Shown here one piece after another: positions 1 through 64,000 of a stretch of 64,000 nt of DNA. How positions within the stretch are numbered: position 1 is the first letter of the stretch; each line of letters begins with the position of its first letter. Source of the stretch: Christensenellaceae bacterium Phil1 (GTDB lineage: Bacteria > Bacillota > Clostridia > Christensenellales > CAG-138); assembly GCA_001940855.1 (NCBI GenBank), contig MSGS01000047.1:1-64000 (forward strand), written 5' to 3'. The notes below the pieces were generated by a model that was not told where the DNA came from, made no database searches, and was given only the letters and a program-made list of their open reading frames with translations. The translations under genes and the position numbers were made by a program.

Positions 1-1
1 C

Positions 2-1294
2 ACGCCGGAGCCCACCCCGGTGGCGGACAAGCTGATAATTGACAGCTGGAGCCTGTACGACGGCATGGATAGAACATACCAGCAGGGCTATGTGCCCCGC
101 ATAGTGAACGGCTGCTGCTACATTATATTCCCGCTTATAGGCGAAACCTATGACGGCAAGGTGACGGTTACTGCCGACCTCGGCGCGACGGCGGACAGCC
201 CATTCGTATTCGGCAACTATTCCCAGACCGCTGCCGGCTGGGGACGGTATGTGTTCATGTTCGAAATACCGCTCGTTAAGGGGCGGATAAACGGCTCATA
301 TCCCGTCACGCTAAAGGCGGACTACCTTGACGTGCTGGGCCAACAGAAGCAGCAAAGCTTCACGCTGTATGTGACCATATCCGACGGCAAAAATCCGCCC
401 GACCCGAACGACGTGCCGAAGCAGGAGGTTGAAAAGCCGGAGCTGTTCATATCCGCCTGTGAGATAAATCCAAGTTCAGTCACAGGCGGCGATGAATTTA
501 CGACTACCGTAACGATAGACAACATTGGAGCAATACGCGCCCGCTCCGTGCGGCTGTCCTACGGGAGCGAGGCGGCGGGCATAATACCAGCGGACACGAA
601 CAGCGCGATGCACTTAGAGAACATTGCAAGCGGCGAAAGCGCAAGCGTTTCATTCGCGCTCCGTACCACCGGAGACGTGCTTGCTGGCGAGCAGCCCTTT
701 TACGTTACGCTGGACTACGTTGACCTTTACGGCGGGGTATACACAAACACGCAGACGTTCCTCGTCCACGTTACCCAGCCCGCGAAGATGAGCTGCGACC
801 CCGTTTCCCTGCCGAAGGAGGTCACTGCGGGCGAAACGATATCCCTGCCCGCCAACGTGTTCAACATAGGCAAAAGCCCGCTCAGGAACGTCACCGTGAA
901 TCTGACCGGCGCGGGGCTTTTCCCCACCTCCAGCGTGTTCTTAGGGGACATACAGCCCGGGCAGGCGGGCTACGGTGAGATGAAGGTATTCGTGGGTATG
1001 CTCTCCATGACGGAGGGCTATACCGAAAGCTACGGCAAAACAAGCGCCGTATACACCGTTACATACATGGACGACGCGGGCGAAGTTCACACCGCCGAAC
1101 AGCAGCTTTCCACCGAGATAAAGCAGCCGGTGATCGCCGGAGAAAAGACCGACGCCGAAAAGCAGGCCGAGGAGGAGCAGAAGCGCGCCATGAGCCAATG
1201 GTGGATAAGCGCGCTTGCGGCCTTCGCAGTTATTGCGATAATAGTGGCAATCACCGTTGTTGCAGGAGTTATGCGGACGGTAAAGATGAAATAA
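2..1294 (+). CDS. C-terminal part of membrane-anchored surface protein with CARDB-like repeats (5' partial)
   Basis: The reading frame is already open at the left edge (codons for T-P-E-P-T-P before the first GTG at 20), so the gene starts outside the window and 430 residues are visible. Visible parts are a Pro/Thr linker, then two or three beta-rich repeats of about 110-130 residues resembling CARDB/COG1361 extracellular modules (the pattern 'V-x-I-x-N-x-G' recurs near residues 170 and 280). These are followed by a charged Glu/Lys stretch and one hydrophobic C-terminal segment of about 25 residues ending in a short basic tail. This predicts an extracellular protein anchored by its C-terminus. 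COG1361-like proteins are often found beside ABC exporters, but no partner is visible here. Function unknown; the surface location is inference from the topology. Confidence 0.7.
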   Translation, partial: TPEPTPVADKLIIDSWSLYDGMDRTYQQGYVPRIVNGCCYIIFPLIGETYDGKVTVTADLGATADSPFVFGNYSQTAAGWGRYVFMFEIPLVKGRINGSYPVTLKADYLDVLGQQKQQSFTLYVTISDGKNPPDPNDVPKQEVEKPELFISACEINPSSVTGGDEFTTTVTIDNIGAIRARSVRLSYGSEAAGIIPADTNSAMHLENIASGESASVSFALRTTGDVLAGEQPFYVTLDYVDLYGGVYTNTQTFLVHVTQPAKMSCDPVSLPKEVTAGETISLPANVFNIGKSPLRNVTVNLTGAGLFPTSSVFLGDIQPGQAGYGEMKVFVGMLSMTEGYTESYGKTSAVYTVTYMDDAGEVHTAEQQLSTEIKQPVIAGEKTDAEKQAEEEQKRAMSQWWISALAAFAVIAIIVAITVVAGVMRTVKMK

Positions 1295-1687
1295 GGGTAA
1301 AAAAACAGGCCGCATTACAGCCGCCGTCATAATTTACCCATATAAAACAGATAGCCCCTGACTGCCGTAACCCGATACAGTCAAGGGCTATCCCTCATTC
1401 TTAATGTCCAGCATCATTGAAACCCCTCTTTCTTCAGAATCATGGCGCCACTTATTCATCTGTTAAATATGCGCCCCGCTTAAATTCAAGCACCGCTTAC
1501 GATGCTCCTGCCGTTAACGACGGCTTCCATTGGACGATTACAGCTTACTGTCGGCACCACCTTCCCCATGCTCCAACCTATGGGGGAATCTATCCGCTCA
1601 CTCTATCTCTTTTGTAACTTAATGATAGCAGATATTACATTAAATTGCAAGAGCAAATGCATAAATTCTCATACAAGTTTTGCTTCA
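1295..1687. other. Intergenic region
   Basis: About 390 bases between the convergent surface-protein gene and anti-sigma gene. It holds one hairpin (listed separately) and no open frame with a ribosome binding site. I see nothing else recognisable. Confidence 0.5.
1351..1391. terminator. Hairpin between convergent genes
   Basis: Arms 1351-1364 and 1378-1391 pair over 14 bp with one G-U pair, around a 13-base loop. It lies between two convergent genes, so a bidirectional terminator is likely. The T-tract is weak on both sides. Confidence 0.5.
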
Positions 1688-2626
1688 TTATTCCATTTTA
1701 GCATCTTTTATTTCCTTCCTTTTGTAGAAGATGCTCAATGCCAGCAGCATGGCGCAGTAGAACAGCACGCCTATGGCAAATATAAGCTGAAAATCACGCC
1801 ATTGCGAATAGGATGCGGTGCGAAAGCCCAGCACGCACAGATGCCCCAGCCCGTAGGCAACGGGAATCAGAATTGCCCGCTCTATGCAGCGGCGGATATG
1901 CTCCCTCCTACGAAGGATGAACCGCATGCATCCGAGAATCAAAAACAGCGCAATATTGAACAACAGCCAATATCCAAGTGAAAGTCCCGGCAGTGCCACC
2001 CAACTGCCATTCAGCCTGCTAAGATTTCCATAGATACAGACAGAATCCATATCAACATTGTTTAGCGCATAATTCTGCTGGAAGAATATATATACCGGCA
2101 AGCCGGTTGTTTCCCGCACCAAAGCATTCTGTATACCATGCCGCCCGGTCAGCCTGTCCCAAGTTGTAGTCCAAACCTCAAGATAATAAACCACTTCTTT
2201 TATATCTTTGCCTGTAATGATTCTTTGAAGGGTATAATTTGTTATCCTTTCGTCGAAAGAGAGGACGAGATGGCCGCCTTCGGTTTTTGTCACGGTCACC
2301 AGCTCCGGCGAATAGGCAAAGTATTTCGGCGCGGTCAGAAAAGAGATGACCGACAGCACCAGCGCCAGCAGCACAGACGCCGTGCATAGTATTGTCCGCA
2401 CCTTTTTCATAAGCAGCGCCTTTTTCAGCCGTTTCAGCGGCGCGGCGTCTATGTCCGTCTGCGGCTCCGCCTGCACCTCCACAGGCTCCCGCAATTTTTC
2501 AAGCTCCGCACGGCATACGGGACAATTTTCCAGATGCCCCTTTACAAACTCCGCCGTATCCTTTGATACCATTTTTTCCGCATACAGCGGCAGTATATCG
2601 CGGACTATGCTGCATTCATTTTTCAT
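1688..2626 (-). CDS. Zinc-finger (zf-HC2) anti-sigma factor, membrane protein
   Basis: 312 residues from the ATG at 2626, chosen because GGAGG lies just upstream and the longer frame would run far into the sigma gene. Cys5, His31, Cys35 and Cys38 form the H-x3-C-x2-C zinc site typical of zf-HC2 anti-sigma domains, which bind and hold an ECF sigma factor in the cytosol. One hydrophobic segment follows near residue 90. The C-terminal half has a folded non-cytosolic stretch and three further membrane segments, longer than a minimal anti-sigma. It overlaps the sigma gene by 11 bases, so the two are translationally coupled. Signal sensed: unknown. Family assignment is firm; the partner is inferred from adjacency. 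Confidence 0.85.
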   Translation of the reverse strand: MKNECSIVRDILPLYAEKMVSKDTAEFVKGHLENCPVCRAELEKLREPVEVQAEPQTDIDAAPLKRLKKALLMKKVRTILCTASVLLALVLSVISFLTAPKYFAYSPELVTVTKTEGGHLVLSFDERITNYTLQRIITGKDIKEVVYYLEVWTTTWDRLTGRHGIQNALVRETTGLPVYIFFQQNYALNNVDMDSVCIYGNLSRLNGSWVALPGLSLGYWLLFNIALFLILGCMRFILRRREHIRRCIERAILIPVAYGLGHLCVLGFRTASYSQWRDFQLIFAIGVLFYCAMLLALSIFYKRKEIKDAKME

Positions 2627-3116
2627 TTTCGTCAACCTCCATTCCAGTTCGGAGCATTTTTCGCGCCCGGTGATAGGTAACGCATGCCCAGTTTTCCGTT
2701 TTGCGGAACAGCTTCCCAATGTCCTTGAAGCTCATTTCGCCAAGGGTGCGCCACATGAAAACCTCCTTGTACGGGTTCGGCAGCTCATGCAGCAAACGCC
2801 TTATTTGCCTTGCGTTCTCACTGCGCAGCAGTATTTCATCCGGCGATTCCCCTGTTTCTATAAGCTGCCCAATATCTGCCGTGTGTTCCGTCCTGCGGCT
2901 TTGTTTCAGGTGGGTGTAGTAACAGTTCTTTGCAATCTGACACAGCCACACGCGAATATCACAGTCGCCGCGAAAGGTATCAATGCGCTTCATCGCGCGA
3001 AAGAAAGCCTCGCCGGTAATATCCTCGGATAGCCGTTCGTCTCCGCCTGACAGCCGCCGAACATAGAGGAACACATCATGAAAATAGTCCCTGTATATCT
3101 GTTCAAAGTCCGTCAC
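2616..3116 (-). CDS. ECF-type RNA polymerase sigma factor
   Basis: 166 residues starting at a GTG (3116) preceded by a good GGGAGGTGA ribosome binding site. Region sigma2 covers about residues 8-75 (D-I-x-x-E-A-F-F-R-A and the W-L-C-Q-I-A-x-N motif), and region sigma4 about 105-155 (E-L-P-x-P-Y-K-E-V-F, then F-K-D-I-G helix-turn-helix). Length and the lack of sigma1/sigma3 fit the ECF family. It directs polymerase to a small stress or envelope regulon and is presumably held inactive by the anti-sigma factor encoded just downstream in the same operon. A candidate self-controlled promoter lies 28 bases upstream. Confidence 0.92.
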   Translation of the reverse strand: MTDFEQIYRDYFHDVFLYVRRLSGGDERLSEDITGEAFFRAMKRIDTFRGDCDIRVWLCQIAKNCYYTHLKQSRRTEHTADIGQLIETGESPDEILLRSENARQIRRLLHELPNPYKEVFMWRTLGEMSFKDIGKLFRKTENWACVTYHRARKMLRTGMEVDENEK

Positions 3117-3144
3117 CTGCTCACCTCCCTGCCCCGTTTATATA

Positions 3145-3172
3145 TAAGACTGCGCAAATCGAAAAACCTTAC
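3145..3172 (-). promoter_or_regulatory. Candidate ECF-type (autoregulated) promoter
   Basis: On the minus strand a GTAAGG -35-like element with a following T-run (3167-3172) and a GTCTTA -10-like element (3145-3150) are 16 bases apart. The -10 GTC core is typical of ECF promoters rather than of sigma-A promoters. It precedes the sigma gene, as expected for autoregulation. Confidence 0.45.
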
Positions 3173-3311
3173 AGCGTTTTTGAAGAAAGTTTTATTGACG
3201 CCCTCTCCCGCCATTCTGCGTACAATAAGGAATAGATGCGATTATGGAAATACGCAGCATGTTACAATACGATGCGCACCATCACAAAAAGAAAGGCAAC
3301 GTGAACACTGG

Positions 3312-3444
3312 GGTGTAAAATGTAACTACCAACAAACACAACACGGAGGTGAACTCGTCGCACTTATTCTATTTTACACCGGACGAAAGAAAACATCCAC
3401 ATCAACTTCAATGAAAGATTGTCACAAGATCAAATAAGTGCGAC
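3312..3444. mobile_element. Short inverted-repeat element, possible remnant of an IS30-like transposon
   Basis: Two nested inverted repeats are exact: 12 bp (3357-3368 with 3433-3444) and 10 bp (3312-3321 with 3371-3380). Between and around them a frame reads N-E-R-L-S-Q-D-Q-I-S-A, similar in style to the N-terminal helix-turn-helix of IS30-family transposases, but it is interrupted by stops and a frame change. No complete transposase exists. It sits in the roughly 580-base gap between the sigma gene and operon A; the rest of that gap shows no gene. The IS30 link is a guess. Confidence 0.3.
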
Positions 3445-3564
3445 AGATGCTAAGTACAACAGTATATACAGCTAAGCGTTAGCGATTTTCTTCAACTGCG
3501 TAGACGAATTTGAAATGACTATGCTGACAGAACCGATGATTACAACATCTGCCTCCAATCATAG

Positions 3565-3595
3565 CAAAACGGTGTGACCTTTATGGTCACACCGT
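3565..3595 (-). terminator. Intrinsic terminator of operon A
   Basis: Perfect 11-bp stem (3569-3579 with 3585-3595), five-base loop, and a T-rich run on the minus strand after the stem. It lies about 100 bases after the stop of the last operon A gene. Confidence 0.7.
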
Positions 3596-3697
3596 CCTCT
3601 GCGCCAACCGCAAGGCCTACGATTCCCTGCAACCGTTAAGCCTTTATCCTCTAAAATCCGATATACGATTGAAATCCTAGTTTTATCAACTTCGGGA

Positions 3698-5137
3698 TTA
3701 CTTTTTTACCCCTTCCTCCTCAATTACTCTGCATAGGTTCCACAGCACTGCTGCTACGGAAAGTTCGTTTTCACGAAGCCCCTTTACGGTAAAATATTCA
3801 TTAGGAGCGTGAATCTGACCGTGTATACCCAGGCTATAATCGACAAGCGGCAGATTGACGGGTGGATCAGTGAAAAGATACGCCGGACCGCTGCCGGGGA
3901 AGATCGGCCAGACTGTATTTTCGGGATAGCCACTCATCTCCATAGCTGAAATACACGCCTTTGCAAGCGAACTATCAGCATTGACCTTAGAATATGGCGT
4001 CCCCTGACGGCGCGTCAGTATGATATCCGAATACCCGTGCCTATCAAGATGCTTGCGTATCAACTCCAGTGTGCGCTCTGGCCGCATGTTGGGTACAAGG
4101 CGCACATCAACCTTACAGGTTGCATGATACGGCACAATCGTCTTTGTAGCAGGGCCGATATATCCACCCCAAATGCCATCGATATTTAACGTAGGCTTCC
4201 AAAGAAGATCTCTCAACGCATCGCGACCGGGCTTTCCGTGGATGAAGCGAGTAGCATAGAATCGCTTGTTAAGATACATATCCTCATCGAGCACTTCTGC
4301 CATACGCTCGGTATAGTATTCATCCATTTCGTCAAGGGATGCCACTTCATCGTAGAAACCATCTATTAAGATATTATCATCATTATCACGCATAGTGCCA
4401 AGCGCGTTCACAAGCCGCCAAATAGGATTTGAAATCCATGCAGCATTACTGCCATGAATATCAAGTTTAGAGGGTCCACCCCACTCAGCGCCCTTGGCCT
4501 CCATTTCAAAATATAGGATTCCCTTGTTGCCTAGCGTGGTAAATGGCTTACCGTTCTCATCTTGGCGAGCGGAAAGCAGATAGACTCCCAAGCACTTATT
4601 GAGTTCGTTCGCATGTTTAGCAGTGAAAGGAATAAGGCTTTCGCTGCCCATCTCCTCTTCGCCCTCGATTACGAACCAGAGATTGAGCGGGAAATAGCCA
4701 AGTTCCTCTTTTATGGTTTTTACGGTATTAAAGAAGCACACCAGCGGTCCCTTTGAATTGGCGATACCGCGTGACACCACACATTCCCCATAAGGTGGAA
4801 AATCTATAATAGCACCATCATATGGCGGCACTTTCCATTCTTCAAGAGGTTCCGGCGGTTGCACATCGTACATACCGTAAACGACAAGCGTAGGTGCTCC
4901 CGGCTTTTCACTCATCAATTTTGCACTCACAACAGGGCTATGCACATAGTGTTCCAGATGTCCATCTACGCAGCCGATATCATTAAGCATATCGAGCACC
5001 ATATTGGCGCATTTCTCGATACCTTCGCCGGTGCCGGCAATGCTCGGCTGGCGCACTAAAGAAAGTATCTTTGGAAGATGCTCCGCCTCAAACTTCTCAT
5101 TTATTCGCTCATAGACCTTTTCCAGCCAGTTTTCCAT
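3698..5137 (-). CDS. M20-family peptidase homologue with degenerate metal site (probable pseudoenzyme)
   Basis: 479 residues from the ATG at 5137 (GGGAGAG site upstream; the longer frame overlaps the previous gene). The fold is clearly the M20 dipeptidase/carnosinase type: Y-D-V-Q-P-P near 90, E-G-E-E-E-M-G-S near 158, D-I-H-G near 230, R-L-V-P-N-M-R-P and a C-terminal I-H-A-P-N-E. However, compared with CNDP2-type enzymes the first metal ligand His is Met89, the bridging Asp is Asn127 and the second-metal Asp is Ala190. The catalytic Glu161, ligand Glu162 and C-terminal His remain. So three of five ligands are gone while the rest of the chain is well preserved. It is last in operon A, 19 bases after the amidohydrolase. 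A non-catalytic or altered role is inferred; the M20 family assignment is firm. Confidence 0.85.
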   Translation of the reverse strand: MENWLEKVYERINEKFEAEHLPKILSLVRQPSIAGTGEGIEKCANMVLDMLNDIGCVDGHLEHYVHSPVVSAKLMSEKPGAPTLVVYGMYDVQPPEPLEEWKVPPYDGAIIDFPPYGECVVSRGIANSKGPLVCFFNTVKTIKEELGYFPLNLWFVIEGEEEMGSESLIPFTAKHANELNKCLGVYLLSARQDENGKPFTTLGNKGILYFEMEAKGAEWGGPSKLDIHGSNAAWISNPIWRLVNALGTMRDNDDNILIDGFYDEVASLDEMDEYYTERMAEVLDEDMYLNKRFYATRFIHGKPGRDALRDLLWKPTLNIDGIWGGYIGPATKTIVPYHATCKVDVRLVPNMRPERTLELIRKHLDRHGYSDIILTRRQGTPYSKVNADSSLAKACISAMEMSGYPENTVWPIFPGSGPAYLFTDPPVNLPLVDYSLGIHGQIHAPNEYFTVKGLRENELSVAAVLWNLCRVIEEEGVKK

Positions 5138-5156
5138 ATTGCTCTCCCTATTCCTT

Positions 5157-5915
5157 TCATTTAATATGCAGCAACTGCTTGATGTTGCCGGAAAACAGCT
5201 TTTCCTTGCTTTCATCGGATATACGCATTGCGCGAAGAGGTTTTAGATCACTTGCTGCGCGCTCCGGGTGATTCTGGTTAGAGTCTGATCCAAAGAGGAT
5301 TCTGTCGTCGCGGCGCATCCAATCATAAAGCATGGTATCAAGCTGCGGGAACATGGTTAAGTATTCCGAGGTTGTGCTGGTTGTATCAATATAGACATTT
5401 TCATGTTTGGCTACCATCACAGGATCCATGCCAAAGGGATGACCATGGGCAATGATAAACTTACACTTCGGGTATCGAATTGCCATTTCATCCACGTCTA
5501 CAGAATCGGCAAACGCCATTCGCGCGTTTCTTGAATACACAGGACCGGTGTGTACCAACACAGGAATATCGTAATCGATACAAGCCTCAAAAATGGGGCC
5601 GAAGCGCGGATCTAACAAAGAAACATTCTGGATAGGCGGATGAAGTTTTAATCCCTTGAGACCATAATCTTCCACAGCACGACGAAGTTCGTCCAGCGCT
5701 TTCTTATCTGATGGGTGTACCGAACAATATCCTATAAACCGATCCGGATACTGTTTAACAAGATCCGCAACGTATTTATTATCCATAAATCCTAACTCCA
5801 CAGGAGCAATAGGACATACGACAGACATATCTACGCCAGCCTCGTCCATTCCTTTGAGAAAACTGGAAATGTTGTTGTTACCCGCACGTATATGCGTATG
5901 AGAATCAATAATCAT
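5157..5915 (-). CDS. Amidohydrolase_2-type metal-dependent hydrolase (TIM barrel)
   Basis: 252 residues, ATG preceded by GGAGGG. The N-terminal D-S-H-T-H motif (first strand metal ligands), V-H-T-G near 120, a central H-G-H-P and the late G-S-D-S motif fit the Amidohydro_2 family (PF04909), which includes decarboxylases and C-N hydrolases. The metal-binding residues look complete, unlike those of the M20-like neighbour. It is in operon A between an S9 peptidase and the M20-like gene, so it probably acts on an intracellular product of imported peptides or peptide-like compounds. Exact substrate not determinable. Confidence 0.85.
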   Translation of the reverse strand: MIIDSHTHIRAGNNNISSFLKGMDEAGVDMSVVCPIAPVELGFMDNKYVADLVKQYPDRFIGYCSVHPSDKKALDELRRAVEDYGLKGLKLHPPIQNVSLLDPRFGPIFEACIDYDIPVLVHTGPVYSRNARMAFADSVDVDEMAIRYPKCKFIIAHGHPFGMDPVMVAKHENVYIDTTSTTSEYLTMFPQLDTMLYDWMRRDDRILFGSDSNQNHPERAASDLKPLRAMRISDESKEKLFSGNIKQLLHIK

Positions 5916-5942
5916 AGTATATTACCCTCCAAATCAATATTT

Positions 5943-7934
5943 TTACGCCTGAGGCGTTAAGTACTTTTCAAACCAGTGCGTAATTTCTTCGAGGCGCTTG
6001 ATGCGGTTGCGCGGCTTTCCGCTGCGGCATAGGCCGTGGGACTCGCCGTGGAAAATGCATAATCTGGATTCCACCCCAAGATATTGCAGCGCTTGGAACA
6101 TAGAAATTCCTTCGCTCACCGGACAGCGGTAGTCATTTTCCGAATGGATGAAAAGCGTTGGCGTATCGCAATCTACCACATATTTGAGTGGAGAATGAAG
6201 CCAATATCGCTGCTGATCCATCCAAATGTTATTTTCAACCCCCCAGCAAGGGAAAAGGTAGTTTGTGTCTGATGTAAAGAACATCGTATTCCAGCTTGCA
6301 ATACTCCGTTGAGACACCGCACATTTAAAGCGGTGCGTCCGTCCAATCATCCAGTTCGTCAGAAAGCCGCCATAGCTACCGCCGCCCACGCCAAGACGTT
6401 CCGCATCGATCTGCGGATACTCTTTAAGGCATGCATCGCAAAAAGCAAGAAGATCCTCCTCCTCATAAAAGCCATAATGACCAATAACATCTGCAAAATC
6501 GTCATCTCTTCCATCACTTCCACGTGGATTGCAATATAGCACAAAAAAGCCTCTATTTGCAAACACCTGCATCTCGTGATAATATATCGGTCCAAAGGCG
6601 CATTTATGGCCGCCGTGAATATATAGTATTCCGGGATACTTTTTGTTTTCGTCAAAATCCACAGGCTTGATCACATAGCCATCCATCTCAGTAAGTTCAC
6701 TTTTAAACAGCAGTGTTTCTGGTACTGAAGTTTTATAAATTTCCTTAACTTCACGATTAAAAGCACTTATGAGTTTCATTTTCCCGTTTTCCAAAATATA
6801 AATTTCTTCCGGTCGATTTTCAATCATAGCCGTACAGAGAATTCTTCCGTTTGCAAGCAATGCAAAATCATCCACGGTGCCGCGTTCACAGCTGACAGTT
6901 TGAATTATGCCATCTAAGCCTGCATGCTTGATATGCGCACAGCCGCAATCAGTTCCGATGTAATAGACGCCTTTGTCCGCCGCGAGATAAGCCGAAGTGC
7001 TGCCATAACGCATATCGGTACCAACGGTATTGTGGGTGCTCATTACATTTGAGCAGAAGAGTTCAGGTTCACCTTTTTTGTTAAAGCGATAAAATGATGC
7101 ATTTTCGTTCTGATAGCCGTGGAGCAGACCCTTTGTGCCCACAAAATACGGTTCACCCTGTAGGAATCCTACTCCATATACTCGGAATGTATGATCGTCC
7201 ATGAGTACATCAAGTTTATCGGTCTCACAATCGTAAACCTCTACATCACCATAGAACAAATATGCTTCGTTTTTGCGGAAACGTCTAGCGCTTAGAATAA
7301 TCTTACCGTCAACAGCATCTATAGATTCTATGTTCTGGTATTCGTCCGTCACGGGCACAAGTGTATTCGACGCGCAATCATAGACAAAGCAACGAAACCG
7401 CATGCCATTCGTAATCCCCATACCGTCTTGGCGAAACGGCAACTCATCAGCTACAGTATAATCGGACTCAACACAGCGCCATGTATCCCTTTCGGCACGC
7501 TTTGGTACAGGGCTACCCATATCAGGCAAATAGGATTTAGCAAGAACCGCAAATTTATTTCTGCCGATAGGTTTAATCCACCTGACATTTGCAGGAATTT
7601 CAAAACAGGGTTTCAACTCCCCATCTGAAAAATCAAGCACAGCATATCGCGTCACAGGCTTTTCGGCATCATTATCTTTCGATTCTCCGGATTTCAGCGA
7701 AACGAGCAGTGTGGTCTCATCCAACCAGCACTCGCTCTCTGCACAGCCGCCTTCAGTTAAGCGACGTATTTTCCTATCCATATCAGAATAGAGAAACAAA
7801 TCGGTTTCATAGCCGTTTTTCCCCAAATCCGCCCTGTGAACAGAAAAAACGCAGTTGCTACCATCAGGCGAGGCGCACAAGGATGATATAAAACGATAGT
7901 TGACAATATCTTCTATTTCAAGTCTTTTCTCCAT
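5943..7934 (-). CDS. S9-family prolyl oligopeptidase / acylaminoacyl-peptidase-like
   Basis: 663 residues. The first 400 form a beta-propeller-like domain; the C-terminal alpha/beta hydrolase domain carries the nucleophile motif G-G-G-S-Y-G-G (Ser near 520), an Asp in H-S-E-N-D-Y and a His in G-E-S-H-G. No signal peptide, so cytoplasmic cleavage of short imported peptides is likely. It follows the ATPase genes with only a 16-base gap and belongs to operon A. Catalytic triad visible; peptide specificity unknown. Confidence 0.9.
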   Translation of the reverse strand: MEKRLEIEDIVNYRFISSLCASPDGSNCVFSVHRADLGKNGYETDLFLYSDMDRKIRRLTEGGCAESECWLDETTLLVSLKSGESKDNDAEKPVTRYAVLDFSDGELKPCFEIPANVRWIKPIGRNKFAVLAKSYLPDMGSPVPKRAERDTWRCVESDYTVADELPFRQDGMGITNGMRFRCFVYDCASNTLVPVTDEYQNIESIDAVDGKIILSARRFRKNEAYLFYGDVEVYDCETDKLDVLMDDHTFRVYGVGFLQGEPYFVGTKGLLHGYQNENASFYRFNKKGEPELFCSNVMSTHNTVGTDMRYGSTSAYLAADKGVYYIGTDCGCAHIKHAGLDGIIQTVSCERGTVDDFALLANGRILCTAMIENRPEEIYILENGKMKLISAFNREVKEIYKTSVPETLLFKSELTEMDGYVIKPVDFDENKKYPGILYIHGGHKCAFGPIYYHEMQVFANRGFFVLYCNPRGSDGRDDDFADVIGHYGFYEEEDLLAFCDACLKEYPQIDAERLGVGGGSYGGFLTNWMIGRTHRFKCAVSQRSIASWNTMFFTSDTNYLFPCWGVENNIWMDQQRYWLHSPLKYVVDCDTPTLFIHSENDYRCPVSEGISMFQALQYLGVESRLCIFHGESHGLCRSGKPRNRIKRLEEITHWFEKYLTPQA

Positions 7935-7950
7935 TGCATAACCTCACGTC

Positions 7951-8944
7951 TCAATGCAATTGGCTAAGAAAGCAAGCGCATTTATGTCCCTGCGTATATT
8001 CAATCAGTTTAGGTTCTTCCTCTGCGCAACGGCTGGTAGCTTCCGGACAACGTGTATGAAAGCGACATCCCTTAGGAGGATCCTTGGGGCTTGCAATGTC
8101 ACCTTTAAGGAGAATCCGGCTACGCTGATAAGTGGGATCCGGCACCGGAATGGCAGAGATCAACGCCCTGGTATATGGATGCACGGCGCTTTCAAAGATT
8201 TGTTTCGTCGTGCCAATCTCGACGATTTTTCCAAGGTACATCACTGCTATGTTATCTGAAAGATATCGCACAACATTGAGAGCATGGGACACAAAGATAT
8301 ATGTCAAGCCGTAGCGTTCCCGAAGCTGTTTCAATAGATTTAGTATCTGAGACTGAATTGATACATCAAGCGCAGATACCGGCTCATCACATAATACAAG
8401 TTTGGGCCGGAGTATTAACGAACGTGCAATGCTTACACGCTGACGCTGTCCGCCCGAGAATTCATGTGGATATCGACTATAAAACTCCTCCTGCAGACCT
8501 ACGTCCTTCATGGTCTCAAGCGTGCGTTGCTTACGTTCACCAGCATCTTTAACACCATGGACAAGCAAGGGTTCGCTAATAATCTCTCCGATAGTCATGC
8601 GCGGATTAAGCGAGGAGAAAGGATCTTGATAAATAATCTGAAACTCGCTTCTGATAGATTGCAATTCATTACGGCGCAGGGTAGAGAGGTCACATCCGTC
8701 AAAAATCACACGCCCTGATGTAAATGGGATGAGCCGCATCACGCTCTGCATAAGTGTACTCTTTCCGCAACCACTTTCCCCCAACTAGGCCAAGCGTTTC
8801 ACCCCTATTCACAGTGAATGAAACATCATCCACTGCATGAACATATCCCCGCAAAGTAGAGAACATACCGCCGTATACAGGGAAGTAGGTTTTCAGATTT
8901 TCAACCTCTAGCAAAGGGTCATTCACAGGCTTTATATGTTCCAT
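7951..8944 (-). pseudogene. Peptide ABC transporter ATPase (OppF/DppF type), frameshifted in the Walker A motif
   Basis: Two overlapping frames together give one complete OppF-type ATPase of about 330 residues. The first frame begins at the ATG at 8944 (AGGAGG upstream) and reads up to G-L-V-G. The second resumes exactly with G-E-S-G-C-G-K-S-T and continues through the Q-loop, the F-S-G-G-Q-R-Q-R signature, the Walker B C-D-E-P and the C-terminal oligopeptide-transport zinc-like Cys region. The break is one extra base in a run of five C (plus strand 8778-8782) inside the Walker A codons. Everything else is intact, so this is either a very recent mutation or a homopolymer error. If real, operon A has only one working ATPase. 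Confidence 0.85.
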
Positions 8945-8962
8945 ATTCCTTTCCTCCTGCAC

Positions 8963-9952
8963 CTATTCTACCGAATTGTTGCTTTCTTCAGCATACAAGT
9001 GGCACGCCACCACATGATTCCCCACATCCACACTTTGAGGAGCTATACATTTACAAATCTCCATTGCTTTAGGGCAGCGAGGATGGAAGCGGCAACCGGT
9101 CGGAAAATTAGCCGGCGTCGGCACTTGTCCCTCAATAGTATCGAGTTCTTCGCGATCATCATCTATACGCGGGATACAGTTAAGAAGACCTCTTGTATAT
9201 GGATGCAGTGGGTTACGAAATAGTTCTGAACAAGAGGCATCCTCTATAACACGCCCTGCATACATTACAATCACGCGCTGCGCAATGTCCGCCACTATTC
9301 CCAGGTCATGCGTCACGAACACGACTGTCATTCCGTGCTGTTCCTTCAAGGTTTGAATCAAATCTAAAATCTGAGCTTGTATAGTCACATCAAGTGCGGT
9401 TGTCGGCTCATCAGCTAAAAGAAGCTTTGGCTCGCAGCTGAACGCCATAGCAATCATAGCTCTTTGCCGCATACCTCCCGAAAGCTGGTGTGGATAGGAG
9501 TTTGCACAGCGCGCGGGATCAGGAACTCCAACCATTCGCAACAACTCGACAGTTTTTTCGCTTGCCGTTTTCTTGTCAATTCTCTCATTAATTATGAGCG
9601 CTTCCTCAATCTGTGCGCCAATCTTATGCACAGGATTGAGCGCCGTCATAGGCTCCTGAAAAATCATCGCAATCTCTTTGCAGCGCAGCTTGCGGATTTC
9701 CTTGGTACTCATTGTAAGAAGGTTCTTGCCTTCAAAAAGAATCTGACCAGAAACATACTTACCCGGCGGCGTGGCGACAAGCCTCATAATAGAAAGCGAT
9801 GTTACACTTTTCCCACAGCCGCTCTCACCCACTATACATAACGTTTCTCCACGGTTCACTTTAAAACTCACGTCATCCACAGCGGGGATTTCACGCTTAT
9901 CAGGCGTATAGAAGTACGTCTTGAGGTTTTTGACTTCCAATAAAGTGTCCAT
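8963..9952 (-). CDS. Peptide ABC transporter ATPase (OppD/DppD type)
   Basis: 329 residues from the ATG at 9952, chosen for the AAGGAAGG site; an ATG eight codons earlier lacks one. It shows Walker A G-E-S-G-C-G-K-S, the Q-loop I-F-Q-E-P-M, the signature L-S-G-G-M-R-Q-R, Walker B L-L-A-D-E-P and the C-terminal C-R-F-H-P-R-C-P element of oligopeptide importers. It energises uptake through the two permeases of operon A and normally pairs with the OppF subunit encoded next, which is frameshifted here. Confidence 0.93.
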
Positions 9953-9995
9953 TTCAAGGATTCCTTCCTTTATCATGCTTGTCTGCGTATTTTGC

Positions 9996-10023
9996 GCTCC
10001 CCGGCCGGCACCAACCGGGGAGC
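9996..10023 (-). terminator. Intercistronic GC-rich hairpin
   Basis: A 9-bp stem (9996-10004 with 10015-10023) between the binding-protein gene and the ATPase genes. There is no good T-tract in the direction of transcription, so it more likely protects the upstream binding-protein mRNA or reduces read-through, a common arrangement for importer operons. Confidence 0.5.
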
Positions 10024-10042
10024 TTTACCCAAACAGATTGAT

Positions 10043-11659
10043 TTATTTAGCAATGCTCATTTCAGATACAAGCATAGCATAGTGATTGATGGGGTTCCAG
10101 TCAATACGATTGTTCACGGCATAGATATCATAGAGCCTGAACAAGTACAGACATGCAGGATCATCGACCATAAGCTGCTGAAGTTGCTGAATATACGGTG
10201 CGCGTCCTTCCTTGGTAGTTTCAGCCAATAGAGCATCAATAATAGCATCGTAACCTTCAACCACGTTATAGGAGCTCATGCCTCCGGAGTGCAGAACACC
10301 GGTCAGTGTAGATTCATACAAATTAGGTTTCCCGCCCCAGTTCCAGTCGAACATTGGAGGGCATTGCTTGGCCTCTTGTCCATTGACGATTATAGCATAG
10401 GCGGTAGTGTCATCAAGCACCTGAACTTTGACATTTATGCCGATAGCGGTAAGATATGCACCAACGGCCTCGGTTACTTCTTGTGCCTTCGCATGATTAT
10501 CGACGTCGGTCATAAGTACAAGATCGAATCCATCCGGATATCCGGCTTCTGCCAACATCGCTTTAGCTTTTTCCGGATCATAAGTGAATGTATTGGCAAG
10601 TGCTTCATCATAGCCGTCATAATCAGAACGCCAAAGGGTAGAGGCGCGTTCGCCATAGCCACCCATAATATTGTCAATTATTGCCTGAACGTCTACTGCA
10701 TAGTTAAGAGCCTGACGGACAAGCTTATTCTGTAAAGCAGGACAACCGGCCCAATCATATGTATTGTAGGCTATATACTCAATGCGGTTCATCTTCTTGG
10801 GAACAACAGAGATATTGCCTGCACTTTGAAGCATTTCGGTAGACTCAAACTGCACGTTCATGATAATGTCAACTGTGCCATTTACCATCTCTGCTACACG
10901 AGTTGCAGCTTCAGGTATTGTGCGCACCACAATACGATCGATTTCAGGTTCTTCTCCCCAATATGTGGGATTCTTTTCCAAAACTATTTCTTTGTCTGCT
11001 TCCCAACTCACAAAGGTGTAAGGACCTGTACCAACGGGATTTCCTCCGATTGCTTCCTCACCAATCTGCTCGCTATAAGCAGGTGCCAGCATCGGAACTT
11101 CAGCAAGGTGTTCTATGAAGAATATATCGGCTGCTGAAAGAGTGAATTTCACCGTCAACTCGTCAACCGCTTCATACTCGGAAACATAGTTTTTAAATGT
11201 AAAGCTCTGGCGTGGGAACTCGTCTGAGGCAGCACGCTTGAAATTCCATATCACCGCTTCTGCATTTAAAGCTTCTCCGTTTGAGAACGTAATGCCTTCT
11301 TTCAGCTTTACCGTCCACTCGGTATCGGAAATCTGCTTATATGATTCTGCAAGTACGGGAGTAACCGCCCAATTCTCATCATAAAAAAACAGGTTTTGGC
11401 ATATGTTGCGGAATACATTCGCGCCAATATCACCGCTGGCCCTATGGGGGTCAAGGGACTGAGGATCAGAACCCTGAGCGATTGTTACAGTAAAAGGTTC
11501 CTTGGCGTTAGGCACTTGAGATCCAGAATTATGCGTGGGAGCGGTAGAGTCAGTAGGCGTGGTGTTTAAATTTCCCGAAGTAGTGCTGCAAGCCGCAAAT
11601 ATGGCGACCATCATGCACATCACCAACAGAAAAGCTGTCAACTTAATCTTTTTAGACAT
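10043..11659 (-). CDS. Extracellular solute-binding protein family 5 (peptide-binding lipoprotein)
   Basis: 538 residues with a strong AAGGAGG site. A lipoprotein signal peptide ends in A-A-C (Cys near 24), followed by a Ser/Thr-rich linker and the SBP_bac_5 core (Q-G-S-D-P-Q-S-L-D-P-H near 60, V-G-T-G-P-Y-T-F near 210). It captures peptides outside the membrane and hands them to the operon A permeases. Flanked by the permease genes upstream and ATPases downstream. Confidence 0.93.
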   Translation of the reverse strand: MSKKIKLTAFLLVMCMMVAIFAACSTTSGNLNTTPTDSTAPTHNSGSQVPNAKEPFTVTIAQGSDPQSLDPHRASGDIGANVFRNICQNLFFYDENWAVTPVLAESYKQISDTEWTVKLKEGITFSNGEALNAEAVIWNFKRAASDEFPRQSFTFKNYVSEYEAVDELTVKFTLSAADIFFIEHLAEVPMLAPAYSEQIGEEAIGGNPVGTGPYTFVSWEADKEIVLEKNPTYWGEEPEIDRIVVRTIPEAATRVAEMVNGTVDIIMNVQFESTEMLQSAGNISVVPKKMNRIEYIAYNTYDWAGCPALQNKLVRQALNYAVDVQAIIDNIMGGYGERASTLWRSDYDGYDEALANTFTYDPEKAKAMLAEAGYPDGFDLVLMTDVDNHAKAQEVTEAVGAYLTAIGINVKVQVLDDTTAYAIIVNGQEAKQCPPMFDWNWGGKPNLYESTLTGVLHSGGMSSYNVVEGYDAIIDALLAETTKEGRAPYIQQLQQLMVDDPACLYLFRLYDIYAVNNRIDWNPINHYAMLVSEMSIAK

Positions 11660-11718
11660 GTTTGTTTCCTCCTTGGTTTATTATTTATGTTTTGTTTAAA
11701 TCGTTTTGAGCAATCAGC

Positions 11719-12576
11719 TCAATCCACACCCCTCAATCTGGGGTCACGAACATCACGCAGCCAGTCACCAACAAAGTTAATGGACAGGCAGCCTATCAAC
11801 AGCGCAATGCCAGGAATAGTGGTCAGCCAGCCGGCATTAAAAATATAATCTCTACCGTTGGCAATCATATTACCCCATGTTGCAATGCTAGGCGGAATAC
11901 CTAATCCCAGAAATGTTAATGAGGCTTCTGCAAGGATATTAGTACCGACATCCATTGTTCCAAGTATAATGGCGGAGTCCACAACACTTGGCAATATCTG
12001 TTTAAAAATAATTCGTAGGTCTCTGCAGCCGATGGCGTTTGCAGCTTTAACAAATTCCTTCTCTTTAACAGAAAGCACCTGCGCGCGAATAGTCCGTGCA
12101 TAAGGCACCCAGCCTGTAATACCCAGTACAATTATGACATTACCCAAGCTTGATCCAAGCGCCGCCACAAGAAGCATTGCAAGAAAGATGAAAGGAAATG
12201 CAAGCATGACATCAATCATTCTTGAAATAATTGCATCAACCGCACCGCCAAAGTAGCCAGCAATAAGCCCTAGCACAACGCCAATCACCATACCCACAGC
12301 TCCTGCCACAATACCCACAATCAACGAGATACGCGATCCATAAATAAGCCTTGTAAGTACGTCTCTTCCAAGCTGATCCGTCCCAAGCACATGCTCAATG
12401 GTGCCTTTTTTCTCCCAAGCAGGCGGGGCAAGCCGTTGCGCGATGTCAATGTCGTTAATATCATATGGTGCAATAACGGGCGCAAGTACCGCCACTATAA
12501 TCCACAGCGCCATTACCACAAGGCCAAACTTAGCCGTCCGTGTGCTACGTGAAATGGTTTTCCATACGTTTTTCAT
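11719..12576 (-). CDS. Peptide ABC transporter permease (DppC/OppC type)
   Basis: 285 residues with an N-terminal membrane segment, the F-G-T-D/L-G-T-D-Q-L-G-R-D-V OppC N-terminal motif, five further hydrophobic segments and the binding-protein-dependent transport loop (E-A-S-L-T-F-L-G-L-G-I). It forms the membrane channel with the DppB-type protein encoded 12 bases upstream. Confidence 0.93.
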   Translation of the reverse strand: MKNVWKTISRSTRTAKFGLVVMALWIIVAVLAPVIAPYDINDIDIAQRLAPPAWEKKGTIEHVLGTDQLGRDVLTRLIYGSRISLIVGIVAGAVGMVIGVVLGLIAGYFGGAVDAIISRMIDVMLAFPFIFLAMLLVAALGSSLGNVIIVLGITGWVPYARTIRAQVLSVKEKEFVKAANAIGCRDLRIIFKQILPSVVDSAIILGTMDVGTNILAEASLTFLGLGIPPSIATWGNMIANGRDYIFNAGWLTTIPGIALLIGCLSINFVGDWLRDVRDPRLRGVD

Positions 12577-12588
12577 GCGGCGCCTCCT

Positions 12589-13515
12589 TTATTTATTGAT
12601 GCGGAAAGAAATTCTCGGGTCAATCAGGGTATAGCAAAGATCCGCCACGCAATTGATTATTGAAAAAATCAGCGCAAAAATCAGTGTGCTCGCCTGAATT
12701 AACGGGAAGTCATAGCCCTTGATCGCTGTCACAATAAGTCTGCCTATACCCGGGATTGCAAAGATTGACTCTACCACGACAGAACCTGCAAACATATATC
12801 CGATTTGCAGTGCCACAAATGTAACCACCGCAAGGAGTGCATTATGTAGGCCGTGCTTAATAATGACTTTTGTCTCTGCCGCACCTTTTGCGCGCGCAGT
12901 TGTGATATAGTCCTGCCGCATCACATCCAGCATAGCTGAACGAGTCAGCCGCGTGACGCTCGCTCCCATACCGGAGGACATAGCTATTACTGGCATAATA
13001 AGCTGCCGTGTCTCGCCATAGCCTGATGCGGGCAACCACTTTAATTGCACCGAAAATATCAGCACCATCAACGATGCAAACCAGAATGTAGGAATGCTCC
13101 GTCCCATGACAACAAACGTGGTCACGGCATTGTCCAGAAGTGAGTTGCGCTTAATGGCCGAGATAACGCCAAACAGCAATGCAAGCGGCAACGACACAGC
13201 AAGTGAAATAAATCCCAGTTTCAGCGTTGCAGGCAGGCGCTCCTTCAACAGATCTATAACGGGCCGCTCAAAATAATAGGAACTGCCAAAATCGCCTCGT
13301 AGCACATCCGAAAGATAATTCAAGTACTGCTTCCAGATAGGCTGATCCAACCCAAGAATACGACGGATGTTCTGAAGATCCTCATAGGAACTGTCCGGTG
13401 TAACCATCATCTTTGCAGGGTCTCCTACAACCCTTAGAATCACAAAAACAAGCGTCATTACCAGAAACAGCACCAGAACCGTTTGCAGGAGTCTTCTTAT
13501 AATATACCTTATCAT
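12589..13515 (-). CDS. Peptide ABC transporter permease (DppB/OppB type)
   Basis: 308 residues, six predicted membrane segments, the N-terminal R-R-L-L-Q-T start typical of the family, G-D-P near 35, and the EAA-type loop A-R-A-K-G-A-A-E-T-K-V near 205. It is the second membrane subunit of importer A, directly before the DppC-type gene. Confidence 0.93.
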   Translation of the reverse strand: MIRYIIRRLLQTVLVLFLVMTLVFVILRVVGDPAKMMVTPDSSYEDLQNIRRILGLDQPIWKQYLNYLSDVLRGDFGSSYYFERPVIDLLKERLPATLKLGFISLAVSLPLALLFGVISAIKRNSLLDNAVTTFVVMGRSIPTFWFASLMVLIFSVQLKWLPASGYGETRQLIMPVIAMSSGMGASVTRLTRSAMLDVMRQDYITTARAKGAAETKVIIKHGLHNALLAVVTFVALQIGYMFAGSVVVESIFAIPGIGRLIVTAIKGYDFPLIQASTLIFALIFSIINCVADLCYTLIDPRISFRINK

Positions 13516-13582
13516 CGAGTCTCTGCCCTTCCGACTGTATTATCCTGTTTGTCTAACCCAGCGTCATTGAGACACATGCTGT

Positions 13583-14614
13583 TCAGTCGTTATCGATCCT
13601 CTTGGCATCGGTAAGATTGCCAATAATGTAGGCATAGTCGCCCGGATGTACTTTTGTCATCATGATGCGCATATCAAGAAATACAGTTTCCTCAAACGGA
13701 GCACGCATTTCCTCAATTACTTCGGTAGTCTGCGGATCACGCACAACCGCAATCAGCGTATCCTTGGGGACGCTCTTATTGAGGTATTCAGCACCAACCA
13801 CAGGATAGAACATGCCGCCGTTGTTAGGACGATTGAGAGCGCGACTCTTTATTATCCACTGCGATTTAGGCAGAATCGGTTTACCCGGGTACATACCCAT
13901 ATCCTTCATCACATTAAATACACCACGAACACTCATGGGTACGATTTTATCATGCACAGCCGGATCTCCCGTGCCAACCTCGGCTACGATAGCAGGCTTA
14001 CCTCTAGTAATCATATAATCTGAAAGTGTGCCGGCATAAGCAGCATCAGGACCGGCAGGCTTTCCGCCATACATGAATTCAAGGCCATAAGTGCATGCCA
14101 TGTGCTGTATTTTATCGGCCAAAATATCTGTACCAACCTCGGCGGGACCCAGCTTGGAAAGCACATAGTTTATCGCATCGCCGTATCCTCCGCCGTGCCA
14201 ATCTATCAAAGCGTCTGCATAATCGCACAGCGGAGATATAACAGCCGCCATCTTCTCTGTTACCCATCCGCGGGATGTACCCGGATAAGTGCGGTTCATA
14301 TTATAACAATCCTGGGGAGTATTTCGCCAATCCCATTCGAATGCAAGAGGGTTCTGCAGAGGCACAGCTACTATAGTGCCGGAAAGTTCTTTCAGGTCGA
14401 CCTGCTCCATCACCTGACGGATGACTTCAAATCCGGTGGTGGCATCCCCGTGGGAAAGTGCAGTCAGCATCAGCGTAGGCCCATCTTTTTCGCCTTTAAG
14501 TATGTGCAGTGGAATTACCAGATCAAGACCACTTGCCAACTTAGCTACATGCATTTTATAAAATGCATGTGCTCCCTGCTTGACAATATAGCCGTTGATC
14601 ACCGAGTTACTCAT
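13583..14614 (-). CDS. Succinylglutamate desuccinylase/aspartoacylase-like protein with altered zinc motif
   Basis: 343 residues, first gene of operon A, TAGGAGG site before the ATG. It matches the AstE/AspA branch of M14-like deacylases: P-T-L-M-L-T-A near 46, N-M-N-R-T-Y-P-G near 110 (the N-R substrate pair), D-W-H-G-G-G near 140 (zinc His) and A-E-V-G near 235 (general base). The first zinc motif, normally H-G-x-E, reads H-G-D-A: His55 is present but the Glu ligand is Ala58. Whether zinc still binds is uncertain. The family usually removes N-acyl groups from amino acids, which would suit processing of acylated imported compounds. Confidence 0.8.
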   Translation of the reverse strand: MSNSVINGYIVKQGAHAFYKMHVAKLASGLDLVIPLHILKGEKDGPTLMLTALSHGDATTGFEVIRQVMEQVDLKELSGTIVAVPLQNPLAFEWDWRNTPQDCYNMNRTYPGTSRGWVTEKMAAVISPLCDYADALIDWHGGGYGDAINYVLSKLGPAEVGTDILADKIQHMACTYGLEFMYGGKPAGPDAAYAGTLSDYMITRGKPAIVAEVGTGDPAVHDKIVPMSVRGVFNVMKDMGMYPGKPILPKSQWIIKSRALNRPNNGGMFYPVVGAEYLNKSVPKDTLIAVVRDPQTTEVIEEMRAPFEETVFLDMRIMMTKVHPGDYAYIIGNLTDAKRIDND

Positions 14615-14686
14615 AATAGTTTCCTCCTATCATATTTCTTCTTTTCCAAGTTGTCACATGCGACAGTATTCCTATAACTTGGGACG

Positions 14687-14715
14687 ATTATAGCACCATA
14701 TATAGCATATTACAA
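14687..14715 (-). promoter_or_regulatory. Promoter of peptide operon A
   Basis: On the minus strand a TTGTAA (14710-14715) and a TATAAT (14687-14692) are separated by 17 bases. This is a near-consensus sigma-A promoter about 70 bases upstream of the first gene. Confidence 0.7.
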
Positions 14716-14720
14716 TATGC
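14705..14720. promoter_or_regulatory. Palindromic operator candidate for the LysR regulator
   Basis: A perfect inverted repeat, GCATATT-AC-AATATGC, covers the -35 box of the operon A promoter in the intergenic region shared with the LysR gene. LysR-type proteins bind interrupted dyads in such shared regions, so this is the best operator candidate. Assignment to this regulator is inferred. Confidence 0.5.
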
Positions 14721-14930
14721 CATTTTTTGCATATAATGTTAATTGTACGGCTTCATCCTATGAATATTTATACTAATTATGCAAAATATCCTGTTATTAT
14801 CGTGCTATTATCATCTGTTATATGCATATATATTAGTATAGTTTACATCATCACCACAAATTACATTGGTATATCATTCAATAAAACTATTATGTTCCAT
14901 TGCCCATTCATACAAAACTTATAATTTCTA

Positions 14931-14959
14931 TTGTCAAATTCCACTTTCCGTGATATTTT
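14931..14959 (+). promoter_or_regulatory. Candidate promoter of the LysR gene
   Basis: TTGTCA (14931-14936) and TATTTT (14954-14959) separated by 17 bases, with the ATG about 60 bases downstream. Confidence 0.45.
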
Positions 14960-15020
14960 AGATAAAAATACACTATAGTTTGTTCGCTAAATCTTGTTTG
15001 ACTTATAGGAGGAAGGCAGC

Positions 15021-15953
15021 ATGAATTTTAACACACTCCGATATGTAGTCGCTGTAGCAAAAGAACGAAATTTCAGTAAAGCTGCGCAGAGTCTATATGT
15101 ATCTCAACCCACGCTGAGTCAAAACATTCAAGCTCTCGAGGCGCGCCTCGGCATACAGCTTTTTGATCGCAAAAAATATCCTATCATGCCTACCCACGCC
15201 GGTAAACTCTACATTGAATTTGCGCAGCAGGTACTCCTTTCAGAATCACAAATCAACCGACGTATTACGAACATCGCCGCAAATCCACGACTTCGCCTTC
15301 GTATCGGTGTTCCCCCTTCCCGCAGTATGATTCTCATGCCTGAGATTGTCCACGCAATTCATCTGGACTATCCGGACTGCCTTATCTCGTTGGAAGACAA
15401 CAAAAATGAGCGTGAATTGCTAGAGATGCTTGAAAAACACTATATTGATATTATGCTTGGCACGCCAACTCATAATGCCGTCAAATTCCAGAGCCAGTTT
15501 GTTGCCAAGGAACGTCTTGTACTTGCTGTTCCTAAATCTTTTGACTTCCCGGGAAAGCCTGGGGAAGAAAGCACAGGTCTTCGCAAACTGCGTCTGGCGC
15601 AGCTTAAAGACTTGCCTTTCATCATTATGCCGCGCAGTACCTATCTCGGCTCTACTCTGCGAATCCTATGTGAAAAGGAGGAATTTGATCCCACATACTC
15701 CGTAGAATGTACTGATGTTCATACTGCTTATCGTATGGCCAGCCAAGGCATCGGCATTGCACTCACTACGGAATTAATTATGCTCAAGACCCCAAGCCGT
15801 AAAACATTGGATTTCTATGTGCTTCAGCATGGCAGCCCTACGCAAGAAATAGCCGTAATTACAAATTCAGATGGTATCATTACCCGCCCTGCACAGAGAC
15901 TTATTGAATTGATAATGGACTTTTTTGCCAAAAACATGCGACAATCTTTATAG
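15021..15953 (+). CDS. LysR-family transcriptional regulator
   Basis: 310 residues, ATAGGAGG site. The N-terminal winged helix-turn-helix (residues 1-60: F-S-K-A-A-Q-S-L-Y-V-S-Q-P-T-L-S-Q) is followed by a LysR substrate-binding domain (about 90-300). It is divergent from operon A and probably activates it in response to a small ligand, perhaps a product of the imported peptides. Ends in TAG, showing amber is an ordinary stop in this genome. Confidence 0.92.
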   Translation: MNFNTLRYVVAVAKERNFSKAAQSLYVSQPTLSQNIQALEARLGIQLFDRKKYPIMPTHAGKLYIEFAQQVLLSESQINRRITNIAANPRLRLRIGVPPSRSMILMPEIVHAIHLDYPDCLISLEDNKNERELLEMLEKHYIDIMLGTPTHNAVKFQSQFVAKERLVLAVPKSFDFPGKPGEESTGLRKLRLAQLKDLPFIIMPRSTYLGSTLRILCEKEEFDPTYSVECTDVHTAYRMASQGIGIALTTELIMLKTPSRKTLDFYVLQHGSPTQEIAVITNSDGIITRPAQRLIELIMDFFAKNMRQSL

Positions 15954-16120
15954 ATGTTGATTTGTAGTAAAAAACGTTTGTGAATCAATTTTACCATTAT
16001 TAGGAATAACCGTTTTAATTTCCGCGGCTTTATTTCACTTCTCAGCGTTTGCGTTATCTTTCTTTTTGGCGTTGTAATACTTTGTATTGTAGCATGCCTA
16101 CCACCCTCGTTTATGAAAAT

Positions 16121-16150
16121 ACGCCCCCGAAAAAATCAATTTCCGGGGGC
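16121..16150. terminator. Bidirectional terminator between lysR and purL
   Basis: G-C-C-C-C-C-G arm at 16123-16129 pairs with the complementary arm ending at 16150, with A/T-rich inner bases. It lies between two convergent genes. A near-identical hairpin occurs at 36451-36476. Confidence 0.65.
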
Positions 16151-16207
16151 TTAAAGCGTTTAGATTATTTAATTGAAGCCCGCCCTCTCTCAAAGAGCCA
16201 CGCCGTA

Positions 16208-19200
16208 TCAGATATTGAAATACTCCTTTGCGGATTGGAACAGCTTCATGTCATAGCGGCCGTCCACGTTTTTGTACAAGCCGTCGGCAATGCGCTCGGA
16301 ATGGCCCATCTTGCCCAATATCCGCCCATCGGGAGAAGTGATGCCCTCTATGGCCCAAACGGAGCCGTTCGGGTTCACATCAATGTCCATTCCGGGCACT
16401 CCGTTTTCGTCAACGTACTGCGTAGCAATCCGGCCGTTTGCCGCAAGCTTCCGCACCAATTCATCGCTGCACAGGAAGCGGCCCTCGCCATGGGAAACGG
16501 GAACGGTATATATATCCCCCACCTGCGTCCCTGCAAGCCACGGCGAACGGTTTGAGGCGATGCGGGTGCGCACCAAACGCGACTGATGGCGGCCGATTGT
16601 GTTAAAGGTCAACGTTGGGCAATTCTCGTTGGCATCAATTATTTCGCCGTACGGCACAAGTCCCAATTTAATGAGCGCCTGGAAGCCGTTGCATATGCCA
16701 AGCATCAGGCCGTCGCGTTTTTTAAGCAGATCCATTGTAGCGTCCCGCACCTCGGGATTGCGGAAGAAGGCGGTTATGAGCTTGGCGGAGCCGTCCGGCT
16801 CGTCGCCGCCGGAGAAGCCGCCGGGGATAAATATTATTTGGCTGTTTCGTGCGGCACCCGCGAAACGGTGAATGGATTCCGCCACGTCCTGCGCGGACCG
16901 ATTGTTCAGCACCATTATTTCCGGTTCAAGTCCGGCGCGCTTTACGGCGCGTGCGGAATCATATTCGCAGTTTGTGCCGGGGAATACGGGTATCAGCACC
17001 TTTGGGACAGCCACGCCCACCTTGGGCGCAGCACGGATGACGGACGGCGCGGACAAAGTGGGAACCTCTGCTGCATCTTCGGCCGTTCGGCTTGGATATA
17101 CGGATTCCAAAACGCCCTCGTTCAAGGCAAGCAGTTCGGAAACCGTTGCGCTGTCATCTGCAATGCGCACAACAGGCCCGGCTGTGGTAACGCCAATGCG
17201 AACGGCATGCGCCGTATCCTCCGTCAGCTCCGCCACAACGGAACCGGGAAGCAGTGTGTTCCAATCTATTGACATATTTTCGGCCGCAAAGCCGATTCTG
17301 TTGCCGAAGGACATGTTCATAGCAGCCTCGGAAAGTCCGTTTTCCACAGCCCACGCCGCACGAACCTTACCGTTCAGCGCCAGTGTATGCAGCGCTTCCC
17401 ACGCCGCCTTTAGACTTTCTGTATCAGCGCCGGAGAACAGATACACGGGATGGCCTGCTTCCTTAAATTCAGGGGATAACACCTCTCCCGTCTTTAGCGG
17501 CGCAACGGCGAAGGATATAAGCGTTGGCGGCACATCTAAATCAAGGAATGTGCCGGACATGGAATCCTTGCCGCCTATGGCGGCGGCGCCAAGCTCCAGC
17601 TGCGCGTCTACCGTGCCAAGCAATGCGGAGAAGGGCTTGCCCCAACGCTCGGGCTCGTTGCGGAGCTTTTCAAAAAACTCCTGAAAGCTGAGATATGCTT
17701 TTTTATAGTCTGCACCGGCGGCAACAAGCTTAGCCATGGATGTGTAAACCGCATTATAAGCCCCTATATACGGGTCTACGGAGGTCTGCTCGGGGTCGCA
17801 GCCCCATGCCATTACGCTGGCCTGATCGGTAGCTTGACCGGGCAGCACGGGGAACACGGCGGCCATGGCCTGCGCCGGAGTACGCTGTGTTTTGCCGCCG
17901 AAGGGCATCAATACGGAGCCTGCGCCTACCGTGCTGTCAAATCGCTCCGAAAGTCCGCGGCGGGAGGCGCACTTTAAGCTTGCAGCCATATCGCGCAGAG
18001 AACTGAAGCGGGGCCTTGCAAGCTCCGCGCGTTCCTTTTCCGCCACGCGGACGGCGGCATGCTTTACGGCGCCGTTTGTGTTCAAAAATTCGCGGCTTAA
18101 ATCGGCAATTACCGCCCCGTTCCACTCCATTACCATTCGCGGCTCCTTCGTTACCACGGCAACCTGATAAGCCTCCAGGTTTTCCGCATTTGCGGCGGCG
18201 ATGAATGCCTCGGCGTCCTCGGGTGCTACGACCACGGCCATGCGCTCCTGCGATTCGGAGATCGCAAGCTCCGTGCCGTCCAGCCCTTCGTACTTTTTGC
18301 GCACGGCGTCCAAATCGATGTGCAGCCCGTCCGCCAGCTCGCCTATTGCAACGCTGACGCCGCCCGCGCCAAAATCGTTGCAGCGCTTTATAAGGCGTGT
18401 CACGGCGCCGTTGCGGAACAGGCGCTGCAGCTTGCGTTCCTCGGGGGCATTGCCCTTTTGAACCTCCGACGCCATGGTGGACAGGGATTTGAGGTTATGA
18501 CTTTTGGAAGAGCCCGTTGCGCCTCCTATACCGTCCCGCCCTGTGCGGCCGCCCAGCAGGATTATCGCATCCCCCGGTGCGGGGCATTCGCGGCGGACAT
18601 TATATGCCGGAGCCGCCGCTACAACCGCGCCGCATTCCAGACGCTTGGCAATATAGCCTTCATGGTAAAGCTCCGCCACATGGCCCGTGGCAAGGCCTAT
18701 TTGGTTGCCGTAAGAGGAATAGCCCGCCGCGGCGGTTTGGCACAGCTTACGCTGAGGCAGCTTGCCGGGAAGGGTTTTATCAAGGCTTACGCGCGGATCG
18801 CCCGCGCCGGTTACGCGCATTGCCTGATGGACGTACGCCCGGCCGGACAAAGGATCGCGTATGCAGCCGCCTATGCAGGTGGCAGCGCCTCCGAATGGTT
18901 CAATCTCAGTCGGGTGGTTATGGGTTTCGTTTTTGAACATCAGTAGCCAGTCCTGCTCCTCGCTATCAACCGTAGCGGTAACGTGTATGGAGCAGGCGTT
19001 TATTTCCTCGCTTTCGTCAAGCTCCGGCAGCAGGCCGCGCTTTTTAAGTACCTTTGCGCCTATGGTAGCAATGTCCATAAGCGTCTGCGGGCGTTTTTCG
19101 GCCTTTTCCGCGCCGTAAACCTCAACGCGGGCGGCAATATACCGCTCATATGCGGCCTGAACAGCCGCATCGTGAATTTCCACATGGTCTATGTGGGTAG

Positions 19201-19882
19201 AAAATGTCGTGTGGCGGCAATGGTCGGACCAGTAGGTATCCACCACGCGGATTTCGGTAATCGTGGGGTCACGATGCTCATCATCGCGGAAATAGCCCTG
19301 CAAATATTGCAAATCGTCCAAATCCATTGCAAGCCCCAATTCATCACGCAGCGTATCAAGCGCCGCGCCGTTCATGGCAATAAAGCCCTCTATGGTGCGG
19401 ACTGTGGTGGGGATATCATATTCCATTTGCAGCGTTTGCGGCAGCGCAAGCGATGCTTCACGGCTTTCCACAGGGTTGATTACATATTTTTTTATGGCCG
19501 CGGTTTGTTCTTCCGTCAGCGTGCCTTCCAAAACATACACCCGCGCTGTACGCACAACGGGGCGTTCCCCCTGCGACAATATCTGGATGCACTGTGCGGC
19601 GGAGTCCGCCCGCTGATCGTACTGACCGGGCAGATACTCCACGGCAAAAACGGTGCCTCCCTCCGGCGGGTCATAGCTCACGGTATCGAGCTGCGGCTCG
19701 GAAAGCACAGTTTTTACGGCGTAGTCGAACAGCCCCCGACTGATATTCTCTAAATCATAGCGATTAAGCAGCCTAATCCCCGTTAACGAACGAATGCCGA
19801 GGAATTCCCGCAAATCCCCCAACAGGGCGCGGGCTTCGTTTGCCAACGCTTCTTTCTTTTCTACATATACTCTATAAACCAT
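16208..19882 (-). CDS. purL: Phosphoribosylformylglycinamidine synthase, single-chain PurL with glutaminase domain
   Basis: 1224 residues from the ATG at 19882, preferred because GGGAG precedes it and it leaves a 17-base gap after purD. Step 4 of purine synthesis: FGAR plus glutamine and ATP to FGAM. N-terminal PurS-like region, then two AIRS-type ATP domains (F-K-N-E-T-H-N-H-P near 330, G-G-K-D-S near 810), and a C-terminal class I glutaminase with the Cys in L-G-I-C-N-G-F-Q and the His/Glu in S-H-G-E-G. The long fused form makes separate purQ and purS unnecessary. Last gene of the pur operon. Confidence 0.96.
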   Translation of the reverse strand: MVYRVYVEKKEALANEARALLGDLREFLGIRSLTGIRLLNRYDLENISRGLFDYAVKTVLSEPQLDTVSYDPPEGGTVFAVEYLPGQYDQRADSAAQCIQILSQGERPVVRTARVYVLEGTLTEEQTAAIKKYVINPVESREASLALPQTLQMEYDIPTTVRTIEGFIAMNGAALDTLRDELGLAMDLDDLQYLQGYFRDDEHRDPTITEIRVVDTYWSDHCRHTTFSTHIDHVEIHDAAVQAAYERYIAARVEVYGAEKAEKRPQTLMDIATIGAKVLKKRGLLPELDESEEINACSIHVTATVDSEEQDWLLMFKNETHNHPTEIEPFGGAATCIGGCIRDPLSGRAYVHQAMRVTGAGDPRVSLDKTLPGKLPQRKLCQTAAAGYSSYGNQIGLATGHVAELYHEGYIAKRLECGAVVAAAPAYNVRRECPAPGDAIILLGGRTGRDGIGGATGSSKSHNLKSLSTMASEVQKGNAPEERKLQRLFRNGAVTRLIKRCNDFGAGGVSVAIGELADGLHIDLDAVRKKYEGLDGTELAISESQERMAVVVAPEDAEAFIAAANAENLEAYQVAVVTKEPRMVMEWNGAVIADLSREFLNTNGAVKHAAVRVAEKERAELARPRFSSLRDMAASLKCASRRGLSERFDSTVGAGSVLMPFGGKTQRTPAQAMAAVFPVLPGQATDQASVMAWGCDPEQTSVDPYIGAYNAVYTSMAKLVAAGADYKKAYLSFQEFFEKLRNEPERWGKPFSALLGTVDAQLELGAAAIGGKDSMSGTFLDLDVPPTLISFAVAPLKTGEVLSPEFKEAGHPVYLFSGADTESLKAAWEALHTLALNGKVRAAWAVENGLSEAAMNMSFGNRIGFAAENMSIDWNTLLPGSVVAELTEDTAHAVRIGVTTAGPVVRIADDSATVSELLALNEGVLESVYPSRTAEDAAEVPTLSAPSVIRAAPKVGVAVPKVLIPVFPGTNCEYDSARAVKRAGLEPEIMVLNNRSAQDVAESIHRFAGAARNSQIIFIPGGFSGGDEPDGSAKLITAFFRNPEVRDATMDLLKKRDGLMLGICNGFQALIKLGLVPYGEIIDANENCPTLTFNTIGRHQSRLVRTRIASNRSPWLAGTQVGDIYTVPVSHGEGRFLCSDELVRKLAANGRIATQYVDENGVPGMDIDVNPNGSVWAIEGITSPDGRILGKMGHSERIADGLYKNVDGRYDMKLFQSAKEYFNI

Positions 19883-19899
19883 ACCTGCGCTTGCTCCCT

Positions 19900-21171
19900 T
19901 CATTGTTTAAGCGCTTCAAGCGCGCGCCTGCCGATATCACGCCGATAAAACGCATTTTCAAATTGTACGCTCTCCACCCGCTCATAGGCTTTTTCAACGG
20001 CGCTTTTCAAATCCGCTGCCGTGGCGGTAACGCCAAGCACCCGTCCGCCGCTCGTCAGCAGGCGGTCATTCTCCCGCTTTGCCCCCGCCACATAGGTATT
20101 GGCGGCGGTTTCGGCGGGCATGGTTATGGCAAAGCCCTTTTCATAATGCTCCGGATAGCCGCTTGAGGCCATTATTACGCAGCATGCGGCTCCATCGGAA
20201 AATTTGACCTCCGTATCCGCCAGCGTACCGTTGCGGCAGGCGCACATTATTGTAAGCAAGTCACTTTCAAGCAGGGGCAGAACAACCTGCGTTTCAGGGT
20301 CTCCGAAGCGGCAGTTGTATTCAATTACCTTTGGGCCGTTTGGCGTAAGCATCAGCCCGAAATACAGGCAGCCGCGGAATGTACGGCCTTCCGCGTTCAT
20401 GGCGCGCACGGTTGGCAGGAAAATCGTTTCCATGCATACGCGCGCGATATCGTCCGTATAGTACGGATTCGGAGCCACGGTGCCCATTCCGCCCGTATTC
20501 AGCCCCTTGTCATCATCGTACGCCCGTTTATGATCCATTGACGAAACCATTGGAACAACCGTATTGCCATCGGTAAAGGCCAGCACGGAAACCTCAGGCC
20601 CCGTCAAAAATTCCTCCACCACCACCCTGCTGCCGCTGCTGCCGAAGGCGCGGTTCAGCATTATGGTCTCCACGGCGGAAACGGCGTCATCGCGCGTTTC
20701 GGCAATAAGCACGCCCTTGCCCAACGCAAGGCCGTCCGCCTTTACCACCACGGGCAAAGGACAGGTTTTAACATAATCCATTGCGGCGGCTGCATCGGTA
20801 AACACCCGATAATCCGCCGTGGGTATAGCGTACTTTTTCATCAGCTCCTTGGCAAATACCTTGCTGCCTTCGATTATTGCCGCATTTGCCTTGGGGCCGA
20901 AGCATGGTATTCCCGCGGCTTCCAGCGCGTCCACCGCGCCCAGTACCAAAGGATCATCGGGCGCAACCACGGCAAAGCCGATATCGTGGGCTTTTGCAAA
21001 TGCCACCTGTGCCGGGATATCCTTTGCACCTATTTCCGCAACGCACACGGCATCGGCGGCAATACCGCCGTTTCCGGGAACGCAATAGATAGTCTCCACT
21101 TTGGGATTCTCTTTTAATTTTCTGACGATGGCATGCTCACGGCCGCCGCCTCCTATTACCAGAATGTTCAT
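19900..21171 (-). CDS. purD: Phosphoribosylamine-glycine ligase
   Basis: 423 residues from the ATG at 21171, after GGGAGGG; the longer frame has no site. Joins glycine to phosphoribosylamine with ATP (step 2). N-terminal G-G-G-G-R-E-H-A, ATP-grasp domain with V-V-K-A-D-G-L-A-L-G-K-G-V near 135, and G-M-G-T-V-A-P near 235. Full length for the family. Between the AICAR formyltransferase gene and purL. Confidence 0.96.
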   Translation of the reverse strand: MNILVIGGGGREHAIVRKLKENPKVETIYCVPGNGGIAADAVCVAEIGAKDIPAQVAFAKAHDIGFAVVAPDDPLVLGAVDALEAAGIPCFGPKANAAIIEGSKVFAKELMKKYAIPTADYRVFTDAAAAMDYVKTCPLPVVVKADGLALGKGVLIAETRDDAVSAVETIMLNRAFGSSGSRVVVEEFLTGPEVSVLAFTDGNTVVPMVSSMDHKRAYDDDKGLNTGGMGTVAPNPYYTDDIARVCMETIFLPTVRAMNAEGRTFRGCLYFGLMLTPNGPKVIEYNCRFGDPETQVVLPLLESDLLTIMCACRNGTLADTEVKFSDGAACCVIMASSGYPEHYEKGFAITMPAETAANTYVAGAKRENDRLLTSGGRVLGVTATAADLKSAVEKAYERVESVQFENAFYRRDIGRRALEALKQ

Positions 21172-21264
21172 AGAGCCCTCCCTTAATATCATAAATTGGT
21201 ATGCAGCCGCGCCAATGCTATGCAAAAGCTGCACGGCAGCGGATATTTGAAGCCTTGCGGCGGC

Positions 21265-22443
21265 TTAATGATGGAACAGCCTCGCGCCCGTAAATACCAG
21301 CACCATTCCGTATTTATCGGCCGTGGCAATCACATTATCGTCGCGGATGGAGCCGCCAGGCTCGGCAATATAACATACGCCTGACTTCCTTGCCCTTTCC
21401 ACATTGTCGCCAAACGGGAAGAACGCATCGCTGCCGACCGTTACGCCGGACTGTGCGGCAATCCACGCCTTCTTTTCCTCTGCGCTCAGAACATCGGGGC
21501 GCGCCTTGAATATGCCTTGCCACGCGCCGTCCGCCAGCACGTCCTCATATTCATCGGATATATAAACGTCTATGGCATTGTCCCTATCGGGGCGGCGTAT
21601 ATTTTCAACGAATTGCAGCCCAAGCACCTTTGGATGCTGGCGCAGATACCAGTTATCCGCCTTTTGCCCCGCAAGGCGCGTGCAATGGATGCGGCTCTGC
21701 TGACCCGCGCCAACACCTATGGCCTGACCGTCCTTAACATAGCAGACGGAGTTAGATTGGGTATATTTAAGCGTTATTAGGGCCACAATCATATCTATTT
21801 TTGCGGCCTCCGGCAGCGCTTTGTTTTCGGATACAATATTTTTCAGCATATCCTTATCTATAACAAGGTCGTTGCGGCCCTGCTCAAACGTAATGCCGAA
21901 CACATCCTTATGCTCCGTAGCGGCGGGAACATAGCTTGGGTCTATCCGAACCACATTGTAGCTGCCCTTCTTCTTTGTTTTAAGTATTTCCAGCGCCTCG
22001 TCGGTATAGCCGGGGGCGATTATGCCGTCGGAAACCTCGGCCTTCAGGTACATGGCTGTGGCGGCATCGCAAACATCCGACAGAGCGGCCCAGTCGCCGT
22101 ATGAGCAAAGGCGATCGGCCCCCCGCGCGCGGATATAGGCGCAGGCAATTGGCGAAAGCTCGGCAGCGGGATCGACAAAATATATCCTTCTGTCCACCTC
22201 GCTAAGAGGCAGGCCCACGGCGGCGCCGGCGGGCGAAACATGCTTGAAGCTGGCAGCGGAGGGCAGACCGGTTGCATTCTTCAGCTCCTTTACAAGCTGC
22301 CATGAGTTAAGCGCATCAAGTAAATTTATATAGCCGGGCTTTCCGTTCAAAACGGTAAACGGCAGGTCGGAGCCATCCTTCATGAAAACCTTGGAAGGCT
22401 TTTGATTGGGATTGCAGCCGTATTTCAGTTCCAATTCATTCAT
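21265..22443 (-). CDS. purH: AICAR formyltransferase, stand-alone (PurH C-terminal domain only)
   Basis: 392 residues. It carries the AICAR transformylase motifs (S-F-K-H-V-S-P-A-G-A-A near 65, G-A-G-Q-Q-S-R near 255, D-A-F-F-P-F-G near 345) but no N-terminal IMP cyclohydrolase domain, so it does step 9 only: AICAR plus 10-formyl-THF to FAICAR. Step 10 must be done by another protein, and the next upstream gene is a PurO-type IMP cyclohydrolase. This split replaces the usual bifunctional PurH. Confidence 0.92.
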   Translation of the reverse strand: MNELELKYGCNPNQKPSKVFMKDGSDLPFTVLNGKPGYINLLDALNSWQLVKELKNATGLPSAASFKHVSPAGAAVGLPLSEVDRRIYFVDPAAELSPIACAYIRARGADRLCSYGDWAALSDVCDAATAMYLKAEVSDGIIAPGYTDEALEILKTKKKGSYNVVRIDPSYVPAATEHKDVFGITFEQGRNDLVIDKDMLKNIVSENKALPEAAKIDMIVALITLKYTQSNSVCYVKDGQAIGVGAGQQSRIHCTRLAGQKADNWYLRQHPKVLGLQFVENIRRPDRDNAIDVYISDEYEDVLADGAWQGIFKARPDVLSAEEKKAWIAAQSGVTVGSDAFFPFGDNVERARKSGVCYIAEPGGSIRDDNVIATADKYGMVLVFTGARLFHH

Positions 22444-22458
22444 ATCTATATGCTCTCC

Positions 22459-23091
22459 TTAATCGCCAAGATTCTTGTTAAACAGGCGTACTTCGCCGTT
22501 CACATTTGTATAAAGGGATACTTTATTGTCCGCGTTCAGTGCGGCCCATACCTCATCAGGCTTCGGAACAGTAACCTCCATAGGCTCACCCGTGAACGTC
22601 GGCAATGGGCTTCCGTCGCCCTGATAGGTGCTTATAAAATAGCCTTTGCCCTCATCCGCGCCCTCGTAGCAGAAGAATTCCCTAAGGCAGCGCCCATTAT
22701 TGCGCTTCAAAATGGATAACTCAAATGAACCGTCTGCATTAAGCACGGCGGAAATGCGGGGCGTAAAGTTAGGGGAGTCCGGCTCGTATTCGCGCTTCAT
22801 AAGCCCCCTGCGAAAGTCGCCGCAGGCACATATGGTATCAGTCTGGTCGCCATTGGTTACAACAAGCGCGTCCCCCAGCTTCCTTACCGGATGATAGATT
22901 ATAAGGCTTGGGTCCTCAAGCTTGGCAGCATCATGCGCCTCGGTACGGATACCGTCATCATTCGGGGCAAATATGCGGTTGCGGCTGTTTGCGCTGCGAC
23001 CCATTATGAAATAATAAACAAGGTTTTTGCTTACAAGTATGCCCCGGCCGGGGTAGGGATTTTCCCGCAGAAAAGTAATAAAATCAAGCAT
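22459..23091 (-). CDS. purO: IMP cyclohydrolase, PurO-type
   Basis: 210 residues. Two ATGs lie six bases apart; the second (23091) is chosen because the AAAGGAG site is seven bases from it and almost touches the first. The sequence (N-P-Y-P-G-R-G near 10, the G-R-S-A-N-S-R-N-R segment near 32, a central T-N-G-D-Q-T-D) fits the IMP_cyclohyd family (PF07826), known from archaeal PurO and some bacteria. It closes FAICAR to IMP and complements the stand-alone formyltransferase next to it. Its start overlaps the end of purN. Assignment rests on motif pattern and context. Confidence 0.85.
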   Translation of the reverse strand: MLDFITFLRENPYPGRGILVSKNLVYYFIMGRSANSRNRIFAPNDDGIRTEAHDAAKLEDPSLIIYHPVRKLGDALVVTNGDQTDTICACGDFRRGLMKREYEPDSPNFTPRISAVLNADGSFELSILKRNNGRCLREFFCYEGADEGKGYFISTYQGDGSPLPTFTGEPMEVTVPKPDEVWAALNADNKVSLYTNVNGEVRLFNKNLGD

Positions 23092-23701
23092 TGCCATTCT
23101 CCTTTACGATTTGTTCCGAAACCATTTCCGCCGCGCGGGGCAATAGCTGCCATTCCGCCTGCTCCATTACCCGCCGCTGGAGTGTTTCGGGCGTATCATC
23201 CGGCAAAACGTCCACCGCTTTTTGCAGCAGAATGCGCCCGCCGTCCAGAACTTCATTCACAAAATGCACCGTTGCACCCGTCACCTTTACGCCCGCCGAA
23301 AGAGCGGCTTTGTGTACCTTAAGCCCGTACATGCCCGCTCCGCAGAAGGAGGGTATAAGCGACGGATGCACATTAAGTATGCGTGACGGCCAGCGGGAAG
23401 TAAAATTCGCGCTGAGTATGGTTAAAAAGCCCGCCAGAACAATCAGGTCAATTTCATGCTCCGCAAGCAGACAGGATAAAGCCTCCTCAAAGGCCTCCTG
23501 ACCGCCGCACAGCTTAGGCGATAAGGTCTTGGCGGGTATATTGGCATTTGCCGCCCGCGTAAGTGCATATGCTCCCGCGTTTGAGGATACCACAAGCGCT
23601 ATTTGACCATGCGGCAGCAGTCCCGCCGCCTGCGCGTCCAGCAATGCCTGTAAATTTGTGCCGCCGCCCGAAACCAGCACGGCAATCTTAGCTTTTTTCA
23701 T
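23084..23701 (-). CDS. purN: Phosphoribosylglycinamide formyltransferase
   Basis: 205 residues from the ATG at 23701 (AAAGGAG upstream). Transfers formyl from 10-formyl-THF to GAR (step 3). N-terminal S-G-G-G-T-N-L-Q-A-L phosphate-binding loop, N-V-H-P-S-L-I-P near 105 with the catalytic Asn/His, and H-F-V-N-E-V-L-D-G-G with the catalytic Asp. Overlaps the PurO-type gene by eight bases. Confidence 0.95.
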   Translation of the reverse strand: MKKAKIAVLVSGGGTNLQALLDAQAAGLLPHGQIALVVSSNAGAYALTRAANANIPAKTLSPKLCGGQEAFEEALSCLLAEHEIDLIVLAGFLTILSANFTSRWPSRILNVHPSLIPSFCGAGMYGLKVHKAALSAGVKVTGATVHFVNEVLDGGRILLQKAVDVLPDDTPETLQRRVMEQAEWQLLPRAAEMVSEQIVKENGNA

Positions 23702-23753
23702 AGTCGTTTTCTCCTTTGCCGACAGCCGCAAGCCGGCGCGGCTTTGGGTGCGT

Positions 23754-24791
23754 TCAGGCCAAGACTATCTTTTCGCCGCCATGGACGATTTCGCCGCAAG
23801 CATAAGCGTCTATCCCCTCAGCCTTCAATGCGGAAAGCGCCGCATCGGCGGTATTCGGGCTAACGACCATCACCATGCCCACGCCCATATTGAAGGTATT
23901 GAACATATCGTGTTCGTCTACGCCGCCCTGCTTCTGCAACAGGCCGAATATGGCGGGCGTTTTGAGGGAGGCCCTGTTGATTTTTGCACAAAGGCCGTCG
24001 GGTATGCAGCGGGGAATATTTTCATAAAAGCCGCCGCCGGTAATATGGCTGATGCCCCTAACATCCGCGGCTTTAATGCAGCGAAGCACGGGCTTAACAT
24101 AAATTACTGTAGGACGCAGCAGCGCCTCGCCCAGCGTTTCGCCAAGCTCGTCATAGTATTTGCCAAGGTCGGCTTTTTCCACGTCAAACACCTTGCGTAC
24201 AAGCGAATAGCCGTTGGAGTGGAAGCCCGATGAGGGCAGCGCAAGCACCACGTCCCCCGCCGCCATGCGGCTTGAATCGATTAGCTTAGGCTTGTCCACA
24301 AGCCCAACTGTGAAGCCCGCCAAATCATAGTCGTCAGCGGCCATCATGCCCGGATGCTCGGCCGTTTCGCCGCCGATCAGGGCGCATCCCGCCTGAACGC
24401 AGCCCTCCGCAACGCCAGATACGATTGCCGCAACCTTTTCGGGCACGTTCTTCCCGATGGCTATGTAATCAAGGAAAAACAGTGGCTTTGCGCCGCAGCA
24501 TATTACATCGTTTACGCACATGGCCACGCAGTCTATGCCGATGGTATCATGCCTGTTCATAAGCTCTGCAATGCGCAGCTTGGTACCCACGCCATCGGTG
24601 CCGGATACGAGTATCGGCTCCGTCATGCCGTCAATGTTCGGGGCAAACAGGCCGCCGAAGCCGCCGATATCGGAAACCACGCCCGGGATATAGGTGCGCT
24701 GAACGTCTGCGCGCATGAGCTTAACGCCCTTGTAACCGGCGGTTATGTCTACGCCGGCTGCCGCGTATGCGGCGGAGCTGGATTTTTCCAT
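23754..24791 (-). CDS. purM: Phosphoribosylformylglycinamidine cyclo-ligase (AIR synthetase)
   Basis: 345 residues from the ATG at 24791. Converts FGAM to AIR with ATP (step 5). Characteristic V-S-G-T-D-G-V-G-T-K near 60, G-G-E-T-A-E near 140 and H-I-T-G-G-G-F-Y-E-N-I-P-R near 245. Five bases after the purF-like gene. Confidence 0.96.
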   Translation of the reverse strand: MEKSSSAAYAAAGVDITAGYKGVKLMRADVQRTYIPGVVSDIGGFGGLFAPNIDGMTEPILVSGTDGVGTKLRIAELMNRHDTIGIDCVAMCVNDVICCGAKPLFFLDYIAIGKNVPEKVAAIVSGVAEGCVQAGCALIGGETAEHPGMMAADDYDLAGFTVGLVDKPKLIDSSRMAAGDVVLALPSSGFHSNGYSLVRKVFDVEKADLGKYYDELGETLGEALLRPTVIYVKPVLRCIKAADVRGISHITGGGFYENIPRCIPDGLCAKINRASLKTPAIFGLLQKQGGVDEHDMFNTFNMGVGMVMVVSPNTADAALSALKAEGIDAYACGEIVHGGEKIVLA

Positions 24792-24796
24792 ATCAA

Positions 24797-26221
24797 TCAT
24801 TCCTTTCCGTTCCAACAGTATGTACAAACCTTCTCAGGATCTATGCCTATGGCCTCCATCACGCCGTCAAGAGACTGATAGCCGAGAGAATCAAAACCAA
24901 GCTTTTCACATATGGACTTCAAAAGGCATTGTCCGCGCTCCGTGGTGGAATCGGCATATTCGTCAAGATGCATATGCCCCTCGTCCCCTTCCAGCTCCTG
25001 CACCATGCGCCGTGCAAGCAGCTCCATATCGGAATTGCCGCGGGAGAAGTTCAAATATTTACAGCTATACATAATTGGCGGGCAGGCGGAGCGCATATGA
25101 ACCTCCTGCGCGCCGGACTCATAGAGAAAATCAACCGTTTCCCTAAGCTGTGTGCCGCGGACAATGGAATCATCAACAAGCAGCAGCTTCTTACCCTGTA
25201 TCAGTTCGGGCACGGGTATCTGCTTCATCTTGGCAACCTGATTGCGAACGTCCTGATTTGTAGGCGTAAACGAGCGGGGCCAGGTCGGAGTGTACTTCAC
25301 AAAGGGGCGTACAAACGGCTTGCCGCTGCGGTTGGCAAAGCCTATGGCGTGCGGCACGCCGGAATCCGGCACGCCTGCCACATAGTCAACCTTCGGCAGC
25401 CCTCCGCGCGCAATTTCATTGCGTGCCATAATCTCGCCGTTGCGGTAGCGCATTACCTCCACGTTTACGCCTTCGTAATTGGAGTTTGGATAGCCGTAAT
25501 ATGTCCAAAGGAAGCCGCATATCTTCATATCCTTGCCCGGAGGGGAAACGGTTTTGCAGCCTTCGCTGTTCAGCGCCACTATCTCCCGCGGGCCAAGCTC
25601 ATGGGCATCCTCATAGCCCAGCTTGTGATAGGCGAACGATTCAAATGAAACGCACAGGCTGCCGTCAGGATGCCTGCCCACAAGAACCGGCAAACGCCCA
25701 AGCCTATCCCTTGCGGCCAAAATGCCGTCCTTCGTCATCAGCAGTATGGTGATGGAGCCGCGAATCATCTCCTGCGCGTACAATATGCCGTCCACCAAAT
25801 TTTCCTTCATGTTTATAAGGGCGGCTACAAGCTCCGAAACATTGACCTTTCCGTTGCTTTGCGCCATGAACTGATGTCCATGGTCGGAAAAATACGTTTC
25901 TATAAGCTCATCGGTATTGTTGATTATACCAACCGTGCATATGGCATACAGCCCCAAATGGGAGCGCACCAACAGCGGCTGCGGGTCTGTATCGCTTATG
26001 CACCCCATGCCAATATGCCCCTTAAGCTCGCGCAGGTCGCCTTCGAACTTAGTGCGGAATGGGGTGTTTTCAATATCATGAATCTCGCGGACGAATCCGT
26101 TTTCGCGCCCGTAGACAACCATTCCGCCGCGGCGTGTGCCCAAATGGGAATGGTAGTCCGTGCCGAAAAACACATCAAGTCCCACATCGCGGTGGGAAAA
26201 TGCTCCGAAAAAGCCGCCCAT
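24797..26221 (-). CDS. purF: Amidophosphoribosyltransferase homologue lacking the N-terminal catalytic Cys
   Basis: 474 residues. The C-terminal half is a standard PurF phosphoribosyltransferase (V-D-D-S-I-V-R-G-T PRPP loop near 350, E-V-H-M-R, and the C-terminal L-G-x-D-S-L-G-Y-Q-S-L-D-G). The N-terminal Ntn glutaminase domain normally begins with Cys as nucleophile; here the protein starts M-G-G-F-F-G, so Gly replaces Cys and no upstream start could supply one. Glutamine hydrolysis should therefore fail. It may use free ammonia, or a canonical PurF may exist elsewhere. It is the only PurF visible and sits in the pur operon with a one-base overlap to purC (TAATG). Similar Cys-less PurF-like proteins are, as I recall, found in other anaerobes. 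Confidence 0.88.
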   Translation of the reverse strand: MGGFFGAFSHRDVGLDVFFGTDYHSHLGTRRGGMVVYGRENGFVREIHDIENTPFRTKFEGDLRELKGHIGMGCISDTDPQPLLVRSHLGLYAICTVGIINNTDELIETYFSDHGHQFMAQSNGKVNVSELVAALINMKENLVDGILYAQEMIRGSITILLMTKDGILAARDRLGRLPVLVGRHPDGSLCVSFESFAYHKLGYEDAHELGPREIVALNSEGCKTVSPPGKDMKICGFLWTYYGYPNSNYEGVNVEVMRYRNGEIMARNEIARGGLPKVDYVAGVPDSGVPHAIGFANRSGKPFVRPFVKYTPTWPRSFTPTNQDVRNQVAKMKQIPVPELIQGKKLLLVDDSIVRGTQLRETVDFLYESGAQEVHMRSACPPIMYSCKYLNFSRGNSDMELLARRMVQELEGDEGHMHLDEYADSTTERGQCLLKSICEKLGFDSLGYQSLDGVMEAIGIDPEKVCTYCWNGKE

Positions 26222-26901
26222 TACGCAAAGAAAAGCTCGGAGAGCGTCATGGGATCAATATATTGACCATTCTTATAAACGCGCATGTTGCCGCTTGCCA
26301 CTTCGTCAATCAGCATAACGCTGCCATCTGGCGCGTAGCCGAATTCAAATTTGATATCATATAGCTCCATGCCCTTTTCCTTCAAATCATCGGCAACTAT
26401 CTGCGTAATCCTCTGGGTTTGAGACTTCAGCTCCTCATATTGCTCGTCACTCATCACGCCCAATGCAACAAGTGCGTCCTTGGTAATCAACGGATCTCCC
26501 TTAGCATCGTCCTTAAGCGTGGTCTCAACATAGTATGGCAGATCTGCGCCGGACTCGATAAGGTCGCCGTAGCGACGGATAAAGGAGCCGACGGCCTTGC
26601 GGCGGCATATAACCTCCAAGCCGTGGCCGAAAACCTTGGCGGGAAGAACCTCCATTGTGGTGTTTTTCAAATCGGCGCCGACAAAATGGGTCTTTATTCC
26701 GGCGGCGTTAATCTTTTCAAAGAAATAGATGCTCATGCGCAGGTTCACATCGCCAACACCGTCTATCGTCAGGCCCACGGCATTCTCACCCGGATCGAAC
26801 ACACCGTCTTTTCCGGTGCAGTCATCTTTGAATTTAAGCAGGTAGTTACCGTTATCCAATGCGTAAACGTCCTTGGTTTTGCCAGTGTAAACGAGCTTCA
26901 T
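26221..26901 (-). CDS. purC: SAICAR synthetase
   Basis: 226 residues. Joins aspartate to CAIR with ATP (step 7). Family motifs Y-x-G-K-T-K-D-V-Y at the N-terminus, [11 protein letters not shown] near 100, and D-I-K-F-E-F-G near 175 with L-I-D-E-V. Second gene of the pur operon. Confidence 0.96.
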
Positions 26902-26938
26902 AATTGTACCTCCAAAATGAATTTGTTTTCGGTTTTTA

Positions 26939-27472
26939 TCAGTCTTTATCGGGCAGGCGCTTTGCCTGCATTAAGCATTGGTAATTCAGCTCCGTTTGAA
27001 GCTTTGCTTCCTTTGCGGCAATCTGCTTCGCCATATCCGCCCGCTGCGCGTCAAGCTTTGCGGATAGCGCATCGTCGTTTACGGCCAATATCTGCGCCGC
27101 AAGCACAGCGGCGTTTTTAGCGCCGTTGATGGCCACGGTAGCCACGGGTATGCCGCTTGGCATTTGAACCGTGGCAAGCAGGGCGTCCAGCCCATCCATA
27201 GCGCCGCCCTTCATGGGAATGCCTATAACCGGAAGCGTGGAATTGCCGGCAAAAGCGCCGGCTAAGTGTGCCGCCATTCCTGCGGCGCAGATAAGCACGC
27301 CGAAGCCGTTGGCGCGTGCGTTTTTGGCAAAGTCCGCAGCGGCGGCGGGAGAACGGTGGGCGCTTAGGATATGCGCTTCATAGGGGATGCCGAATGCGTC
27401 AAGCTGCTGACACGCCGCCTTTACAACAGGCCAGTCAGAGTCGCTTCCCATAACAACTGCAACTTTTTTCAT
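26939..27472 (-). CDS. purE: 5-(carboxyamino)imidazole ribonucleotide mutase
   Basis: 177 residues from the ATG at 27472 (AAGGAG upstream). Signature G-S-D-S-D-W near 9, S-A-H-R-S-P near 40 and G-M-A-A-H-L-A-G near 75 identify PurE (step 6). No purK is visible in the window. It is the first gene of the pur operon, behind a ZTP-type riboswitch and terminator. Confidence 0.95.
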
Positions 27473-27497
27473 GCGATTCTCCTTATTAAAATCAAAT

Positions 27498-27548
27498 AAA
27501 AAAGGGTAAACCATTTCCCATGGTCATCCATGGAAAAAAGGTTTGCCC
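27498..27548 (-). terminator. Intrinsic terminator, expression platform of the purE riboswitch
   Basis: On the minus strand G-G-G-x-A-A-A-C-C pairs with G-G-T-T-T-A-C-C-C around an inner C-C-A-T-G-G stem and is followed by a run of Ts. Its upstream arm overlaps the 3' end of the aptamer (the C-T-G-G-G-C segment), so aptamer and terminator are mutually exclusive. Confidence 0.85.
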
Positions 27549-27618
27549 AGACGGTCGACAGTACGTATAACAGCAGGCTCCCATGTGGTGCTCCACGTTC
27601 CGTCAGTTGCCTGTGCTT
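27543..27618 (-). ncRNA. ZTP/ZMP riboswitch aptamer (pfl motif)
   Basis: On the minus strand, in order: a closing stem (CAGGC with GCCTG), the conserved A-C-T-G-A-C-G-G-A-A strand, a GTGG/CCAC hairpin, G-G-G-A-G after it, a variable linker, and a 3' domain with C-C-G-T-C-T-G-G-G-C-A that ends in the pseudoknot strand. This arrangement matches the ZTP riboswitch. Known ZTP riboswitches sense ZMP/ZTP (AICAR), which builds up when 10-formyl-folate is short, and turn on purine and folate genes. Here ligand binding would prevent the terminator and allow purE operon expression. Confidence 0.85.
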
Positions 27619-27628
27619 CAATGTTTTA

Positions 27629-27657
27629 ATTATCGCAGAACCGACGGCAAAAGTCAA
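27629..27657 (-). promoter_or_regulatory. Promoter of the pur operon
   Basis: Minus strand TTGACT (27652-27657) and GATAAT (27629-27634) with a 17-base spacer. Transcription would start about 27622, just before the aptamer, so the purine operon has its own start separate from the pyr operon. Confidence 0.75.
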
Positions 27658-27777
27658 TTCCCGACACGGCATCATGCTAAATCACAATCAATGCTTTTCA
27701 CACTTCTCCCGGCGGGATCTGCAACGGCGACTCCCGCCGAGATAGATTTTAGCCGCAGGGCTTTTGCCCCTTGCCCG

Positions 27778-28197
27778 TTATGCTCCCGCCTGCGATTCGC
27801 AGTAGATGCAGCGGTACACGCGCTTTTCGCGGTCGGTCAATATGAATTCCTGCGGCAGCTCCTGCTCAACGGAGGTAATGCAGCGCGGATTTTTGCACTT
27901 CAGCACGCCGCGTATGCGCTCGGGCAGATTAAGCTTGCGCTTTTCCTTCAGCTCACCGCCGCGTATTATGTTCACGGTTATGCTTGGGTCAACATAGCCT
28001 ATCAAGTCCCAATCAAGCTCCATTTCGCGGTCTATTTTTATAATGTCCTTGCGGCCCAGCTTCCTGCTGGTGACGTTTTTAAGAATTGCAACGGTGCAAT
28101 CCAGCTCGCCGAGGCCGAGTATGCTGTACAGCTCCATTGACTTGCCCGCCGTTATATGGTCTATCACTATGCCGTTTTGGATGGCGTCTATTATCAT
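27778..28197 (-). CDS. pyrI: Aspartate carbamoyltransferase regulatory chain
   Basis: 139 residues. N-terminal allosteric domain with D-H-I near 13, C-terminal zinc domain with two Cys pairs (C-K-N-P-R-C and C-I-Y-C) near 105-133. It carries nucleotide feedback control to PyrB, encoded immediately upstream. Last gene of the pyr operon, about 120 bases before the pur promoter. Confidence 0.95.
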   Translation of the reverse strand: MIIDAIQNGIVIDHITAGKSMELYSILGLGELDCTVAILKNVTSRKLGRKDIIKIDREMELDWDLIGYVDPSITVNIIRGGELKEKRKLNLPERIRGVLKCKNPRCITSVEQELPQEFILTDREKRVYRCIYCESQAGA

Positions 28198-28225
28198 GCC
28201 TTTTTCCTCCTTATAATATAATTTG

Positions 28226-29140
28226 TTATTCTATGCCAAGCATTTTAAGTATAAGCGCCATGCGGATATACTTGCCGTACTGCACCTGCTTAAAGTAACA
28301 GGCGCGGGGGTCGTTGTCTACCGCTACCGAAATTTCGTTCACGCGCGGCAACGGATGCAAAATGCGCAGATCCTCCTTTGCGCCGCGGAGCTTTTCCGGC
28401 GTTAGTATATAGCTGTCCTTCAGGCGCAGATAGTCCTCCTCGTTGAAAAAGCGTTCACGCTGCACACGGGTCATATACAGAATATCAAGCTGCGGCATGA
28501 CCTCCTCCAGCGAGGCGGACTGAATATATGGTATGCCGGGGTTCTTAATGTACTGCTCCTTAACATAGCGCGGAAGCTTCAATTCCTCGGGGGAAATCAG
28601 CACAAAGCGCACGTCCGGATAACGGCTCATGGCGGCTACAAGGGAATGCACCGTGCGCCCGAATTTAAGATCGCCGCACAGGCCAACCGTCAGCCCGTCA
28701 AAGTGCCCCTTCTCCCTGTGTATGGTAAGAAGGTCCGTAAGCGTTTGCGTGGGGTGGTTATGGCCGCCGTCGCCTGCGTTTATAATGGGTACGGGCGAGT
28801 GCATGGAAGCCACCAACGGCGCGCCCTCCTTGGGGTGGCGCATGGCGATTATATCGCTGTAACAGCTTACGGTGCGAATGGTGTCCGCCACGCTTTCGCC
28901 CTTGGCGGCCGAGGAGCTTTTAGCCTCTGAGAAGCCGAGCACCTGCCCGCCAAGTGAGAGCATTGCGCTTTCAAAGCTCAAGCGGGTGCGTGTGGACGGT
29001 TCAAAGAATAGCGTAGCCAATATTTTCCCGTCGCACTTGTGCGCATAGGCGGCCGGACGGTCGATAATGTCGCAGGCCGTGTTTATCAGCTCCATAATCT
29101 CCTGTGGGGTGAGATCGAAAATGTCTATAAGGCTGTTCAT
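28226..29140 (-). CDS. pyrB: Aspartate carbamoyltransferase catalytic chain
   Basis: 304 residues, second step of pyrimidine synthesis: carbamoyl phosphate plus aspartate. Carbamoyl-phosphate motif F-E-P-S-T-R-T-R near 50, M-R-H-P near 105, [10 protein letters not shown] near 130. Preceded by pyrE with a one-base gap. Confidence 0.96.
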
Positions 29141-29141
29141 A

Positions 29142-29798
29142 TCAGTTTGTTCCTCCTTTTGTTATCCAGCTTTCGTCGGACGGATTATCGCGGAATGCCA
29201 GCAGCCGCGAAACATCCGCTTCGGTGATGTAGTGCTCCTCCGCTCCCACGCGGACAACTGTGTCCAAATCCGTCAGGCTTACGTTGCGGACATTGGCCGC
29301 CGCCAGTCGGTCAAGCCCCTTCTGCATACCGTATGTGAATATGCTGATTATGCCCAGCACCTCTGCACCCGCATCGCGCAATGCACTTACCGCGTCCAGC
29401 ACGCTGCCGCCGGTGGAGATAAGGTCCTCAATAACAACCACCCTTTCGCCCTGCACGGGTTTGCCTTCAATTTGGTTCTTGCGCCCGTGGTCCTTGCTGC
29501 CTGAGCGTACATAGCCCATCGGCAATCCAAGCATATGGGCGGCTATGGCGGCATGGGCTATGCCGGCCGTGGCTGTACCCATGAGCGCCTCTGCCTGCGG
29601 ATACTCTCTTTGTACCGTTTCGGCAATGGTGCGCTCCACATCGTCCCGCACATTCGGTGCGGTGAGTATTAGGCGGTTGTCGCAATAGATGGGGCTTTTA
29701 ATGCCGCTTGCCCAGATAAACGGCTCCTGCGGGCGCAGAAACACCGCGCCGATGGAGAGCAGGCCGCGGGCAATGCGTTCTTTGGTGAATGATTCCAT
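29142..29798 (-). CDS. pyrE: Orotate phosphoribosyltransferase
   Basis: 218 residues from the ATG at 29798, chosen for its nine-base spacing from AAGGAGG. Makes OMP from orotate and PRPP. PRPP-binding loop [12 protein letters not shown] near 120; Y-V-R near 90 and R-K-N-Q-I-E-G near 100 are typical. Between pyrF and pyrB. Confidence 0.95.
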
Positions 29799-29812
29799 AT
29801 TATACATCCTCC

Positions 29813-30511
29813 TTATCCGATAAATTCCGCCGCGCATCGGCGGTATGCTGCTACGGGATTCTCAGCCTGGGTAATCGGCCTTCCGACCACAATGTAATCC
29901 GAGCCTATGGCCTTGGCTAACGCAGGTGTTGCAACGCGCTTTTGATCGCCCGCGTCGCCTCCCGCAAAGCGAACGCCCGGGGTAACGGTCAAGAATCCAG
30001 CGCCGCAATGCTTATGTATGCGCTCCGCTTCAAGCGGGGAACAAACCACTCCGTCCAAGCCCGCGCGGGCCGCATTTTCGGCATAATGCAGCACAACGTC
30101 CTCCATGGGCTTTTCTATCCAAAGCTCCTTTTCCATGCGCGCCTGGTCGGTGGATGTAAGCTGCGTAACGGCTATCAGCAATGGGCGCGTACCGTCGGGG
30201 CGGATCAATCCTTCAAGCGCGGCGGTCATCATGGCCTCTGTACCGGCGGCATGGAGATTGACTATATCCACGTCAAGCGCCGACAGAGCCGCCATAGCCT
30301 TTTTTACGGTATTGGGGATATCGTGCAGCTTAAGATCTAAAAATATCTTATGCCCGCGTGCACGCACCTCCCGCACAATTGAGGGGCCTTCGGCATAGAA
30401 AAGCTCCATGCCTATTTTTACGAATGGCTTTTCCTCCGTGAACAGGTCCAGAAACGCCAGCGTTTTATCGCGTCCGTCAAAGTCCAGCGCGACAATAACA
30501 TCCTTACCCAT
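29813..30511 (-). CDS. pyrF: Orotidine 5'-phosphate decarboxylase
   Basis: 232 residues. Final step to UMP. Active site D-L-K-L-H-D-I-P-N-T-V near 60, N-terminal A-L-D-F and C-terminal V-V-G-R-P-I. Overlaps pyrD by eight bases. Confidence 0.96.
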   Translation of the reverse strand: MGKDVIVALDFDGRDKTLAFLDLFTEEKPFVKIGMELFYAEGPSIVREVRARGHKIFLDLKLHDIPNTVKKAMAALSALDVDIVNLHAAGTEAMMTAALEGLIRPDGTRPLLIAVTQLTSTDQARMEKELWIEKPMEDVVLHYAENAARAGLDGVVCSPLEAERIHKHCGAGFLTVTPGVRFAGGDAGDQKRVATPALAKAIGSDYIVVGRPITQAENPVAAYRRCAAEFIG

Positions 30512-31421
30512 GATGTGCTCCTCCTATAATATCGGTTATATTCTTTATTCCGTACCGCTCCATAACGGCAGGCATGTTTTCGATTATATGCTTGCAGGCC
30601 ATAGGCTCCGTAAGATTGGCCGCGCCGACGCCCACTGCCGTTGCGCCCGCCAGCATCAGCTCCAGCACATCCTCCGCATAGCAAACGCCGCCCATGCCGA
30701 TTATCGGTATGCTTACGGCTTCATAAACCTGATAGACCATGCGCACGGCCAGCGGAAAAATGCCGGGGCCGGACATGCCGCCCGTGCCGTTAGCAAGCAG
30801 CGGGGCGCGGCGTTTAAGGTCAATGCGCATACCGGGCAGGGTGTTAATAAGGCTTATGCCGTCCGCACCCGCATCCTCACATGAGCGCGCCACGGCTGCA
30901 ATATCGGCTGCCGCGGGGGACAGCTTCATTATAACAGGCTTTTTTGTTACGGCCTTGACTGCCCGCGTTACCTGCGCGGCGGATTCGGGCTCTGCGCCAA
31001 AGGCCGCCCCTCCGCCATGGACATTTGGGCAGGATATATTTACCTCCAGCCAGCCAACCTGCTCCTGTGCGGCCAGCCTTTCGCATACCTCGGCGTATTC
31101 CGCAACGGAAAAGCCGCTTACGTTAGCCATAATGGGCTTGTGAAATACCCGACCGAGCTTAGGCAGTTCTTCATCTATAACCGCATCCACACCCGGGTTT
31201 TGCAGCCCGACGGAATTGAGCAGCCCGCCCGCATATTCCGCTATGCGCGGCGTTGGATTGCCAAAGCGCGCTTCGCGCGTTGTTCCCTTGAACGAAAACG
31301 TTCCGAGTATATTTATATCGTATAGCTCCGCAAACTCATAGCCGTAGCCAAACGTGCCACTGGCGGGAATTATGGGGTTGTCCAGCTCTATGCCGCACAA
31401 TGTCACACTTGTATTTACCAT
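30504..31421 (-). CDS. pyrD: Dihydroorotate dehydrogenase, catalytic subunit (class 1B)
   Basis: 305 residues. FMN enzyme; active-site Cys in N-I-S-C-P-N near 130, F-K-G-T near 45, G-M-G-G-V near 240. The class 1B form passes electrons to NAD through PyrK, whose gene overlaps this one by seven bases. Confidence 0.95.
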   Translation of the reverse strand: MVNTSVTLCGIELDNPIIPASGTFGYGYEFAELYDINILGTFSFKGTTREARFGNPTPRIAEYAGGLLNSVGLQNPGVDAVIDEELPKLGRVFHKPIMANVSGFSVAEYAEVCERLAAQEQVGWLEVNISCPNVHGGGAAFGAEPESAAQVTRAVKAVTKKPVIMKLSPAAADIAAVARSCEDAGADGISLINTLPGMRIDLKRRAPLLANGTGGMSGPGIFPLAVRMVYQVYEAVSIPIIGMGGVCYAEDVLELMLAGATAVGVGAANLTEPMACKHIIENMPAVMERYGIKNITDIIGGAHHG

Positions 31422-32149
31422 ACTATCTCCTCCTTTTGCAGCACAGGCCCATCCTTGCAGATGCGTTTATTTCCGTATTTGGTGCGGCAGGTGCAGCCCA
31501 TGCATGCGCCGAAGCCGCAGCCCATGCGTTCTTCAAAGCTGAACTGCCCCGATGTGCGGCAGGCATCGTAAACCGCCCGCAGCATAGGCTCCGGCCCGCA
31601 TGTATAAAGATAAGTATACTCCCCTGCTTCAGCCATGCCGTTGGTAACAAAGCCGCGTATGCCAACGCTGCCGTCGGCGGTTGTAAGTATCACGGAAGCG
31701 CCAAGCGCGCGGAAATCATCAGCAAGCAATATATTGTCCGCATGTTCAAACCCTATCACCGCCGTAACCCGTTTGCCTTGTGCGATAAGCCGCTTTGCAA
31801 GGCCGTACAAAGGCGGTACTCCCACGCCGCCGCCCACCAGCAAGGGGTGGTTGCCGCTTAGTGGAAGGTCATAACCGTTGCCAAGGCCGGTAAGCGTATC
31901 CAGCACGGCGCCGGGGCGCAGCCTTGCCATGGCGGCGGTGCCCCGCCCTACCACCTTATAAATAATGCTCAACTGCCCTGTGTCCCAATCGCATACGGAT
32001 ATTGGGCGGCGGAGAAAGAATCCGTCCAGCTTCAAATTCACAAACTGCCCCGGTGCGGTAACGGCAGAGGTATCTCCCGCAAGCACCATACGGTAAACAT
32101 CCGTACACAGCGGCAGGTTTTCTATAATTGTAAGTTCCGTCTGTTTCAT
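31415..32149 (-). CDS. pyrK: Dihydroorotate dehydrogenase electron-transfer subunit
   Basis: 244 residues from the ATG at 32149 (GGAGGG upstream). FAD and NAD domains (R-R-P-I-S-V near 50, G-G-G-V-G-V-P-P near 105) and a C-terminal 2Fe-2S cluster with four Cys (C-G-F-G-A-C-M-G-C and a later R-I-C-K-D-G). Partner of PyrD. Confidence 0.94.
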   Translation of the reverse strand: MKQTELTIIENLPLCTDVYRMVLAGDTSAVTAPGQFVNLKLDGFFLRRPISVCDWDTGQLSIIYKVVGRGTAAMARLRPGAVLDTLTGLGNGYDLPLSGNHPLLVGGGVGVPPLYGLAKRLIAQGKRVTAVIGFEHADNILLADDFRALGASVILTTADGSVGIRGFVTNGMAEAGEYTYLYTCGPEPMLRAVYDACRTSGQFSFEERMGCGFGACMGCTCRTKYGNKRICKDGPVLQKEEIVW

Positions 32150-32151
32150 AA

Positions 32152-33426
32152 TCAGCCCTCCGTATGCGGCAGGAGCGTACCGTCGCTCCACGCCACCTTT
32201 CCGCCCGCAACCGTCAATACGCAGCGTCCCTGCACCTGCCGGCCCGCAAAGGGCGTAGAGCGGCCCGTTGAAAGAAACGAGCCTGGATCAATTGAATAGC
32301 TGCTATTCAGGTTGAATATCGTATAATCGGCGCTTTGTCCGTCCATGCCGCCCCACGGGATACCAAAGCGGCGGCAGGGCGCATCGTGCAGCAGCTCTAT
32401 CAGCCGCGAAAATGAGATTATATTTGTTTCTACAAGATAAGTATAAAGCAGGGGAAATGCGGTTTCAAGCCCCACTATGCCCATTGCGCTTTTCTCAAGC
32501 CCGCGGTTCTTTTCCTCTGTGCTGTGGGGCGCGTGATCTGTGGCTATTATGTCTATCGTCCCATCCGATAGCCCCTCCAGCAGCGCTTCCCTATCCGCTT
32601 TGTCCCTAAGCGGCGGGTTCATCTTAAAGCGGCCATCCTCGCATAGCTGTGAATCATCAAGCAGCAGATAATGCGGCGCGGTTTCGCAGGTCACGTCTAT
32701 GCCCTCCACTTTGGCACGGCGCAGCAGAGCTACGCTTTCCTTTGTTGATATATGGCAGGCATGATAGCCGCAGCCCGTTTCCCGTGCAAGCTCCAAGTCG
32801 CGCTTTAGCTGCCCCCATTCGCTTTCGGAGCAGATGCCCCTGTGCCCATGTGCGCGGGCGTAAGCGCCGGCGTGAATATAGCCGTCATTGAGCAGCGCAT
32901 TATCCTCGCAATGGGCGGCGATGAGCTTGCCGAGGCGCATGGCCTCCCGCATGGCGCTGCGCATCATAGCTTCGCTCTGCACGCCCCTGCCATCGTCCGA
33001 AAAGGCGACGGCATAGGGAGCCATAGCCGCCATATCAGCCAAAGCATCGCCCTTTTCACCCATTGTAATGGCCCCGTATGGCAGCACGCGCACCACGGCG
33101 TCCCGCTCGATTATGGCAAGCTCCTGCTGCAATGCGGCAAGCCTATCCGGCACGGGGTTTAGATTGGGCATGGCGCATACGGCAGTATATCCGCCGTGCG
33201 CCGCCGCGCGCGTGCCCGATGCGATTGTCTCCTTATAAGAAAAACCCGGCTCACGCAGATGCACATGAACATCAGCAAAGCCGGGCAATAACACAAAATT
33301 CGAAGCGTCAACGGTATTGGCTGCATTGTCGGGGGAAGTATTCCCAAACGGCAATGCAAAATCCCCGCGGGCTAAAACACCGCTATGGTATATCTGTATT
33401 CCCTTTAGGATTATAGCCAATTTCAT
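32152..33426 (-). CDS. pyrC: Dihydroorotase
   Basis: 424 residues from the ATG at 33426. Type I dihydroorotase: metal motif D-V-H-V-H-L-R-E-P-G near 58, H-C-E-D near 175, C-E-T-A-P-H-Y near 270, A-T-D-H-A-P-H near 300. First gene of the pyr operon and preceded by a strong promoter with a very short leader. Confidence 0.95.
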   Translation of the reverse strand: MKLAIILKGIQIYHSGVLARGDFALPFGNTSPDNAANTVDASNFVLLPGFADVHVHLREPGFSYKETIASGTRAAAHGGYTAVCAMPNLNPVPDRLAALQQELAIIERDAVVRVLPYGAITMGEKGDALADMAAMAPYAVAFSDDGRGVQSEAMMRSAMREAMRLGKLIAAHCEDNALLNDGYIHAGAYARAHGHRGICSESEWGQLKRDLELARETGCGYHACHISTKESVALLRRAKVEGIDVTCETAPHYLLLDDSQLCEDGRFKMNPPLRDKADREALLEGLSDGTIDIIATDHAPHSTEEKNRGLEKSAMGIVGLETAFPLLYTYLVETNIISFSRLIELLHDAPCRRFGIPWGGMDGQSADYTIFNLNSSYSIDPGSFLSTGRSTPFAGRQVQGRCVLTVAGGKVAWSDGTLLPHTEG

Positions 33427-33453
33427 CGCCCCTTTCACGCAGACTTTTGATAT

Positions 33454-33481
33454 ATTATCATACAGTGTCGGCATTTGTCAA
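33454..33481 (-). promoter_or_regulatory. Promoter of the pyr operon
   Basis: Minus strand TTGACA (33476-33481), 16-base spacer, GATAAT (33454-33459). The predicted start is about 20 bases from the pyrC ATG, leaving no room for a PyrR attenuator. Confidence 0.75.
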
Positions 33482-33626
33482 TAGCCACAACGCAAGCGGA
33501 TACGAACGCCAAAATGGGTTCATTATTGCTTTATGCGCCCGCAAAAAAGGTATAATAAATCAACTCAATAAAATGGGATAAGGTCTAAGGAAGTCCCGTT
33601 TTTATATATTTCAGGCAGGGATAAAT

Positions 33627-34958
33627 ATGGAAGAAAAAGCAAAGAGCTACGGAGAAGCTCTATCAAAGCTCATTCAAGTAGAAACCGTATCGGCATCCAA
33701 TTATTCGGGGCTGAAAAAATTTCACGCGTTTCATGCCGTGTTAAAAGAGTGTTTCCCGCTCCTGTTCAGCGTATGTGAAGCCGAGGATTTCAGCGGAAGC
33801 CTTATGCTCCGCTGGCAGGGCAGCAATGCTAAGGACAAGCCGCCCGTAATGTTTATGAACCACCATGATGTGGTTGAGGCTGACGGCATTGATTGGCTAT
33901 ATCCCCCGTTTTCAGGAACGATTGCCGATGGCAAGGTTTGGGGGCGCGGCACGCTGGATACAAAGGGCGGACTGTGGACAATGCTGCAGGCGGCGGAGGA
34001 GCTGATAAGCGAGGGCTTTATGCCGACGCGGGACATTTATTTTGTATCCACCTGTACGTAGGAAACAACCGGCGAGGGCGCGCTTTCCATAGTGCAGACG
34101 CTTACCGACAGGCACATACATTTTGAGGCGGTTTTTGATGAGGGCGGCATGATACTTTACGACCCCATAGGAGGCGCAAAGGGCACCTTTGCCATGATAG
34201 GCGTAGGTGAAAAGAACTGCTGCGATCTGCGCTTTATTGCCCGCTCCAAAGGCGGACACGCCGCCGCGCCCGGTAAAAACACGCCGTTAGTGCGGCTTGG
34301 AAAATTCATGGCGAAGGTTGACGGCTCCGCTCCGTTCAAAAAGAAGATAAACCCCGTTGTAGCGGAGATGATGCGCCGCATTGCGCCCTATATGGGGCCG
34401 GTCGGCTTTGTTTTGAAGCATCCCAAATTCTTTGGCGGATTGATTAAGCTTGCCCTGCCCCGCATTTCCGATACTGCGGGCGCAATGCTCAGAACCACGC
34501 TTGCCTTTACAATGGCCAAGGGTTCGGGCGGAATAAATGTTATTCCCGATGAAGCCTACGTTATAGGCAACATGAGGACCGCATTCCATCAGGATGTACA
34601 CGCTTCCATTGCGGCGATAAAGCCCATAGCCCAAAAGTACGATATAGAAATTGAGGTGCTTGACGGCGGCGTTTCATCCGGTGTTTCTGATTTCAACAGC
34701 GACGTTTTCCACCAAATCGAAAAAGCGCTGAAGACCGCCTGGCCAAGCGTGGACAGAGCGGTGCCGTATATAATGACGGGCGCATCGGATTCCCGCTATT
34801 TTGATAATATAAGCGATAATTGCTTCCGCTTCCTTCCCTTTTTGATAGACGAACAGCAGCTTAACAGCATTCACGGAGTTAACGAAAACGTGGATTTAAG
34901 CACGCTTGCCCCCGCCGTTCATTATTACCGTATACTAATGCAGGAGGTATCATCATGA
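33627..34958 (+). pseudogene. M20/M25/M40 peptidase interrupted by an in-frame amber codon at the catalytic Glu
   Basis: 443 codons in one frame, with a TAG at 34059-34061 (codon 145). Before it are the metal motifs N-H-H-D-V-V and G-R-G-T-L-D-T-K-G-G. Directly after it the frame reads E-T-T-G-E-G, then F-D-E-G-G and finally I-H-G-V-N-E. In M20 enzymes the sequence here is T-E-E-T-T-G, so the TAG replaces exactly the first Glu, the general base, by a single change from GAG. All other metal ligands are intact. The gene overlaps the YfcC-type permease by four bases (ATGA), suggesting it normally hydrolyses what that permease brings in. A candidate TATAAT lies at 33551-33556. Confidence 0.85.
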
Positions 34959-36361
34959 GCAAGAACACAGAACCGAAAGACCCGTCCGCACAGGGCAGCG
35001 CGCTGAACATAAGCAAGCGTTCATTCATAATAGCCATAGCCATCATATTTGCGCTTATGGTGATGACGTATATACTAACGCTCGTTGTGCCGGGCGGCGA
35101 ATACGCGCGAACCATTGACGCAAACGGCAATACGATTATCGATACGGCGGGCGGCCTGCCGTTTTGGAAATGGCTGCTGTCTCCGTTTCTTGTGCTTGGA
35201 GCGGAGGGCAACGGCACCGTCATAGCCGTAATGGTATTCCTGCTCGTTATAGGCGGGGTGTTCAATTCACTCAACTGCTGCGGCCTTATGCAGTATATGC
35301 TGGTGAAAATAGTATATCGATTCGGGCATGTCCGGTATACGCTAATGGCGGTGCTGACCGTGTTCTTCATGGCTATGGGTTCGCTTGTAGGTTCCTTTGA
35401 AGAGGTGATACCCATGGTGCCAATTGTTGTGGCGCTGTCCGTCAGCCTCGGCTGGGATGCGGTAACGGGGCTTGCCATGTCCCTGCTTGCCGCAGGCTGC
35501 GGTTTTGCCGCGGGCGTTGCCAATCCGTTTACAATCGGCGTGGCGCAGGGGCTTGCGAGCCTTCCTACATTCAGCGGAATGTGGCTTAGGTTGGTATCCT
35601 TCCTGCTTATATACGGGCTTCTACTGTTTTTCATACGCTTCCATGCAAAGAAAATAGAAAAGCCTATTCAGGTTCCCAAGGAAGAAAGCGGCTTTGAGAG
35701 AAACCCGCGCATGGACAAGGCATTGCTGTATTTCGCCTGTATACTCGGCACAGGCATTGTGCTGGTATTGTGTTCAAGCTTTTTGCCGTTCCTCCAGGCG
35801 TATACAATGATTATTGTTGCGCTCATGTTCCTTATAGGCGGTTTGGTTGCCGTAAGCAAAAGCGGAATGGAGAAAAAGAAGCGTTGGGAAACATTCGTGA
35901 GCGGTGTTGTATCCATTTTGCCGTCCATACTTATGATACTCATGGCGTCATCCATAAAGTATATGATGGTGGAAGGAAAAATACTGGATACAATGCTTCA
36001 CGGCGCGGTGCAGGTAGCGTCCGGCTTGCCAAAGGGTGGGCTTATATTATTCATTTACCTTATTTGCCTTGTAATGAATTTCTTCATACCCTCCGGTTCG
36101 GCCAAAGCGTTTCTGCTGATTCCTCTTATTGTGCCGCTTGCGCAGATATTCGGTCTCAGCACGCAGCTTTGCATTGTTGCATTTGCCTTTGGCGACGGTT
36201 TCAGCAATGTGTTTTACCCAACCAATCCCGCGCTTCTTATTTCGCTGAGCCTCGGCGGAGTCAATTACGGCGAATGGGCAAAGTATTCCGCAAAATTTCA
36301 AGGGCTGAACCTGATATTGACAAGCGGTATACTGCTGCTTGGCCTGGTGCTGGGATATTGA
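34955..36361 (+). CDS. YfcC-family (DcuC-like) membrane transporter
   Basis: 468 residues with about 12 hydrophobic segments and a cytoplasmic charged loop near 235-245. The pattern V-V-P-G-G-E-Y near 45, G-S-F-E-E-V near 145 and A-N-P-F-T-I near 180 fits the YfcC / C4-dicarboxylate anaerobic carrier superfamily. Proteins of this group are often coded beside M20 peptidases and are thought to take up dipeptides, N-acyl amino acids or related acids; the substrate here is unknown. Coupled to the broken M20 gene upstream. Confidence 0.85.
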   Translation: MSKNTEPKDPSAQGSALNISKRSFIIAIAIIFALMVMTYILTLVVPGGEYARTIDANGNTIIDTAGGLPFWKWLLSPFLVLGAEGNGTVIAVMVFLLVIGGVFNSLNCCGLMQYMLVKIVYRFGHVRYTLMAVLTVFFMAMGSLVGSFEEVIPMVPIVVALSVSLGWDAVTGLAMSLLAAGCGFAAGVANPFTIGVAQGLASLPTFSGMWLRLVSFLLIYGLLLFFIRFHAKKIEKPIQVPKEESGFERNPRMDKALLYFACILGTGIVLVLCSSFLPFLQAYTMIIVALMFLIGGLVAVSKSGMEKKKRWETFVSGVVSILPSILMILMASSIKYMMVEGKILDTMLHGAVQVASGLPKGGLILFIYLICLVMNFFIPSGSAKAFLLIPLIVPLAQIFGLSTQLCIVAFAFGDGFSNVFYPTNPALLISLSLGGVNYGEWAKYSAKFQGLNLILTSGILLLGLVLGY

Positions 36362-36450
36362 CGGAATAATTCAGCTAATTAAAGGAGCTTGTGGACTTGC
36401 ATCGAAAATTAAAACCGTATCTTGCCGCCCTTCAAAAAAGGCATGAAAAG

Positions 36451-36476
36451 GCCCCCGAAATTCGATTTTCGGGGGC
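36451..36476. terminator. Bidirectional terminator between the YfcC gene and peptide operon B
   Basis: Perfect 10-bp stem (36451-36460 with 36467-36476) followed by a T-rich stretch on the plus strand. It lies between convergent genes. Confidence 0.75.
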
Positions 36477-36638
36477 TTGTAATATTTTTGGTTAAAAAGC
36501 CGAAGCCGTTTAGTGCTTAAAGAACTGTGAAGCGCGACGGGTTGCCATGTATAATCTGTGCCGCCATCAGACCACATTCAAGCTGATGCAATACGAGTTT
36601 GCGGAGCGAAATTTCCCGTTATTCAAATTCCCATGCTT

Positions 36639-37592
36639 CTATCTTTCGCACAGATGGCACGCTACGAAATGTCCCGGCGATATCTCACGAAGTTCAGGCT
36701 CTGTCTCTGTACAGATATCCATCGTGTACATACAACGGTTTGCGAACCGGCATATCGGCTTGGGTTCAATGGGGGAGGTTATTTCGCCCTTAAGAATTAT
36801 ACGCTCCCGCTTTTTCCGTATGCTCGGCACGGGTATTGCCGAAAGCAGCGCCTGCGTATAAGGATGCGTCGGGTGCAAAAACAACTCCTCTGACGGAGCC
36901 TTTTCAATCAGCTTACCGAGATACATAACGGCGATATCATCCGAAAAATGGTTCACCACGCTCAGGTCATGCGTTATGAACATGTATGTGAGATCTCTTT
37001 CCTCCTGTATCTCTTTCATCAAATTCAGTATCTGCGCCTGAATTGATACGTCCAGCGCACTTACAGGCTCATCACAGACTATAAACTTGGGATCAAGCGC
37101 AAGCGCCCTTGCTATGCCTATACGCTGCCTTCTGCCGCCGTCAAGCTCATGCGGATATGTATTCACCAGCCTTTGGGCAAGACCTACAACGTCCATCAGT
37201 TCCAGCACCTTTTCCATGCGCTCTGCTTTGGTTTCGCATATATCATGGATGATCATGGGCTCCATAATGGCCTGACTTATGGTTTTGCGGGGATTGAGCG
37301 AGGAGAACGGATCCTGGAATATGATCTGCATATCCTTACGCTTTTTACGCATCTGCCGCTTTGAAAGCGCCGATATATCCTCGCCCTCAAAATACACCTG
37401 TCCGGCGGTAGGCTCAAGGAGCCTTAGTATGGCGCGTCCGGTCGTGGATTTTCCGCATCCGGATTCGCCTACCACGCCTAATGTCTTGCCGCGGTCTATG
37501 GTAAATGTAACGTCATCGACGGCGTGCAGCATCCCGCGGGACGTTTTGAAAAACTTGCATAGATTATTTACTTTAAGAAGCTGTTCCGTCAT
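36639..37592 (-). CDS. Peptide ABC transporter ATPase (OppF type), operon B
   Basis: 317 residues, complete. Walker A G-E-S-G-C-G-K-S near 43, Q-loop I-F-Q-D-P-F, a signature region where the usual L-S-G-G-Q reads L-D-G-G-R (Ser replaced by Asp), Walker B V-C-D-E-P, and the C-terminal Cys-rich oligopeptide element. The altered signature is unusual but the protein is otherwise normal. Last gene of operon B, overlapping the OppD-type gene by four bases. Confidence 0.92.
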   Translation of the reverse strand: MTEQLLKVNNLCKFFKTSRGMLHAVDDVTFTIDRGKTLGVVGESGCGKSTTGRAILRLLEPTAGQVYFEGEDISALSKRQMRKKRKDMQIIFQDPFSSLNPRKTISQAIMEPMIIHDICETKAERMEKVLELMDVVGLAQRLVNTYPHELDGGRRQRIGIARALALDPKFIVCDEPVSALDVSIQAQILNLMKEIQEERDLTYMFITHDLSVVNHFSDDIAVMYLGKLIEKAPSEELFLHPTHPYTQALLSAIPVPSIRKKRERIILKGEITSPIEPKPICRFANRCMYTMDICTETEPELREISPGHFVACHLCER

Positions 37593-38605
37593 TTGCCTAT
37601 TACACCGCCTTCCAATATGTTTTTTTCATTGTACAGGTGACACTCCACATAATGCGTTGCGTTGCGGTACAGCCTTTTCGGCTTTTCCTCGGCACATATT
37701 TCGCACGCATAGTTGCAGCGCGGGCAAAAGACGCAGCCTGCCGGCAGATTGCTCGGATCCGGCATGAGTCCTTTTATGGGCTTGAGCTTGGCCTTCCTGT
37801 CGTCAAGATTCGGAAGCGAATTGAAAAGGCCCTCCGTATACGGGTGAAGCGTATTTTCAAAAACGTCCTCAAGCGTACCATGTTCTACCACCCTGCCTGC
37901 ATATATTACCGATACCTTATCGCAGGTTTCGGCAACAACGCCAAGGTCGTGGGTTATCATAAGCATTGAGGTATTCTGTACTTCCTTCAGCTTACGCATC
38001 ATTTCAAGCACCTGCGCCTGTATCGTCACGTCAAGCGCCGTGGTCGGTTCGTCCGCAATCAGCAGCATGGGATTGCAGGCAAGCGCCATGGCTATGACAA
38101 CTCTTTGCTTCATGCCGCCGGAAAACTGATGCGGATATTCCCTTCCGCGTTCGCCCGGTATTCCGACCATCTCAAGCATTTCTCTCGCTTTTTCAAGGGG
38201 CTTGCCGCCGCCCTCATTGTGTATCTCTATTACCTCGGCTATCTGATCCTCCACGGTCATTACCGGGTTGAGTGACGTCATGGGATCCTGAAATATCATG
38301 GATACACGCTTGCCGCGTATTTTTTCCATTTCCTTTTCGGTTTTTTTAAGCACATCCTCGCCATCAAGCAATATTGAGCCCCTCACTATCACGCCGGGCG
38401 GCGACGGGACGAGCTTGAGTATCGAAAGTCCCGCAGTGGTCTTTCCCGCTCCGGTCTCTCCTACAAGGCCAAGGGTTGAGCCATGCTCTATTTGCAAATC
38501 AAGCCCGTTAACGGCCTGCACTATGCCATCCTCTGTGCGGTATTCCACAACAAGATCGCTCATGTCCAGCGCGAACTCGTTTGTATTGTTCATATTTTCA
38601 TTCAT
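37589..38605 (-). CDS. Peptide ABC transporter ATPase (OppD type), operon B
   Basis: 338 residues. Walker A G-E-T-G-A-G-K-T near 52, I-F-Q-D-P-M, F-S-G-G-M-K-Q-R signature, Walker B L-I-A-D-E-P, C-terminal C-V-F-C-P-R-C element. Works with the OppF-type subunit to drive importer B. Confidence 0.93.
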   Translation of the reverse strand: MNENMNNTNEFALDMSDLVVEYRTEDGIVQAVNGLDLQIEHGSTLGLVGETGAGKTTAGLSILKLVPSPPGVIVRGSILLDGEDVLKKTEKEMEKIRGKRVSMIFQDPMTSLNPVMTVEDQIAEVIEIHNEGGGKPLEKAREMLEMVGIPGERGREYPHQFSGGMKQRVVIAMALACNPMLLIADEPTTALDVTIQAQVLEMMRKLKEVQNTSMLMITHDLGVVAETCDKVSVIYAGRVVEHGTLEDVFENTLHPYTEGLFNSLPNLDDRKAKLKPIKGLMPDPSNLPAGCVFCPRCNYACEICAEEKPKRLYRNATHYVECHLYNEKNILEGGVIGK

Positions 38606-38615
38606 ATTTGCATCC

Positions 38616-39524
38616 TCACTTCAATCTCGGATCAAGCGCGTCTCTCAGCCCGTCACCCAAAAGGTTTAGTGCAAGTATGGTGGTCATAATTGCAAGGCCC
38701 GGGAACATGGTTATATATCCGTAGTCGCGCAAATACTGCCTGCCGCTTGAAAGCAATGCTCCCCATTCGGGCTGCGGCGGCCTTACACCGAGTCCAAGGA
38801 AGCTCAGTCCGGCAATGGTCAGTATTACGGTGGCAACGTTAAGGGTGGACTGCACTATTACCGGCGCAAGACTGTTGGGAATAACATGCTGCATTATAAT
38901 GCGCGCATCTGTCGCGCCAATGGCGCGGGCCGCTTCCACATATTCCACCTCGCGAACCGAAAGCACGGAGCTTCTTAGGATTCTGGCAAATCCGGGCACG
39001 CTGGATATTGCAAGTGCGATTATCAGGTTTATAGTGTTCTGCCCAAGCGCCGCAACAAGCGTTATTGCAAAAAGCGTTCCGGGTATGGCCAGAAAAATAT
39101 CCATTATGCGCATCAGTATATTATCGAGCATACCTCCGTAATAACCAGCCAGCGCCCCCAGCGTGCCGCCTACTATCAACGCGAACACAACGGTGGAAAA
39201 TCCTATGGAGAGCGAAAACCTGGAACCGTATACGATTCGGGCAAGTATATCCCGTCCGGACTCATCCGTGCCGAATGGATGCTCCCATGACGGCGGCTGA
39301 AGTCTGTTCGGTATGTCCTGATTTATGACCTGCGTTTCGTAGTCATACAATGTGCTTGAAAAAATAGCCATGAGTATGAGCAATATCGCTACCACAAGGC
39401 CGAGCATGGCCGCCTTATTTCGCCTAAGCCGGTGCCATACCTCTGCCGATTGGCTTTTCTTCTTATATTTTTTTGTTATATCCGCAGTATCGCGTGCGGG
39501 TGTGTTTGCGTTTAATGTAATCAT
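38616..39524 (-). CDS. Peptide ABC transporter permease (OppC type), operon B
   Basis: 302 residues. Long charged N-terminus, one membrane segment near 45, F-G-T-D-E-S-G-R-D-I near 88, five more membrane segments, and the A-R-A-I-G-A-T-D loop. Channel subunit of importer B. Confidence 0.93.
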   Translation of the reverse strand: MITLNANTPARDTADITKKYKKKSQSAEVWHRLRRNKAAMLGLVVAILLILMAIFSSTLYDYETQVINQDIPNRLQPPSWEHPFGTDESGRDILARIVYGSRFSLSIGFSTVVFALIVGGTLGALAGYYGGMLDNILMRIMDIFLAIPGTLFAITLVAALGQNTINLIIALAISSVPGFARILRSSVLSVREVEYVEAARAIGATDARIIMQHVIPNSLAPVIVQSTLNVATVILTIAGLSFLGLGVRPPQPEWGALLSSGRQYLRDYGYITMFPGLAIMTTILALNLLGDGLRDALDPRLK

Positions 39525-39537
39525 ACGTTTGCCCTCC

Positions 39538-40464
39538 TCAAGAATACTGGGCTTTTATGCGCGGATCTACGAATGCGTACAGCAAATCCACTATAAGATT
39601 GACGATGGAGAACATCAGCGTAAAAACGAGTATGCAGCCAAGCACCATTGGATAGTCAAGTCCCTGTATTGACTGTATCATAAGCCTTCCTATGCCGGGT
39701 ATGCCGAAAACGGTTTCTGTAAGCACGGAGCCTGCAAGCAGGCTTCCTATCTGTAAGCCTGTAACGGTTATGGTCGGGATAAGTGCATTTTTCAGCGCGT
39801 GCTTCCGTATCACCTTGTTATAGGATAGACCCTTACTGCGTGCGGTACGTATATAGTCCTGACGTATGACCTCCAGCATGCTGGAACGGGTTATGCGAGC
39901 TATGCTTGCCATACAGTGAAACCCTAAGGCCATGCCCGGCATCACATAATGTAGCCATGTATCCGCACCGGATGCCGGAAACCACCCCAGCTTCAGGCAG
40001 AAAAACTGTAACAGCAGCAAGCCGAACCAGAATATCGGTATGGATACACCGAGCAGCGATATGAACATGCTTATGCCGTCTATCCATGTATTCTGCTTTA
40101 CGGCGGCTATGATTCCAAGCGGCAGAGCAAATATAATAGCTATTGTCGTTGCAAAAAAGGATAGTGTGAGCGTAGACGGTATGCGTGCGGCAAGTTCAAC
40201 GGCCACATTTGTCTTTGTCTTGTATGATATGCCGAAGTCGCCCCTGAAAAGATTCAATATATATCTGCCCCATTGCACTATTACAGGATCGTTCAATCCA
40301 AGGGCTTCACGCATCTCCTCATATGCTTCGGGTGTAGACTGTTCGCCCAGCATGGCCCGAACGGGATCGCCCGGGGCAAGGCTGAGTATAAAATAAACAA
40401 TCAGCGTGACACCAATCAGCACGGGGATCATCGCCACTATCCGTTTAAGTATGTACTTCCACAT
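39538..40464 (-). CDS. Peptide ABC transporter permease (OppB type), operon B
   Basis: 308 residues, six predicted membrane segments, N-terminal Y-I-L-K-R-I-V, P-G-D-P near 31 and loop T-A-R-S-K-G-L-S near 205. Second channel subunit of importer B. Separated from the binding-protein gene by a hairpin. Confidence 0.93.
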   Translation of the reverse strand: MWKYILKRIVAMIPVLIGVTLIVYFILSLAPGDPVRAMLGEQSTPEAYEEMREALGLNDPVIVQWGRYILNLFRGDFGISYKTKTNVAVELAARIPSTLTLSFFATTIAIIFALPLGIIAAVKQNTWIDGISMFISLLGVSIPIFWFGLLLLQFFCLKLGWFPASGADTWLHYVMPGMALGFHCMASIARITRSSMLEVIRQDYIRTARSKGLSYNKVIRKHALKNALIPTITVTGLQIGSLLAGSVLTETVFGIPGIGRLMIQSIQGLDYPMVLGCILVFTLMFSIVNLIVDLLYAFVDPRIKAQYS

Positions 40465-40514
40465 ATTACCTCCAGAATAGTTGTTATGGTCGCATATTTC
40501 CTCCTGTTACCCCG

Positions 40515-40546
40515 CGCCCCGCACCACTTTTTAATGATGCGGGGCG
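40515..40546 (-). terminator. Intercistronic hairpin of operon B
   Basis: 9-bp GC-rich stem (40515-40523 with 40538-40546) between the binding-protein gene and the permease genes. As in operon A, it probably lowers downstream expression or protects the upstream mRNA. Confidence 0.5.
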
Positions 40547-40582
40547 AGCAGGTCGGTATAACGGATTTATGCCGTATGGTTA

Positions 40583-42121
40583 TTATTTTTTCCAGCTCCA
40601 CTCCTGAGCAAAGAACGTTCCGCCCGAGGTGATGAAGGTATTATCAAGATCCTTCTTGTGAACGCTGAGGGTATAGTCCTGATAGATGGGAATCTGATAA
40701 CAATTATCATTGAGCACCTTGGTAACTTCCATCAGCACCTTTTCCCTTTCCTTCTGGTCTACCGTCTTGCTGGCAAGTTCGATAAGGCGATCGACCTCCG
40801 GATTGGCAGTCCTCGTTTTGTTGGAGGAGCCGATGTTAGAGGAATGATACACGCCCTTGAGGAAGGACATCATTTCGTTTGACGTATAGCCGCCGATGAA
40901 GCCCGTAAAGTTGCCCGCTGCCGTTTCGGACAGGTAGGTTGCAAGGTCAAGGCTTACGATTCCGGCTTCAATGCCGATTTCCTTCAGGTTTGACTGAATA
41001 ACCTCTGCGGCGCGGCGCTTGGTATCGTTGGAGCAAATCATTTCCAGCTTGATGGTGGAAGGATCGCCGCCCCACTTGGCCATGTATTCCTTCGCCTTTT
41101 CCACATCGTATTCGCCGCCGAAGTTATCGGGGTTTTCACCCAACATTCCGGCAGGAGTCTGCGCCGTGGCGGGAACGCCGGCACCGTTCAGGGCAACCTC
41201 GATTATATCGGCGCGGTTTATGGCGCAATTTATTGCGCGGCGGACATTGACATTGTCAAACGGCGGCACTTCATTGTTGATGCACAGCCAGTTGTGCGAT
41301 ACCGAGGGTATCTTCATCACGGTAACGTTTTCGTTTGCGTCCAGCGTCTTAACGGCTGTGGAATCAAGTTCGATGATGTAATCAACCTCGCCTGACTCTA
41401 TCGCTATGGTGCGGGAAGAACCTTCGGGGATAATGCGCCAGATTATGTTCTTGATCTTCGGCGCACGTTCCTTATCAAAATAGTCCTCAAAAGCAACGAA
41501 GGTTATCTTTTCGCCGCGATCCCAGCTTACGAACTTATACGGTCCGGCGCCGATCGGGTTTGCGCTCATGTCGGCATCCTGATCTATAAGCTCCTTGGGA
41601 ATGATATAGTTGCCATGGTGCGCAAGATCATACAACAAACTTGCTGACGGGCCGTCAGTGGTAAGCGTTATCGTAAGCTCGTCCACCTTGGTAACGTTAT
41701 CATAGGAAGTGGTATAAGTAGCGATATCGGGCATGGTCTTGGTGTAGTTTAGCGTGGCAACTACGTCGTCCGCAGTAAGATCGCTGCCGTCATGGAATTT
41801 GATGCCCGGGTGCAGCTTAAACGTCCATGTGTAGCTGTTTTCATCAAAATCATAACTCGCTACAAGATCCGGTTGGGGGTTAAGCTCCTTGTCAAGCCTG
41901 AACAACCCGTTGTGGGTAAGTTTGTTCACATAATCGCCTGCAACCGCGTTATGTGTCGCTGTGCCCAAAGAGGGCGTTTCGTCTGCCGTCGCTATAACGA
42001 CCGTATCATAGTCGATAGCGGGGCCGGATTTTGTATTGGCTGCGTTGCCTGTGCATGATACAGCAATGCTGGCAAACATGGCAATAAGCAGAACCAATCC
42101 AATCAGTTGAACTTTTTTCAT
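40583..42121 (-). CDS. Extracellular solute-binding protein family 5 (peptide-binding lipoprotein), operon B
   Basis: 512 residues from the ATG at 42121 after AAAGGAGG; the longer frame lacks a site. Lipoprotein signal with V-S-C (Cys near 22). SBP_bac_5 features: W-T-F-K-L-H-P-G-I-K-F-H-D-G near 100 and G-A-G-P-Y-K-F near 180. First gene of operon B, behind a leader of about 355 bases. Confidence 0.93.
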   Translation of the reverse strand: MKKVQLIGLVLLIAMFASIAVSCTGNAANTKSGPAIDYDTVVIATADETPSLGTATHNAVAGDYVNKLTHNGLFRLDKELNPQPDLVASYDFDENSYTWTFKLHPGIKFHDGSDLTADDVVATLNYTKTMPDIATYTTSYDNVTKVDELTITLTTDGPSASLLYDLAHHGNYIIPKELIDQDADMSANPIGAGPYKFVSWDRGEKITFVAFEDYFDKERAPKIKNIIWRIIPEGSSRTIAIESGEVDYIIELDSTAVKTLDANENVTVMKIPSVSHNWLCINNEVPPFDNVNVRRAINCAINRADIIEVALNGAGVPATAQTPAGMLGENPDNFGGEYDVEKAKEYMAKWGGDPSTIKLEMICSNDTKRRAAEVIQSNLKEIGIEAGIVSLDLATYLSETAAGNFTGFIGGYTSNEMMSFLKGVYHSSNIGSSNKTRTANPEVDRLIELASKTVDQKEREKVLMEVTKVLNDNCYQIPIYQDYTLSVHKKDLDNTFITSGGTFFAQEWSWKK

Positions 42122-42236
42122 TCGCTTGCCTCCTTTTTTATATACTCCTGAGTTCTCAATGCGCTTGAACGCATGGGATTTGAGGAACCCAAAATATAAA
42201 ATCATAATCAACCATATATAGGGGATGCAATAAATA

Positions 42237-42285
42237 AGAAGGTGCGTTCCAACCGCGCAAAAAGCGCAGGTGAAATGCACCTTCT
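42237..42285 (-). terminator. Leader terminator/attenuator candidate of operon B
   Basis: Nine-bp outer stem (42237-42245 with 42277-42285) continues inward with few mismatches to a T-loop, giving a hairpin of about 20 bp. On the minus strand it is followed by T-T-A-T-T-T-A-T-T. It lies about 115 bases before the start codon and downstream of the promoter. Confidence 0.65.
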
Positions 42286-42482
42286 AAAAAATGTTATTAG
42301 TGAAAAGTATGACGGTGACGGCGGACAACCGCATATAGGCGGCCGCGGTCTGCTTGTGTATGATGTTATAATGAGTGCTTTCATATTATACTGCACCGAC
42401 GTATCCTTTCCGTAAAATCCGTATCAACAATGAAGTATGACGCTATCACAGCCCTGAATCTCGCTTAATGTTACACATTATC

Positions 42483-42511
42483 AGTATATGTTAAAGTGGA
42501 TTTCTTGTCAA
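42483..42511 (-). promoter_or_regulatory. Promoter of peptide operon B
   Basis: Minus strand TTGACA (42506-42511), 17-base spacer, TATACT (42483-42488): almost consensus. Confidence 0.75.
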
Positions 42512-42619
42512 GAAAAAAATGTAAACGCCGACACAAAATGAACAACAATCACCCGTATGCTTCGAAGTATCCTTTGACCCCGTGGCTTTTGCCGTCAAGC
42601 AGCCTGCCCGCAAAAATCC

Positions 42620-43879
42620 TTATGTATTCAGGAATTCTTCTGCGTATATCTGGTTGAGACGCAGCAGCAGCTCCGCGTTTTTTGCCATGGATTCTACCGG
42701 AACAAATTCGAACCTTCCATGCGCGTTTTCATAGCCTGCCGTTATGTTGGGACATGGAAGTCCCCTTTGCGAAAGAACCGCTCCGTCCGTGCCTCCTCTC
42801 ATAGGGGAAATACGCGGCTGAATACCGCAATCTCTCATGGCCCGCAGTGCATACTCCGTCAGATACGGGTGCTTATCCACCACCGGCTTCATGCTTCTGT
42901 AGCCGGGAACAAACTTTATGCTTACACTGCCTTCGCCCAGCCTTGCGTTTAAGGTTTCAGCGCATTTGACAAGATAGTTGTGCCGTTCTTCCAGCCGCAG
43001 CCCGTCATGATCCCGCAGGATAAGCCTTATTTCCGCCTCCTCAACGCTACCCATGATTGAGGTAGGATGATAGAAGCCCTCCCTGCCCGATGTATGCTGC
43101 GGACGTTCCATTGCCGGAAGCATTGCTATAAAATCCGCCGCTATCTCCACGGCATTTCTCATTATGTCCTTAGCAGTCCCGGGATGCACGTTTAATCCTT
43201 TTATTGTAACAAAGGCCTCTTCACCGTTAAAGGTTTCTTCAAAAAACTCGCCCGCACCGTCTCCGTCTAAGGTATATGCAGCCTCCGCTCCGAAGCGTTC
43301 AATGTCGAACAGCTTTGCCCCGCAAAGGCCGACTTCTTCATCCGGTAAAAAGCCGATGCATATATCGCCATGAGGGATCTCGAGGTGTTCCGTATAATAC
43401 TCCGCCATAGCCATAATGGCAGCTATTGCAGCCTTATCGTCCCCTCCCAGCAGAGTAGTACCGTCACTCAGTATCAAATCCTGTCCTATGTACATGGACA
43501 GTCTGGGATAAAGCGATGCTTCCATTACTATCCCCTTGTCGGCATTGAGCACTATATCGCCGCCGCCATAGTTTTCAAGCACATGGGGGCTTATGCCGGC
43601 CGATGCGGCATCGGGAGATACGTCCAAATGTCCAAGGTATCCTATCGATCGCACATTTCTGTCCTTTATGTTTGAGGGGAGCTTTGCATACAGGCAGCAA
43701 TGCTCATCCAAAAATATGTCGGAAGCACCCATTTCCTCAAGCTCCTTCAACAGCAGCTTTGCAAGGTCAAACTGTTTCTGTGTGCTTGGAACCGTATCTG
43801 CTCCCGCACATGACTGCGTATCAATTTTGGCATAACGTATAAACCGTTCCCTTACGCTTTGGTAGAACTTCGATTTCAT
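42620..43879 (-). CDS. pepT: Tripeptide aminopeptidase (peptidase T)
   Basis: 419 residues, full length. M20B family; removes the N-terminal residue of tripeptides in the cytosol. All metal motifs are present: G-H-L-D-V-S-P-D near 85, G-G-D-D-K-A-A near 145, P-D-E-E-V-G near 180, L-D-G-D-G near 203 and N-A-H-G-R-F-E near 390. Placed upstream of peptide operon B on the same strand but separated by the operon B promoter, so it is a separate unit that would process peptides brought in by the importers. Confidence 0.95.
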   Translation of the reverse strand: MKSKFYQSVRERFIRYAKIDTQSCAGADTVPSTQKQFDLAKLLLKELEEMGASDIFLDEHCCLYAKLPSNIKDRNVRSIGYLGHLDVSPDAASAGISPHVLENYGGGDIVLNADKGIVMEASLYPRLSMYIGQDLILSDGTTLLGGDDKAAIAAIMAMAEYYTEHLEIPHGDICIGFLPDEEVGLCGAKLFDIERFGAEAAYTLDGDGAGEFFEETFNGEEAFVTIKGLNVHPGTAKDIMRNAVEIAADFIAMLPAMERPQHTSGREGFYHPTSIMGSVEEAEIRLILRDHDGLRLEERHNYLVKCAETLNARLGEGSVSIKFVPGYRSMKPVVDKHPYLTEYALRAMRDCGIQPRISPMRGGTDGAVLSQRGLPCPNITAGYENAHGRFEFVPVESMAKNAELLLRLNQIYAEEFLNT

Positions 43880-44275
43880 TTCAGATTTTCTCTCCTTTCT
43901 TGACCTGTTTTATCTGTGCTTTCATTATCGCTTCAGACTCTTTTTAGCGGCAGTCATATATGACTTCATCAGAAAAAGTCGAAGGCTTACGGGGCGATCG
44001 GCTTTGCATACGGCTTAAACCCTTCAACATCTGCCCGCTATGTCATGGCACTAATTTCCCTGAATAAAATTTCATCCATGCTTGAGATCCAAGCCCTAGC
44101 ATGGATAATTGATTTCTCTGCTTTTCACAGCAAAACGTTGCAGCCGCCTTGACATCGTTTGTATGCATAGCCGTACTGTTCCCCTTCGTTTTCTACAGTA
44201 TATCATAAAACGTTGTTTTTTTCGATTGATACTTTAGTTTTAGCACCTCGTTCTTCTCCAAACACCTTCAGAATT
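43880..44275. other. Intergenic region upstream of pepT
   Basis: About 395 bases between pepT and a small lipoprotein gene. It contains the palindrome at 43952-43965; no gene with a start and ribosome site was found. Confidence 0.4.
43952..43965. promoter_or_regulatory. 14-bp perfect palindrome, possible operator of pepT
   Basis: AGTCATATATGACT is perfectly self-complementary and lies about 75 bases upstream of the pepT start, just above a GATAAT-like -10 element (43924-43929, minus). A dimeric repressor site is possible; the regulator is unknown. Confidence 0.3.
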
Positions 44276-44677
44276 CTATTCGACCCTTTGTGTATACAGC
44301 TGTAGCTGTTCCATTGTAATCGCACTCACCTCGTTTAAACGGTTTCGGAAGCTCTCCATTTCCGAGCTTCTGATACTCACAATAACCTTATCATTGACCT
44401 GTAATTCCTCAAAAGATATCCTTGTAACCTTCTGCGTGGCAAAGTCGCAATAGACCATGGGAATGGATGAACAGTCTACCAGACAGCCTTCACCTAAAGC
44501 GCTTTCATCGGCATCGTCTTTTACCGTTATGGTTTGCTTTGCTGCATCGACTTCCGTAATCACTGCGTTGACTATCAGAAGCGTGTCATCCTTCAATGAA
44601 CCGCACCCGTATAGGGATAACAAGAGAGTCAATAAGCACAGAGCGATTCCGATTCCTCTTATATTTCTATGCAGCAA
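44276..44677 (-). CDS. Small lipoprotein of unknown function
   Basis: 133 residues. Signal peptide with lipobox L-Y-G-C (Cys near 25), then a small beta-rich domain (I-T-V-K-D-D, C-L-V-D-C, L-Q-V-N-D-K-V-I-V-S). The layout resembles small YobA/DUF3221-type lipoproteins, but the match is only in style. It is likely a single-gene unit between the amidohydrolase pair and pepT. Function unknown. Confidence 0.65.
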   Translation of the reverse strand: MLHRNIRGIGIALCLLTLLLSLYGCGSLKDDTLLIVNAVITEVDAAKQTITVKDDADESALGEGCLVDCSSIPMVYCDFATQKVTRISFEELQVNDKVIVSIRSSEMESFRNRLNEVSAITMEQLQLYTQRVE

Positions 44678-44707
44678 TGTCTTATCCTCCTGTTATTTAT
44701 AATGATT

Positions 44708-44764
44708 GACCGAGGGAGTAACACAATCAAAGAGCGGTAAGTTTGGGTTTACCCCCCCTCGGTC
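44708..44764. terminator. Hairpin after the amidohydrolase pair
   Basis: Outer arms GACCGAGGG (44708-44716) and CCCTCGGTC (44756-44764) are perfectly complementary and enclose an inner GGTAA/TTACC stem. It lies just after the stop of the downstream amidohydrolase gene. No clear T-tract. Confidence 0.45.
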
Positions 44765-44775
44765 CTACGCCTGCG

Positions 44776-45927
44776 CTAACGCGCATATACAGTTTTGCCG
44801 TTTATTATAGTGCGCATACAGCGCGCATCGACATCAAGTGCCGGTACCCCGGCAAATAGGGCGATATCGGCATCCTTGCCGGGTTCAATGGAGCCTATGC
44901 GTCCGTCAAGCCCTGCTATCATTGCCGGATTGATAGTGAGCATCCTAAGCGCCCTATCGTGCGGCGTACCCGTGCGCACAGCCTCACCTGCCTGCGCAAC
45001 TATCATCTCTGGAGCCATTATTGGCCCGTCGGTCATTATTGCTACCGTTACCCCGCGTTCATCCAAAACCCTTAAGCTTTCAATATCCACCTTGCCGCAT
45101 TCGCCGGGCAGCAGCGGAACGCCGATGGGTCCGAATATAACGCCTGTCAGGTTCTTTGCCGTACATATCTCGTCGTAAAAATCACTCGACCCCCATGCGT
45201 GATCCAGCGTAAAGCGCACGTTAAACTCGTCCGCAATGCGTATAACGGTAAGCATATCAAATTGCTCGCAATGCACCTTGAGCGGTATTTCGCGCCTTAG
45301 TACACGGCAAACGTTTTCAAGCCCTGCGTCATAGGCGGGCTGCTTGGTGATATCGCCGTTCGCAGCCTCTATCTTCTGCATATATTCGCGCCCCTTGGAT
45401 AGAGTATCGCGTATTACCTGCGCCACACCCATTCTGGTCATGGGCAGCTGATGCCTTGCACCGTATACCCCCTTCGGATTCCCGCCCAGCGCCATTTTTA
45501 GGGCAACCGGATTCTTTATGCACACATCTGCCATGCTTTCGCCGGCGCTTTTTACCGCGCATACCATGCCGCCTACAACATTCCCGCTCCCGGGCGCTAT
45601 AACGGATGTGGTTATTCCCGCCTGTCTAACGCGTGCAAAGTCCTTTGTGGTAACGTCGATGGCGTAATACGCCTCCATAGAAGGCGTAGCGTTGGCTGTC
45701 ATTTCGTTCAGGTCTTGCTCGTCCCCTGCGAAGCCGCCTATATGGCTATGCGCATCAACTATGCCGGGCATTGCAAAAAGCCCTGCTGCGTCTATTGTTT
45801 CATCGCCGGGCCGCACCCCTATATGCTCCCCTACCTCAGCTATTTTACCGTTCTCTATTGCAATATCGCCCTTGTCCAGTTCCGTATCCGCCGCCGTAAA
45901 AATGCGAGCGTTCTTTATTACCAGCAT
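44776..45927 (-). CDS. Imidazolonepropionase-like amidohydrolase (metal site intact)
   Basis: 383 residues. TIM-barrel amidohydrolase with an N-terminal beta domain: metal motif D-A-H-S-H (His60, His62), V-H-C-E near 218, L-D-H-A near 240 and M-T-D-G near 298, then the C-terminal G-S-I-E-P-G-K-D-A-D block. All expected ligands are present, so it is probably active, for example as a dipeptidase, imidase or related C-N hydrolase. It overlaps the next upstream gene, a close paralogue, by ten bases. Confidence 0.9.
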   Translation of the reverse strand: MLVIKNARIFTAADTELDKGDIAIENGKIAEVGEHIGVRPGDETIDAAGLFAMPGIVDAHSHIGGFAGDEQDLNEMTANATPSMEAYYAIDVTTKDFARVRQAGITTSVIAPGSGNVVGGMVCAVKSAGESMADVCIKNPVALKMALGGNPKGVYGARHQLPMTRMGVAQVIRDTLSKGREYMQKIEAANGDITKQPAYDAGLENVCRVLRREIPLKVHCEQFDMLTVIRIADEFNVRFTLDHAWGSSDFYDEICTAKNLTGVIFGPIGVPLLPGECGKVDIESLRVLDERGVTVAIMTDGPIMAPEMIVAQAGEAVRTGTPHDRALRMLTINPAMIAGLDGRIGSIEPGKDADIALFAGVPALDVDARCMRTIINGKTVYAR

Positions 45928-47072
45928 GAGGGTGTTTCCTCCTTCCTAAATGCATCCTTGCCAGATATAAGCGCGTGTATTATGCGCGCTTCATAGCTTT
46001 CAAACGGGTTTTTGCTCCATATCGTTATGTCCGCATCCTTGCCCTGCTCTATGGAACCTATCCTGTCCTCAACACCCAGTATTTTAGCGGGTATGTAGCT
46101 TATGCACTCCAGTGCCTTTTCGGCGGAAAGGCCGCGCCTTCTCCACAGCAGCGCGTTCCAAAGCAGTGATTCCCTCCCCGATGCGGTATCATCGCCGCAG
46201 CAGCTTATTGCAATGGGCAAACCAGCCTCCATAAGCGGTATTATCCTGTCAAACTCGGTTACATAATTGGCGTTGTTGTAGGCTTCCGTATGGTCTCCCA
46301 TTATAACGGGTATGCTGCCGTCTTTTATCTGCGGCATGTCCGCATCCAGCCCAAACGCGCCCGTTAAGACTATCCTGATGCCGTCATAGGGTTTTAGCGC
46401 ATTAAACACGGAATTTATCTCGGCGCGGGTTGCGCAGTTGACGAACAGGGGCATTTCGCCAGAAAGGACCTTTTTCAATGCAATACATCCGGCATCATAG
46501 CCGTCCTTAGCTTGGTCGTAACGCTTTGCCTTTTCAAGCTTGCCTGTGAGCAGTGAGAATATGCCCATACGCGTCATGGGTGCCATGGGTGATCCGCTAC
46601 GCTTGCCGTAATTGTCCTTAACAGCTTTTGTCACGGATGCCGTCATGGCTACGCCTTCCTTAACGAGCATTTCATACGGGCTGCGGCCCCTGGTTTTGAA
46701 TACGGCGGCTTGACCGCGCAGCACATTTTTGGGGGACGGTGCAACGCATGCACTCGTCACGCCGTATGTATACACCCGCTGAAAGTTCATGCCGTCCTGA
46801 TCGAAAGCGTATACAACATTCATTTCGGGCGTAAGTGGATCGTAGTCCTCACTGCGGTCATCTCCGCTCCAACCGGGTCCTATTATGCCCCATGCGTTTT
46901 GAGCGTCTACAAAACCCGGAAAAACATCCAAGCCTGCGGCATTTATAATATCTGCATCGGCAGATGGGATATTTGACCCTATTTGTACTATTTTGCCGCC
47001 ATCAATGGCAATGTCCACCCGTTCAACTTTGCCGCGTCCGTTATGAACGCAGCCGTCCTTTATGACGAGCAT
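45918..47072 (-). CDS. Amidohydrolase paralogue without metal ligands (probable pseudoenzyme)
   Basis: 384 residues from the ATG at 47072 (AAAGGAG upstream). Same fold and same C-terminal I-G-S-I-E-Q-G-K-D-A-D as the downstream neighbour, but every metal position differs: the H-x-H motif is Q58-N-A60, V-H-C-E reads V-N-C-A, L-D-H-A reads L-T-G-A and M-T-D-G reads S-C-C-G. The chain is otherwise intact and tightly coupled to the active copy (ten-base overlap), so decay by chance is unlikely. It may be a structural or regulatory partner. Function unknown. Confidence 0.85.
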   Translation of the reverse strand: MLVIKDGCVHNGRGKVERVDIAIDGGKIVQIGSNIPSADADIINAAGLDVFPGFVDAQNAWGIIGPGWSGDDRSEDYDPLTPEMNVVYAFDQDGMNFQRVYTYGVTSACVAPSPKNVLRGQAAVFKTRGRSPYEMLVKEGVAMTASVTKAVKDNYGKRSGSPMAPMTRMGIFSLLTGKLEKAKRYDQAKDGYDAGCIALKKVLSGEMPLFVNCATRAEINSVFNALKPYDGIRIVLTGAFGLDADMPQIKDGSIPVIMGDHTEAYNNANYVTEFDRIIPLMEAGLPIAISCCGDDTASGRESLLWNALLWRRRGLSAEKALECISYIPAKILGVEDRIGSIEQGKDADITIWSKNPFESYEARIIHALISGKDAFRKEETPSCW

Positions 47073-47134
47073 AACTTTCCACTCCTTTTTATATGATTTA
47101 TTTCTAATATTATAATACAAACGGTATACACAAA

Positions 47135-47163
47135 GGCTATCTTCTCATTTGAAAAAGATAGCC
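47135..47163 (-). terminator. Terminator of the XRE regulator gene
   Basis: Perfect 9-bp stem (47135-47143 with 47155-47163) followed by T-T-T-G-T on the minus strand, about 55 bases after the regulator stop. The -10 (TATAAT near 47109-47114) of the amidohydrolase pair lies just beyond. Confidence 0.65.
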
Positions 47164-47219
47164 GTATATTGAACCCGATTCAACGTATGCTTGAATAGCA
47201 GTAAGCGGAAAAGCGGACG

Positions 47220-48077
47220 CTATGTTATCATCGGCTTTTGGCGGATATTTGTATTGCTCATATGCCACAGTTTGAAATTATACGTTACCTCGGCTGCGTA
47301 ATACAAGAATGCAAGCATGGATTCGTTTAACCACGAAGTGTAAAGGGTCACTTCGCCTTCGGCCAGTTCCACGCTTGCGTTGCGAAGCCAGCCGAACTTT
47401 ACATATTGTTTAAGGTGCTTCTTCACATTTTCCAAGCTGATATTCAGCGCCTTGCACACATACCCGGCAGAAAAAGGCTTTGAAAATGGGGATGATTCAC
47501 GCCTGCAAAGGAAAAGCAGGACCGACATCGCTTCCGGGTCGCTCAAGTAAGAAAACACTTTTGAGTAATCATCCGCAGAGAGCAACAAGGAAGAATAGCC
47601 TTTATCGGGCTCCTTTATCATAAAGAAGCTAAAACGTTCCGGGTCGGCACACACATATGCCGTATAATCATTGCTCGCTACGCGACAGCGCGTACATTCT
47701 GCATTGACTTTGTCCGTGTCTTCCGTTTCTGCCATTGCTGTGTTTGTTATGCATGGTATAGCGGTAAGCCCTTTGAATACGGACCAGCATACGTTCATGG
47801 CCTTGAGCATTTTTTCATTTTGCTGCGTACGTTCCATAGATTTAACAACCAGATGGCTTATGTTTGTGCTTTCATTAGAATCTCTTCCAAAAAGCTGATC
47901 TATGGTAACGTCAAAGAAATCAGCTATTGCGGGCAATAATTGTATATCCGGCGTACCTCCGCACTCCCATTTGCTTACGGCCTGTACGCTTATACCAACA
48001 GCTTTTGCCAAATCCGCCTGAGTGACCTGCTGGGCAATACGTAGATTCTTTATGGACGTTCCAATTGTTCCGCTCAT
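47220..48077 (-). CDS. XRE-family (Cro/C1 helix-turn-helix) regulator
   Basis: 285 residues. N-terminal XRE domain (residues 5-65: T-Q-A-D-L-A-K-A-V-G-I-S-V-Q-A-V-S-K-W-E). The middle has a small Cys-containing stretch (E-C-T-R-C-R), and the C-terminal part looks like a second winged-helix (Y-V-C-K-A-L-N-I-S-L-E-N-V-K-K-H-L). Divergent from peptide operon C, which it probably controls. The two-DNA-binding-domain layout is unusual for the family; effector unknown. Confidence 0.85.
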   Translation of the reverse strand: MSGTIGTSIKNLRIAQQVTQADLAKAVGISVQAVSKWECGGTPDIQLLPAIADFFDVTIDQLFGRDSNESTNISHLVVKSMERTQQNEKMLKAMNVCWSVFKGLTAIPCITNTAMAETEDTDKVNAECTRCRVASNDYTAYVCADPERFSFFMIKEPDKGYSSLLLSADDYSKVFSYLSDPEAMSVLLFLCRRESSPFSKPFSAGYVCKALNISLENVKKHLKQYVKFGWLRNASVELAEGEVTLYTSWLNESMLAFLYYAAEVTYNFKLWHMSNTNIRQKPMIT

Positions 48078-48121
48078 GGTCCGCTCCTCCCATATTTATA
48101 TGCTGCTTGATATTTGCATAT

Positions 48122-48151
48122 ATTTTACCACACAAACCATAGTTGATTCAA
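48122..48151 (-). promoter_or_regulatory. Candidate promoter of the XRE regulator
   Basis: Minus strand TTGAAT (48146-48151), 18-base spacer, TAAAAT (48122-48127). The operon C promoter in the same 245-base gap is less clear; a GATAAT stands at 48212-48217. Confidence 0.4.
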
Positions 48152-48322
48152 GTAAATGCTGATTCTATTTGGTTAAACCGCAAGCGTATACACTTTTAAC
48201 AAAGCATACGCGATAATAAAAATACAGTAAAAACACATTAGGATTTTTGCTCTGCACTGCGGTGTTCTTGCAATAATCCTGGAACAACTGTTTGAAACAA
48301 TAAAAGGAGGCAACACGCACAA

Positions 48323-49291
48323 ATGGCCCGCTTTATACTTAGACGCTTTTTAAGCGGCGTACTAACGGTATTGATGGTTTTTGTAATAAACTTCATAATC
48401 ATCAAGGCAGCTCCGGGCGATCCCATACGCACGATTATGGGAAAAGAAACCGATGATCCTGTACTCAGAGAGGCGTTGATGGAAAAATGGGGATTAAACA
48501 AGTCTATCCCCGAACAGTTTTGGAGTCAGTTCTCAAATGCGCTGAAGGGCGACCTTGGCACAAGTATAATATATAACCGTTCCGTAAACGACATGATAAA
48601 CGAACGGCTTGCCGCAACTGTACTGCTTGGCATTGTATCCTCATTGCTTGCTTTGGTAACAGGCACGGCTCTTGGCATATTCTGTGCGCGTCACGAAGGC
48701 TCCTTTATAGACGGCTTGCTTTCAACAATATCGTATGCACTGGATGCCATGCCATCGTTCTGGTTAGGGCTTATGCTTATAATTCTGCTATCCTCAAAGC
48801 TGGGCTTATTGCCGACTCAAGGCATGGTTGATGCGCGTGCTGACTATCAGGGTATCAAGCATGTGCTGGATGTCGCTTTGCATTTAGTGCTGCCGACACT
48901 TACGCTGGTACTCATAACCATGCCGGGGTATTTCCGCATAGCAAAAAGCTCAATACAGCAGGTAACAAGCGAGGATTTCATCACAACGCTCCGCGCGACC
49001 GGAATGAGCAGGAAAAAGATATTCGATAAATACATATTTAAGAACGCCATCCTTCCAACGGTAACAATGTTTGGTATAACGCTTGCATTCTTAGTTACGG
49101 GCGTAACGCTTATTGAAATCGTGTTCTCCTGGCCAGGAACGGGAAGATTGACCATGACAGCTATAAACCAGCGCGATTATCCGGTTCTTATGGGAATATA
49201 CCTGGTCATGAGCGTATCTGTGGCAGTGGTAATGGTGCTTGTGGATATAGCATACGCCTTCCTTGATCCGCGTATTCGCTACGATAAATAA
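48323..49291 (+). CDS. Peptide ABC transporter permease (DppB type), operon C
   Basis: 322 residues, six predicted membrane segments, N-terminal R-F-I-L-R-R-F-L, P-G-D-P near 34 and the L-R-A-T-G-M-S-R-K loop near 228. GGAGG lies 12 bases from the ATG, a rather long spacing. First gene of operon C. Confidence 0.93.
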   Translation: MARFILRRFLSGVLTVLMVFVINFIIIKAAPGDPIRTIMGKETDDPVLREALMEKWGLNKSIPEQFWSQFSNALKGDLGTSIIYNRSVNDMINERLAATVLLGIVSSLLALVTGTALGIFCARHEGSFIDGLLSTISYALDAMPSFWLGLMLIILLSSKLGLLPTQGMVDARADYQGIKHVLDVALHLVLPTLTLVLITMPGYFRIAKSSIQQVTSEDFITTLRATGMSRKKIFDKYIFKNAILPTVTMFGITLAFLVTGVTLIEIVFSWPGTGRLTMTAINQRDYPVLMGIYLVMSVSVAVVMVLVDIAYAFLDPRIRYDK

Positions 49292-49306
49292 AAGGAGGAT
49301 ATATGC

Positions 49307-50161
49307 ATGCTTAAAAAGATAGCTAACAAATGCATACGCGCCTTCATGGCCGATCGGCAGCTTCGTATAGGTGTTATAGGCATAGTTTGCCTGTTGCTTA
49401 TAATCATATTTGCTCCGACTATTGCTACACATGATCCGTATTCGTTTGATTTTAAAAGGTTGCTTGCTCCCGGTGTTGGAGGGCATATACTGGGCACGAA
49501 CCACCTGGGGCAGGATGTGTTCTCTATGCTTGTATATGGAGTCGGCACATCGTTGAAGGTTGCGGTCATATCTGCATTTATATCAGGTGCATTGGGAGTG
49601 ATAATCGGAGGCGTAAGCGGATATATTGGCGGAGTTACAGACACCATCATATCCGAGATAATCAATATATTCCTAATGATACCTACGTTTTTCCTTATAT
49701 TGCTGATAATATCGCTTTTTGGCAACAGCATAGTGAACGTTATGATCGTTATAGGCGTGACTACTTGGCCCGGCAACGCTAAGCTTATGCGCGCGCAAGC
49801 ACTTTCACTGCGGGAACGGACATTTGTGCAAAGTGCCGTAGCATTGGGCGAAACAAAACCGCAGATTCTTTTCAAATATATTTTGCCTAACGGCATTTTC
49901 CCCGTGGTCGCCAATACCACCCGCGGCATGGCGGGAGCAATACTTACGGAAGCTGCCCTTTCCTTCCTTGGTTTGGGAGATCCGAATATAATAAGTTGGG
50001 GTCAGATGATATATCAGGGGAAACAATACACAACAAGCGCATGGTGGATATCGGCATTTTCAGGTATCGCCGTAATAATTACAGTCATTTTCTTCTATAT
50101 GCTTGGTGATGGGCTTAACCACGTTTTTAATCCCAAATACAACTACGGGAGGAGCAAATAA
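49307..50161 (+). CDS. Peptide ABC transporter permease (DppC type), operon C
   Basis: 284 residues. Membrane segments with G-T-N-H-L-G-Q-D-V near 64, the loop A-L-G-E-T-K-P near 185 and E-A-A-L-S-F-L-G-L-G. Partner channel subunit. Its TAA overlaps the ATG of the next gene by one base. Confidence 0.93.
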   Translation: MLKKIANKCIRAFMADRQLRIGVIGIVCLLLIIIFAPTIATHDPYSFDFKRLLAPGVGGHILGTNHLGQDVFSMLVYGVGTSLKVAVISAFISGALGVIIGGVSGYIGGVTDTIISEIINIFLMIPTFFLILLIISLFGNSIVNVMIVIGVTTWPGNAKLMRAQALSLRERTFVQSAVALGETKPQILFKYILPNGIFPVVANTTRGMAGAILTEAALSFLGLGDPNIISWGQMIYQGKQYTTSAWWISAFSGIAVIITVIFFYMLGDGLNHVFNPKYNYGRSK

Positions 50162-51135
50162 TGCGAAATGTGCTCTCTGTTGAAAACTTAAACGTTACAT
50201 ATGTAAACAAATCCAAGCGGGTCATGGCTGTAAGAAATGCCTCTTTCTCTATAAACCGCGGGGACTCGTTGGGGATAGTAGGCGAGTCCGGCTCAGGTAA
50301 GTCTACTTTGGCTATGGCTATATTGGGGTTGCTTCCCGCGCAGACTACGCAAATCACAGGCAAGGCATTGTTCCTTGAAGACAAAGACCTCTTTTCGATA
50401 AGCGAAAAAGAAATGAATGAGATAAGGTGGAAAAAGCTTGCCGTGGTGTTTCAAAAGGCTATGAATTCGTTGAGTCCGGTACACCGCATAAGCGAAATGA
50501 TTGAGGATATTTACTGCGTGCATGAACCGCGTGCCACAAAGGACGAGATCCGGCAGGTAACGTTCCGTTTGCTTAAGCTGGTAAACCTTCCGGAAAGGGT
50601 ATATAACCTATATCCACATGAAATGAGCGGCGGTATGCTGCAAAGGGTCGCCATAGCAATAAGCCTGCTTCATCAGCCGCAGCTATTGATATTCGATGAA
50701 GCGACGACTGCTCTTGATGTTGTGACCCAAGGGCAAATACTCAACGAAATAGTTCAAATGGAAAAAGAACTTGAAACCACGCGCATAATGATAACCCATG
50801 ATATGAGCGTTGTTGCAACAAGCTGCACAAAAATCGCCGTAATGTATGCAGGAGAAATCGTTGAAACAGGGTTTGTCAAAGATGTAATGGTCAATCCGTC
50901 GCATCCGTACACAAAGGCTTTGCTTAAGTCCTTCCCGTCTCTTAAAGGAGAAAATGCAAAGATGGAATCCATACCCGGCTTTTTACCGGATCTTACTAAG
51001 GATTACCCGTATTGTATATTCGCTCCGCGCTGTTCCGAGGCCGGGAAAAGATGTTTTAGAGAAAAACCCACGCTAAAACCGGACTCAATAGGTGGCGCAA
51101 GCGCGTGCTTCATTCAGCAGGGAGGTGTGGAATAG
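50161..51135 (+). CDS. Peptide ABC transporter ATPase (DppD type), operon C
   Basis: 324 residues. Walker A G-E-S-G-S-G-K-S near 40, signature M-S-G-G-M-L-Q-R, Walker B I-F-D-E-A. The Q-loop reads F-Q-K-A-M instead of the usual F-Q-D-P-M, a small deviation. C-terminal C-I-F-A-P-R-C element present. Ends in TAG overlapping the GTG of the next gene. Confidence 0.92.
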   Translation: MRNVLSVENLNVTYVNKSKRVMAVRNASFSINRGDSLGIVGESGSGKSTLAMAILGLLPAQTTQITGKALFLEDKDLFSISEKEMNEIRWKKLAVVFQKAMNSLSPVHRISEMIEDIYCVHEPRATKDEIRQVTFRLLKLVNLPERVYNLYPHEMSGGMLQRVAIAISLLHQPQLLIFDEATTALDVVTQGQILNEIVQMEKELETTRIMITHDMSVVATSCTKIAVMYAGEIVETGFVKDVMVNPSHPYTKALLKSFPSLKGENAKMESIPGFLPDLTKDYPYCIFAPRCSEAGKRCFREKPTLKPDSIGGASACFIQQGGVE

Positions 51136-52121
51136 TGGCATATGTTGAAATAAATGGGATCACCAAATGGTATCCGCACAAGAGCGGCAAACTGTTTTCC
51201 AACATAGGAAAAAACAAGGTTTATGTTAAAGCCGTTGACGGCGTTGATTTAAGCATTGAAAAGGGGGAAATACTCGGCGTTATAGGTGAATCGGGCTGTG
51301 GCAAATCAACGCTTGGGCGTATGCTTACCCGTCTTGAGGATCCGACCGCAGGAGATGTTCTTATAGACGGAATATCAACAGCTGAACTCATACGTAAGGA
51401 TCCCAAGCAGTTCAGACGCACGGTTCAGATAGTTTTTCAGAACCCGTTTGATACGTTTACCCCGCGCGATACCATACAAAAAATACTTTTAAGACCCCTA
51501 AGGCATCATCGCATAGGCTTGAACGAGGAAGATAGAATAGCCTTTATACGTCAGTCCCTCGAAGCGGGCGGACTTGTGCCGGCGGATGACATAATGCAGC
51601 GTTACCCGCATGAACTAAGCGGAGGACAGCTTCAGCGTATATCTATAATCCGCGCCATGTTTCTTAATCCCGGTTTCATAATAGCGGATGAGCCCGTAAG
51701 CATGCTGGACGTTTCGGTAAGGGCAGACATAATCAATATGCTAATTGACCTTGCGCAAAACCGCAACACAGCCGTGGTGTTTATAAGCCATGATATAGCA
51801 CTTACACGATATATCAGCGATAATATTGCCGTAATGTACCTGGGGAGGATTGTAGAGTACGGCAAATCCGATGAGGTTATCCATAATCCGCAGCATCCGT
51901 ATACGCAGACGCTTATATCAAATTGCGCATCCATCGATCCTTTTGAAGAGCGATCTGTCATCAATATAGAAGGAGAGCCTCCAACACCGATAAACCCGGG
52001 TCCGGGGTGCTACTTTGCGCCTCGCTGCTCCCGCGCACGCAAGGAATGTTATGAAAGTTACCCCGACAAAACGGAAATAAGCAAAGGCCATTACGCTTGC
52101 TGTTTGCGCATAGGCGAATAA
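51135..52121 (+). CDS. Peptide ABC transporter ATPase (DppF type), operon C
   Basis: 328 residues. Start is the GTG at 51135 (TAGTG overlap, GGAGGT upstream); an earlier ATG in frame lies inside the previous gene. Walker [10 protein letters not shown]-loop [14 protein letters not shown] signature, Walker B I-A-D-E-P, C-terminal C-Y-F-A-P-R-C. Completes importer C. Confidence 0.92.
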
Positions 52122-52174
52122 ATGTGCGGCAGAGAAAGTGTTGGTATATATTAAGAACACAGGAGGAAATCAAA

Positions 52175-53836
52175 ATGAAAAAGTTGATGGCATCAATCCT
52201 TGTGGTATTGATGATAGCCGCCTTAGCGGCAGGCTGCCGGCCCGCAACAAACGCTCCGGGCAACAGCCAAAATCCGGTAGAGAGCCAAGCTCCTGCTGTA
52301 AGCAACGTACCTATCGAAGTGTCAAGCACTCCTGCAACAGGCGATATTGTCGAAGGGGGCACTTTGATAGTTCGTGAAGCCGGCGATCCGATGAGCTTTT
52401 GCCCCAGCACGGCGGCTGATGACTATGCATATGCCATGATGCAGAACATGTTCAACCGCCTTACAAAACTTGATAACAGCAAAAGTCCCATACCCGATGC
52501 TGCCGAATCCTGGGATGTATCCGAGGATGCCCTTACAATCACATTCAATCTTAAAAAGAATATGCATTGGTGGGACGGTGAAGCACTTGATGCTGATGAC
52601 GTAAAATATACGTTTGACTACATCAAGGAAAATCCCACTTGCTACTTCAGTTCTTCCATGGAAATAGTTGATTCCATAGAAGTTGTCGATCCCTATACGG
52701 TCGTATTCCATATGAATACCGCAGATATGAGCTTTGTAGCACGCATTGGTTGGTACGGCACCTTCATTCTGCCCGAACATATTTATAACAACGGTCAGCC
52801 TTGGGAGGAAAATGAAGCTTCCAAGACCAAGCCCGTCGGCTCAGGTCCGTTTATGTTTGAGAGCTATAAGCAGGGTGAAAACACCACTTTGGTCAAAAAC
52901 CCGAATTATCATGATGGCGTGCCGTATCTTGACAAGCTGATATTTGCCATTATCCCCGATGACACCACTGCCATACAGGCAATGATCAACGGAGAGGTCG
53001 ATACCATAAGCATGATACCTGATGCTTTCCTTGACCAAATGCTTGCAGATCCCAACTACCGCTGTGACCGCAACATATATCCTTCTCCATGGAGATATAT
53101 ATTTAACATGAACAACTCGATAGTAGGCGATGTAGCCGTTCGTAAAGCTATTGCGTTATGTGTAGACCGTAATGACATGAGCCAAAAGGTTACAAGCGGC
53201 GTAATGCCTCCCGAATGGTGCGCTTATCCTGCCATAGCCGCGTGGTGTGCAAATACCGAGGATATTTATCCCGATGTTGATATAGAGGCTGCGCGTAAGG
53301 TGCTTGAGGACGCAGGATATACCGCAGACGCTGATGGGTATTATGTTCGCGGAATAACCGTGGATTGCTTTGAAGGTCAGCTTGTGGACATGACAAAGCT
53401 TTTGGTAGCCAACTGCCAGAAAGCCGGTATTGAATTGATCCTTCAGGTATCCGAATTCAACGCATGGGCCGAAAAAATCGGTCCCGATCCTTCAGGCGAA
53501 GGATGGATGATGGAATGTCAGGGCGGCTTTATGGGCCCCGACCCTGCAGCTCTTGCCAGTCGTTATGGCACAGGCTCCGGTTCGAACTACGCAAGCTACT
53601 CCAATCCCGAGTTCGATGAACTGTGCAAGCTTGGTGCGGCAGAGGGCGATACGGAAAAGCGTGCTGAATACTACCGCAAAGCGCAAAAGATTCTAATTGA
53701 AGATCTTCCCGCCATAAATGTTCTTGGTTGGGCCGGTTATGAGGCCTCCCGTTCCGATCTTGCAAATCTGCCAATAGACGGTGAAGGCAAGTGGGGCTGG
53801 AACGAATACACTTTCACCCACTATGTAGCACCATAA
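52175..53836 (+). CDS. Extracellular solute-binding protein family 5 (peptide-binding lipoprotein), operon C
   Basis: 553 residues from the ATG at 52175 (AGGAGG). Lipobox A-A-G-C (Cys near 21), a Ser/Pro-rich linker, then the SBP_bac_5 core (F-N-L-K-K-N-M-H-W-W-D-G near 125, V-G-S-G-P-F-M-F near 220). Captures ligands for importer C. Confidence 0.93.
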   Translation: MKKLMASILVVLMIAALAAGCRPATNAPGNSQNPVESQAPAVSNVPIEVSSTPATGDIVEGGTLIVREAGDPMSFCPSTAADDYAYAMMQNMFNRLTKLDNSKSPIPDAAESWDVSEDALTITFNLKKNMHWWDGEALDADDVKYTFDYIKENPTCYFSSSMEIVDSIEVVDPYTVVFHMNTADMSFVARIGWYGTFILPEHIYNNGQPWEENEASKTKPVGSGPFMFESYKQGENTTLVKNPNYHDGVPYLDKLIFAIIPDDTTAIQAMINGEVDTISMIPDAFLDQMLADPNYRCDRNIYPSPWRYIFNMNNSIVGDVAVRKAIALCVDRNDMSQKVTSGVMPPEWCAYPAIAAWCANTEDIYPDVDIEAARKVLEDAGYTADADGYYVRGITVDCFEGQLVDMTKLLVANCQKAGIELILQVSEFNAWAEKIGPDPSGEGWMMECQGGFMGPDPAALASRYGTGSGSNYASYSNPEFDELCKLGAAEGDTEKRAEYYRKAQKILIEDLPAINVLGWAGYEASRSDLANLPIDGEGKWGWNEYTFTHYVAP

Positions 53837-53886
53837 AAAAGCATTGCAAAAAGATGCCCGATTTTGAGCTAAAATACTAAATAAAA

Positions 53887-53918
53887 GGGAAGGCGGAACT
53901 CCCTCCTTCCCCGTTTTT
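53887..53918 (+). terminator. Hairpin with T-tract after the binding-protein gene
   Basis: GGGAAGG (53887-53893) pairs with CCTTCCC (53905-53911) and is followed by C-G-T-T-T-T-T. It is probably a partial terminator that lowers expression of the two peptidase genes behind it. Confidence 0.6.
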
Positions 53919-53933
53919 ATCGGGAGATAAAGT

Positions 53934-55331
53934 ATGAGAGAAAAATATTTGGAACTAATTAAAAACATTCCCGACTACAAGGTGTTTTTAACCGTTGACG
54001 AATTGGACGCAAGTTCATTTGCCCTATCAGAAAAGCATCCCGATGCCGTAAGCATATTTCCCATCGGAAGCACGAAAGAAGGACGTACGCTTTACTGCCT
54101 TAAAATAGGCGAAGGTTCGAAAACAGCCCTTATGTTTGGCTGTCCTCACCCCAATGAACCTATAGGTACAATGATGTTGGAATATCTGAGCGAGAATCTT
54201 GCAAAAGATGAGCAGCTCAGGAAAGAGTTGGATTATACATGGTATATAGTGAAAGCATGGGACGCGGACGGCCTTAAGCTCAATGAGGGATGGCTGAAGG
54301 GACCCTATACCATAGGTAATTATTCGCGCAACTTTTTCCGCCCCGCCGGACACAAGCAGGTGGATTGGACCTTCCCCATAGACTATAAGGATCTCCACTT
54401 CCATAAGCCCGTTCCCGAAACAGAGGCAATGATGAAACTTATTGACGAAATCAAGCCTCATTTTATATATTCGTTACATAATGCCGGATTCGGTGGAGTG
54501 TATTGGTATATTTCTCAGCCTGTTGAACCGCTGTACGAATCAATGCGGGCTGCAGCAGACCGGGTCAATGTGCCGCTCAATCTTGGGGAGCCGGAAGCAC
54601 CTTACTGCGAGTTGCTTTCACCGGCAATATATAAGAATTCCGGTATAGAGCAGGAATATGATTATTTAGAAAAATACGGAGCTGCCGATATAGGCAATAT
54701 TCTCAACGTAGGAACCTGCAGCGAAAGCTATGCCCGTGAAAGGTATGGCTCATTTACGCTGCTTACGGAGCTGCCGTATTTTTATGATAAGCGTATAATG
54801 GATATGAGTGAAGGGCATATGACGCGCAAGGAAGCGATTGCAAAGAACCTTGATATGAATGTAGAAGCAAACGAATATATGTGCAGTATGCTTAGTCGTG
54901 CGGAAGGCATTGTAGATAGTGAGAATCCTTTCAAAATCGCACTTGAAGCTTTTTCATCGGGACACAGTGATGAAAGTACTCGCAAAATGATAGAGGAAAA
55001 CCCGGAGTATAACCGCATCGCTACCATTGCAGAAGAGTTTGACAATCTGCTGATGAGCAGGTTTTACAAAAGCTTGTCATACGGAATGGTCATACGCATG
55101 AATGAATATGAGCTTGAAAGGATGGCCCGGCGCGGCGAAACTAACGCCGACAAGGAAGCGAAGCTGAAGGAAAATATAGCATTCGCCGAAGCAGAGCATA
55201 GGGCGCTTACAGAGCAGCTTGAGAAAGAATTGGATTATGAAGTGGTGCCAATAAGAAAGCTTGTAAGTATACAGCTTGAATGTGGGCTGCTGCTGTGCGA
55301 TTATCTGCATGATAAGGCGATGCAATTCTAA
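53934..55331 (+). CDS. M14-family zinc carboxypeptidase-like protein
   Basis: 465 residues. The zinc motif H-P-N-E (His and Glu ligands) near 77, a second zinc His in S-L-H-N near 183 and a later L-T-E-L-P-Y with the general-base Glu are all present. There is no signal peptide, so it acts in the cytosol. The C-terminal third is helical and unusual for M14 enzymes. Coded with importer C and an S9 peptidase; likely releases C-terminal residues or removes acyl/amide groups from imported peptides. In contrast to the operon A relative at 13.6 kb, its zinc site is intact. Confidence 0.8.
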   Translation: MREKYLELIKNIPDYKVFLTVDELDASSFALSEKHPDAVSIFPIGSTKEGRTLYCLKIGEGSKTALMFGCPHPNEPIGTMMLEYLSENLAKDEQLRKELDYTWYIVKAWDADGLKLNEGWLKGPYTIGNYSRNFFRPAGHKQVDWTFPIDYKDLHFHKPVPETEAMMKLIDEIKPHFIYSLHNAGFGGVYWYISQPVEPLYESMRAAADRVNVPLNLGEPEAPYCELLSPAIYKNSGIEQEYDYLEKYGAADIGNILNVGTCSESYARERYGSFTLLTELPYFYDKRIMDMSEGHMTRKEAIAKNLDMNVEANEYMCSMLSRAEGIVDSENPFKIALEAFSSGHSDESTRKMIEENPEYNRIATIAEEFDNLLMSRFYKSLSYGMVIRMNEYELERMARRGETNADKEAKLKENIAFAEAEHRALTEQLEKELDYEVVPIRKLVSIQLECGLLLCDYLHDKAMQF

Positions 55332-55354
55332 GTATACCTATAAGAGGAGAAATG

Positions 55355-57154
55355 ATGGATAATAAGCTGATACAATTCTTACAGATGGCCACCGAGTCCA
55401 GCCCGGTATGGTTGGATGACGGTAATACTATAGCCTATATACGTCATGATAATACCGGTTCACATATATGGCAAATGGATCTTACTACCGGTGAAAAGCT
55501 ATGTCGCACAACTGAAGATACCCGTATATGGACCATAAAAAGCGTTCCGGCGACCGGAGATATCTATTATGCAACAGACAGCACCGGGAGCGAATGTGAA
55601 CGACTATATCGCCTGTCGCCCGGACAAACAAATGGCTCAGAGATTGCAGGGGATCCGAATACAAGATACTTTCTCGGCGGGATAATGCCCGATTATAATA
55701 TCATAGCCTATACCTGTAACCTCAGGAACAAGGCCACGTTTGACGTATGGAAGAAGGATCTGCTTACCGGAAAAGCCGTAATGATAAAGCAGCACAGCGA
55801 TAACTATAACTGGCCATGCAGAGATGCACTTTCTCCAAACGGGCAATATTTACTTTACAACAAGCTACGCGGAGAAAATGATAATGCCCTATGGATGACG
55901 GATATGACCACGGGTGAAACCAAGCGCATACCTGAAGATGATGTTATATCCGCAGAAACCGAGGCCGTATGGCGGCATGATTCTAAAGGTTTTTATCTGC
56001 TAAGTGATCGCGGCGGCAATTTTATAAGCGTATACTATTATGATATTGAGTTTTCCGACTTTGAACAGGTATACTCTTATTGTTGGGATGTAGATGGGCT
56101 TGCTTTATCGGCAGACGACAAGTATCTTGCCGTTAGTGTGAATGCAGGCGGATATACGGAACTGCATATTTATGACATAGAGGCTAATTCCGAAATAAAT
56201 CAACCTATTCCTCCTAAGGGAGTTCTTAGCCGCTATCAGCAAATGAGTTGGTCTCCGCAAGGTCATAAACTGCTTTTTACTTTAACAAGCGGTAAGCGCC
56301 CGGAAGGCATTTGGATGCTGGATATAGATGCAGATAGGCTGGAGCGAATAAGTGAAAAAAGTGCCAATAACGAACAGTTCCTTATTGAACCGCAGCTTTG
56401 CAGTTATAAATCATTTGATGGCCTAACCGTACCATATTGGCTATATGTGCCTTATGGCATAGAAGCTCGCAATCTGCCTGTTGTGATTGAAATTCATGGA
56501 GGGCCGGAGGGTCAGGAGGTACCGTCCTTTAACGGGTTTATCCAGTATTTGCTGAGCGAGGGCATAGCCGTTGTTGCGCCTAATGTGCGCGGCAGTACCG
56601 GCTATGGTAAAGTATATACGCATCTTGACGATGTTGAAAAACGTTTAGACAGCGTGCGTGATATCGATTCGTTGGTTACGCATCTTATAGAATCCGGCAC
56701 TGCAGATAAGAATAAGCTTGCCGTATCCGGCACAAGCTATGGCGGATTTATGACACTTTCATGCGCCTCACGCTACCCACATCTTTGGGCCTGCGCTATT
56801 GATACGGTTGGAATGTACGATCTTGTTACGTTCCTTGAAAATACGGCTGATTATCGCAGAGCGCATAGGGAAAGCGAATACGGTTCGCTTGAAAAGCATT
56901 ATGACATTCTTAAAGCTGTTTCTCCTGCCGCTAAGATATCGGACATATCAGCTCCCATAATGATTATACAGGGGCGCAATGACCCACGCGTTCCGGTTAC
57001 AGAGGCCGAGCAAGCAGTAAACGCGCTTAGATCTCTGGGTCGAACGGTAGAATATCTTTGCTATGATGACGAGGGTCACGGAATAGCAAAGTTAAAGAAT
57101 AGGCTTGATTGCTACCCGAAGATGGCAGCATTCCTGAAAAAGTATTTGTTTTAA
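55355..57154 (+). CDS. S9-family prolyl oligopeptidase / acylaminoacyl-peptidase-like
   Basis: 599 residues. Two ATGs are adjacent; the second is preferred because the GAGGAG site is too close to the first. N-terminal beta-propeller-like part with repeated D-x-x-T-G-E units, then an alpha/beta hydrolase domain: nucleophile G-T-S-Y-G-G (Ser near 460), Asp in G-R-N-D-P and His in D-E-G-H-G. Cytosolic; last gene of operon C. A counterpart of the S9 gene in operon A. Confidence 0.92.
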   Translation: MDNKLIQFLQMATESSPVWLDDGNTIAYIRHDNTGSHIWQMDLTTGEKLCRTTEDTRIWTIKSVPATGDIYYATDSTGSECERLYRLSPGQTNGSEIAGDPNTRYFLGGIMPDYNIIAYTCNLRNKATFDVWKKDLLTGKAVMIKQHSDNYNWPCRDALSPNGQYLLYNKLRGENDNALWMTDMTTGETKRIPEDDVISAETEAVWRHDSKGFYLLSDRGGNFISVYYYDIEFSDFEQVYSYCWDVDGLALSADDKYLAVSVNAGGYTELHIYDIEANSEINQPIPPKGVLSRYQQMSWSPQGHKLLFTLTSGKRPEGIWMLDIDADRLERISEKSANNEQFLIEPQLCSYKSFDGLTVPYWLYVPYGIEARNLPVVIEIHGGPEGQEVPSFNGFIQYLLSEGIAVVAPNVRGSTGYGKVYTHLDDVEKRLDSVRDIDSLVTHLIESGTADKNKLAVSGTSYGGFMTLSCASRYPHLWACAIDTVGMYDLVTFLENTADYRRAHRESEYGSLEKHYDILKAVSPAAKISDISAPIMIIQGRNDPRVPVTEAEQAVNALRSLGRTVEYLCYDDEGHGIAKLKNRLDCYPKMAAFLKKYLF

Positions 57155-57319
57155 CATACTCTGGGCATAAATGGGATGTTCCCGTATATGCGGCGGTATG
57201 CTGCTTCTTTCTTAGAGCGGCATAAAACTACGCTTGCTAATCGGCGCATCCATCTATGCCTAGAACTTTCCGTTTCCTTATCTGTTTCGCTTTAGATATC
57301 CAAGCCAATATGTAATCAC

Positions 57320-57389
57320 ATAAGAGGAAGCTATGGAGCAGCTCCCGTATGCTCTTTTCATCGTCCGCCAAATAAATGGAATGACCCAT
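57320..57389 (-). pseudogene. N-terminal fragment of a two-component response regulator
   Basis: From the ATG at 57389, after a perfect AAGGAGGT site, about 22 codons read I-Y-L-A-D-D-E-K-S-I-R-E-L-L, the start of an OmpR-type receiver with its acidic Asp pair. The homology then stops near 57323 and the frame ends at 57237 in unrelated residues. The phosphorylation Asp and the DNA-binding domain are absent, so it is a truncated remnant with intact start signals. Confidence 0.6.
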
Positions 57390-57415
57390 GGTGACCTCCT
57401 TGCAAGCAGCGCCAA

Positions 57416-57437
57416 ATGCTGCGCGTGGGCGCAGCAT
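57416..57437 (-). promoter_or_regulatory. Leader hairpin of the response-regulator remnant
   Basis: Perfect 9-bp stem (57416-57424 with 57429-57437) and a four-base loop between the promoter and the ribosome site. Confidence 0.4.
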
Positions 57438-57453
57438 CGGCATGATGAATTTT

Positions 57454-57482
57454 ATACTATCAGAATATCACCTTTCCGTCAA
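57454..57482 (-). promoter_or_regulatory. Promoter of the response-regulator remnant
   Basis: Minus strand TTGACG (57477-57482), 17-base spacer, TAGTAT (57454-57459). It overlaps the end of the coiled-coil protein gene. Confidence 0.5.
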
Positions 57483-58216
57483 AGGGGGCAGATGCCGCTT
57501 TCGCAGCCGGTGTTGCCCCAGATGTAATTGTACAGCTCACACAGCCGGCCGTCGATCTCCGTAAGACGGTTGTAGTCGGCGATCAGCGAGTCCTTTTCCG
57601 CGTCGGTCAGGATGCTCAGGCTGCGGATGAAGGCGGCCTCATCGTAGTTGTCGAAGTCGTAGTCGTCCGGAAGATTGAAGTACGCTTCATCTACCTTGTC
57701 CCACAGGTCAGCGTGCTTTTCGCAGACGCGGTCATACTCCTGCTCCAGGGTGTCGATCTCATCCAGCACCTTGGGGTCGGCCTCTTCCAGTGCCTTCTCG
57801 TAGAGCGGCATATTGTCGCAGTCGGGCAGCTTCTCATACAGCGCCTCCATTTGGGCGTCCAGCTCGTTCAGCTCCTTGATATCCGCCAGAAGCGTTTCCT
57901 TCTCCGCTTCGGTCAGGGCGTTGGTGTCGCGGATAAACGCCGCTTCGTCAAAGTTTGTGAAGTCATAGTCGTCGGGCAGGGCGTTGCAGATTTCGTCCAG
58001 CTTTTCCCACAGCACCGCGTTTCTCTGGAAGATGGCGTCACTCTTTTCCTCAATCGCCTCGATCTGCTCCCAGACGGCGTCCTCATTCTCGGCGGCAATT
58101 TTAGTAACAGGCTCCATTGGCGCGGATGTGGCGGCAAAGGCGGAGGTTGCCGTGCCGATGGCCGATACCACCAACGCCAGTGCCAGTGCAAGGCCCCAAA
58201 TCGTTTTCTTTTTCAT
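57479..58216 (-). CDS. Secreted coiled-coil protein with two tandem repeats, lacking a native start region
   Basis: 245 residues. N-terminal signal peptide (A-F-A-A cleavage near 29), then two homologous helical repeats of about 90 residues, each with L-P-D-D-Y-D-F-x-N-x-D-E-A-A-F-I-R, and a short tail with Cys. Highly acidic. Upstream of the ATG there is no ribosome site: the sequence changes directly into an amylase-type gene fragment on the other strand. The 5' control region was therefore probably lost by recombination. Originally it may have preceded the response regulator whose remnant lies downstream. Function unknown. Confidence 0.7.
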   Translation of the reverse strand: MKKKTIWGLALALALVVSAIGTATSAFAATSAPMEPVTKIAAENEDAVWEQIEAIEEKSDAIFQRNAVLWEKLDEICNALPDDYDFTNFDEAAFIRDTNALTEAEKETLLADIKELNELDAQMEALYEKLPDCDNMPLYEKALEEADPKVLDEIDTLEQEYDRVCEKHADLWDKVDEAYFNLPDDYDFDNYDEAAFIRSLSILTDAEKDSLIADYNRLTEIDGRLCELYNYIWGNTGCESGICPL

Positions 58217-59060
58217 GGTATTTTATGGAACCACTCAGATATTCTATTCTTCTGCAGATGTGATTGTCTACTCCAGACAGTTTTTCAGCAAACAAGTCGT
58301 TGTTGCCATCAATCGGCATCCAACCCAAGCTTATGCGATCCCTTCTCTGGTTACTTCACTCCCCAATGGTACTTACAGCGATGTCTTAAGTGGGCTACTC
58401 TATGGTGAAGGCATAACTGTAAGCAATGGCACCATCCCAAGTTTTACTCTTACTGGCGGTGAAGTTTGCGTGTGGTCGCACAATCCCGTGATGGATCCTG
58501 ATATTCCCTGTATCGGAGATGTAATCTCAACGATGGGCAGAGCCGGTAATACTGTCTATATTTACGGACGCGGCTTAGGTGGTACCCCTACGGTCAAGTT
58601 TGGTTCGGCAGTTGCCACGGTGGTGTCCTCATCTGACACATTGATTGAGGTGCTTGTTCCCGGCAGTGCCACAGTGGGCGAAAACACCATTACCGTAACA
58701 AAAGGTTTTAATGTCAGCAATGGATTCAAATATACTGTTCTGTCCGGGGATCCCAATCAGGTGATCTTCCATGTTAACGCAAGCACAAATTACGGAGAAA
58801 CGATTCACATTGTTGGCTCCATTCCAGAACTGGGCAGTTGGGACACAAACAAATGCACCGAGGCTATGATGTGTCCGAATTATCCAGAGTGCTTCCTTCA
58901 TGTAAGTGTGCCTGCCGGAACGACGTTTTCTTTTAAGTTTATCAAGAAGGACGCCAATGGGAATGTCACCTGGGAGCACTCGCCAAACAGAGTCTTTACC
59001 TCTTCGAGCAGTCTAACGGGAACTGCAGATACTCCAGTATACACTTGGGGCAGCAACTAG
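58211..59060 (+). pseudogene. 3' fragment of a cyclodextrin glucanotransferase / maltogenic-amylase type gene
   Basis: The frame reads Y-G-T-T-Q and V-V-V-A-I-N-R, corresponding to the end of the catalytic barrel and the C domain (Y-S-D-V-L-S-G, ending G-G-E-V-C-V-W). An IPT/TIG domain (V-Y-I-Y-G-R-G-L-G-G, about 58540-58740) and a C-terminal CBM20 starch-binding domain (I-V-G-S-I-P-E-L-G-S-W) with a normal stop at 59058 follow. Domain order C-D-E is that of CGTases. The catalytic A and B domains and the signal peptide are missing; the frame remains open to the left only by chance through the coiled-coil gene. Without catalytic domain or start it is a remnant. Confidence 0.75.
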
Positions 59061-59631
59061 TGTTTTATGCTGAAACAACAATTCCACGGCTTTTAGCAGT
59101 TCTGATGTTTGCAACTGCCAGCGCAACTGAACCCACCCGTGATTTCTGTGGATTATTCCCCTGCATATTGCCAAATATGCCGCAAGCAGGGGCAATGACC
59201 GCACAGAACCGGGACTTCCTCTCTGCGCCGTACCCCTTTGACCACATATTTGCCCACAGACAGCGAAAAGCCGCCCCGCCGGGGATTTTAGCATGGGAAT
59301 AATATCATCGATATCGATTGCGGCTGCGGGAATCGGCACTCGGAGCACCGTCGGCTGGCCCGTCTGAGACTGGATGACATGGAGGAGTTCAATGCGCTGG
59401 TGGAATACAAGCGCGGGCTGCGGGAAAATGTGTCTGCCTCGATTGCCTGTGAGGAGAGCTCTACGGCAGCATCAACGCCTGCCAATGGGACAGGTCGATC
59501 ACCAAGCAGGAAGCAGAATACCTGAGGGAGAAATACCTGTAAGCGCGGATTCTTAGACTACACCGCTGCGCAGGGGATAGAGCGTCACTCTGATGCGACA
59601 CAAGACGATGCTTCAAAAGCGAAAAGCGAGA
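59061..59631. other. Gene-poor stretch with fragments
   Basis: About 570 bases between the amylase remnant and the terminator of the DUF1254 gene. It contains one broken coding remnant (59350-59541) and no intact gene. Confidence 0.45.
59350..59541 (+). pseudogene. Remnant of a small mobile-element-type hypothetical protein
   Basis: One frame reads L-R-L-D-D-M-E-E-F-N-A-L-V-E-Y-K-R-G. After a shift the next frame reads Y-G-S-I-N-A-C-Q-W-D-R-S-I-T-K-Q-E-A-E-Y and ends normally at 59541. The composition is that of small helical proteins carried by conjugative elements in Clostridia. Start is absent and the frame is broken. Identity uncertain. Confidence 0.3.
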
Positions 59632-59668
59632 AAAAGCTGCCGGGGAGTTGCGCTCCCCGGCAGCTTTT
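59632..59668. terminator. Strong bidirectional terminator
   Basis: Perfect 16-bp stem (59632-59647 with 59653-59668), five-base loop, with T-tracts on either strand. It serves the DUF1254 gene (minus). Confidence 0.85.
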
Positions 59669-59705
59669 GTGTCTATGAAAGAGCGGCTTTCAAACGAGGT
59701 TCCCT

Positions 59706-61076
59706 TTAGCCGATCGCCGTGATGGTTGGCGCCGTCCAGGTCTTAAGCGCCTCCATATCCGGCGTATAGATACGCATAAAGAGGTGGAAGCCACCGTCCG
59801 CGACCGGGAGCCAGTTCGTCGTGTCTGCCGGCGCGTCCTTCGACAAGATCACATCCACAGAGCCGTCATCATTCCGCTTCAGCCCCGAGCGGTCGTTGAT
59901 GCAGTAGCGGTCGATGGGGTTATCGATGAGGAAATCGTCGTCGCCGTATGCGGTGATCGACCAGAAGCCGCCATAAAGAACCTGCGGATCGCTCTCAAAG
60001 TGGAGCAGATAGGACTTTTCTCCCGTCAGGGGATTCCCGTCAGCGTCCTTATCCGTCTTGGGATACAGGGCTATCTCCACGGTATTTGCCCCAAGCCCGG
60101 CGATCGCCACCAGCGCACGGTAGGCATATTCCGTGCCGAAATCCCCGATCGGCGCGCCGAAATAGCTCCACTGACCCAGCTTGTTGGAATACTTCATGCC
60201 CTCTGCCGCGAGCTTCGGGCGAAGACCCTGAAGCATCTCCTGCCAGCTCGTCTGCACATCCCCGGTCAAAACGGCTGCGTCAAATTTCATACCGGGGCCA
60301 ACGCCGACTGCCGCGAGCTTTTCCAGCAGCTCTGCGTCAGCAGCGGACGGCGGATTGCTCTCCATCAGTGCGTTTGCCTTGCTGAAGAATGTGACCGGGT
60401 CCAGCGAGAGAACCTTGTTGGCGGGAACATAGTTGTTTTCCTCCTGATAGCTCCCCTTCGGAGGCTGATATGCCTCTCCGCTCAGGTAGGCGGACAGCGG
60501 CAGGAGCTTCATGCCAGCCTGAATGGCATAGACATTCGGAAGATCCGCCTCGCCGGAGAGCACGGTTCTGGTGATGGACCACGCCATAGCGGTAGGAACA
60601 TCGATGCGGATCACGTCCTCCGGCAGGTCGCCGCTCCAATTTGAGCGCGTGATCGCATAGGCTCCGGCACGGTCGAGGACAGCGGCGGTGTTTGTCCATG
60701 CGTCAAGCACCTGCACCTTGCAGAAGCGATCCGTTTCCGGTAGCACATAGACCATCGGCTCCTCGCTCAGGTCGTACCACACCTGTGAATAGATGGTGTC
60801 CACATTCGGACTGACCACGTTTTTGAACTGCGCGTTGGCAAGCGCCACGCCGTGCATGAATTGATTGACAGGCGCCTTGCCGGGGACGGGTTCCTCCGTA
60901 TTCGTTGCGGAGGTCTTCGTTGCGTCCATTAGCACCAGCGGGAATGCATAAATGTACGCCTCCTCGATGGTTTCCCACACATCTCCGGCAGGCAAAGCGT
61001 CCTCCGGCTTGGCAGTCCCTGCACAGCCGGACAGCAATATGACCATGCAGAGCAGCAGTGTTGCGATTTTCTTCAT
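59706..61076 (-). CDS. DUF1254/DUF1214 lipoprotein
   Basis: 456 residues. Lipoprotein signal with L-S-G-C (Cys near 18). DUF1254 region (A-Y-I-Y-A-F-P-L-V near 42, S-P-N-V-D-T-I-Y near 88) followed by the C-terminal DUF1214 region (Y-G-G-F-W-S-I-T near 370). Exported and membrane-attached. The family is of uncertain function. Here it lies 57 bases after an alkyl sulfatase in the same direction, suggesting joint use on a sulfated or long-chain substrate. Codon use favours ATC and CTG, unlike genes before 57 kb. Confidence 0.88.
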   Translation of the reverse strand: MKKIATLLLCMVILLSGCAGTAKPEDALPAGDVWETIEEAYIYAFPLVLMDATKTSATNTEEPVPGKAPVNQFMHGVALANAQFKNVVSPNVDTIYSQVWYDLSEEPMVYVLPETDRFCKVQVLDAWTNTAAVLDRAGAYAITRSNWSGDLPEDVIRIDVPTAMAWSITRTVLSGEADLPNVYAIQAGMKLLPLSAYLSGEAYQPPKGSYQEENNYVPANKVLSLDPVTFFSKANALMESNPPSAADAELLEKLAAVGVGPGMKFDAAVLTGDVQTSWQEMLQGLRPKLAAEGMKYSNKLGQWSYFGAPIGDFGTEYAYRALVAIAGLGANTVEIALYPKTDKDADGNPLTGEKSYLLHFESDPQVLYGGFWSITAYGDDDFLIDNPIDRYCINDRSGLKRNDDGSVDVILSKDAPADTTNWLPVADGGFHLFMRIYTPDMEALKTWTAPTITAIG

Positions 61077-61133
61077 AATATCCTCCTTATACAGAACATA
61101 TTGATCGACGTTCGGGTTTCTTGTCCGGTCGCA

Positions 61134-63173
61134 TTACGGCTCGATGATGTTGAAATACAGCTCAAAGGCGGCCATGCTGTCGCAAAGCGTTTGGAGCAGC
61201 GCCGCATCACCCTTTTCAACGGTGATGAGTCTTTCGATATTCTCCTGGTTTCCGCTCGTTATGGCAAGAATTCCGATCCGGGGCGTGGAGATCGTCAGGT
61301 CGGCGTCGTCCGAAAGTGCATCCTTATAGTACAGGAGTACGCCGTGGTGGATCTTGAGCAGATAATCGTCGCCGTCCGTCAGCTTGAGGTTTATGGTGAA
61401 GGAGCGGTCTTGGAGCTTTTCCGTATCCATGACGATACCCATGTAATCCAGCATGGTCTGTGCGTCCATGCCCTGCGCGGTGGTGCCGACGCCGAGCCGT
61501 GCCGCCTTCGGGTACTGCCCGGTGCCGTTTCGCAGCTCAAAGGCCGCCGCGAGGTAAGCGTTTCTCCATGCGCCGGACTCCGCCTGATACCCAAGCTGCT
61601 CCAGCGCGTCCGCGCACAGGCAGCGGGCATCCCGGTTTTCCGGGTCGGCAAATACCAGTGTGTTCGTGATCTGCGCGACCCACTGATACTCGCCCTTTTC
61701 ATAATCGGCGCGCGCCATCTCAAGCACCTTGCCGGTGTCACCGAGGTACGCCATGAGCTTTTTGGCATATTCGCTCGGCTCCAGCTCGTCCAGATGGATC
61801 GGGTTTGCGTCGTACCAGCCCATATATTTCTGATAGACCGCCTTGACATTGTGCTTCAGCGTGCCGTAATACTGCCGGGTATACCATACCCGTTCCAAGT
61901 CCTCCGGCAGCCGGATTATGGTGGCGATCTCTGTGGAGGTGTAGCCCTCGTTGATGTACAAAAGGGTCTGGTCGTGGATGAACTTATAGACCGCCGCCGT
62001 GTTGGTCAGATATTCGCTGACGGCTGCTTTGCCCCAATGGGGCCAGTTGTGCGCCTGAAAGACGACCTCGGCGTCGGGGAAGAGCGACTGCGCCTCGGTG
62101 ATATAACGCGCCCAGCCGTTCGCGTCCCTCACCTCGGCGCCGCGCAGCGTATAGAGATTGTGCATCGTCCCGCTGCAATTCTCCGCCATCCAGAGGGCCT
62201 TGCTGTCGGGGAAATAGGTGTTCATCTCGGCGGGGGATTCCGTCCCTGGCGTCTGCTGGAAGATCACCCGCACGCCGTCAATGGTCGTTTCAAAAACCGG
62301 CTCTGCGACCTCGTAGCTCGGCGCAATATAGCCGACCCCGTTCTGCACCGCAGTCAGTCCGATGCCAACCGAAAGGCGGCCCTGCTCGCCATAGGGCAGC
62401 ATGGAGCCATACTGCAAAAACGCCCGCCGCTTCATTGCTGTGCCGACAAAGACGTTTTCCTTCATCACTGCGTCCGCATAGCCCTTCGGCACGATGATCG
62501 CGGTCTTTCCGGAGGCGAGTTGCTCGTCAAGCGGCAGGCTGCGGTCCGCGACCTCCTCGGGCGCGATCAGTCCCTCGATACCGCCATAGTGGTCCACATG
62601 CGCATGGCTGACCACAACGGCGACGATCCGCCCATCGCCCATCTCGGAGCGGAAGAGCTTCAGCGCCTCCTCCGCGGTATATCGGCTACTGCCGCAGTCC
62701 ATGACGATCCAGCCGTGTTCGCTGCGGACGAAGGTGATATTGGAAATATCGTAGCCGCGCACCTGATAGATGCCGTCGGTGACCTCAAAAAGGCCGTAAA
62801 TGTGGTTTAGCTGCGTGTTCCGCCAAAGGCTGGGGTTTGCGGTGTCCGGCGCGTCCTTGTCGAGAAAGGCATAGGCGTCCTGTGTCCACACGGCTCTTCC
62901 TTCCTCGTCGCGGAGATCCAGCGTGTCCGGCGCGGCGAGAAAGCCCCGGTTCGCATTTTCAAGCTCTGTGGTATCCGCAAAGTCCAAAAGCGCGTATACC
63001 TGCTGTTTGGCGTCGATCGTGTACTGGGTCGCCGGCTTGCTCTCGGCATTCAGCACTGCGTCCGTGCCTGCGCTCACCGCAGGAGCGCTGCTTTTTTCCG
63101 GACTGCCGCAGGCAGTCAATGCGGCAGCCAGTATGCCCGTCACAAGGAGCATACAGATCCATTTCTTCTTCAT
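61134..63173 (-). CDS. Alkyl sulfatase of the SdsA/BDS1 (class III) type, lipoprotein
   Basis: 679 residues from the ATG at 63173 (GGGAGG upstream); the longer frame runs through the promoter region. Lipobox T-A-C (Cys near 21). Metallo-beta-lactamase domain with H-A-H-V-D-H-Y-G-G near 235, N-V-F-V-G-T-A-M-x-R-R-A near 290, P-A-E-M-N near 345 and A-E-N-C-S-G-T-M-H-N near 360. A dimerisation domain follows, then a C-terminal SCP2-like domain. It hydrolyses primary alkyl sulfates (SDS-like) in known members. Here it is predicted to be extracellular and membrane-anchored, which is rare to see in this type of organism. Likely cotranscribed with the DUF1254 gene. Confidence 0.93.
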   Translation of the reverse strand: MKKKWICMLLVTGILAAALTACGSPEKSSAPAVSAGTDAVLNAESKPATQYTIDAKQQVYALLDFADTTELENANRGFLAAPDTLDLRDEEGRAVWTQDAYAFLDKDAPDTANPSLWRNTQLNHIYGLFEVTDGIYQVRGYDISNITFVRSEHGWIVMDCGSSRYTAEEALKLFRSEMGDGRIVAVVVSHAHVDHYGGIEGLIAPEEVADRSLPLDEQLASGKTAIIVPKGYADAVMKENVFVGTAMKRRAFLQYGSMLPYGEQGRLSVGIGLTAVQNGVGYIAPSYEVAEPVFETTIDGVRVIFQQTPGTESPAEMNTYFPDSKALWMAENCSGTMHNLYTLRGAEVRDANGWARYITEAQSLFPDAEVVFQAHNWPHWGKAAVSEYLTNTAAVYKFIHDQTLLYINEGYTSTEIATIIRLPEDLERVWYTRQYYGTLKHNVKAVYQKYMGWYDANPIHLDELEPSEYAKKLMAYLGDTGKVLEMARADYEKGEYQWVAQITNTLVFADPENRDARCLCADALEQLGYQAESGAWRNAYLAAAFELRNGTGQYPKAARLGVGTTAQGMDAQTMLDYMGIVMDTEKLQDRSFTINLKLTDGDDYLLKIHHGVLLYYKDALSDDADLTISTPRIGILAITSGNQENIERLITVEKGDAALLQTLCDSMAAFELYFNIIEP

Positions 63174-63270
63174 AAGCGTTCCTCCCTCGCTTGGAAAGGC
63201 TCTCCAGCAGGACTTTCCCGCTGGGGATGAGTGCCGCACGATCGCAGCCCTTCCCGCTTCTATACTGCGC

Positions 63271-63299
63271 AGTTTAGCGTAACATCGCGCGAATTGCAA
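63271..63299 (-). promoter_or_regulatory. Promoter of the sulfatase operon
   Basis: Minus strand TTGCAA (63294-63299), 17-base spacer, TAAACT (63271-63276). The -35 lies inside the first 21-bp repeat. Confidence 0.55.
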
Positions 63300-63347
63300 T
63301 AGACCTTGCGCGAACAGCGTAAAACTTTGCGCGAATAGCGCGTTTTG
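63285..63347. repeat. Three 21-bp-phased direct repeats (probable LytTR operator)
   Basis: The core GCGCGAA occurs at 63287, 63308 and 63329, exactly 21 bases apart. Units 2 and 3 share TTGCGCGAA-x-AGCG. A weaker fourth unit may lie at 63265-63285. LytTR proteins bind pairs of 9-bp direct repeats about 12 bases apart, i.e. a 21-22-base period, and a LytTR gene starts 60 bases away. Confidence 0.75.
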
Positions 63348-63348
63348 C

Positions 63349-63377
63349 TTGCTTTGCATCAAAGACCGTGGTATTCT
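63349..63377 (+). promoter_or_regulatory. Promoter of the LytTR gene
   Basis: TTGCTT (63349-63354), 17-base spacer, TATTCT (63372-63377). The -35 begins two bases after the third 21-bp repeat, the usual position for an activator. Confidence 0.5.
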
Positions 63378-63406
63378 GTGAAAAAAGCAAATCGTGAGGG
63401 AGCGCT

Positions 63407-64000
63407 ATGAGATCCAACGGTATTTCCGTCATTTCCAACCGCAGGCACATCAGCCTGCCGACAGAGGACATTCTCTATATTCAGCTGGCGGGGCGTCGGG
63501 CGGTCATCCATGCCTCCGGCGGCAGGACCTACGAAACCTACACCACCATAGAAGAACTGGAGCAGGTGCTGGGCAGCGGCTTTATCCGCACCGACCGTGC
63601 CACGCTGGTGGCCGCCAAGGGCATCCATGCCATTGGCAGGCAGATCGAGCTTATCAACGGTGAAACGCTGGACTACGCCCACCGGAGAAAGCGGGGGCTC
63701 AAGGAACAGCTGCGCACCGATTGGCGGCAGATCGCGCAGAGCCTGTCCGACAGCGACACGCCTGCCACGCGGGAAGACTATCAGCGGCATTATGCCAGCT
63801 ATGACAGTGCACCCTTTGCATTTGCCGACATCGAGATGGTCTTCAACGAGAAGCGTGCCGCCGTGGACTGGATATTCCGCTACGCCAACGAGGCGCTGGC
63901 GAGGCTGGAAAAAAAGCCGCTGGAGCAGCTCATTGACCGCTCCTTCGGCAGCATTTTTCCCAATATGGACGACAAGTGGCTGCGGGTCTACGAGCGCACA
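63407..64000 (+). CDS. LytTR-PAS transcriptional regulator (3' partial)
   Basis: 198 codons visible; the frame is open at the right edge. Start at 63407 after GAGGGAG. The LytTR DNA-binding domain is at the N-terminus (about residues 10-100: L-P-T-E-D-I-L-Y-I-Q, a mid-domain T-T-I-E-E-L-E-Q-V-L, F-I-R-T-D-R-A-T-L-V). After a linker comes a PAS-like sensor domain from about 140 (F-R-Y-A-N-E-A-L, F-G-S-I-F-P-N-M). This order, DNA-binding first and sensor last, is the reverse of AgrA/AlgR-type regulators. Divergent from the sulfatase operon, which it presumably controls. Confidence 0.85.
   Translation, partial: MRSNGISVISNRRHISLPTEDILYIQLAGRRAVIHASGGRTYETYTTIEELEQVLGSGFIRTDRATLVAAKGIHAIGRQIELINGETLDYAHRRKRGLKEQLRTDWRQIAQSLSDSDTPATREDYQRHYASYDSAPFAFADIEMVFNEKRAAVDWIFRYANEALARLEKKPLEQLIDRSFGSIFPNMDDKWLRVYERT

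Follow-up and report, generated by a model that had tools for sequence, protein, structure and literature searches.

A putative LytTR-type operator of 21-bp phased repeats between an alkyl sulfatase/DUF1254 operon and a LytTR-PAS regulator gene

The region between an alkyl sulfatase operon and a divergent LytTR-PAS regulator gene in Christensenellaceae bacterium Phil1 holds three direct repeats at steps of 21 bp. This array is most likely a real regulatory element, a LytTR operator for the surface DUF1254/alkyl-sulfatase operon. It is also regarded as likely that the protein encoded by the neighbouring LytTR-PAS gene binds it and that it acts on the sulfatase-DUF1254 operon. Feature coordinates are collected in Table 1 and refer to the window, that is, the whole 64,000-nucleotide stretch that was analysed.

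Table 1. Positions of the predicted operator, the flanking promoters, and the genes of the module.
Feature	Position	Strand	Basis or remark
DUF1254/DUF1214 lipoprotein, 456 aa	59706-61076	-	Pfam; follows the sulfatase gene after 57 bp
Alkyl sulfatase lipoprotein, 679 aa, SdsA1-like	61134-63173	-	Pfam; SdsA1 2cfu E=5.7e-171; lipobox LTAC, HAHVDH motif
Putative -10, sulfatase operon, TAAACT	63271-63276	-	By eye; weak, under the scanner threshold
Putative LytTR box 3, GCAATTCGC	63289-63297	-	Core TTCGCGCG at 63293-63286; covers part of the -35 and the beginning of the spacer
Putative -35, sulfatase operon, TTGCAA	63294-63299	-	17 bp from TAAACT; 15 bp after the TT of box 2, likewise in G490 and G634
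Putative LytTR box 2 (proximal), GCTGTTCGC	63310-63318	-	Core TTCGCGCA at 63314-63307; end 10 bp before the sulfatase -35
Putative LytTR box 1 (distal), GCTATTCGC	63331-63339	-	RcoM-type core TTCGCGCA at 63335-63328; 21-bp phase with box 2
Putative LytTR-PAS promoter, TTGCTT-17-TATTCT	63349-63377	+	By eye; -35 at 63349-63354, -10 at 63372-63377; extended -10, TGG ahead of TATTCT
LytTR-PAS regulator, 256 aa	63407-64000, continuing to 64177 in the contig	+	Pfam LytTR E=8e-13; whole gene L002:7408-8178

The heptamer GCGCGAA is found at 63287-63293, 63308-63314, and 63329-63335. The two exact steps of 21 bp agree with the initial annotation of this DNA, and no other exact 7-mer in the window occurs three times at regular intervals of 40 bp or less. 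Within the 233-bp intergenic region, lag 21 ranks first, with a best 13-bp self-match of 12/13 that was reached by none of 2000 dinucleotide shuffles. The possible fourth copy that had been suggested does not hold, as the candidate near 63267 is off phase and mismatching, and the letters in phase are CTAAACTGCGCAG. Further pairs of GCGCGAA are present in the genome on C26 and on C31. The pair on C26 lies within a GntR-type coding sequence at a spacing of 22, has CAATAGACCTTG in common with the array, and is taken as chance.

The predicted binding core is better read on the minus strand as [AG]TTCG.GC, directed at the sulfatase promoter. Toward the sulfatase, the three copies read TTCGCGCA, TTCGCGCA, and TTCGCGCG, with zero, zero, and one mismatch to the RcoM1-type repeat TTCNNGCA, and they form the only triplet of this repeat with a period of 19-22 bp in the window when up to three mismatches in total are allowed. 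The first two boxes and the promoter are laid out on the minus strand as GCTATTCGC-12-GCTGTTCGC-10-TTGCAA-17-TAAACT. Across the family, a pattern search allowing three mismatches gave about as many matches as its backward control.

LytTR-family operators are defined as pairs or triplets of direct repeats of about 9 bp with 10-13 bp between them (PMC11347149, PMC6193735). With three 9-bp boxes and 12 bp between them, the array has the geometry and the consensus of published LytTR sites, which fits the type of site first supposed, although binding is a prediction. The operator of RcoM1, the CO sensor from Paraburkholderia xenovorans with a heme-PAS and a LytTR domain, consists of three TTCNNGCA direct repeats with 12-13 bp spacers (PMC11347149), and the array likewise contains three repeats of this type. 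Both regulators are one-component PAS/LytTR proteins. Nevertheless, RcoM1 has an N-terminal heme PAS followed by a C-terminal LytTR domain, whereas the window's regulator starts with LytTR and ends with PAS, which places it outside the domain order of the RcoM family. Its predicted target, an alkyl-sulfatase/DUF1254 operon, also differs, and the likeness covers the operator and the domain types, not heme or CO sensing.

In the case of the LytTR regulatory systems (LRS), the 9-bp boxes are separated by 12 bp and usually lie 10 bp ahead of the -35, their spacing being conserved and their letters poorly so (PMC6193735). The VirR boxes are placed on one face of the helix just upstream of the -35, where helical phasing matters (PMC2838878). 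The array resembles the sites of the LRS HdrRM and BrsRM and of VirR from Clostridium perfringens in having direct repeats just upstream of a -35, and differs from them in its box letters and target genes. Unlike the LRS, which have a membrane inhibitor partner, the window's regulator has no membrane-protein gene adjoining it among the open reading frames listed, the next gene being GNAT-like. The receiver domain and the kinase of the VirR system are likewise missing here.

The two promoters flanking the array are both putative, and neither reaches the promoter scanner's threshold of 9/12. The position just upstream of a -35 thus refers to a promoter that is itself predicted and weak. Boxes 1 and 2 lie upstream of the putative sulfatase -35 and box 3 overlaps it, as had been noticed at the outset. 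Transcription of the sulfatase operon would be expected to begin near 63264. On the other side, the repeats were thought to end two bases before the LytTR-PAS -35, a distance that has to be corrected to 13 bp from the nearest GCGCGAA core and 9 bp from the 9-bp box.

Footprinting among close relatives is impossible, because none of the 102 further genomes in the family has the sulfatase and the single additional genus member examined lacks LytTR-PAS. No relatives were found among viral contigs. Of 391 genomes sampled across the class, 9 have the sulfatase and 5 have LytTR-PAS. The linked genes recur in two Clostridia from other families. In G490, a LytTR-PAS gene whose product is 58% identical to the window's protein is followed on the same strand by DUF1254 and then by the sulfatase. 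In G634, LytTR-PAS directly precedes DUF1254, inside which the contig ends. A gene for a SulP-family sulfate permease (L075:10787-12409) lies directly upstream of the G490 run, which would suit a function in the release or uptake of sulfate.

Direct repeats at 21 bp are present at the operon promoter in both genomes. The intergenic region reads TCGATTCAC-12-TCGTTTTAT-10-TTGGCA-18-TATAAT in G490 and TCAATTCGT-12-TCGATTCGT-10-TTGATA-16-TATAAT in G634. Lag 21 ranks highest in each of the two regions (shuffle P 0.023-0.025 for G490 and <0.0005 for G634). The repeats have the same orientation as in the window, the proximal TT is 15 bp before the -35, and the 12-bp and 10-bp spacings around box 2 are identical. 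These two operon promoters score 11/12 independently in the scanner. Box 3 has no counterpart in either of them. The stretches of 44 bp ahead of the -35 resemble one another in the three promoters more closely than random placements do (18, 17, and 21 matches; P 0.014, 0.038, and 0.004).

The letters are shared to a lesser degree. The core [AG]TTCG is found in the window and in G634, and G490 has GATTCAC/TTTTA; the G634 copies fit TTCNNGCA poorly, with 2-3 mismatches. Position weight matrices (PWMs) from one species failed to recover the sites of another, which indicates that the letters are weakly shared and leaves spacing, position, orientation, and the short core to carry the argument.

No lag-21 repeat at P<0.05 was found in any of 21 control promoters. 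These comprised the upstream regions of 14 LytTR-PAS genes and of 5 sulfatase and 2 DUF1254 genes that have no LytTR-PAS gene next to them. The repeats therefore go with the combination of a DUF1254/sulfatase promoter beside a LytTR-PAS gene, of which there are only two independent recurrences. An origin by chance or by neutral local duplication, leaving the array without function, would be compatible with the weak promoter in the window and with the missing array at sulfatase promoters elsewhere. The shuffle tests, the match to a published consensus, and the recurrence in two other families at identical spacing and position make such an origin very improbable.

The same controls bear on which promoter is served. 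Since the 14 other LytTR-PAS upstream regions lack them, the repeats belong to the promoter of sulfatase/DUF1254 rather than to that of the regulator. It is rather unlikely that the site also or mainly serves the divergent LytTR-PAS promoter, in autoregulation or as a two-way switch, even though LytTR systems are often autoregulated and box 1 is close to the putative -35 of that gene: the boxes are directed away from it, and in G490 and G634 the site is located after the regulator gene. An effect of the array on the divergent regulator promoter is possible in this genome alone, where the genes are divergent. It would not be general, because the genes in the other two genomes lie in line.

The regulator itself has an N-terminal LytTR domain (PF04397) with 48.8 bits against a curated cut-off of 22.6, and the rest of the window's protein is named as PAS by neither Pfam nor NCBIfam. 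In the structural model of the ortholog L028 (mean pLDDT 86), a LytTR fold is followed by a PAS fold. Residues 3-105 of the model match 3d6w and AgrA with Z of 13-14 (best 14.1), and residues 128-238 match PAS structures with Z of about 13 (13.1). A GHCGC motif is kept in nearly all LytTR-PAS orthologs and is, speculatively, where a cofactor or the redox state could be sensed.

In the DNA-contact motif (FhRhHRS), orthologs have FIKVHRG and the window's LytTR domain FIRTDRA, with an aspartate at the equivalent of AgrA H200. H200 and N201 of this motif have been implicated in AgrA binding (PMC4227749). With DRA in place of HRG, the protein may prefer different box letters, which read TTCGCGC in the window and TTCGTC in G634, or it may bind more weakly.

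Other arrangements are found among the relatives. Two tandem LytTR domains precede the PAS domain in L034:5521-6735 (by Pfam) and L037:5437-6789 (the second by tblastn), so that a single chain could occupy two boxes. In G260:C20, L041 and L042 are tandem genes for diverged LytTR-PAS paralogs with 29-33% identity to the window's protein.

The genome encodes five further LytTR domains, and the array could in principle be the operator of another protein, such as a dimeric helix-turn-helix repressor bound to an imperfect dyad in each repeat. The 63329 copy does contain a GCGC-N5-GCGC dyad (GCGCgaataGCGC), also listed as a stem. This reading is nonetheless quite unlikely: the dyad is missing from the 63287 copy, G490 and G634 share the phase of the direct repeats and not a dyad symmetry, and the array accompanies the linkage to LytTR-PAS.

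If the LytTR-PAS protein is the one that binds, the array would probably serve for activation, with box 3 overlapping the -35. Two LytTR domains would be taken up by boxes 1 and 2, on one face of the DNA and two helical turns apart, and from 10 bp upstream of the -35 they would assist RNA polymerase in starting transcription of the sulfatase-DUF1254 operon, as suggested by the LRS and VirR. Occupancy of box 3 would then compete with the polymerase at the -35, which may give activation at low occupancy and repression at high occupancy. The C-terminal PAS domain would act as the sensor.

Alternatively, the three boxes may form a repressor operator that blocks the sulfatase promoter until the protein is released by a ligand of the PAS domain. 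The model for this would be CoxC from Afipia carboxidovorans at PcoxB, whose binding site of three TTNNNGCN repeats, spaced by 18-21 bp, overlaps the -35 (PMC11347149). The array has the same number of repeats, with box 3 over part of the -35. In contrast to CoxC, a MHYT-LytTR protein with a membrane sensor and a shown repressor, the window's regulator is soluble and has a PAS domain, and boxes 1 and 2 of its three predicted boxes are upstream of the -35. Moreover, G490 and G634 show only two boxes, both upstream of the -35 in the usual position of LytTR activators, and simple repression of this kind is considered rather unlikely.

The genes under the proposed control encode two lipoproteins. 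The sulfatase has the metallo-beta-lactamase (PF00753), Alkyl_sulf_dimr, and Alkyl_sulf_C (PF14863, PF14864) domains of SdsA-type enzymes, and matches SdsA1, the alkyl sulfatase from Pseudomonas aeruginosa, over its full length. Unlike SdsA1, it is a lipoprotein paired with a DUF1254/DUF1214 protein and a LytTR-PAS regulator; the Pseudomonas gene is linked to a LysR-type regulator. The pairing of DUF1254 with the sulfatase is also found in G490, G840, and G846. In the last of these, a single 1044-aa reading frame joins both (L084, G846:C186, 2-3136), and the pairing, including this fused gene, suggests a common substrate for both lipoproteins. The module is flanked by genes for two closely similar 245-aa secreted-type proteins about 12 kb apart (57479-58216 on the minus strand, and L002:13589-14326), and the stretch between them may be a duplicated or mobile segment.

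The initial annotation had described this locus as a self-contained module for sensing and hydrolysing sulfate esters. The linkage of the genes is borne out by its recurrence, with 21-bp repeats, in other families. The sensing part fares less well, as no sulfatase was detected by contig search in 13 of 15 other genomes with LytTR-PAS, and most LytTR-PAS genes are not adjacent to a DUF1254/sulfatase operon. The sulfatase occurs in 3 of 19 genomes with LytTR-PAS (the genome studied here excluded) against 7 of 386, with P of about 0.005, or P=0.08 for the unbiased sample alone, and this co-occurrence is suggestive only.

The recurrence of spacing and position in two distantly related bacteria, with the same regulator beside the operon, suggests that LytTR-PAS, DUF1254, and the alkyl sulfatase form a small control module that has not been described before. 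A limited literature search found no reports joining LytTR with an alkyl sulfatase or DUF1254. The physiological role of the module would presumably be the scavenging or detoxification of alkyl sulfates at the cell surface. A further-reaching proposal, which is unlikely, sees LytTR-PAS as an undescribed one-component family of Clostridia with reversed domain order. In its sulfatase-linked branch, the PAS domain with GHCGC would sense a small molecule or the state of a cofactor, and the third box found here would make the system a band-pass or a two-way switch.

For the alkyl sulfatases of anaerobic Clostridia, these results assign a likely regulator and a predicted operator. For the LytTR-PAS family, to which the literature searched assigned no target, they provide a concrete candidate operator with controls. 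In three families it is the spacing that recurs, rather than the letters, in keeping with the idea that LytTR sites are read largely by their geometry. Recognition of this kind would make target prediction testable for other LytTR regulators.
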